Below the pieces are notes generated by a model that was not told where the DNA came from, did no database searches, and was given only the letters and a program-made list of their open reading frames with translations. A stretch of DNA of 35,012 nt from Patescibacteria group bacterium (GTDB lineage: Bacteria > Patescibacteriota > Microgenomatia > UBA8517). Where the stretch lies: the NCBI GenBank assembly GCA_022868165.1, contig JALHYA010000001.1, positions 76,937 through 111,948 on the forward strand. Reading direction: 5' to 3'. Made by a program: the position numbers and the translations under genes. Shown one piece after another: positions 1 to 35,012 of this stretch (positions are counted from its first letter, which is position 1; every line of letters starts with the position of its first letter).

Positions 1-508
1 GAGGTAAATGCAAAATCGGTACATTAAGAGTGTGTGACTGTCCAGCGACTTTCCAAACTTCGTGAACTTTTCTATACCATAGCCCCCCGTCTTTTTTTGC
101 GAGACGAAGAAATTTTATATTCCCCGTTTCTCCGTGTTTGAGCGTTTTTCCCCAAATATTGTCCAATCTTTTTAGATAAAATCCGTCGGAGCCGACAAAA
201 GGATTATTGATAGCTTGAACAATTTCGGATTTCAAATCGGGCGGAACGATTTCGTCGGAATCGACAAAGAAAACCCACTTTCCCCGCGCTTTAGAAAGAC
301 CGTAATTTCGCTGCGTTGCAAAATCTCCCGAAAGATTTCTTTTATAGATTTTTGCCCCGTACTTCTTGGCAATCTCAACGGTTTTATCTGTCGAATAGTC
401 GTCGATTACAATTTTTTCGTCGGCAAAGGAAAGACTCCTCAAACAATTTTTGATGTAGACTTCGCTATTTTTGGTCAATATAACCGCCGAAAGATTAATG
501 TTTCGCAC
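1..508 (-). CDS. GT2 family glycosyltransferase (3' end runs off window)
   Basis: Reverse-strand translation from GTG at 508: MRNINLSAVILTKNSEVYIKNCLRSLSFADEKIVIDDYSTDKTVEIAKKYGAKIY...FVDSDEIVPPDL; typical GT-A/GT2 fold motifs; open to window edge; overlaps the stop of the upstream GT2. Confidence 0.85.
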   Translation of the reverse strand, partial: MRNINLSAVILTKNSEVYIKNCLRSLSFADEKIVIDDYSTDKTVEIAKKYGAKIYKRNLSGDFATQRNYGLSKARGKWVFFVDSDEIVPPDLKSEIVQAINNPFVGSDGFYLKRLDNIWGKTLKHGETGNIKFLRLAKKDGGLWYRKVHEVWKVAGQSHTLNVPILHLP

Positions 509-1250
509 TTCTGTGGTTAAAAATCGGATATTTGCGGACTTCTGACTTATCCAAGATATATTTTACTAGAGTCGTAAGCGTTTCGACACCGTATTTGAAT
601 GACCTCTTGAAGTTAATAGACGAGGCTTCGGGGAAATACCTGACAGGCATTGGGATTTCGCCCATCTTAAAACCCCCATGGACAGCGGAAATCAAAATTT
701 CCTGGTCAAAAATAAAATCGTTGGAAAAACACTTATAAGGAAGCGTTTGCAAAACTTCTTTGGTATAGGCCCTAAATCCCGTATGATATTCACCCAAGTT
801 GAGTCCCAGAACAAGATTTTCAAGCAGTGTTAAAAATCTGTTCGAATAATATTTGTAAATGGGCATTCCACCTGCCAAGGCTTCGGCCCTGGAACGAATT
901 CTGTTTCCCATCATAATATCAAGCCAGCCGTCCTGAAGCGGCCGGATGAGTTCCTTGGTCATTGTCGCATCGTATTGATAATCGGGGTGAATCATAACCA
1001 CAATGTCCGCCCCCTCTTCCAATGCCTTTGTGTAGCAAGTTTTCTGGTTTCCACCGTACCCCAAATTCTTTTTGTGAACAAAAACCTTAATTCCAAGTTT
1101 CTTTGCCGCCTCCACGGTTTTATCGCGGCTGGCGTCGTCAACCAAAATAATATTTTTCTTAAATTCTTCGGGCACGTCTCTATATGTCCGCTCTACGGTT
1201 TTTTCGGCAAAATAGGCCGGCATAACAATTACTACTTTCTTATTTCTCAT
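495..1250 (-). CDS. GT2 glycosyltransferase, polyprenyl-phosphate sugar transferase (DPM1)-like
   Basis: VVIVMPAYFAEKTVERTYRDVPEE..ILVDDASRDKTVEAAKKLG...MIHPDYQYD; DPM1-like. Confidence 0.88.
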   Translation of the reverse strand: MRNKKVVIVMPAYFAEKTVERTYRDVPEEFKKNIILVDDASRDKTVEAAKKLGIKVFVHKKNLGYGGNQKTCYTKALEEGADIVVMIHPDYQYDATMTKELIRPLQDGWLDIMMGNRIRSRAEALAGGMPIYKYYSNRFLTLLENLVLGLNLGEYHTGFRAYTKEVLQTLPYKCFSNDFIFDQEILISAVHGGFKMGEIPMPVRYFPEASSINFKRSFKYGVETLTTLVKYILDKSEVRKYPIFNHRSAKH

Positions 1251-2667
1251 TTTGTTCCTTTAAAACGGCCAATCCGTCCTTTTGATAAACAATTGTCCCC
1301 GAACTTTTATCCGACAGTTTTCCCTCATAGATTGTATATTTTATTATTGCATTGTCTACGGGCTCGTTTCCTTCCAACCAAAGAAGATATCTGTAGTTTT
1401 GGGCATAATCTCCTTCAAAATAATCAAATGGTCCCACACGATGAAGAACAAATCTTTTTCCTTTTGCATCCGAAATTATGGACTGGGTGGCGGAAAGCTG
1501 CATAGAATAAGGAACGGGCGCTCCCTCGAACCATTTATTGGAAAAATAAAAATTAAGATTAATCGTCAAAAACCCTGCCAAAACCAAAATAGAAATATAC
1601 TTAATTATTCTGCTTTCTGCGGCCTCGGCCATAAAAACGGAAAAGAAAATAATGGGAAGTGGATAAATAGGAAGATAATAATGGCTCGGTGGGTCTCCGT
1701 GGACGAAAATTCCCAGGTATCCGAACAGGAAAAACAAAATTAAAATCAATATCGGCCAGTTTTTGGTTGTCTTTTTGATTTCTTCAGAAAATTTTATGGC
1801 AGCAAAGGAAAGAATAATTACCAGCATTACAAACGATAAAAGTCGATAATTCGGTGCAAACATATTTCCCACAAAGTCGTAAAGAGAAACAACATTTGCC
1901 TTTAAAACTCCTGCTGTGGCCGTATTTTTCGGATAAATCCCTAAAAATCCCGCAATTCTATAAGGAACCCATGTAAGAAGATTTACCAGCATAACAAACT
2001 TATGCTGGGAGTTATATATAAGAAACGGGATGTTGGGAATGATAAAACCCACAATTCCGTGGAAAATACTGTTTTTGTTAAAGGCTCGCTTATTGACAAA
2101 AAGGTAAATAGCCGTCGGGACCAAAAGAACAATAGGAGAAAGATGGAAGTTAAACATAACCCCGAGAAAAAGCCCTGCCCAAAACAATCTATGTCTAAGT
2201 AGAAAGTATAAGAATGGATAGAAAAAGAAAGCCGAAAGAGAAAAGAAACGGGATTCCCGAGTTAGATTTACCCAAGCGTAAGAAAAAGAGATAAGAAATG
2301 ACGAGATTGCAGCCACTCTTTCTCCGAAAAATTCCTTGATAACGATAAAATTTAACAAAATAAGCGCTGTTCCAACGAAGGCAAAGAAATACGCACCAAC
2401 AACCGGATTGAAATTAAACAGGGCGAGAATCGGTCCAAAAAGCCAATAGAATAAAGGTCCAAAGGAAAGCCAGGGATGCGAAGTCGGTGGGCCCAAAAGC
2501 GGAATTGTTCCGCTCTCAAAAGCATTCTTTATCGCCAAATAGTTGTGCCCCAATTCCCCATGGAAAACTACATTTTCCGGCAAACGATAGAATCTCAGGA
2601 AAGCGCCAATCAGCAAGGACACCAAAAGCACTAAAAACCAAAAGATTGAAGTTTTTCTTTCAGCCAT
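1240..2667 (-). CDS. ArnT/PMT-like multi-pass membrane glycosyltransferase
   Basis: 475 aa, many TM segments, N-terminal GAFLRFYRLPENVVFHGELGHNYLAIKNAF resembling GT39/GT83 first-loop acidic motif. Confidence 0.7.
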   Translation of the reverse strand: MAERKTSIFWFLVLLVSLLIGAFLRFYRLPENVVFHGELGHNYLAIKNAFESGTIPLLGPPTSHPWLSFGPLFYWLFGPILALFNFNPVVGAYFFAFVGTALILLNFIVIKEFFGERVAAISSFLISFSYAWVNLTRESRFFSLSAFFFYPFLYFLLRHRLFWAGLFLGVMFNFHLSPIVLLVPTAIYLFVNKRAFNKNSIFHGIVGFIIPNIPFLIYNSQHKFVMLVNLLTWVPYRIAGFLGIYPKNTATAGVLKANVVSLYDFVGNMFAPNYRLLSFVMLVIILSFAAIKFSEEIKKTTKNWPILILILFFLFGYLGIFVHGDPPSHYYLPIYPLPIIFFSVFMAEAAESRIIKYISILVLAGFLTINLNFYFSNKWFEGAPVPYSMQLSATQSIISDAKGKRFVLHRVGPFDYFEGDYAQNYRYLLWLEGNEPVDNAIIKYTIYEGKLSDKSSGTIVYQKDGLAVLKEQNEK

Positions 2668-2688
2668 TAACCGTAAGTATATCCGCTT

Positions 2689-3921
2689 TCAGCCTCGTTT
2701 CAAGCTCGCAAAAATTCTAAGCACATAGAAAATAATAAGAGGTATTGTCACCAGAGAGCCTATTATTACCGAGTATCCGGTTCCGATTAAGCCATACCTA
2801 AGGGTTAAAGGAATAATCGGGATAAAAAGCCCGACGATTCCCAAGAGCGTAACCGCCGTAACATATTCCTGCTTGTTAACCGCCAGGAAAAGCGAGTATG
2901 CGCCGTTGGATATGCCTTTGACTACCCCGAAAACGGCCAGTATTTTAAGAACTGGAACTGCAGCCAACCAATTCGGGCCCAAAACCACCAATACGATTAA
3001 CCTTGCAAAAAAGAAAATAATAATTCCTGCCAACGCAATAAGCCCACCCGAAATCAGTATCGTTTTTGTGAACGCATCTTTAATCCTTTTATAGTCCCTG
3101 CCTATCTTCACATATACAGGAAAAGTTACCTTGCTCACGACATCGGAGATTTCGGAAATTGGCAGGCTGGAAATTTTGTAGGCTACGTTATAGATTCCCA
3201 AGGGACCTTCTCCCAAAAGCTTAGCCACCGTCATATTGTCCCCGTTTTGGAAAAGGAAGCTGAAAATACTCGCTCCGGTCATCCATTTTCCCCTATCTAT
3301 AACTCTTTTGGCCTTCTGGCTTTCAAATCTAAACTTTGGCCTCGGAGTAAGCATGACCCAGGAAAGAACAAGCTCCAAAGCCACTCCGGCGATAAAACCC
3401 CATACCAAAGCCCAGACGGAATGGGTCATAAGGGCCAAAGTGACAGCCACCGTAGTATCCAATAAAAGGCTTGCCAATCTAAACCAAAATTCTTTATCAA
3501 ACATTAACTCCTTCTGGAATCTGGCCTCTGCGGGATTAATAAATCCCCTCAAAAAAGGAATAATGCTGAATACCAAAAGCACGGGGTAGCTATCGGGCGA
3601 ATTGAAAAATTTGGCGACAAAAGGAGCCGACGCCAGCATCAAAAGCGAAACAAGAAGCCCTCTTAAAATAGACACAATCCAAGCCGTATCTATGTATTCT
3701 TCTATTTCCGATTTATCCTGCACCAAAAATACATTAATTCCGGTTTCGGTCACAATTTCCAGAAATCCCATTGCCAATGTGGCTATTCCGAAAACTCCGA
3801 ATTGAACTGGCAAAAGAAGGCGCGCCAAAATTGCGGTTTTGACAAAAACTAAAGCCCGATTGGCTACGCGGAAAGCTCCCACCCAGGAAACGCCCTTAAC
3901 CGTATCTTTTAGATAGCCCAC
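2689..3921 (-). CDS. Polysaccharide (Wzx/MOP superfamily) flippase
   Basis: MGYLKDTVKGVSWVGAFRVANRALVFVKTAILARLLLPVQFGVFGIATL; typical oligosaccharide flippase start and topology. Confidence 0.85.
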   Translation of the reverse strand: MGYLKDTVKGVSWVGAFRVANRALVFVKTAILARLLLPVQFGVFGIATLAMGFLEIVTETGINVFLVQDKSEIEEYIDTAWIVSILRGLLVSLLMLASAPFVAKFFNSPDSYPVLLVFSIIPFLRGFINPAEARFQKELMFDKEFWFRLASLLLDTTVAVTLALMTHSVWALVWGFIAGVALELVLSWVMLTPRPKFRFESQKAKRVIDRGKWMTGASIFSFLFQNGDNMTVAKLLGEGPLGIYNVAYKISSLPISEISDVVSKVTFPVYVKIGRDYKRIKDAFTKTILISGGLIALAGIIIFFFARLIVLVVLGPNWLAAVPVLKILAVFGVVKGISNGAYSLFLAVNKQEYVTAVTLLGIVGLFIPIIPLTLRYGLIGTGYSVIIGSLVTIPLIIFYVLRIFASLKRG

Positions 3922-3969
3922 AGCTTTATTTTAATCCAAATGAACTTGGAAAGGTATCATACCTATAGT

Positions 3970-3998
3970 TTGACTTCGAGCTTTAGAAGTGCTATATT
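3970..3998 (+). promoter_or_regulatory. sigma70-like promoter TTGACT-17-TATATT with extended -10 (TGC)
   Basis: TTGACT 3970-3975, 17-nt spacer, TATATT 3993-3998; followed by hairpin GTCCC-ATTCG-GGGAC (4012-4026) in the leader. Confidence 0.7.
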
Positions 3999-4050
3999 TG
4001 TGCTCAGATTTGTCCCATTCGGGGACCACACATTAACAAGGGAGGAAATA

Positions 4051-4260
4051 ATGGATTACCGGAAGCTTTTACTGAATCTGGTATTCGTTCTTGGGGTGCT
4101 CATGGTGTTCTGGGTGTTTAGGCTCATTCTGCCAGAACTGGCAGCGAAGAAGCATGTGGCCGAAAACACGGTTATTCTCGTTTTCGCTTTCCTCGCTGGA
4201 AGCGCCGCTATTTACATTCTCGTCCAGCTCTATTTACACCCCGAGCGCTTTCTTAACTAG
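4051..4260 (+). CDS. Small two-TM membrane protein (69 aa)
   Basis: ATG preceded by AAGGGAGGAAATA Shine-Dalgarno; MDYRKLLLNLVFVLGVLMVFWVFRLILPELAAKKHVAENTVILVFAFLAGSAAIYILVQLYLHPERFLN. Confidence 0.7.
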   Translation: MDYRKLLLNLVFVLGVLMVFWVFRLILPELAAKKHVAENTVILVFAFLAGSAAIYILVQLYLHPERFLN

Positions 4261-4291
4261 CAGGGCATCGGCCTGAACCGAGGTGAAAACC

Positions 4292-4486
4292 ATGTTCGAC
4301 AAGGATGAGCGTACACCTAGCACACTTGAACTACTCAAGAAGGTCGAGGTGGAAATCCCAGACGAACTTTCGCCTTACTATCGCCGGAAGCGCAAGGGCT
4401 GTCATTCGCGCCCAAAGCCCAAGAAAGGCCAGAAGAAGCACCGCAAATCCGGATCCAAGAAGAAGGACACCCAGGCTACGGCCTGA
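4292..4486 (+). CDS. Small protein with highly basic C-terminus (64 aa)
   Basis: MFDKDERTPSTLELLKKVEVEIPDELSPYYRRKRKGCHSRPKPKKGQKKHRKSGSKKKDTQATA; CGAGGTG SD-like upstream. Confidence 0.55.
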   Translation: MFDKDERTPSTLELLKKVEVEIPDELSPYYRRKRKGCHSRPKPKKGQKKHRKSGSKKKDTQATA

Positions 4487-4500
4487 ACAAGGAGGAAGCA

Positions 4501-4683
4501 ATGGACCCACTGTCTCTAGGTGCTATGGGGGTAGCATTGACCGCTGTCGGTGGCTACACAGTAGGCTTTGCCTGGCCGATCGAGCGCACACGGGCTCGTC
4601 TGCTCATCGCCCTCGGCATTGTCATCATCGTACTCGGCTCTAGCTTCGTCCTCGCCCTCGTTATCATGGCTCAAGGAGGGTAA
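4501..4683 (+). CDS. Small two-TM membrane protein (60 aa)
   Basis: ATG preceded by AAGGAGGAAGCA SD; two hydrophobic helices. Confidence 0.65.
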   Translation: MDPLSLGAMGVALTAVGGYTVGFAWPIERTRARLLIALGIVIIVLGSSFVLALVIMAQGG

Positions 4684-4711
4684 GCCCGAGAAGCTAACAG
4701 TAAAAGGATTC

Positions 4712-4748
4712 GGCAGAGTCCTATCCCTAACAAGGGTCCTTCTCTGCC
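4712..4748 (+). terminator. Hairpin at end of the small-ORF operon
   Basis: GGCAGAG (4712-4718) ... CTCTGCC (4742-4748) with inner CCCT/AGGG; between convergent genes; no clear U-tract. Confidence 0.5.
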
Positions 4749-4752
4749 AGCA

Positions 4753-5694
4753 CTACCTACTAAATATCCCCGATACAAACCCCGACATAACTGCAAAATC
4801 GCTTACAAATTGCAAAATTATTCCCCACAACCCTACTTTCCAATCCTTAAATTCAACAGAAACTTTCCTAAAAGCCCAAAAAATATAAATTACCAATCCC
4901 AGCCATACGATAGGGAAAAGGGGAGTACTAAAAAAGTATATTATGAGGCCAATTCCCAATATATACCTGGCAAAGATTGATAATGCCTTAATATTGTGCG
5001 ACGAAAGGCCTTTTTTGGGAAACAACCATATTTTTGATTTTGCATCCCCACTGGCGTATTCGTAAATTTTCTTAGCAAACTCACCTAACAAGACCGGCAT
5101 CCCCCACTCCACCAGAGCACTTTTCACGCGTGCTAGCTTTGCTCCGACCTTGATTAACCTAAAATTGAAGCCTGTATCCTCTGCAGTTTTCACGCTATTT
5201 TCGGGGAATCCCCCAACCAGTTCCCAAATGTCTTTTCTAAAAGCAATCGAGCGTGTGGAAGGAAGAAAATTTATGTCGAATTTTGAAGGCAAAACGCCCA
5301 AAAACACACTGGAGGCTTTTTGAAATGCCGTATCCCCTACCATTCGATAGAAACCGGCTACAACATCCACTTCAGGATACTCAAAGGGTTCACTAATTTC
5401 CTGAAGCCAGTCTTTATGGGCAATGCAGCCAGCATCCGTCATGGCAATAATATCATTTTTGGCCAGCTCAATCGCCAAATTTCTGCCTTGAGCAATAGAG
5501 CATTTCTGCACCAAAAGCCTGATTCTCCCGTTTTTTTTCTGAAAATGCCGGATTATCTCAACCGTTTTATCGGTAGAGCCCCCATCCACAATCACAATCT
5601 CCTCGGGTTTTTTTGTCTGCCCCAAAAGCGCCTCCAAAAGTCCCCCAATACTCCCTTCTTCGTTCTTAACCGTCCCACAAACCGATACTTTCAT
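4753..5694 (-). CDS. GT2 glycosyltransferase with C-terminal TM segments
   Basis: MKVSVCGTVKNEEGSIGGLLEALLGQTKKPEEIVIVDGGSTDKTVEIIRHF. Confidence 0.88.
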   Translation of the reverse strand: MKVSVCGTVKNEEGSIGGLLEALLGQTKKPEEIVIVDGGSTDKTVEIIRHFQKKNGRIRLLVQKCSIAQGRNLAIELAKNDIIAMTDAGCIAHKDWLQEISEPFEYPEVDVVAGFYRMVGDTAFQKASSVFLGVLPSKFDINFLPSTRSIAFRKDIWELVGGFPENSVKTAEDTGFNFRLIKVGAKLARVKSALVEWGMPVLLGEFAKKIYEYASGDAKSKIWLFPKKGLSSHNIKALSIFARYILGIGLIIYFFSTPLFPIVWLGLVIYIFWAFRKVSVEFKDWKVGLWGIILQFVSDFAVMSGFVSGIFSR

Positions 5695-6779
5695 AATGCT
5701 TCTTTATAAATTTCTAGTGTTTCTCTGGCAGTTTTTCGCCAGTTATATTTCCTAGCCTCTACTCTTCCCTTCCTTACCATTTTCGCAGATAATTTTGTGT
5801 TTGTGATAACTTTTTCAATCGCCGATGCGATTTGAGTTTCACTTCTGGGGTTTACCAAAATAGCCGCATCGGCTGCAATTTCGGGAATAGAGGCTGAATC
5901 GGACGAAATAACAGGTGTGCCTGCCACGAAACCCTCGAGAACCGGAAAACCAAACCCTTCTATCAAGGTCGGATAACAAATACAGGCGGCCGATCTAATT
6001 AAAGCCCAAAGTGTTTCCTCATTCACATAGCCGGGAAAAATTACGGCGCCACCTAGGTTTTTTCTATTTACCAGTTCTTGCAGTTTTGGCTTTTGTGTAT
6101 GGTTATCGCCCGTTATTACCAGCTTAAAATCAGGATGTTTAGCATAAACTTCCCCGAAAGCCGTTATTAAACGGTCTATGTTTTTTCTAATATCGATTCC
6201 GCCATTGTTTAAGACGTATTTCTTTTTAATAAGGCCTGGGGGAAGTTTGCCTACTCCTTTTGCTCTGGTTATTCCAGAATAAACCACGCTAATTTTGTCT
6301 TCAGGAATGCCAAACCTTTTTATCAAAATTTCCTTGGTATATTTAGAAACCGAAATTATCTTTTTTGCTTTTATGCAAGATGTTTGCATCCTTGAAACAT
6401 AAGACCATTTGGACAAAAACGGGAACTTGGCAAAGGAAAAATAGTTTTTTATTTCTAATGGAATTAGGTCGTGTACAGTTAAAACAGCGGGTACAGTGCT
6501 AAATAAAGGAACACCCACGTTGCTAGCCGCATGGAACAAATCAACACCTTCTTTTTTAAGAGCTTTCGGTAAGAGGAACTGTTCAAAAACGTAACGATTA
6601 ATGCCGCCCAAAACAACCTGCTTAATTTTCTTATATTGAATTTTAATTAGCGGCCTTTTGGAATAGAAAATTACGCATTCCACTCCTAAAGCAGCCAGCT
6701 CGGAAGATAAGTTTTTTATATATTTTCCGATTCCGACTAACTTACCCTCGGCATACCTACCATCGATTCCAACCTTCAT
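5691..6779 (-). CDS. GT4 (GT-B) glycosyltransferase
   Basis: MKVGIDGRYAEGKLVGIGKYIKNL...HDLIPLE...YPTLIEGFGFPVLEGFVAGTPVISSDSASIPE; classic GT4 EGFG motif. Confidence 0.92.
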   Translation of the reverse strand: MKVGIDGRYAEGKLVGIGKYIKNLSSELAALGVECVIFYSKRPLIKIQYKKIKQVVLGGINRYVFEQFLLPKALKKEGVDLFHAASNVGVPLFSTVPAVLTVHDLIPLEIKNYFSFAKFPFLSKWSYVSRMQTSCIKAKKIISVSKYTKEILIKRFGIPEDKISVVYSGITRAKGVGKLPPGLIKKKYVLNNGGIDIRKNIDRLITAFGEVYAKHPDFKLVITGDNHTQKPKLQELVNRKNLGGAVIFPGYVNEETLWALIRSAACICYPTLIEGFGFPVLEGFVAGTPVISSDSASIPEIAADAAILVNPRSETQIASAIEKVITNTKLSAKMVRKGRVEARKYNWRKTARETLEIYKEAL

Positions 6780-7516
6780 GTCTTTTCTGCAACAACTACT
6801 ACGTCCGATTCACCAAATATTCTTAACAAAAAGTTATCCGCATAGCTGATTAGGTTTCCAATAAACGCAAACTTGTTAGCCAACTTTACTATTATTCCCA
6901 ATGGAGGAAATATAAATAGAGATTCCCTTAAAATTCCTTCACGCTTGTCGGTATAAATTATCTTAAATCCCGAATTTTCGAACAGCCCAGTCAATCTTTC
7001 TGTTGTGTAGCGCCGTAGGTGTCCAGCCCATTTGTCGTGTTTCTGAGTTAGGCCAAGCCGAAATAACAGAGAGTTTTCTGAAGGAGCTGAGATAAATACT
7101 CTGCCCTTTTTTCTTAACAGCTGGCGAAATCTTTTTATAGCCAGTTTTTCTTTGGGAAGATGCTCTATCACCTCAGAACAAAGAATGAAATCGTATTTTT
7201 GTTTTGGAAATTTGGCTGGGAAATTCATTCTTCTGAATGAGAGTTGTCTTGTCAGACCAAATAATTTAGCGTTCTCCGCAGCTGTCCTTGTGGCATTTTC
7301 GGAAATATCTATTCCAACAACAGTTTTTCCCTTTTTGGCCAGAAAGAAGTCAATTGTTCCTACACCACAACCAATATCCAAAATCTTATTTCTTCCGATT
7401 GCGTACCGGCACGCGACTCCCAAGATGTTTCTGTAAGTAAAATTATTTTTGTCAATTATTCTTTTTTGAAGAGCAGTTATTACATGGTAAATGTCGTAGA
7501 AATTTTTCTTAGCCAT
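6776..7516 (-). CDS. Class I SAM-dependent methyltransferase
   Basis: KILDIGCGVGTIDFFLAKKGKTVVGIDISENATRTAAEN...ILCSEVIEHLP. Confidence 0.9.
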   Translation of the reverse strand: MAKKNFYDIYHVITALQKRIIDKNNFTYRNILGVACRYAIGRNKILDIGCGVGTIDFFLAKKGKTVVGIDISENATRTAAENAKLFGLTRQLSFRRMNFPAKFPKQKYDFILCSEVIEHLPKEKLAIKRFRQLLRKKGRVFISAPSENSLLFRLGLTQKHDKWAGHLRRYTTERLTGLFENSGFKIIYTDKREGILRESLFIFPPLGIIVKLANKFAFIGNLISYADNFLLRIFGESDVVVVAEKT

Positions 7517-7562
7517 TTGCCAATAATATCATTTACCAAAGTTTTTTCGTTAGAAAAGTTGT

Positions 7563-7591
7563 TTGCACTTTTGTTTCATAACTTCTAAACT
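7563..7591 (+). promoter_or_regulatory. Promoter TTGCAC-17-TAAACT, 5 nt from ATG (leaderless geometry)
   Basis: -35 TTGCAC 7563-7568; -10 TAAACT 7586-7591; ATG at 7597. Confidence 0.5.
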
Positions 7592-7596
7592 AAATT

Positions 7597-8193
7597 ATGG
7601 AACAAGGCCTACATAAAAAACATAAGGACGAAGAGCCTCCTTTAATTGCTGTACGGGTAACTAACCCTGTCACCTATTTAAAAATATGGTGGAAGAAAGT
7701 AATAGGAAATGAGGGTATCTCATTTAGTTTCAAAATAAAGCCGCTTACAGCAATAGCCATTAGCGTAGTCGTTGCAAGTATCGCATTTGGGGTTGGAAGA
7801 TTTGTTATACCTTTCACTATTCCTTTTTTTGAGTCGACCAAAATATTACCCACCCCTACACCCCAACAATGGAAAGAAACAGCTTTTATCGGTACTCTTC
7901 AATATTCGACCATAACGGATAGGTACTATTTGATAGTTACTTCCTCATCTGAGGCAATTAATCTTGAAGTTCCGCAAAACATTGACCTTAAAAGCATGGT
8001 TGGCAAAAGAATTTTCGCAACAGGGAGCTATAACAAATCAATGCGCCTACTTAAAGTGGCCGACGCTAAAGATATGGAAATACTTCCTAAAAGCCCTGAG
8101 CCTGTCCCTACGACCGAGCCAACACCAACTCCAATTCCTACACCAACACCGACATTAGAACCAACACCAACACCGATTGAAAGCCCGCAATAA
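7597..8193 (+). CDS. Single-pass membrane protein with Pro/Thr-rich (PTPTP) C-terminal tail
   Basis: One TM near residues 50-75, then a small domain, then PEPVPTTEPTPTPIPTPTPTLEPTPTPIESPQ. Confidence 0.7.
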   Translation: MEQGLHKKHKDEEPPLIAVRVTNPVTYLKIWWKKVIGNEGISFSFKIKPLTAIAISVVVASIAFGVGRFVIPFTIPFFESTKILPTPTPQQWKETAFIGTLQYSTITDRYYLIVTSSSEAINLEVPQNIDLKSMVGKRIFATGSYNKSMRLLKVADAKDMEILPKSPEPVPTTEPTPTPIPTPTPTLEPTPTPIESPQ

Positions 8194-8202
8194 TTCGAAC
8201 AT

Positions 8203-8231
8203 TTGACATTAATAAAAACGTGTGCGATTAT
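8203..8231 (+). promoter_or_regulatory. Promoter TTGACA-17-GATTAT with extended -10 TGC
   Basis: Consensus -35 TTGACA 8203-8208; -10 8226-8231. Confidence 0.55.
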
Positions 8232-8279
8232 GGGCCAGGGTATATGGGCTTCGCTTTCTTCAACATAGAAAACTATATC

Positions 8280-8303
8280 AACCGCCTCTTTTGCGGTTTT
8301 TTA
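8280..8303 (+). terminator. Rho-independent terminator / possible attenuator
   Basis: AACCGC CTCTTTT GCGGTT followed by T-rich tract (TTTTATT). Confidence 0.65.
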
Positions 8304-8363
8304 TTGCTTTCGCACTTACACCATAAAGTGCATAAACAAAGGTGTTGAAGGGGGGTGAGAAGA

Positions 8364-9161
8364 ATGAAAAAACTAATTTCAATTTTAGGAGGATTAGTAT
8401 TGACCTTGGCTTTGGTCACTGTGGTTTCCGCAGCAAAGCCTGCTGATAATCACGCGGGTGCCGTAACCTATGGTTGGCATTTGTCTGGAGCGGTTATGCC
8501 AGTACCACCATATGGATCACTGGACATTCCTGGTTCCGATACTGCCTCAAAGTTAATTGTTAATCAACCGAACGGAAAAGTAACTACCAATGTAACTGGA
8601 GTGATGAAGGGTTTAAATCCTGACACTACTTATACCGTATACCTTTCAAATGGATATACGCCATATACTCCTCAGAGCGTGGTAGGTACATGGACATGGA
8701 CAGTATTGGGAACATATGTTCACGATATAATCATTACTACCCAAAATCCTGATGGTACATTCTCAGGAACAGGAGGATGGCCATCCGGTGGTCTTTATCA
8801 AACTACGGAAACCATTACAGGACAAATCGTAGGTAATACAGTAACTTTTACCACGACTTATTTAGGACCCTATAACCCAGGTTACACGGTAACAGTTACA
8901 GGTACTATTAATCCTGGTGGCTCCATAAGCGGTAATTCGCCATGGGCATGGAATACAAGTGCTGGTGCAGTAAAACCTGCTTTAGGCTCAACTGGCTGGC
9001 CAGGTTTGTTGACAGGGGTAAGTACGTTTACCTTTACAACCAATAGTGGGGGTGAAGGAAGTTGGCACTACAACTTTAAGGATACAGTTCTTAAAGAATT
9101 TTCTGTTTGGATTAACGGAGCTGGTGCAACAATATTGATTAGTGATTCAATATTGTTCTAA
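8364..9161 (+). CDS. Secreted beta-rich protein with signal peptide
   Basis: ATG 8364 preceded by GGGGGGTGAGA SD; MKKLISILGGLVLTLALVTVVSAAKPADNHAGAV signal peptide; Gly/Thr-rich body. Confidence 0.8.
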   Translation: MKKLISILGGLVLTLALVTVVSAAKPADNHAGAVTYGWHLSGAVMPVPPYGSLDIPGSDTASKLIVNQPNGKVTTNVTGVMKGLNPDTTYTVYLSNGYTPYTPQSVVGTWTWTVLGTYVHDIIITTQNPDGTFSGTGGWPSGGLYQTTETITGQIVGNTVTFTTTYLGPYNPGYTVTVTGTINPGGSISGNSPWAWNTSAGAVKPALGSTGWPGLLTGVSTFTFTTNSGGEGSWHYNFKDTVLKEFSVWINGAGATILISDSILF

Positions 9162-9180
9162 TCCAAACAAGGTTTTCGGA

Positions 9181-9212
9181 ACAACCCATCGGATTTTTTC
9201 GGTGGGTTGTTT
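9181..9212 (+). terminator. Rho-independent terminator
   Basis: AACAACCCA ... TGGGTTGTT 9-bp perfect stem downstream of the secreted protein gene. Confidence 0.7.
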
Positions 9213-9223
9213 GTTGGTGGCAC

Positions 9224-9254
9224 GAAGTAATTCCACTTCCGAAGTGTAATCGTA
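9224..9254. repeat. 31-nt imperfect direct repeat, copy 1
   Basis: CGAAGTAATTCCACTTCCGAAGTGTAATCGT, 26/31 identical to 10327-10357. Confidence 0.6.
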
Positions 9255-9368
9255 AAAAACTTGCCTATCTCGGCTAGTTGGTCAAACAACTATTTACGCT
9301 CAAACTAATCAATATTATACCAAATTTGACCCAAAACACACGTATGTTCATATATAATATGTGTAAAT

Positions 9369-10085
9369 ATGAGCACAATTTCAGACAAGGCTATTGAGTT
9401 TGTCAAAAAAAGTAAAAAATTGTTTGTTAATAAGTTTGCCAGCTTAGATATTTACAGTCCTGTTAAAGACCCGATAACATTTTTCATGGCTGGAAGTCCA
9501 GGAGCTGGAAAAACAGAGTATTCCAAAGGTTTTATAGAAAACATCGAGACAGAGGAAAAGGGAGCAAGAATCGTGCGAATTGACCCTGATGAAACTCGAA
9601 AAATTATACCTGGGTATACAGGCGCAAACGCTTGGGAGATACAAGCGGCGGCCTCGTTAGCAATCGAGCCCATACTGGATCATGTTCTTCACAATAATTT
9701 AAACTTTGTTCTAGATGGAACTTTTTCTAACTACGTAAAAAGTAAAAGTAATATTGAGAGATGCATAAAACATAGTAGAAGGGTTGGTATCTATTATATC
9801 TACTTGAAACCAGAGGTTGCTTGGGCATTTACAATGCAAAGGGAAAAGCTTGATGGTAGACGTATACTTTTAGAAACATTTATAGAGGATTTCTTCTTGG
9901 CAAAAGACAGTGTTCAAAAAATCAAAGATGAGTACGGCGATAAAGTCCACCTATATTTGATCTTAAAAGATGACGCGGGTACGGTCAAAAAAACGTTGTT
10001 TGAGGTTGTCAAAATTGACAGTTATATCGATAAAAAGTACAATAATAAGGACCTTGAGGAGTTATTGAAGAAAGTCCAGATATGA
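9369..10085 (+). CDS. Zeta toxin-like P-loop kinase
   Basis: FFMAGSPGAGKTEYSKGF Walker A; RIDPDETRKIIPGYTG; VLDGTFSN; typical zeta-toxin-family layout. Confidence 0.85.
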   Translation: MSTISDKAIEFVKKSKKLFVNKFASLDIYSPVKDPITFFMAGSPGAGKTEYSKGFIENIETEEKGARIVRIDPDETRKIIPGYTGANAWEIQAAASLAIEPILDHVLHNNLNFVLDGTFSNYVKSKSNIERCIKHSRRVGIYYIYLKPEVAWAFTMQREKLDGRRILLETFIEDFFLAKDSVQKIKDEYGDKVHLYLILKDDAGTVKKTLFEVVKIDSYIDKKYNNKDLEELLKKVQI

Positions 10086-10249
10086 ATTTCCTAGACTTGA
10101 TTAGATTCGGCAAAAAAGACAACTTCACCAATTTTTTCGATTATCCTGCCGCGAAGAGAAAAAAAATAATTGTAAGATCAGCCAGAAGAGGGGCTGAATT
10201 ACAGTTGGCATTGGTGAAAAGATACGAGATGAAGTACGGAACTAAATAA
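10082..10249 (+). CDS. 55-aa basic protein translationally coupled (ATGA overlap) to the zeta-like kinase
   Basis: Not in the ORF track; MNFLDLIRFGKKDNFTNFFDYPAAKRKKIIVRSARRGAELQLALVKRYEMKYGTK*. Confidence 0.65.
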   Translation: MNFLDLIRFGKKDNFTNFFDYPAAKRKKIIVRSARRGAELQLALVKRYEMKYGTK

Positions 10250-10326
10250 CGTACTTTCTTGCGTTGCTTAACAACAATTTTCTTCAATTAAGTCTTACAA
10301 GCTAGATTGTGCGATGCCCGCCCTTT

Positions 10327-10357
10327 GCGAAGCTATTCCACTCCCGAAGTGGAAGCG
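10327..10357. repeat. 31-nt imperfect direct repeat, copy 2
   Basis: CGAAGCTATTCCACTCCCGAAGTGGAAGCGT; contains TTCCAC/GTGGAA hairpin. Confidence 0.6.
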
Positions 10358-10390
10358 TGGAATTAAATCGGCGGGTGGAAAGAATTGGAG

Positions 10391-10471
10391 AAAAAGCTGG
10401 GGTGGGGAGAGGAAACGGGACACAAAATGGAATGAATCCAAATGTGTGCGTAACTTCGCCCCACCCTTTTT
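10391..10471 (-). terminator. Long-range stem with ~51-nt apical domain downstream of small membrane protein A
   Basis: GGGTGGGG (10400-10407) pairs with CCCCACCC (10459-10466), flanked by A5 and T5 runs. Confidence 0.5.
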
Positions 10472-10479
10472 CGAACCTT

Positions 10480-10695
10480 TCAGTGGCTGATCTTGTGATA
10501 GCTGGCGTTCGCCTTGAGCACCATAAGGGTAACGAAAACCCCCAACATGGCAAAGCTGATGGCAAATGCCGTGCCGAGCCGCACAAGCTGCCAGACGTCA
10601 TTGATGTCGACATCAAACCCGACCCAGCTGGCGAACAGCGTCCGAATGGCCAGAATGATGGCGACAAAAACGGGAACCCAGACAAGATCTTTCAT
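10480..10695 (-). CDS. Small two-TM membrane protein A (71 aa), paralogue of 11247-11462
   Basis: AAGGAGG SD; MKDLVWVPVFVAIILAIRTLFASWVGFDVDINDVWQLVRLGTAFAISFAMLGVFVTLMVLKANASYHKISH. Confidence 0.75.
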   Translation of the reverse strand: MKDLVWVPVFVAIILAIRTLFASWVGFDVDINDVWQLVRLGTAFAISFAMLGVFVTLMVLKANASYHKISH

Positions 10696-10708
10696 TGCAG
10701 GCCTCCTT

Positions 10709-10775
10709 AAGGTGCGAATTCCCTATTTAAGGGTAAAGGTATTCTAACATAGAAAAAATAGATATTCAACCTATA
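10709..10775 (-). repeat. 67-nt promoter/leader repeat, copy A (TTGAAT-17-TAGAAT)
   Basis: Same-length alignable copy at 11475-11541; -35 at 10764-10769, -10 at 10741-10746. Confidence 0.85.
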
Positions 10776-10801
10776 GTGGCTATAGATATTCTCCCCTATT
10801 T

Positions 10802-10810
10802 TGCTATAAT
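10802..10810 (+). promoter_or_regulatory. Extended -10 TGCTATAAT, 7 nt from ATG (leaderless geometry)
   Basis: TGCTATAAT then CTCCCAT then ATG at 10818. Confidence 0.55.
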
Positions 10811-10817
10811 CTCCCAT

Positions 10818-11147
10818 ATGTCCAAACAGGAAAGGGAGACATTCGAGCCGCAAGACCCCACGGCGGAGCTCTTTTGGGAAATAGATTTAAAACAGCTTAA
10901 TTCCCTTGTGGAAGGCTTGTTTAACTACAAAAATTTTCAAAGACTCCGAGAGGACCCTGGGGGCGCTCCCCTACCTTTTGATTTTGTTGCTTATTATCAG
11001 GAAACTTGCGAACAGATAGAGTATTACCTTTTTGTGGAAAAAACCGAGGAAAAGGGAAAATTTTACCTTACCGTCTCGCGCGGAGCTTCTCCTGTAATAA
11101 GAGATATCTTAGGAAGTAATCTACCGCCTGTCAGGTTTTCTTCTTAA
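10818..11147 (+). CDS. Hypothetical protein (start moved from GTG 10776 to ATG 10818)
   Basis: MSKQERETFEPQDPTAELFWEIDLKQLNSLVEGLFNYKNFQRL...; the longer ORF start lies upstream of the likely -10. Confidence 0.65.
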   Translation: MSKQERETFEPQDPTAELFWEIDLKQLNSLVEGLFNYKNFQRLREDPGGAPLPFDFVAYYQETCEQIEYYLFVEKTEEKGKFYLTVSRGASPVIRDILGSNLPPVRFSS

Positions 11148-11159
11148 ATGAAGAGATAG

Positions 11160-11231
11160 GGGATGGAGTGAACGGAAGCATGCTTGGAGGCAAGAAATGC
11201 CATCTAGGCACACAACCATCCACCCCATCCC
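11160..11231 (-). other. Long-range stem with 50-nt apical domain downstream of small membrane protein B
   Basis: GGGATGG (11160-11166) pairs with CCATCCC (11225-11231), GTG/CAC continues; inner hairpin CTTG-GAGG-CAAG. Confidence 0.45.
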
Positions 11232-11246
11232 TTGCCCGGGAGGCTC

Positions 11247-11462
11247 CTAGTTCTGGCTCCCAATCGCCTTCGAGATGACGGCAAAAGAGAAGCCGCCCAG
11301 CATGATCAGGCTGAGACCGAAGAAGAGACCGAGTTTGGCCAGCTGTTGGCCATTGTTGACGTCGATCACTTCGAAGTTCAGCCCGAGCGCCACGAACATC
11401 CATCGGATGATGGTGAGTATGGCGACAAGCGCCACAATCCAGAGAACGCTCCGCCGGAACAT
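11247..11462 (-). CDS. Small two-TM membrane protein B (71 aa), paralogue of 10480-10695
   Basis: GGGAGGTG SD; shares [VI]D[IV]N[DN]xxQL[VA][RK]LGxxFxxSxxMLGxF...KAxxS with protein A. Confidence 0.75.
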   Translation of the reverse strand: MFRRSVLWIVALVAILTIIRWMFVALGLNFEVIDVNNGQQLAKLGLFFGLSLIMLGGFSFAVISKAIGSQN

Positions 11463-11474
11463 CTTTCACCTCCC

Positions 11475-11541
11475 AAGGTGCGAATTCCCTGTTTAAGGGT
11501 AAGGGTATTCTAACACGGAAGAATCACTATTTCAACCTATA
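11475..11541 (-). repeat. 67-nt promoter/leader repeat, copy B (TTGAAA-17-TAGAAT)
   Basis: -35 at 11530-11535, -10 at 11507-11512; leader CCCTTAAACAGGGAATTCGCACCTT. Confidence 0.85.
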
Positions 11542-12193
11542 ATCCAGATGGCTTTCGGAAGAGATTCCAAAGCTTATATATGCTTATTGCCGAAACCACA
11601 GCCACCGCGAACCACCAGAAATAAACAAAGGGAGGAAAGTGGGAATCGGTGCCTATAAAGTAGCTATGTATGGCAATCAGAAAAAACACGAAATAATTTA
11701 AGATATGGAACTTTCGCCAATGGTCTCTCCACCATGGTTCGGTTCTAAGAAAAACGGCTAAAACAGCCGCGCTTACCAGCCAAAAGCCCACCCTGCCAAA
11801 AGTATAAAAAAATTCGGTCCTTGTTGAGCAAAGCACGCAAAAAGCCGTAAAAACGTAGAAGGGGTCAAAAACTCTCCTTGCAAAGAAATTAAACGTCAAA
11901 AATAAGAGCGGGTGTATCACAATAAGCGCGTAGGCAATTGGCCCTTCGATGATATGAAATTTAAAAACCCAAGGCCCCAATTTCTCTATTAGTTTGGGCA
12001 TCAAACTTCCCAAAACTATCTGGAAAAAAATCATGGTAAAGGCAACGGTGCCTACAATTCTTTGAAGAAAATTCATCAAGATTGTCTTATTGGCTAAAGC
12101 TAGCTTCCATGGGGTGTCCGAAAAAACAGTGATTGGTCCCAATAAAAGTAAAACCAGCCAGACCGCAATCCAGAAATAAGATTTTTTAAACAT
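11537..12193 (-). CDS. Ferric reductase-like transmembrane (heme b) protein
   Basis: MFKKSYFWIAVWLVLLLLGPITVF...FKFHIIEGPIAYALIVIHPLLFLTF...WRKFHILNYFVFFLIAIHSYFIGTD; His spacing as in ferric reductase TM domain; upstream part of the listed ORF lies in the tRNA. Confidence 0.75.
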   Translation of the reverse strand: MFKKSYFWIAVWLVLLLLGPITVFSDTPWKLALANKTILMNFLQRIVGTVAFTMIFFQIVLGSLMPKLIEKLGPWVFKFHIIEGPIAYALIVIHPLLFLTFNFFARRVFDPFYVFTAFCVLCSTRTEFFYTFGRVGFWLVSAAVLAVFLRTEPWWRDHWRKFHILNYFVFFLIAIHSYFIGTDSHFPPFVYFWWFAVAVVSAISIYKLWNLFRKPSGL

Positions 12194-12196
12194 CTG

Positions 12197-12268
12197 TGGA
12201 CGCGCCTGGATTCGAACCAGGGACCTTCGCAATGTGAATGCGACGCTCTACCGCTGAGCCACGCGTCC
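12197..12268 (-). tRNA. tRNA-Val (anticodon CAC), CCA not encoded
   Basis: GGACGCG TG GCTC AGCGGTA GAGC G TCGCA TTCACAT TGCGA AGGTC CCTGG TTCGAAT CCAGG CGCGTCC A folds as a complete cloverleaf. Confidence 0.95.
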
Positions 12269-12316
12269 TATATGCTTAATCTAATATTTTAACACTTTCA
12301 TCTTTTTCACAACAAG

Positions 12317-12345
12317 TTGACACGCCTCTAATAAGCTTATAAAGT
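12317..12345 (+). promoter_or_regulatory. Promoter TTGACA-17-TAAAGT upstream of guaB-like gene
   Basis: -35 12317-12322, -10 12340-12345. Confidence 0.55.
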
Positions 12346-12349
12346 TAAA

Positions 12350-12371
12350 TGTAATGATTCATATCATTACA
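12350..12371. promoter_or_regulatory. Perfect 22-nt inverted repeat upstream of guaB-like gene
   Basis: TGTAATGAT-TCAT-ATCATTACA, 9-bp perfect arms, 5 nt before ATG. Confidence 0.75.
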
Positions 12372-12376
12372 AAAAT

Positions 12377-13441
12377 ATGGATCAGAAAATTCCTTTAGGC
12401 TTCTCATACGACGACGTTTTGCTTATCCCCCGGCGTTCAAATATCAGCAGTCGCACGGATATTGACCTTTCAACCCAAATAACTCCACGAGTTAGGCTCA
12501 AAATTCCCCTAATAAGCATCAATATGACAGACGTAACCGGAGTTGAGATGGCAATTGCCATGGCAAAAGCGGGTGGCTTGGGGCTTTTGCCCAGATTCAT
12601 CACGGCAGAGGAGGAGGCCGACATGGTTGCCAAGGTCAAAAAGGCAGTCGGGCTTGCAGCGGCTGCAGTGGGATGCAGAAACGGGGCTTTATCGCGGGCA
12701 GAAATGCTTGTAAAGGCCGGTGCCGACATTTTGACTTTGGATGTTGCCCATGCACACATGGAAAGAGCTCTTGAGGTGACCCGTGAGTTAAAACAAAAAT
12801 TCGGCTCAAGCGTTGACATCATTTCCGGAGTTGTTGCAACTAAGGAAGGCGCGGAAGATTTGTTTAGGGCAGGAGCGGATTCGGTTAGGGTCGGAGTTGG
12901 CCCGGGAACGATATGCATTACCAGACTCGTAACAGGAGTGGGAGTGCCTCAAATAACTGCGGTAGGCTGGGCAGCTGAAGCCGCAAGAAGATGGAAAAGG
13001 ACAATTCTTTGCGACGGTGGAGCAAAAAATTCGGGAGATATAGTCAAAGCCCTGGCGGCGGGGGCATCTGCCGTTGTTGCCGGAAGCCTATATGCCGGGA
13101 CCGATGAAGCGCCCGGAGAAAAAATCGAAAAAGACGGGAAAACTTACAAAGTCTACAATGCTTCGACCTCGCTGACCGAAAAGAAAAATCACCTCAAACA
13201 TATGGGCGAGAAGCTTCCTCCAAATTATTCAAAACAAATCGAAGGAACAGAAAGCATCGTTCCATATAAAGGCCGTGTGTTCGGCGTTATCGAAAACCTT
13301 ACTTCGGGAATCCGTTCAGGCCTTTCCTATTGCGGGGCTAAAAATATTCCGGAACTTTGGAAAAAAGCCAAATTTATTCAGGTTACTTCAAACGGTGTAA
13401 AAGAAAACGGCGTTCATGATGTAATCACTACTAAAATTTAG
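12377..13441 (+). CDS. guaB: IMP dehydrogenase/GMP reductase family protein lacking CBS domains
   Basis: [61 protein letters not shown]; 354 aa. Confidence 0.88.
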
Positions 13442-13462
13442 TTATGACATCCTTGGGATGAC

Positions 13463-13520
13463 ATATCAGCGTTCAATTCATCCCCGCAATTGATTGCGGA
13501 GTTTTCTTGAATGCTGATAT
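13463..13520 (+). terminator. Nested terminator: 14-bp outer stem enclosing a 7-bp hairpin
   Basis: ATATCAGCGTTCAA / TTGAATGCTGATAT (one G-U) around CCGCAAT-TG-ATTGCGG followed by AGTTTTC. Confidence 0.65.
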
Positions 13521-13523
13521 AAT
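13495..13523 (+). promoter_or_regulatory. -10 TATAAT (13518-13523) for lepB, 6 nt from ATG (leaderless geometry)
   Basis: GCTGATATAATTATTTTATG; -10 embedded in the outer terminator stem; -35 weak. Confidence 0.5.
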
Positions 13524-13529
13524 TATTTT

Positions 13530-14093
13530 ATGTTTAGACGTCTCGGGGCGTTTTTTTTGGATATTATCGAGGTAATCTTCATGGCACTTGCCCTGTTTCT
13601 GTTTATTTATCTCCTTATCCTTCAACCCCATAAAATTAAGGGCGCTTCAATGATGCCAAACTTTCCCGACAGCGAGTTTTTGCTGACCGATAAAGTCAGC
13701 TACCGTTTTGGCGAGCCAAAAAGGGGCGATGTCATAGTATTTAAAGCCCCGATTAACGAAAACGAAGAATTTATAAAAAGAATAATCGGTCTTCCGGGTG
13801 ACAAGGTTGAGGTTAAAAGCGGTAAGTTTTATGTAAACGACAAGCTTCTCGACGAACATGCTTATCTGGACGACAGTGTTTACACTTCGGGCGCCGATTT
13901 TTCCCAAGAGGGTACGGCTGTTGTTGTTCCGGCCGGAAAATATTATGTGTTGGGGGATAACCGTCCCCACTCGTCCGATTCCCGCTATTGGGGATTCGTT
14001 ACCAAAAAGGAAATAACAGGCCGCGCATGGCTAATTTACTGGCCGATAAATAAAATTGGGATTGTACAAAAAGTTCGGTATCCCGGACTTTGA
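13530..14093 (+). CDS. lepB: Signal peptidase I
   Basis: HKIKGASMMPNFPDSEFLLTDKVSYRFGEPKRGDVIVFKAP...FIKRIIGLPGDKVEV...YYVLGDNRPHSSDSRYWGFV. Confidence 0.97.
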   Translation: MFRRLGAFFLDIIEVIFMALALFLFIYLLILQPHKIKGASMMPNFPDSEFLLTDKVSYRFGEPKRGDVIVFKAPINENEEFIKRIIGLPGDKVEVKSGKFYVNDKLLDEHAYLDDSVYTSGADFSQEGTAVVVPAGKYYVLGDNRPHSSDSRYWGFVTKKEITGRAWLIYWPINKIGIVQKVRYPGL

Positions 14094-14097
14094 AGCT

Positions 14098-14946
14098 CTA
14101 CTCCTCGGTAACGGATTTGTACACTTTTTGAAGTCTCTCTTCGGTTTCTTCCAATCCGCCCTTAAAAATAAATGTAACTCTTGTTTCTCTTCTCGAACGG
14201 ACAAGTCTGACTTGAGAAGTTTTTCCGTCGGAATCGGGCGTAACCTTCTTTAATGCTTCCTCCATATCGGCCTGCATTTTATCGAGTTCCTCGGAAACGA
14301 TGCGCATGGCTTCTCTTCTAGCGAGTGGAGAAATCGGCTGTTTGCTCTTGGCTTTCATGCGCCTTGCCAACTCTTCCGCGCGCCTTACGGAGCCGGATTC
14401 CCTAAGAATTATCTTGTAGGCCTCGACCATCAAAGACTGGTCGTCAATTGCGGCCAAGGCTCTGGCATGCCCTTCCGAAATAAGCCCGGACAAAAGTCCG
14501 TCTTTGAGGGCATCGGGAAGTGAAAGAAGCCTTATCGAGTTGGAAACATAGGCTACCGATTTTCCTATCCTTACGGCAATTTCGCTTGTGGTTAGGCCGA
14601 ATTCGTGCATCAATCTTTCAAATCCTTTGGCCCGATCCAAAGCATTTAAATCGACTCTTTGAACGTTTTCCACCAAGGCCATTTCCAGCATCCCTTTGGG
14701 CGAAGTTTCCCTTATTAATGCGGGAACATGGGTTAATCCACCAAGTTTTGCAGCCCTCCACCTTCGCTCACCGGCAATAATTTGAAAACCGGCGGGAGTC
14801 TTGGCAACTACCAATGGCTCCAAGATTCCGTGTTCGCGAATTGAGTCTACCAAATCGACCAAGCTTTCGGGAGTTATTGCACCACGGGGCTGAAGTGGAT
14901 TGGGTTGAAGCTGATTTATTTCTATCTGTACGACTTCTTCGGCCAT
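14098..14946 (-). CDS. parB: ParB/Spo0J chromosome partitioning protein
   Basis: IEINQLQPNPLQPRGAITPESLVDLVDSIREHGILEPLVV...IIAGERRWRAAKLGG...ALVENVQRVDLNALDRAKGFERL. Confidence 0.96.
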   Translation of the reverse strand: MAEEVVQIEINQLQPNPLQPRGAITPESLVDLVDSIREHGILEPLVVAKTPAGFQIIAGERRWRAAKLGGLTHVPALIRETSPKGMLEMALVENVQRVDLNALDRAKGFERLMHEFGLTTSEIAVRIGKSVAYVSNSIRLLSLPDALKDGLLSGLISEGHARALAAIDDQSLMVEAYKIILRESGSVRRAEELARRMKAKSKQPISPLARREAMRIVSEELDKMQADMEEALKKVTPDSDGKTSQVRLVRSRRETRVTFIFKGGLEETEERLQKVYKSVTEE

Positions 14947-14947
14947 A

Positions 14948-15196
14948 TTATTTCGCTATAGACACAACAATTTTACCTAATCTTTGGCCAAATTTAACTA
15001 CTCCGCTACTTACCGCATAGAGCGTGTGGTCTCTTCCGACCTTTACACCTATCCCCGCTCCCATTTTGGTACCACGTTGTCTTACCAAAATCATTCCGGG
15101 GGATACATTTTGTCCAGTTGTGACTTTGACACCCAATCTTTTCCCTGCTGGGCTAATATGTTGTATGGTTTTACCTGTGGCCTTCTTTGTAGACAT
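14948..15196 (-). CDS. rpmA: 50S ribosomal protein L27
   Basis: GKRLGVKVTTGQNVSPGMILVRQRGTKMGAGIGVKVGRDHTLYAVSSGVVKF. Confidence 0.93.
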   Translation of the reverse strand: MSTKKATGKTIQHISPAGKRLGVKVTTGQNVSPGMILVRQRGTKMGAGIGVKVGRDHTLYAVSSGVVKFGQRLGKIVVSIAK

Positions 15197-15223
15197 ATGT
15201 TTTAGGGAAAGAAATTCAAACTC

Positions 15224-15252
15224 AATATAAAAGAAATTTTCACAGATGTCAA
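15224..15252 (-). promoter_or_regulatory. sigma70 promoter TTGACA-17-TATATT for rpmA
   Basis: Reverse strand: TTGACATCTGTGAAAATTTCTTTTATATT; ATG at 15196. Confidence 0.8.
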
Positions 15253-15279
15253 GAGTTCAGAAGTTTATAGATTGATACA

Positions 15280-15588
15280 CTAACGTTGTAACGAGATTTT
15301 CTCGATTAAAATTCTCGTGTATTGGGGTCTTGTTCCTATGTGTCTCCTGTAACGCGATTTGGCCTTATATTTGAGAACTCTTACCTTCTCACCCATCTCA
15401 ACATCTTTAAGAACTTTGATTTTTACTTTTGCGCCCTTAACCTCCGGAGTACCGACGGAAACTTTTTTCTCATCGGCAACCAATAGAATCTTAGGCATTA
15501 GTTCCTTGGCCGAAATTCTATCTACTAAAACCTCCTCTTTCTCCGAAACTTTATATTGTCTGCCTTTTATGTCGATTACGGCGTACAT
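15280..15588 (-). CDS. rplU: 50S ribosomal protein L21
   Basis: MYAVIDIKGRQYKVSEKEEVLVDRI...VLKYKAKSRYRRHIGTRPQYTRILIEKI. Confidence 0.93.
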   Translation of the reverse strand: MYAVIDIKGRQYKVSEKEEVLVDRISAKELMPKILLVADEKKVSVGTPEVKGAKVKIKVLKDVEMGEKVRVLKYKAKSRYRRHIGTRPQYTRILIEKISLQR

Positions 15589-15622
15589 AACTCGCAAATT
15601 TTACCCTTAAATCCGCCCAAAC

Positions 15623-16660
15623 TCAAGGCGAAATTTTCCTGGCCGATTTTGCGGCAATTCCAAGGGAAATCATTGTTGCCAAAAGCGACGAGCCTCCGGC
15701 GGAAACCAAAGGCAAAGGAACTCCGGTAATCGGCAAAATTCCCAAGTTCATTCCTATATGGACAAAAACTTGGAATAAAAGTACCGAAAAAAGTCCGGAG
15801 AGAAATGCGCGAGCCTGGGGATTTATTGCGTTTTCCATAAATTTTGTTATCCTCCAAAGAATGAAAAACTCTCCCAAAACCAATAAGATTGCACCTACAA
15901 ACCCCAATTCCTCCGCGGTTGCGGCGAAAATAAAATCGGTCTGTTTTTCTGGCAAAAACAAAAGCTGGGTTTCCGTCCCCTTCCCCAATCCCCTACCGAA
16001 AAATTTTCCGGAACCGACGGAAATCATGGATTGCAAACTGTTATATCCGCTTGCAAAAGAGGTAATTCTGTTTCTTTGATACGGAGCAAGAATCAGCCAA
16101 ATAAGGGGAATGAGTGCAATAAGCGCAGCTCCTCCATATACAAAATATTTTTTCTCTAAAGGTGAAGCGATGAGAATGCCCAAAAATCCGAATGCGGTGA
16201 GAACAGCAACACCCAAAGAAGGTTGCAAAGCGATTAGTATAAACGGGATAAAAAATAGCGCGATTGCCCGGAAAACTTTTTTAAGTCTAAGCTCCCGACC
16301 GGCCAAATAGTTTGCGAAAAACACCAATAAAAAGGGCCTGACAATTTCGGCTGGCTGGATATTAAGAGGTCCAAGTGTAAACCAACGAATTGTTCCTCTT
16401 GTAACCTGTCCGATAATTATCGGCAAAATAAGAAATATGAGACTGCCTATGTAAAAATGTCTGGAAAAAAGCGAGAGAACGTCAAAATCGATTTGGGCAA
16501 AAACAATATAGGCAATAAAACCCAAAATAACGTACAGAAAATACTGCGGAAAGATTTGCGGACTAATTGCCATCAACACCACCACTCCCAAAATAGACAA
16601 TATCGCAATACCTACAAAAAGAAGCAGATCCGGACCGAGAATGCTTGTCGTTCTTTGCAT
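15623..16660 (-). CDS. rodA: RodA/FtsW/SEDS family protein (RodA-like)
   Basis: GTIRWFTLGPLNIQPAEIVRPFLLVFFANYLAGRE...FLPEKQTDFIFAATAEELGFVG...LPITGVPLPLVSAGGSSLLATMISLG. Confidence 0.93.
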   Translation of the reverse strand: MQRTTSILGPDLLLFVGIAILSILGVVVLMAISPQIFPQYFLYVILGFIAYIVFAQIDFDVLSLFSRHFYIGSLIFLILPIIIGQVTRGTIRWFTLGPLNIQPAEIVRPFLLVFFANYLAGRELRLKKVFRAIALFFIPFILIALQPSLGVAVLTAFGFLGILIASPLEKKYFVYGGAALIALIPLIWLILAPYQRNRITSFASGYNSLQSMISVGSGKFFGRGLGKGTETQLLFLPEKQTDFIFAATAEELGFVGAILLVLGEFFILWRITKFMENAINPQARAFLSGLFSVLLFQVFVHIGMNLGILPITGVPLPLVSAGGSSLLATMISLGIAAKSARKISP

Positions 16661-19570
16661 CTAAGAGGATTTTGTTACCCCAAAATCTCCAACGCTAATA
16701 TTGTCGGACAATGTTTTTGCCTTAATTCTTTTTAGAAGTTCTTCTTTTTTGGGTAGCCAAGGAGCCCTCACTCTAACTCTTTCGGCCAAAGTTAAGCCAA
16801 GAATTTTTCTTTCTTCCTGTATTTGTCTTATTAAATCTCTAGCCTTTGCTTCCTCTTCCAACTCCGGAGTTATTTTCGTATCCAGCGTAACTTTCAACTC
16901 TTTGCCTTTTTTGAATTTTATCTCTCTAACATTTATCTCTTCTTTCCCGACATCGACCAGCTCCGGGGGCAAATCTCCCCTTTCCGTCTCTACTTCAATC
17001 GATAAAAGCGGTTGCCTCACGGGAATTTTTTGTTCCTTCCTTTGCGCATGTGCTTTCTCGACAATTTCCCTTAGATAATTCATTCGATCGATTAGACTGT
17101 TATCTATTTCTCCACCAACTAGCGGCCATTGAGTTAGGTGAACCGACTCCTCTTTGGTTAAATTACGGTATATAAGTTCGGACATACACGGTGTGAACGG
17201 AGCCAAGAGCTTTGATAGTGTTGCCAAGACAAAATAGGCAGTTGAATAAAAGGAATTCTTTTCCTCTTTCGACTCGGCAGCAGGACCGATTCTGTCTCTT
17301 GAGCGCCTTACATACCAAAGCGACAAATCACCGACGAATTCCTCGATAAAGCCGCTGGCAGAATATGCATCGTACTTTTCAAGATACGCTGTAACCTCTG
17401 CCACGGTTTGGTTTAGTCGGGAGAGAATCCATTTGTCCAAAATTGCTAATTGCTGATTGTTAATTGCTGATTGATTTGGAGGAACCCAGCCGTCGAGATT
17501 CGCATAGGTTATAAAAAAGTTATATACGTTCCAGAGCATTAAATGAAACTTTCTTCGCGTTTCGTCGGCAACTTTATAACCGAAAAGTAGATTTTCTGCA
17601 GGATTTTGCCTTGCGTACATCCATCTCATCACATCTACCCCGATTCTATCCGCGCCCTCATTAAACTCTATGGAATTCCCCAAGCTTTTGTGCATCGCTC
17701 TCCCGTCTTCGGCAAGAAGTGTAGCGTAACCCAAAACCGTTTTAAAAGGCTCTTCGTTTTCCAAAACAACGCTCATGGCTATCATTGAGTAGAACCAATT
17801 TTTAAATTGGCCGGGAAAACTTTCGGTAATAAACTCTGCCGGAAACCATTTACGCCAACCTTCTTTGTCGTTTAAATACAAGGGCTCGCTTTTGTTGTCC
17901 AATGAAACAGTCGAATAGGGAACTATTCCCGCATCGAGCCAGGGATTCCCGACATCGGGAATTCTCTTCATCACTCCACTGCACTTGGCACATTTAATTT
18001 CAACTTCATCGATAAAAGGTTTATGAGGGCTTTTGCCTTCAAATTTGTCCCAACCCGCCGATGCTTTTTCCTTCAACTCCTCTTTACTTCCTATTACATC
18101 GAACTCTCCGCATTTTTCGCAAACCCAAATAGGAAGGGCCAGTCCCCAATAGCGCTTCTTGGAAATAAGCCAGTCGTGCATATTGTTAAGCCAATCGAGT
18201 TCCCGCTTTAGTCCGAATTTGGGAATCCAGTGAATTTTCTTTGCAACTTTCTTCATATCTTCCCTAACCGGGTCAATTGCGATATACCATTCGTCGACAA
18301 CTCTCCAAACAAGTTCGGTTTTGCATCTCCAACAGGCAGGATAACGATGAGTTACGGGTACGATATCAAACAGGTATTTGCCGCCTTCTTTTTCCTTGAG
18401 ATAATCCAGAATAATTTCTGGGTGAACTTTTGCATTTTTGCCGGAAAATTCTCCCAGTCCGCTGATGTAATTTGCTTCTTCGTCAATTAGTTCAACTACA
18501 GGAAGACCAAGTTTTTTTCCTAGCTGGAAGTCTTCGGTGCCGGCTCCGGGAGCCACATGGACCATACCCGTCCCTTCCTCCTCGCTGACCGGCAAAATCA
18601 ATGGGTCGGTAGCAGTAACCTCGTGTTTGTACTTTCCCAGAGATTTATTAATCCTTTCTAGGTCGTCGAAGGGGGATGAATATTTGAGCCCCACGAGCTC
18701 CTTGCCTTTTATCTTCTTTTCTATGGTCAATCCCAACCGTTTCGCAGCATATTCGAGTAGAAAGTACTTATTTCCGACAATATTCCCAGTCGCGACAACA
18801 TAATCCTTCTTTTCATCAACGGCAACGGCAACATTCCCTGGTAAAGTCCATGGGGTCGTAGTCCAGACCAAAAGAAATTCGTTTTTCCCATTCTTTATCG
18901 GATATTCAACATAAATCGAATCATGGGTTGTCTCTTTATAATCCTCGGTTAACATCTCGTGTTGGGAAATTGCGGTTCCGCAACGGGGGCACCAAGGAAC
19001 GGAATCATGGCCTTTGTAAATTAAACCTCGCTCATGACACTTTTTCAAAAAGTGCCAAATCATATAATTGTTTTCGTCGCTCATTGTGTAATAAGAGTTG
19101 TCCCAATCCATAAAATATCCGAGGCGTTTAGATTGCTCTGTCTGAATATTAGCGTACTTCGAAGCCCTCTGTTTGCAGAGCTCAACGAATTTTGCGATTG
19201 AAGCTTTTTTATCACCGGGGACTAAATTTTCAATATCCTTTTTGCTTTTAAGGCCCAATTCTTTTTCAACCTCTACCTCTACCCAAAGACCCTGGCAATC
19301 AAATCCGTTTTGAAAACGCTGCCTATACCCTTGCATATTTTTAAATCTTTGCCAGAGGTCCTTATAAGTTCTTCCCCAGGCGTGATGAATTCCCATGGGA
19401 TTATTTGCGGTTATCGGGCCGTCAAGGAAGTAAAAATTTTTCTTAGAAGCTTTATTTTTCTCGAGATATTTCTTAACTGTTCCTTTTTTGTACCAATCTT
19501 GGAGCACCTCGCGCTCTTTTGCGGGAAAATCTATTTTGAGATCTACGCCGTCAAAATAATTTTTGCTCAT
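16661..19570 (-). CDS. ileS: Isoleucyl-tRNA synthetase
   Basis: NPMGIHHAWGRTYKDLWQRF (HIGH-like); AMHKSLGNSIEF (KMSKS-like); class I editing domain TTTPWTLPGNVAVAV. Confidence 0.95.
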   Translation of the reverse strand: MSKNYFDGVDLKIDFPAKEREVLQDWYKKGTVKKYLEKNKASKKNFYFLDGPITANNPMGIHHAWGRTYKDLWQRFKNMQGYRQRFQNGFDCQGLWVEVEVEKELGLKSKKDIENLVPGDKKASIAKFVELCKQRASKYANIQTEQSKRLGYFMDWDNSYYTMSDENNYMIWHFLKKCHERGLIYKGHDSVPWCPRCGTAISQHEMLTEDYKETTHDSIYVEYPIKNGKNEFLLVWTTTPWTLPGNVAVAVDEKKDYVVATGNIVGNKYFLLEYAAKRLGLTIEKKIKGKELVGLKYSSPFDDLERINKSLGKYKHEVTATDPLILPVSEEEGTGMVHVAPGAGTEDFQLGKKLGLPVVELIDEEANYISGLGEFSGKNAKVHPEIILDYLKEKEGGKYLFDIVPVTHRYPACWRCKTELVWRVVDEWYIAIDPVREDMKKVAKKIHWIPKFGLKRELDWLNNMHDWLISKKRYWGLALPIWVCEKCGEFDVIGSKEELKEKASAGWDKFEGKSPHKPFIDEVEIKCAKCSGVMKRIPDVGNPWLDAGIVPYSTVSLDNKSEPLYLNDKEGWRKWFPAEFITESFPGQFKNWFYSMIAMSVVLENEEPFKTVLGYATLLAEDGRAMHKSLGNSIEFNEGADRIGVDVMRWMYARQNPAENLLFGYKVADETRRKFHLMLWNVYNFFITYANLDGWVPPNQSAINNQQLAILDKWILSRLNQTVAEVTAYLEKYDAYSASGFIEEFVGDLSLWYVRRSRDRIGPAAESKEEKNSFYSTAYFVLATLSKLLAPFTPCMSELIYRNLTKEESVHLTQWPLVGGEIDNSLIDRMNYLREIVEKAHAQRKEQKIPVRQPLLSIEVETERGDLPPELVDVGKEEINVREIKFKKGKELKVTLDTKITPELEEEAKARDLIRQIQEERKILGLTLAERVRVRAPWLPKKEELLKRIKAKTLSDNISVGDFGVTKSS

Positions 19571-19632
19571 CCTGAAGCTATTTTACACCGAAAGCTTTGG
19601 AGGCCGCAATGAGGACGGTTTTATTCCGGAGT

Positions 19633-21135
19633 TTATTTTGTAATAAACCAAACAACAATCGCAAGCACTATGTATATTAGACAGGGAATAATCACGCCTC
19701 TCAAAACCTTGCGCTCCTCCCCTCTGATACCTACGACTGTTTCGGCCGACAAAATATCGGCGAGCGCTATCATATTTCCCGCAGATGCTCCCACAAGTTC
19801 CAGACCCAACATTTTACTTACATTTAAACCTAAATTTAGCGCCGCGTTTGCGATAAAACTTCCAAATAAAAGATTGGAAATTGTGGCGCTTCCTGTAATA
19901 AAGCTTCCGAAGGCTCCAATAAAAGGAACCCAGACAGGCAACAGTTTAGTTTCGAACACGTCGGCAATATAATCAATTATCGACAATGCCCCCGAGGTGT
20001 TATTTCCCGAGGTTACCATTAACTGAACAACTATTGACATAAACGCAATAACCATAAAGGGTTCCAAACTTCGCAAAGCCGACGACTTGGTGATAAATAT
20101 GGCTTTTTGCTTAACCTTGTAAAAAAGAAATACCGGCAAAGCCGAAAGAATAAATATAAAGCCGGGATTAAACAGATTAAAGCTGTGCTTTATATAAGGA
20201 ATGGGAAAGGAAATTGGGCCAAGGGTAAATTTCCCCACCAGTAGAAGAATTATCAAAATTAAATAAGGCAGTATTGTTCTCAATATAGGCATTTTGGCTA
20301 TATCTACATCTTTTCTTGGGGCTCGAATAATATTTTTGGGGACAAAAATTCCCAACTTTGTTGTAATTAAGACCAAAATTATGCCTATTACACTTCCGAT
20401 TATCGAAGGAAATTCCTGTCCCAAAAAAGAAATAAAGTATGATGGAACAACAAATGCTATCCCCGACCAAATGGCAAACGGAACGGTTTCCAGAATAAAA
20501 GACTTTTTATCCTTAATCTTCAAATCCCGAGCCAAAACCCAAACCATAAATAGAGGAACAATTAACCCGGCTAAATTGAACAGGGCTGCATTTACCGGTA
20601 TTCCACTGGCGGCAATATTCTCAAAACCAATCCTGCTGGGTGTCCCTGCGGCTCCGAAGGCCACCGAAGCGCTGTTCCCCAAAAGAGCAATTATTACCGC
20701 TCCCAAAGGGGAGGCTCCCAGGGAAACTAAGATGGGGGCAACCAAAGCGGAAGGTGTGCCAAACCCTGCAGTTCCTTCTATGAAATTTTCCAAAAACCAA
20801 GCCAAAAAAATTACTTGAATCCGATAATCTGCGCAAACGTGCTCAAGAAAATAAGTAATATTGTCTATTATTCCGGCGCTTTTTGTTGTATCCAAAAAGA
20901 ATATCGCCCCAAAAATGATAAGGAAAATATCAAACGCGACGAATGCACCTTTGCCAAAGGAAGAAAAAAAATAAAAGGGAGTTATTTTCCACAAAAATAA
21001 TACCTCCAATCCCGAAAACACCAGAGTAATCAGAGAAACCCAAAAAAGTGAAGTTTTACGAACAAGTAAAAGGTATAGAAAAACGGCAAAAGGAAGAAGA
21101 GAGAAAATAATCAGCAAATACTTGGGGAACAGCAT
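19633..21135 (-). CDS. lctP: L-lactate permease family transporter
   Basis: FLENFIEGTAGFGTPSALVAPILVSLGASPLGAVIIALLGNSASVAFGAAGTPSRIG; FIGAFGSFITGSATISNLLFG. Confidence 0.92.
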   Translation of the reverse strand: MLFPKYLLIIFSLLPFAVFLYLLLVRKTSLFWVSLITLVFSGLEVLFLWKITPFYFFSSFGKGAFVAFDIFLIIFGAIFFLDTTKSAGIIDNITYFLEHVCADYRIQVIFLAWFLENFIEGTAGFGTPSALVAPILVSLGASPLGAVIIALLGNSASVAFGAAGTPSRIGFENIAASGIPVNAALFNLAGLIVPLFMVWVLARDLKIKDKKSFILETVPFAIWSGIAFVVPSYFISFLGQEFPSIIGSVIGIILVLITTKLGIFVPKNIIRAPRKDVDIAKMPILRTILPYLILIILLLVGKFTLGPISFPIPYIKHSFNLFNPGFIFILSALPVFLFYKVKQKAIFITKSSALRSLEPFMVIAFMSIVVQLMVTSGNNTSGALSIIDYIADVFETKLLPVWVPFIGAFGSFITGSATISNLLFGSFIANAALNLGLNVSKMLGLELVGASAGNMIALADILSAETVVGIRGEERKVLRGVIIPCLIYIVLAIVVWFITK

Positions 21136-21169
21136 CTTGAAGCAATTTTACAATAAATACTCAGAAGTT

Positions 21170-21193
21170 AGAAGTTAATGAAAATTAACTTCT
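21170..21193. repeat. Perfect 10-bp inverted repeat with GAAA tetraloop
   Basis: AGAAGTTAAT-GAAA-ATTAACTTCT. Confidence 0.7.
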
Positions 21194-21214
21194 TATATAA
21201 TGGCCCTCTTGGGT

Positions 21215-21583
21215 CTAGAAGGCTGTATCACGAAAGGAATTTTCTGATCCATATTGTGGGTGAGCATCACGTCGAATATTCTCTTCATCTTCTGTCCTTC
21301 TCGACACTTCAATTTTTGCGACAGCCTCCGTAAAATCCACCGCTTCATCTTCCCCAATGTTTAGATGGCAAATTGTTCTTAAAGCCTCAATTTTAGAATC
21401 TGTTCGGATGCGAGCGGGCGACCTTTTTACATCGCCTTCGTAATATTGAAATAAAATATCAAGAAGTATATCTTTGGCTTCTAAGGGCGTAATTAATATA
21501 TGACCTTCTTCTGATTTCCTTTGAACTAGTAAAAGTATGTCTAGAACCGAAAATGTTCGTCCTTGTTCAATAGGGTTTGGCAT
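21215..21583 (-). CDS. Hypothetical protein downstream of ftsZ
   Basis: 122 aa; AGGAGGTGG SD overlapping the end of ftsZ; no family recognised. Confidence 0.75.
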   Translation of the reverse strand: MPNPIEQGRTFSVLDILLLVQRKSEEGHILITPLEAKDILLDILFQYYEGDVKRSPARIRTDSKIEALRTICHLNIGEDEAVDFTEAVAKIEVSRRTEDEENIRRDAHPQYGSENSFRDTAF

Positions 21584-21597
21584 TAAATATCCACCTC

Positions 21598-22761
21598 CTA
21601 GCGAATCTTTCTTAAAAATGCCGGAATCTCAAACTTTTCTCCAAAAACATCTTCTTCCTGCGGAGCTTCGCCTTCCCCTTCTTGCGACAAAGTTTCTTCC
21701 TCTTCCTGTTCTCCCTCTCCATTTATAGTAGTCGGAGCTTCACTGATAAATCCTTCGGGAATTGGAACTGCCTTGGGTTTGGCCATTTGGGCAATTCTGG
21801 CGCGGGTTTCGTCAAATCCCGTTGCAATAACAGTAATTCTTACCTGATCAACCAACTCCTCTTTAACAACTGCGCCAAAAATAATGTTTGCATCGGGATC
21901 TGCAGAGGCCGAAATTACTCTAGCTGCTTCGTCCACCTCAAACATTGTCAAATCGCTACCGCCTGCAATATTAAATAGTACCCCGCGTGCTCCCTCAATA
22001 GAAAGATCTAAAAGAGGCGAGGAAATTGCGGCACGGGCGGCCATCTGCGCCCTGTTTTCGCCGACTCCCGTTCCGATACCCAAAAGCGCAGTTCCCGCTT
22101 CTTTCATAATCGTTCTTACATCAGCAAAGTCGACGTTGATAAGTCCCGGAGTCGTAATAATCTCGGCGATTCCCTGCACGGCTTGGCCCAAAACGGAATC
22201 AACAACTTTGAAAGCTTCAAGAAGCGTCATTTTTCGGTCTATTACATCCATGAGCCTCTGGTTGGGAATAACAATAAGCGTATCGACATTCTCCTTGAGC
22301 TTTTCTATTCCTTCCTCGGCAATAACCATTCTTCTTGTTCCTTCAAAAGCAAAAGGTTTTGTGACAATCGAAACGGTCAGGGCTCCTGCTTCCCTTGCCA
22401 AATCGGCAATAATCGGGGCCGCTCCGGTTCCGGTACCTCCACCCATTCCCGCAGTCACAAAAACCATGTCTGAATCAACCAGAAGTTCCTTTACTTTCTC
22501 GACCGACTCTTCCGCCGCCTGTTCACCCATCTGGGGATTTCCGCCAACCCCCAAACCCTTTGTAAGTTTTTCTCCTATCTGAAGTTTTGTAGGCGCGCGA
22601 TTTGCCAAAAGTACCTGTGCATCGGTATTTATTGCTATAAACTCGACACCATTGATGTTATTCGTGTCGATCATTGAAGAAACCGCATTTCCCCCACCAC
22701 CACCAACACCAATAACCTTTATTTTGGCTATTCGGGCAGAATCCGGTTTTACGAGGGCCAT
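21598..22761 (-). CDS. ftsZ: Cell division protein FtsZ
   Basis: [37 protein letters not shown]-terminal [13 protein letters not shown]. Confidence 0.99.
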
Positions 22762-22805
22762 TTTTGCGTAGGCAGATTTTACAGGGGGCAGAACTAAATT
22801 ACAAG

Positions 22806-24077
22806 TCAGGGCAGAAGGTCTTTGACCATATCAATCAATTTTCCCGCTATTCCTTTTATCGGTAGTTTCAATCTTTTACTAAAAGATGTCAAGCTCTCTT
22901 TTGTGGCGGATGCCGCACCAAAGTGAATTAGTCCTATGCTTGTAGCAAAAGCCGGCGTAATTATATCGTCAATTAGTCCACCTACTCCGCGAGGTTTTCC
23001 TATTTTGACCGGAAGAGACAACATCCTTTTTGCAGAATCGGCGGCTCCTACCGTTTCCGCCCCGCCCCCCGCAATAATTACTCCGGAGGGAACCCTCGCA
23101 GCAAGATTCTCCCTTTCCAATTCCATTCTTACCATTGTGAAAATCTCATTTAATCTTGGCCGGATAATTCCCTCTGTCAAAGTTTTCTTGGAAACCTTTT
23201 TAATGTCCGGAACTCCCAAATTTGCCAAATCCATCTCGTCGGATTCTTCCTCCTTCATTTTTGCTTTCTTTTCGATATTTGATAAAGCAAGTTTTATCTT
23301 TTCCGCCGCTTCCAGCGAAACCCTAAGTCCTATCGCCAAGTCGTTGGTTATGTTTTTCGCTCCAACCGGAATAACGCCCGAGTATGCCAATGCCCCGTCA
23401 ATAAATGCGGCGATTGAAGTTGTTCCTCCTCCAATGTCGACCAAAACACAACCCAATTCTTTTTCCGTCCTAGATAGAACAGCTTCGCCCGAAGCTAGTC
23501 CCGAAAAAACCATTCCTTCGATTTCCACCCCAACTTCATTTACCGCCTTTCTCAAATTCTTCATTGCGGCGGTTGAGGCAGTAATGATATGAGTTTCGAC
23601 CTCAAGCCGCACCCCGCTCATTCCTATCGGGTCCTTCACTCCCGCCTCGCCGTCAACAATGTAATCTCGGGGAAGAACATGCACCACTTCCCTAGATTGC
23701 GGAAGGGAAATTGCGGATGCCGCTTCGATCACCCTACCGACATCTTCGGGGTTTATTTCTCCGTCGGGGTCCGAAACAGCTACGACTCCGTGAGAATTTT
23801 GCGAGTGAATGTGCGCCCCGCCAACCGAAACAAAGGCGCTTTGCAAGCTGTACCCCGCCATTCTTTCGGCAGCTTCCACCGAAGCAATGGTCGATTCAAC
23901 GGCTTCCTCAATATCAACGATCTGTCCTTTTTTTACGCCTTTCGATTCAACCGAAGACGCACCAACAATGTTCACGGAAGTATCGAAAGTGACCGGATCA
24001 ACCATCACCTGTCCTATTAAAGTGGATACTTTTGAAGAGCCCAAATCTATAGCTGCGGTTATTCTTGATTTCTGCAT
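22806..24077 (-). CDS. ftsA: Cell division protein FtsA
   Basis: [48 protein letters not shown]. Confidence 0.97.
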
Positions 24078-24103
24078 AATTTTTTCTTTACCGATATTAA
24101 GGA

Positions 24104-24793
24104 TTATCGTACTACCGGATTTTTGAAACGCAAGTCGATTTCGGTTACCCCTTCAATTTTAGAGTCTTGTGCGATCTTGTTCAACCGCGACATTATTAGC
24201 CTGAGTCCTCCCAAAAGAGCATCCTTATCCCCTTCCAAAGGAAAAATCACCGTCGGCTCTTTTGTTATATCGACAACCAGACTGTCGTTGTTTATCTTTG
24301 CGCCCCTGACTTGATAAAAAGCATACATATCATAAGTTATATTCGAGGCAAAGAGAAGACGCTCGTTAATTTGTTGTCCAGGCTTGGGAAAATCGTCGCT
24401 AATCCTAACGATGGGCAAGTTCGTAGAATTTTTTATTTCCAGGGTCGTTCCGTCTTTATCCACGACGGCAAAATCGCTTGTTCCGATTTTATTCAGAGCA
24501 AATTTTCCCTTTCTAAGTATGACATCAATCCTCAGAGTGCCCGGCAGTTTATATTGAATGGAATAATCGCGCACAAAAAGGTCTTGCGAAAGAATTTTTT
24601 TGGTTCCTGCCCGGACTCGGGCCAGGCTGCCGCCGACGAACTTCTCAAGCTTTGAGTCCACCTCTTTCGGGCAGGGGCCGTATTGACTTACACAATCGAT
24701 ATTCTTAATTTTGATTAGCCTTCCCGGAAGAAAAAGTATGGCAAGCGCAAGAAAAAGAAAAATTAGAAGATATATGAGTTTTTTGTAACTCAC
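24104..24793 (-). CDS. ftsQ: FtsQ/DivIB-type POTRA protein
   Basis: N-terminal TM, LPGTLRIDVILRKGKFALNKI, position between murG and ftsA. Confidence 0.85.
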   Translation of the reverse strand: MSYKKLIYLLIFLFLALAILFLPGRLIKIKNIDCVSQYGPCPKEVDSKLEKFVGGSLARVRAGTKKILSQDLFVRDYSIQYKLPGTLRIDVILRKGKFALNKIGTSDFAVVDKDGTTLEIKNSTNLPIVRISDDFPKPGQQINERLLFASNITYDMYAFYQVRGAKINNDSLVVDITKEPTVIFPLEGDKDALLGGLRLIMSRLNKIAQDSKIEGVTEIDLRFKNPVVR

Positions 24794-25890
24794 TTAGCAC
24801 ATTCCTCCATCAAATCGACAAGCTTCGCGGATGCATACACGTCGGGTTCTTTTTTGTCCTTTACTTTTTCGATAATTTCTTTCCAATTTTTCCTCGTTTC
24901 TTCCAAAAGCTCAAAAAGTTTTGATGGCGTTGCCATTCCTTGGGGCAAAATCTTAGCTACTCCAAACTCAACCGCAAGCTTGGCATTTAAAGTCTGCTCG
25001 TCCTTATAGGTCCAAGGAATGGGAATTAATATCGACGGAATCTTGGCAACCATTATCTCGGAAACCGTATTTGCACCGGCTCTTGCGACAACTATATCCG
25101 CCCTTTTATATACTCCGTCTATTTGCAGGGGGTCAATTCTTGAATATACTTCGTATCTTGCTTGAAAATCCTTCGATAGCCTTCTTTTAATAAGAAGCGC
25201 ATTTTCATAGCCCAGCTGTCCCGTCAGATGAATAACGGAATAATTTTTTAACAACTCGGGGAGAATTTCTTCAATCAGTCCGTCAACCATCAATGACCCC
25301 CTTGAGCCTCCCATGACAAAAATCGCCGGCGGATCGCCCATTTCTCTTTTCGGTTTTATCTCTGCAACCTGGGTCATTACCGGATTCCCCGTAATAACAC
25401 ATTTGTTTTTAGGGAAAAAATTAATGCTTTGCTCTCTTGCCAACGCAATTTTTGTCGCCAAAAATGCCGAAAACTTGTTGCTCCTGCCGACCACGGCAGT
25501 TTGTTCATGAAGAATGACGGGGATGCCAAATATCCTTCCCCAAAATACGACAGGAAAAGAAACAAAACCACCAAAAGAAAGGATCAAGTTTGGTTTTATC
25601 TTAGAAAGTACCACAAACGCTTGAGCAAAACCCAAAGGAATTTTTAAAATCGAAGGAATCGTCCAGATACTAAACTTTCTCTGCAGCCTTCCTGCGGATA
25701 TTGGGTGTAAAGAAACCCCCATCTTGGGAAAAATTTCTAAGTCAATTGTGGGAATCTCTTTTCCTTCAAGAGCATTTTTTGCTCCGACCCAATAAAGTTC
25801 CCAATTTTCTTTTCTTCTCAATATTTCCTCAATGGTGGCCACTGCGGTGGTTGCCGCATGGCCACCGGTCAGAATTATTCTTTTAGACAT
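24790..25890 (-). CDS. murG: UDP-GlcNAc:lipid I transferase MurG
   Basis: RIILTGGHAATTAVATIEEI; FVMGGSRGSLMVDGLIEEILPELL; VVARAGANTVSEIMVAKIPSILIPIPWTYKDEQTLNA. Confidence 0.96.
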   Translation of the reverse strand: MSKRIILTGGHAATTAVATIEEILRRKENWELYWVGAKNALEGKEIPTIDLEIFPKMGVSLHPISAGRLQRKFSIWTIPSILKIPLGFAQAFVVLSKIKPNLILSFGGFVSFPVVFWGRIFGIPVILHEQTAVVGRSNKFSAFLATKIALAREQSINFFPKNKCVITGNPVMTQVAEIKPKREMGDPPAIFVMGGSRGSLMVDGLIEEILPELLKNYSVIHLTGQLGYENALLIKRRLSKDFQARYEVYSRIDPLQIDGVYKRADIVVARAGANTVSEIMVAKIPSILIPIPWTYKDEQTLNAKLAVEFGVAKILPQGMATPSKLFELLEETRKNWKEIIEKVKDKKEPDVYASAKLVDLMEECAK

Positions 25891-26968
25891 ATCTAGAGAT
25901 ATTTAAAAGTATACCAACTCCTATAAGAACCATCGTTAAAGCCGAGCCCCCGTAGGAGAAAAACGGTAGAGGAACACCCGTAAGGGGAACCAAAGCAACC
26001 ATAGAGGCAATATTCAATATCATCTGTCCGCCAATCCAGGCACTAATCCCTGTTGCCAATATCTGCGAAAATTTATCGGGGGCATGCTGTGCAATTCTAA
26101 ATGCCCTGTAGATAAAAAACGCAAAAATTATAATCAAGACCAACGCCCCCAAAAAGCCTACCTCTTCCGCAATTATCGCGAAAATCGAGTCGGTAGAAGC
26201 CTCCGGAAGAAAAAGAAACTTTTGCCGGGATTGTCCCAACCCAACACCGAAGATTCCTCCCGAACCGAGAGCCAGAAGTATCTGGCGAACATGATAATCT
26301 TTTCCCAAAGGATCGGAAGACTGCGCAAGAAATGTCATCAAACGATCCCGCCGGTAACCGGAAAAAAAAGTAACCAGGAAAGCAAGGATTCCCCCGCCGG
26401 CCACAGCACCTGCGAATAAAAACAGGTTAATCCCCGACGAAAATATTTGGGCCAGGCCTATAAAAACTACTATCAAGTCTGTGCCCAAATCCGGCTGGGC
26501 AATAATTAGAGCCGCCACAATTCCTAATGGGATGAAAAATGCCCAAAAATTCTTGTGCTTAGAAGCCACCTTAGCCAAATAGACCGCAAGCCCAAGTTTT
26601 ACAAATTCGGATGGCTGTAAAGAAAAGAAGCCCAAAGGTATCCAGCGCCTGGCGCCGTAGACTCGGGCCCCGATTCCCGGGATAAGCACGGCTATGAGGG
26701 TTAAGATGCAAATAAAGAATAAGGGTGTGGCTATCTTTTCCCAAAAAGTGTATTTGATTTTTGAAGCAATAAACATTAGAACCAAGCCCAAACCGGCCCA
26801 AACAAGTTGCTGTTTCACCAAATAATATTTGTCGTTAAAAACACTCAAGGCCTGGGGAGCCGAAGCGTCGGCGACGGCAATAAGACCCAGTACGACCAAG
26901 GCGAGTGTTACAAAAAGAAGTTTTGAATCTAACGACTGGATTTGCTTCCGGAGATTTTGTTTTCGCAC
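25883..26968 (-). CDS. ftsW: Cell division SEDS protein FtsW
   Basis: GARRWIPLGFFSLQPSEFVKLGLAVYLA; FLPEASTDSIFAIIAEEVGFLG; VPLTGVPLPFFSYGGSALTMVLIGVG. Confidence 0.96.
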   Translation of the reverse strand: MRKQNLRKQIQSLDSKLLFVTLALVVLGLIAVADASAPQALSVFNDKYYLVKQQLVWAGLGLVLMFIASKIKYTFWEKIATPLFFICILTLIAVLIPGIGARVYGARRWIPLGFFSLQPSEFVKLGLAVYLAKVASKHKNFWAFFIPLGIVAALIIAQPDLGTDLIVVFIGLAQIFSSGINLFLFAGAVAGGGILAFLVTFFSGYRRDRLMTFLAQSSDPLGKDYHVRQILLALGSGGIFGVGLGQSRQKFLFLPEASTDSIFAIIAEEVGFLGALVLIIIFAFFIYRAFRIAQHAPDKFSQILATGISAWIGGQMILNIASMVALVPLTGVPLPFFSYGGSALTMVLIGVGILLNISRYV

Positions 26969-26977
26969 ATCTTCATT

Positions 26978-28039
26978 CTAAATTGTTGCCAACCAGAGTC
27001 CAAATATCGCTAAGATGGCTCCGGCAATCCAGGCACGCATCACAATTTTCGGTTCTTCCCATCCTATTGCTAAAAGTGCATGGTGGATGGGTGCCAGCGG
27101 TAGAATCGGGCGATGAAGAACTTTCCACCCAACTATTTGTATCGCCGACGATGCGGCCTCTACAACAAAAATACCCCCGATTACAATTAGGCCAATTATG
27201 CTGCCGGTTAAAAGACCTATCACAGCGAGCATTGCCCCAAATGACAAGGCGCCGGCATCACCGAGAAAAATCCTTGCGGGGTAAACATTGAAATACAAAA
27301 ATGCGATAACGGCCCCCATCCAGAGTGAAATAAAAATAGAAAGAGGAGTATCCAAACTACCCGCAGCGATTACTCCAAAAGCGGCCAAACAAATCAGGAG
27401 AAGTCCCGAGGCAAGCCCATCCAAACCGTCGGTAAAATTGAAAGCGTTAGTAAAGGCGACAATAACCGTGGCCGAGAAAGGAATATACCAAAAACCAAGG
27501 TTTATTACTTTGTTCAAGAGAGGAATATGGAGAATCTGCACTCCCAAATATCTATAAATTACCCATGAAATAAAAAGTGCCAAAACCCATTGGAGTCCGA
27601 ACTTTTGCTTTCTGGTCAACCCATAGGCTATTCCTAATGGCCTAATTCCTGTTCTTCCTTTTCCAAAAATCTTTACCAAGTCGTCGGAAAGACCCAAGAA
27701 CCCAAAAGAGATGAAAGTAAAAAATATGATAAAAAGCTCGATATTTAAATTGAATGAGCTTTGAATATAAACTCCGAGGTATCTTACAAGAGGAAACAGT
27801 ACCGCAAAAAGAATTGTAACAACCGAAACCAAAAGTATTCCTCCGCCTATCGGCGTTCCCGCTTTTATATCGTGAAGCTTGTCGAAAAGGGGCACTTTTC
27901 CCCTTTTCGGCGCTTCTTTTCTCCTTGTAAGCTTGAGTTTGTAAAGAAGGTCGATAAATGGAACAACCAAAACGGAAGTTATAAGGAAGGAAAAAATGAC
28001 AAGACCAAGGCTTAGCGGTAAAACGTTTGGCGTTATCAT
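26978..28039 (-). CDS. mraY: Phospho-MurNAc-pentapeptide transferase MraY
   Basis: GKVPLFDKLHDIKAGTPIGGG; NAFNFTDGLDGLASG; RIFLGDAGALSFGAMLAVIGLL; PIHHAL. Confidence 0.97.
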   Translation of the reverse strand: MITPNVLPLSLGLVIFSFLITSVLVVPFIDLLYKLKLTRRKEAPKRGKVPLFDKLHDIKAGTPIGGGILLVSVVTILFAVLFPLVRYLGVYIQSSFNLNIELFIIFFTFISFGFLGLSDDLVKIFGKGRTGIRPLGIAYGLTRKQKFGLQWVLALFISWVIYRYLGVQILHIPLLNKVINLGFWYIPFSATVIVAFTNAFNFTDGLDGLASGLLLICLAAFGVIAAGSLDTPLSIFISLWMGAVIAFLYFNVYPARIFLGDAGALSFGAMLAVIGLLTGSIIGLIVIGGIFVVEAASSAIQIVGWKVLHRPILPLAPIHHALLAIGWEEPKIVMRAWIAGAILAIFGLWLATI

Positions 28040-28073
28040 TACTCAAACATTATAACTTAGTTGCGCTCCCCTT

Positions 28074-29096
28074 TCACAATCGGCGAAATACTCGTCGAAA
28101 GACCTCAAAACAATGCGTAAACCAATAAAGCAGTGAAACAGGTAAATCACGAGCGTGCAACCAATCAATTTTCTGACCTCCAAACCCTTTCTTAAACAGG
28201 GTAACACCCGCAAATCGGTGTTTTGGATTATCTCCAGGCGCAATGCCCCAGAAATTATAATATTTGCAACCGCGTTTTTTTGCTTCTCTTATTATTTGCC
28301 ACTGAAGAAAATATGAGGAAGGAATTTCGGAATATTTCGACGTAGAACCACTATGATGGTAATAAGCAGAGTCGCCGTAAAAAATGATTATTGCTGCTGC
28401 CAGTGCTCTTCCTTTATATCTGCAAACAAACATTCTCGCCTGGTTATCCTTTCCGAATGCTTTGAGTTGTGCCTTAAACAATTCTTCCGGAAAACCGACA
28501 AAACCATGTCTTGTTACTGTCTCGTTTTGTAATCTTGATAGGAGGGAAGATGACCCAAGGTCTGTGGTCTCTTCTAAAACCAGCTCTGTCTTTAGACTCT
28601 TTTTTATTAAATAACGGGTCGTTTTTCTCATTCCCCGAAGAAGAGCTTCTTCGTCGGCAGTTATATCCAAAACCCAAGTATTCTCGGCGTGCAGGTGCAT
28701 GGGAGCTGCCACAAACCCCAGTTCAGAAAACAACTTTTGCGCCTTTTCAGAATCCAATACGTCGGGCCGAATTCTTACAAACCAAGCTCCTTCTTCTTTT
28801 GCCAGCGAATAAATGGCCCCAACGACAAACCTTACAAGTTTTTTGTCTTCCCAGTCTAAGATTGGTCCCCCTGGTATAACCAAATGGGGGCCCCTTTTAG
28901 CCTTTTCCTCAATAACCAAATACACAGCTACAATTTGAGAATTTTTGAAAATTCCTATCCTAAATATCTTTTTACCTATGGCTTTGTTGGTCTCGCCCCA
29001 ATTCCACGACTGTAAAAAAGTTTGCGGATTATGACCGAGAACAAACTTTTCCCAAATTTCCTTATTTTCAATAGTCTTTACTGTGTATTTAGCCAT
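28074..29096 (-). CDS. FemAB/FemX-like peptidoglycan bridge aminoacyltransferase (GNAT fold)
   Basis: FLQSWNWGETNKAIGKKIFRIGIF; YYHHSGSTSKYSEIPSSYFLQWQIIREAKKRGCKYYNFWGI. Confidence 0.92.
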   Translation of the reverse strand: MAKYTVKTIENKEIWEKFVLGHNPQTFLQSWNWGETNKAIGKKIFRIGIFKNSQIVAVYLVIEEKAKRGPHLVIPGGPILDWEDKKLVRFVVGAIYSLAKEEGAWFVRIRPDVLDSEKAQKLFSELGFVAAPMHLHAENTWVLDITADEEALLRGMRKTTRYLIKKSLKTELVLEETTDLGSSSLLSRLQNETVTRHGFVGFPEELFKAQLKAFGKDNQARMFVCRYKGRALAAAIIIFYGDSAYYHHSGSTSKYSEIPSSYFLQWQIIREAKKRGCKYYNFWGIAPGDNPKHRFAGVTLFKKGFGGQKIDWLHARDLPVSLLYWFTHCFEVFRRVFRRL

Positions 29097-30313
29097 TTTT
29101 TTACAAGTTTTATAACCTTTAACACATCATCCCTTGTTAATGAAGGGTATGTAGGTAAATTAATCGTTGTCTCCGAAAAAAGTTCCGCATTAGGACAATC
29201 TCCATGATAACCTACCAGAGACAAATCGACAGCGGGCATAATGGTACCTTTATACCAATCGCCTAATAAAATTCCATTTCTTTTTGCCTTTTTAAAAAGC
29301 TCTCCAGCCTTTTTATGTCGTATAGGAAACCTTAATAACGAGTCTTCGGCAGAATGCGGAGGAAAAATTAAGCCGGTTTTTTTCAACGAAGATGAATAAA
29401 GTTTAGAAATAGTTTTTCTGTGACTAACAAATTTTCTGAGTTTAGTAAGTTGCTTTCTGGCAAGTATTGCTAGACCGCCGGGCATTTTAGTGGGAAAAAT
29501 TGAGGGCCTGTCGCCCATCTTTTCTTCCTTATACACAGCCCGAGATAAAAGCCCGGCTTTCTGCAAAGCAAAAAGGATTATTTTGCCTATACCAGAGTTG
29601 TAGGTCGGCAGAATCAAAGAAAATGCAATAGGATGAAACAATTGTTGAAGAGTCCACAAGGTTGGGGGTCTTTTTAATTTATTTCTTAAGCTTTTTATTT
29701 TGTTATACAAATTCCTGTCCGAACAGAGCACTATTCCGCCAAAAACAGAAGATATTGTTTTATCCCGGCCGAAACTGAAAAAAGCAACGTCACCAAATGT
29801 TCCTAGTGGCTTACCCTTAAACGTGGTGCCCAAACAATGGGCACAATCCTCTATTAAAACTAGCTTATTGGAAATGCATATGTTCTTGATTTCCGGAATA
29901 TTGGCACTAATACCAAAAGTGTTTTGTACGATAACTGCCCTAGTCTTATTGTTAATTTTCTTCCTAAGATCGTCAGGAGAAATATTATATGACTCGTCTA
30001 TATCTATATATCTTGGGGTTGCACCAGACCAAAAAACAGAATTGGGTGCAGCAACACAAGTGAAGGCTTGAAGAGCGACCTCGCTACCTTTACCTAACCC
30101 GAGTGCTTTCAATATCAAATATTGCGCACTTCTGCCGCTGTTGACTGCTACTGCCTTGTACCCATTTCCAAAGACTTGTGCAAACTCCTGTTCTAAAAGC
30201 TCAACTTCTTTATCGTCATTCCATTTAAAAGGGGAAAAAAGAGTTTTTAAAGCCAACATCACGTCATCACGTTCAGTATTGGGCGAGAGAGAAATTGCTA
30301 TTGGTCTATTCAT
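29078..30313 (-). CDS. DegT/DnrJ/EryC1/StrS family aminotransferase
   Basis: AVNSGRSAQYLILKALGLGKGSEVALQAFTCVAAPNSVFWSGATPRYIDID; LIEDCAHCLGTTFKGKPLGTFGDVAFFSFGRDKTISS; start MNRPIAISL likely. Confidence 0.93.
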   Translation of the reverse strand: MNRPIAISLSPNTERDDVMLALKTLFSPFKWNDDKEVELLEQEFAQVFGNGYKAVAVNSGRSAQYLILKALGLGKGSEVALQAFTCVAAPNSVFWSGATPRYIDIDESYNISPDDLRKKINNKTRAVIVQNTFGISANIPEIKNICISNKLVLIEDCAHCLGTTFKGKPLGTFGDVAFFSFGRDKTISSVFGGIVLCSDRNLYNKIKSLRNKLKRPPTLWTLQQLFHPIAFSLILPTYNSGIGKIILFALQKAGLLSRAVYKEEKMGDRPSIFPTKMPGGLAILARKQLTKLRKFVSHRKTISKLYSSSLKKTGLIFPPHSAEDSLLRFPIRHKKAGELFKKAKRNGILLGDWYKGTIMPAVDLSLVGYHGDCPNAELFSETTINLPTYPSLTRDDVLKVIKLVKKWLNTQ

Positions 30314-31919
30314 TGTTGTCTGTAAGATCAAGAATACTCTGGGGGAGTCTTCCTTCAAAAAGGATAACAAACTTCTTTCGAGCGAGATCTCCTACAGACT
30401 TTCGCAATAGATTTACATTCTCGACCAATTCAAGCCTTTTTCTATCTTTGCCTAGCCCTTCGCTCATATCGCCCAAAAAATCTGTATTTGTAAGAATTAT
30501 CCTATCAATCTTGCCTTCCATTAAAGCCCCAAGTTCTTTATGAACATCTTTCGAAACCGGGCCTAATTCGATGATGCCCGAAGTAATTACCGCCTTCTTT
30601 TGCCTTGTAAAGGTTTCCAGATAAGCCAGGGCGGATTTAAATCCTGCTGGTGTTGAGTTGTAAGAATCATCAATTATATAAGAACCGTTCTTGAGCTTTT
30701 TAAGCTGCATTGTTTTCTCCGGCAAAGAAATCGTCTTGCAGCCTTTTTCAATTTCTTTCCAGCTGAGGCCTGTAATCCTCGCAACAAGAATTGCCCCGGT
30801 TAGGTTTTCTAAAAAGTGGATGCCTCTTAGGGGAGCAAAAAACTTCTTAGATTGCACACCGTCGGACACCTCAAAATATAAACCATTCTGTGTTGCCGAC
30901 ACAACTTTGGATTCCATGTCAACCTTAAAATCTCCAGACTTATTATCCGCTAGGCAGTATCCCTTAATCTTCAATTTAGCAGGTAAATTCTTAGCCTCTT
31001 GAGCTAGTTCTACGCAACCGGGGTTAGAAAAATTAAAAACGGCTGTTCCATTTGGCGGTAAAGCCTCTATGAGCTCGAATTTTGTCTTCTTTATATTTTC
31101 TAAACTTCCAAAAAGAAAAAGGTGCTGGGCTTCTATCCCCGTAATTACTCCCATTTTAGGCTTCACAATATCAGCCAACACTTTCACTTCCCCCCTTTTA
31201 TATGCCCCCATCTCAGCAATGAAATATTTGGTTCCTTTTTTCAGATTCTCTAGAATATTTAAGGCTATTCCAAATTCCGTATTTTGGCTTCCGGTGGTCT
31301 TTACTATTTGATATTTTTCCGACAAAAGATGGGCAATAAAATCTTTTGTGGTAGTTTTTCCATAACTTCCCGTTACTCCAATTACGAAGGGACGGATCTG
31401 ATTAAGCTTTCGTTTTGCTTCTGCGATTTTCTGCTTTTTTGCTCTCTGAGAGATTATCCCAGTCCAGCAAATACCCATCGATATCCCCAAGATCAAGAAA
31501 ATCTCACCGAAAAATAAACTCGAGTATATATTTATCTTTGGGAAAAATTGAACAAGCAAAATTGGTATTAAAACCAAAAAGCCACCTGAGGCTAGGATTG
31601 AAAGTGCTCTTTGTGTAAAAATCGGTCTACGCAAACGTCTGCTGAAAATTTCGTAAATAGTTCTGAAATCAAGAAACAAGAAGGCTGCCAAAACTAAAAT
31701 GCCCAATTCAGTTACAAAAATTGATGCTGCAAGCAGAGCTACCTTAAGAGCAACAATTGCAAAATCTAAGTCCGACCTACCATCCGTACTCCTGAATAAA
31801 AGATTGAATCTATCGTATCTGTATTCCTTAACCTGCCACCAATAAGTCCATACCAAAACTTGCCTTGCGGCCTGCGGCAGCCAAACGATAAGTAGAATTA
31901 GACCAAAGTAAGGAACCAT
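30306..31919 (-). CDS. murF: MurF-like Mur ligase with N-terminal multi-TM domain
   Basis: VIGVTGSYGKTTTKDFIAHLLSEKY; IIDDSYNSTPAGFKSALAYL; ~170 aa hydrophobic N-terminal extension. Confidence 0.92.
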   Translation of the reverse strand: MVPYFGLILLIVWLPQAARQVLVWTYWWQVKEYRYDRFNLLFRSTDGRSDLDFAIVALKVALLAASIFVTELGILVLAAFLFLDFRTIYEIFSRRLRRPIFTQRALSILASGGFLVLIPILLVQFFPKINIYSSLFFGEIFLILGISMGICWTGIISQRAKKQKIAEAKRKLNQIRPFVIGVTGSYGKTTTKDFIAHLLSEKYQIVKTTGSQNTEFGIALNILENLKKGTKYFIAEMGAYKRGEVKVLADIVKPKMGVITGIEAQHLFLFGSLENIKKTKFELIEALPPNGTAVFNFSNPGCVELAQEAKNLPAKLKIKGYCLADNKSGDFKVDMESKVVSATQNGLYFEVSDGVQSKKFFAPLRGIHFLENLTGAILVARITGLSWKEIEKGCKTISLPEKTMQLKKLKNGSYIIDDSYNSTPAGFKSALAYLETFTRQKKAVITSGIIELGPVSKDVHKELGALMEGKIDRIILTNTDFLGDMSEGLGKDRKRLELVENVNLLRKSVGDLARKKFVILFEGRLPQSILDLTDNNE

Positions 31920-32617
31920 TTTTCTATTTCCGTGGCCAGCTCGACCGGCCTTTCATAAGGCAACCTATGCCCTTCGTTATCAAATACCACCAATTTTGAC
32001 TTCGGGAGTGCCTTTTGAAGAAAATATGCTGCCGATACAGGGGTCATTCTATCTTCTCTACCCCATAAAATTAGCGAGGGAACTTTAATTCTCGGCACAA
32101 TCTTTTTTAAATTTTCGGAAACAACTTTCTTAAATACTTCTCTCATTACTCCAGTAGTTTTTTCGTAATCGTGTTCCCGCGCTACACCGTAAATAATTTT
32201 TCTGAAAAGTTTCGCCAGGGGAGGATACAAAAGAAAAATCCTTCCAATTTTTGAAAGAACGGAAAAGACAATCCTTTTAGCCAAGCTGGCCCTTGAAAAG
32301 CCCGCCGCAGCGCATAATATCATTCCTTTCAATCTTTTCGGTTCGCCCAATGCCAACTTAACCGCAATTCTTCCCCCAAACGAATGTCCAAACAAAAAGA
32401 AATCCCCGCTCTTAAAATAACTGTTGGCTTTGTTTAATACAAAATCGGCATAGTCATCCAAGCTCCAAGCCTCCTTCGGTGGCGGAAGATCAAACCCTGG
32501 GAGTTTTAAAATCAGAACCTTCCATCCTATTTTTTTAAGCTCCAGAGAAAGCTTCAGGAGCTTTCCGCCCCGAGCTCCCCAGCCGTGAATTAATAAGATA
32601 TTTCTAGCTTTATTCAC
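31898..32617 (-). CDS. Alpha/beta hydrolase
   Basis: ILLIHGWGARGGKLLKL; FLFGHSFGGRIAVKLAL; SLILWGREDRMTPVSAA; DNEGHRLPYERP. Confidence 0.93.
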   Translation of the reverse strand: MNKARNILLIHGWGARGGKLLKLSLELKKIGWKVLILKLPGFDLPPPKEAWSLDDYADFVLNKANSYFKSGDFFLFGHSFGGRIAVKLALGEPKRLKGMILCAAAGFSRASLAKRIVFSVLSKIGRIFLLYPPLAKLFRKIIYGVAREHDYEKTTGVMREVFKKVVSENLKKIVPRIKVPSLILWGREDRMTPVSAAYFLQKALPKSKLVVFDNEGHRLPYERPVELATEIEKWFLTLV

Positions 32618-32670
32618 GCTAACATTTTAGCATTATGAGCCGTAAAAATAAGTCCCGCTTGACTGCATAT

Positions 32671-32678
32671 GCTATAGT
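32671..32678 (+). promoter_or_regulatory. Extended -10 TGCTATAGT (core 32673-32678), 7 nt from ATG 32686, within an imperfect dyad
   Basis: CATATGCTATAGTATATG dyad; downstream ATG fits leaderless geometry. Confidence 0.5.
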
Positions 32679-32685
32679 ATATGAC

Positions 32686-32994
32686 ATGCAATCAGAACGA
32701 GCGAATTCACTTCATTCACAAGTTGAGGCATTCGCGGAAGAACTCCGGTCAAACCCCGATGTGGTGGGCGTTTGGATACGTCTTGATCTCGAGAACCATG
32801 GCAATGAAATAGTCGTACATGAGAAAGCTGACCAATCAGCAGAAGCGACGATTTTCGGGCCTAGTGGGGAGAGGGAAACATTCCAAGGAAGAATTGTGCC
32901 CAAGAGACTCAATAGAGGATATGCTATTAGGCAAGAGTTTTTTGTGGCCAGCGCGGGAAAAAGGGAGATTCTTCTTAGGGAAGGAGAATTTTAA
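32686..32994 (+). CDS. Hypothetical protein (start re-placed from 32635)
   Basis: MQSERANSLHSQVEAFAEELRSNPDVVGVWIRLDLENHGNEIVVHEKADQ...; the first 17 codons of the listed ORF overlap the likely promoter. Confidence 0.65.
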   Translation: MQSERANSLHSQVEAFAEELRSNPDVVGVWIRLDLENHGNEIVVHEKADQSAEATIFGPSGERETFQGRIVPKRLNRGYAIRQEFFVASAGKREILLREGEF

Positions 32995-33020
32995 TCCTCG
33001 TGTCTTAATGAGGCTAAAAC

Positions 33021-33272
33021 ATGAGCACAGAAAGAGTAAACCGGTTCCCTCTAGCCCTATATCTAAGGCCTCTAGGACCTCAGGGGCCCCTCATAGGAAT
33101 CAAAATTACAGAGATAGGCGATATTATTGCTCTTGATACTGCGATGGGAGAATTAATGTTGGAGGAGAGAAAAACCGTAAATGGAATCCTTAGAGCTACA
33201 GAAAGAGCAGGTTTGGAAATTGTGGACAGTAGCCAACTCCCTGACCAACAAAAACTAGATTCTATTGACTAG
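33021..33272 (+). CDS. Hypothetical protein (83 aa)
   Basis: MSTERVNRFPLALYLRPLGPQGPLIGIKITEIGDIIALDTAMGELMLEERKTVNGILRATERAGLEIVDSSQLPDQQKLDSID; follows 32686 ORF by 26 nt; tail overlaps murE stop. Confidence 0.6.
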   Translation: MSTERVNRFPLALYLRPLGPQGPLIGIKITEIGDIIALDTAMGELMLEERKTVNGILRATERAGLEIVDSSQLPDQQKLDSID

Positions 33273-34461
33273 TTATTTTACTTAGAGCGCCTTCGGCGAT
33301 CTTTTTATCGCCCCAGGGCAACTCTTTGTCTCCAAAAGCCATACTTTTCTCCGGCCCTTTTCCGCAAATTACAACTATGTCTTCTTTCTTCGCCAGCTTT
33401 GTAATGGCAAATCTTATTGCTTCCTTTCTGTCTTCTATTCTATAAACCTTACCTCGCTCTTTTTTTGCACCCTTAACCATAGCATCAATTATCTTATTCA
33501 CATCTTCATGTCTTGGGTCTTCGGCAGTAAAAACCGAAATATCGGCGAGTCCAGAAGATATCTTACCCATCATGGGCCTTTTTTCTATGTCTCTTTCTCC
33601 TGCGCAGCCAAAAACCGATATCAATTTCCCCTGTTTTCTTTTTTGGTTTTTGAGAACCTTAAGAACCTTTTCCAATCCATTGGGTGTATGAGCAAAATCG
33701 ACTATAACCCTAAATCCCTTTTTATTTGGGATTTCCTCCATTCTTCCCGGAACACCCGGAAAAGCTTTAATTCCTTTTACAATATCCACTTCGCTAATTC
33801 CCAACTCTTGGGCTACCTTAATTGCCGCCTCCGAATTTAGAAAGTTATACGGCTCAGGAAATCTTTTTATAATGGCCTGCTTTAATTTGTACGATAACTT
33901 TTCGTCAGGATAAGACATAATTTTTATTTTTCTCCCCGAGGATTTAATAATTTTCGCGATTTTATTAAATGAATGGTCTGTTCGATTTAATACAGCAATT
34001 TTTGATGACGTAAAAAGTTTAGCCTTTGCCTCTACATATTTTTTGAAGGCCTTGTGATAATCGAGGTGTTCATGGGTGATGTTTGTGAGAACTCCGACGT
34101 AAAAATTGCATCCCAGAACTCTAAATTGGTCGAGCCCATGCGAACTTACTTCCAAAATCATATACTCGCTTTGTTTGTCCCCAGCTTCTCTTAGGAGTTT
34201 TTGGAGAAGGAATGGATCTGGTGTTGTAGTATGAAAACCAGTCTCAATCTTTCTGGTTCCGATAATTGCACCCACAGTAGAGATCACTGAGACTTTCTTG
34301 CCAGCTTTATTAAGAATGTGATAAATGAGATTGACTGTAGTTGTCTTTCCGTCTGTCCCCGTAACACCTATCACTTTCAATTTCCTTGCCGGATATCTAT
34401 TTACGGCAATCGCAATTAAGGCATAGACAAGTTGCCGGGCCTTCTTGTGAATCAAAAACAT
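33262..34461 (-). CDS. murE: UDP-MurNAc-peptide ligase MurE (start probably ATG 34461)
   Basis: KVIGVTGTDGKTTTVNLIYHIL; LEVSSHGLDQFRV; LTNITHEHLDYH; VIVDFAHTPNGLEKVL; extended -10 TGATAGAAT 8 nt before ATG 34461. Confidence 0.92.
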   Translation of the reverse strand: MFLIHKKARQLVYALIAIAVNRYPARKLKVIGVTGTDGKTTTVNLIYHILNKAGKKVSVISTVGAIIGTRKIETGFHTTTPDPFLLQKLLREAGDKQSEYMILEVSSHGLDQFRVLGCNFYVGVLTNITHEHLDYHKAFKKYVEAKAKLFTSSKIAVLNRTDHSFNKIAKIIKSSGRKIKIMSYPDEKLSYKLKQAIIKRFPEPYNFLNSEAAIKVAQELGISEVDIVKGIKAFPGVPGRMEEIPNKKGFRVIVDFAHTPNGLEKVLKVLKNQKRKQGKLISVFGCAGERDIEKRPMMGKISSGLADISVFTAEDPRHEDVNKIIDAMVKGAKKERGKVYRIEDRKEAIRFAITKLAKKEDIVVICGKGPEKSMAFGDKELPWGDKKIAEGALSKITSQ

Positions 34462-34480
34462 CGCAGCATATTCTATCAGA

Positions 34481-34509
34481 TTGACTATTCCGGACCTTGA
34501 TTTTATAAT
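34481..34509 (+). promoter_or_regulatory. sigma70 promoter TTGACT-17-TATAAT, 6 nt from ATG 34516
   Basis: -35 34481-34486, -10 34504-34509; near-consensus. Confidence 0.7.
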
Positions 34510-34515
34510 TTTGCG

Positions 34516-34836
34516 ATGCCGGAACGAAACGAAAGCAAAATTCCCGAACATTTAATGCCGCTTTTTGAAGCAGAAAATGTACACGAAATCCTCAACACGG
34601 CAATGGGTCTAATAACCTTTAGTTCTTTATCGGATCAAAAAGACCTGTTAAGTAATATACATTTCTTAAGCATCGTCAATAGCGCTCTTCTTGAAATGGA
34701 TGAGGCTAGGCCGGAGGTTCTAGAACGCATTGTTCAAACATTCGCTGAACCATTAAGAGAAACTGCGAAATTAAGACTAGAAAAAATGATTGACGATACC
34801 TCTTCTAGCTCTCCGGCTGAATCCCAAAGTACATAA
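34516..34836 (+). CDS. Hypothetical protein between ftsI and murE
   Basis: 106 aa, MPERNESKIPEHLMPLFEAENVHEILNTAMGLITFSSLSDQKDLL...; good promoter at the ATG, no SD; tail overlaps ftsI stop by 32 bp. Confidence 0.65.
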   Translation: MPERNESKIPEHLMPLFEAENVHEILNTAMGLITFSSLSDQKDLLSNIHFLSIVNSALLEMDEARPEVLERIVQTFAEPLRETAKLRLEKMIDDTSSSSPAESQST

Positions 34837-35012
34837 AAAGGTCTTTGGCTATGGAGTACCACAAAGGGGCGGCCGTTTCGGAAGCCCAAGGGGAGGTTTT
34901 CGGCTGCTGAAGAGTCACCAGCATAATAAACTTCGGCTTGTCGAAAGGAGCAAAACCTATAAAAGATGCAATCGTGTTTTCGGGATCGTAATGTCCAGCA
35001 ATAGGAATTTGA
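34805..35012 (-). CDS. ftsI: Penicillin-binding protein (FtsI/PBP2-like) C-terminus, partial
   Basis: Reverse strand: QIPIAGHYDPENTIASFIGFAPFDKPKFIMLVTLQQPKTSPWASETAAPLWYSIAKDLFMYFGIQPES*; matches PBP transpeptidase C-terminus and dcw position. Confidence 0.85.
   Translation of the reverse strand, partial: QIPIAGHYDPENTIASFIGFAPFDKPKFIMLVTLQQPKTSPWASETAAPLWYSIAKDLFMYFGIQPES

Follow-up and report, generated by a model that had tools for sequence, protein, structure and literature searches.

Are two short reading frames on the minus strand of an ultra-small bacterium's genome, each lying behind a similar stretch of DNA, a duplicated gene whose control region has been kept, and if so, where did that gene come from? 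Such bacteria may interact with other cells through small membrane proteins restricted to their lineage, most of which annotation misses, and a promoter and leader conserved beyond the gene would be a rare visible regulatory trace in a lineage without genetics. The window, meaning the whole stretch of DNA analysed, comprises 35,012 nucleotides (bases 76937-111948 of contig 5) of an 821-kb genome in 25 contigs; the genomes of relatives span 0.4-1.5 Mb. Gene statistics were drawn from about 406 kb of stretches, homology searches covered the entire genome, and nine small contigs (L015, L017, L019, L020, L022, L026, L028, L029 and L031) were masked, being read as N. The genome lacks rpmD (L30) between S5 and L15; rpmD absence is a general trait of Patescibacteria (candidate phyla radiation). 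Together with the small size of this genome and of its relatives, this makes membership in that group very probable. An Rfam search of the window returned tRNA-Val as the sole match, leaving the leader described below without an Rfam family. Elsewhere in the genome, about five tRNA-like genes form a dense array almost without spacing (L030, G000:C19, 8610-9115, plus strand). The features of the locus, with the two genes named A and B, are collected in Table 1.

Table 1. Features of the paired locus, in window coordinates.
Feature	Coordinates	Strand	Evidence
Promoter and leader of A: -35 TTGAAT 10769-10764, extended -10 TGTTAGAAT ending 10741, leader to 10709	10709-10775	-	
Shine-Dalgarno of A, AAGGAGG, 5' of ATG	10702-10708	-	sequence
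Gene A, 71-aa predicted two-helix membrane protein	10480-10695	-	homology, sense-frame constraint, AlphaFold, hydrophobicity
3' hairpin of A: GGGTGGGG/CCCCACCC, apex internally paired, then CAGCTTTTTC	10390-10472	-	-35.1 kcal/mol, z -4.9
Unrelated 109-aa ORF between A and B; TATAAT 10805-10810	10818-11147	+	promoter scan, family search
3' hairpin of B: 16-bp basal stem, apex internally paired, without T tract	11160-11231	-	-50.4 kcal/mol, z -5.9
Gene B, paralogous 71-aa predicted two-helix membrane protein	11247-11462	-	homology, sense-frame constraint, hydrophobicity
Shine-Dalgarno of B, GGGAGGTG, 5' of ATG	11467-11474	-	sequence
Promoter and leader of B: -35 TTGAAA 11535-11530, extended -10 TGTTAGAAT ending 11507, leader to 11475	11475-11541	-	

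A preliminary description of this DNA had proposed two related 71-aa minus-strand reading frames, each behind a 67-nt block that aligns without gaps, contains TTGAA[T/A]-17-TAGAAT and is at least as conserved as the coding sequence, and had read them as two copies of one cassette, in which a small membrane protein follows a conserved promoter and leader. Our analysis bears this out, coordinates and lengths included. The two proteins are 37% identical (BLASTP, single comparison, E 3e-10) and their coding DNA is 50.2% identical. As a null, the differences seen at each position of the codon were reshuffled along the gene. Identical residues numbered 25 of 67, against a null mean of 16.2 (4 of 20,000 simulations reach 25), and the BLOSUM sum was 126, against 32 for the null (no simulation of 20,000 reaches it), with the remaining five frames scoring at most 60. 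Thus, A and B are true protein-coding genes under protein-level selection, and on that ground we rejected a reading of the pair as non-coding RNA. The preliminary description had counted a lack of excess synonymous substitution between the copies against its proposal; that is not what we find, since protein-level selection is clear. For an orphan, the paralogs provide internal evidence of translation and selection. Each protein has two hydrophobic 19-aa peaks (KD 2.37 and 2.29, listed for A), and the AlphaFold model, also listed for A, has helices at residues 6-26 and 34-70 (mean pLDDT 73, pTM 0.40); together, these predictions indicate a helical hairpin. Positive ends and an acidic loop suggest an N-in/C-in topology.

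Upstream of the genes, the 67-nt blocks are 84% identical, and the promoter scan places TG ahead of the -10 at both, giving an extended -10. The -35, the extended -10 and the transcribed leader are nearly invariant between A and B. The edge of homology is sharp: the next 60 nt upstream agree at 14 of 60 positions, which is the chance level, and the block of B starts at the stop codon of the gene upstream. The leader, about 33 nt long, reads ACC[T/C]TTACCCTTAAA[T/C]AGGGAATTCGCACCTT, and its local alignment between A and B scores 45, with no shuffle above 12. Neither copy folds more stably than its shuffles, and the fold in which GCACCTT may pair with the Shine-Dalgarno comes out best for A's leader and not for B's. 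We therefore rejected a structured leader, for which sequence identity would be the sole support, and the constraint on the leader appears to act at the level of sequence.

Downstream, each gene is followed by a hairpin much more stable than shuffles. That of B sits between B and the convergent ORF, where the plus strand also folds (-42.7, z -3.9). The two hairpins have a common form and unlike sequences, with no likeness beyond chance (229 of 500 shuffles match as well). With its GCTTTTTC tail, the hairpin of A may be a terminator. An integron gene cassette was rejected on reading the sequence, as no attC core GTTRRRY adjoins either hairpin. Two earlier proposals survive here in part. The stems had been thought to enclose apical domains of about 50 nt; stable hairpins are present, with paired apices, so that each is one long interrupted hairpin. 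The RNA ends had been called conserved, and this is true in sequence of the 5' end and not of the 3' hairpins.

The same description had envisaged a dispersed family, with further copies in related genomes. Whether searched by protein, profile, DNA or covariance model, the genome holds exactly two copies, which lie 0.77 kb from each other. We found no relatives of A or B in 50 family, 57 order, 374 class and 380 phylum-drawn genomes (overlapping samples), or in GTDB contigs, IMG/VR, phages (tblastn) and plasmids, collections that may omit records very near the window's genome, so that close relatives could carry the family. Pfam, NCBIfam and PHROGs returned only noise, PDB sequences held no relatives, and titles and abstracts in the literature gave no paper on such a small-membrane-protein family. 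The leader, searched as a DNA pattern, by blastn and with a covariance model, has no third copy in its own genome, the phylum sample, IMG/VR or GTDB contigs. Dispersal is thus not borne out, and the lack of copies in the related genomes sampled is an outcome that had been set down beforehand as counting against the proposal. Of the profile matches in phylum genomes with E 0.002-0.01, the best falls on a single hydrophobic segment of a SecE-like 68-aa ORF and was put down to chance. In the stretch that holds it (L033, genome G361, 310-1040), small ORFs at 490-756 and 775-927, followed by a terminator, adjoin rplU-secE-nusG; the pair is bracketed by near-identical CACCTCGGGTATTACACCTCGTAGGTGTAGGAGC repeats and resembles a repeat-flanked insertion.

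Among the 50 family genomes, the 109-aa ORF that separates A from B is present only in the window's genome. It has an extended -10 promoter (10783-10818, plus strand) whose expected start falls nearly at the ATG, which suggests a leaderless mRNA. Convergent with A lies a zeta-toxin-family kinase gene (9369-10085, plus strand; PF06414, E 2e-32) that overlaps a 55-aa ORF (10082-10249). Further away, another GC-rich small operon (3960-4760, plus strand) has its own promoter, TTGACT...TATATT, and encodes three proteins, of 69 aa (two-helix; 4051-4260), 64 aa (basic; 4292-4486) and 60 aa (membrane; 4501-4683), before ending with a GGCAGAG/CTCTGCC stem. We compared its two-helix gene with A and B as a candidate relative and found it unrelated.

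The composition of the pair is also unusual. GC3 is 0.72 in A and 0.81 in B, against 0.43 +/- 0.065 in 183 long genes (z 3.4 and 4.3 once sampling error is allowed for, in genes of only 72 codons). Other GC3-rich genes in the genome include an Flp pilin, named by its Pfam match, and genes that we take, by reading, to be TadG/TadE-like and MTH1187-like. Two adjacent Flp pilin genes lie at 9902-10042 and 10135-10281 (L025, G000:C14, minus strand; GC3 0.81 and 0.69), and are matched in just 2 more of the 50 family genomes. A TadG/TadE-like gene pair (L012, G000:C1, 3529-5030, plus strand; GC3 0.67 and 0.75) stands amid genes of ordinary composition. Judged by composition alone, the A/B gene was probably acquired from a GC-richer source; searches found no donor or outside relative. 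We favor acquisition because GC3 deviates, ordinary translational selection fails to account for it, and the other GC3-rich genes include Flp pilins, which are patchy in the family, besides TadE-like genes.

If A and B were instead native and highly expressed, their GC3 would reflect selection for translation or mRNA stability and not foreign origin. The GC3-rich genes do include Flp pilins, which are expected to be abundant. However, GC3 in ribosomal-protein, EF-G and RNA polymerase genes is only 0.33-0.50, because of which we rejected codon bias from ordinary high expression, and a class of small GC3-rich membrane genes of like strength is absent from five sampled family genomes; a native origin thus seems rather unlikely to us. 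A different objection concerns the 5' blocks, which recent gene conversion might have homogenized without selection. The excess of block identity over that of the coding DNA (84% against 50%) and the sharp upstream edge would suit such an event, but conversion should leave uniform likeness, and 9 of the 11 mismatches fall within the 15-nt spacer between the -35 and the extended -10, while 50 of the 52 remaining positions match (Fisher p 5e-6). This mosaic, with the spacer diverged and the promoter elements and leader kept, is the pattern that selection leaves and a recent conversion tract does not, and we regard conversion as highly improbable.

A and B could also be small and hydrophobic in the manner of holins or type I toxins, in which case an antisense or small RNA would target the leader. 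Their size of 71 aa, their two hydrophobic peaks, a leader better conserved than the coding region and the nearby zeta-toxin-family gene are all in keeping with this. Yet a consensus promoter scan, which cannot exclude an antisense promoter, found no promoter-like plus-strand site for such a transcript opposite the leaders or genes, and the plus-strand sites at 10750-10810 face away, toward the ORF at 10818. PHROG matches are only noise, phage relatives are lacking, and no phage genes were seen adjoining the pair. On balance, we judge a holin or toxin role improbable.

Collectively, we consider it fairly probable that the locus stems from a small membrane-protein gene, restricted to the lineage and probably acquired, which was anciently duplicated, with one strong promoter-leader kept. 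In this model of acquisition and duplication, this gene, encoding a small membrane protein of helical-hairpin form and probably derived from a GC-richer source, would have come under a strong, AT-rich promoter of the sigma-70 type, whose leader of about 33 nt is fixed. Duplication would have taken place long ago, the proteins diverging to 37% identity while promoter and leader were kept almost unchanged. A and B are likely strongly transcribed and, because promoter and leader stayed near-constant as the proteins diverged, likely alike in control. High expression is plausible in view of the extended -10, the strong Shine-Dalgarno and the stable 3' hairpin, and the hairpins would serve in mRNA protection or termination. 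As for function, we infer that A and B insert as N-in/C-in hairpins and, in the envelope, probably assemble into a homo- or hetero-oligomer. The leader would have a sequence-specific role. It is quite unlikely, though conceivable, that it is a trans-recognized regulatory element, constant while the coding sequence diverged, that governs how much is made of two paralogous hairpin proteins of the envelope, specific to one lineage of ultra-small bacteria.

Several known systems share features with this locus. Class II holins are proteins of 65-95 aa with two helices and an N-in/C-in topology, and A and B resemble them in length, in having two predicted helices and in the topology that their charges suggest. 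Unlike class II holins, A and B have no match to PHROGs or phage sequence, no lysis genes seen nearby and two separately promoted copies, and comparison with the holin family profiles of Pfam, NCBIfam and PHROGs gave no match above noise. In the Ldr/Rdl-type loci of E. coli, which encode type I toxins and are duplicated, small hydrophobic protein genes are repeated together with non-coding DNA, as here, whereas A and B show no antisense promoter-like site in the scan, are longer and are far more diverged from each other. Flp/Tad pilins (PF04964) are likewise small proteins of the membrane; in this genome their genes are GC3-rich, and two of them lie close together on a different contig. However, the GQGLVEYAL-type motif belongs to Flp pilins; A and B match neither PF04964 nor PF04021 (class III signal peptide), and the genome's own Flp pilin matches PF04964 with E 4e-6, just under the curated cut-off. 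As a duplicated, lineage-specific small membrane protein, the pair is of a known kind; what is unusual is a leader conserved far beyond the gene that it precedes.
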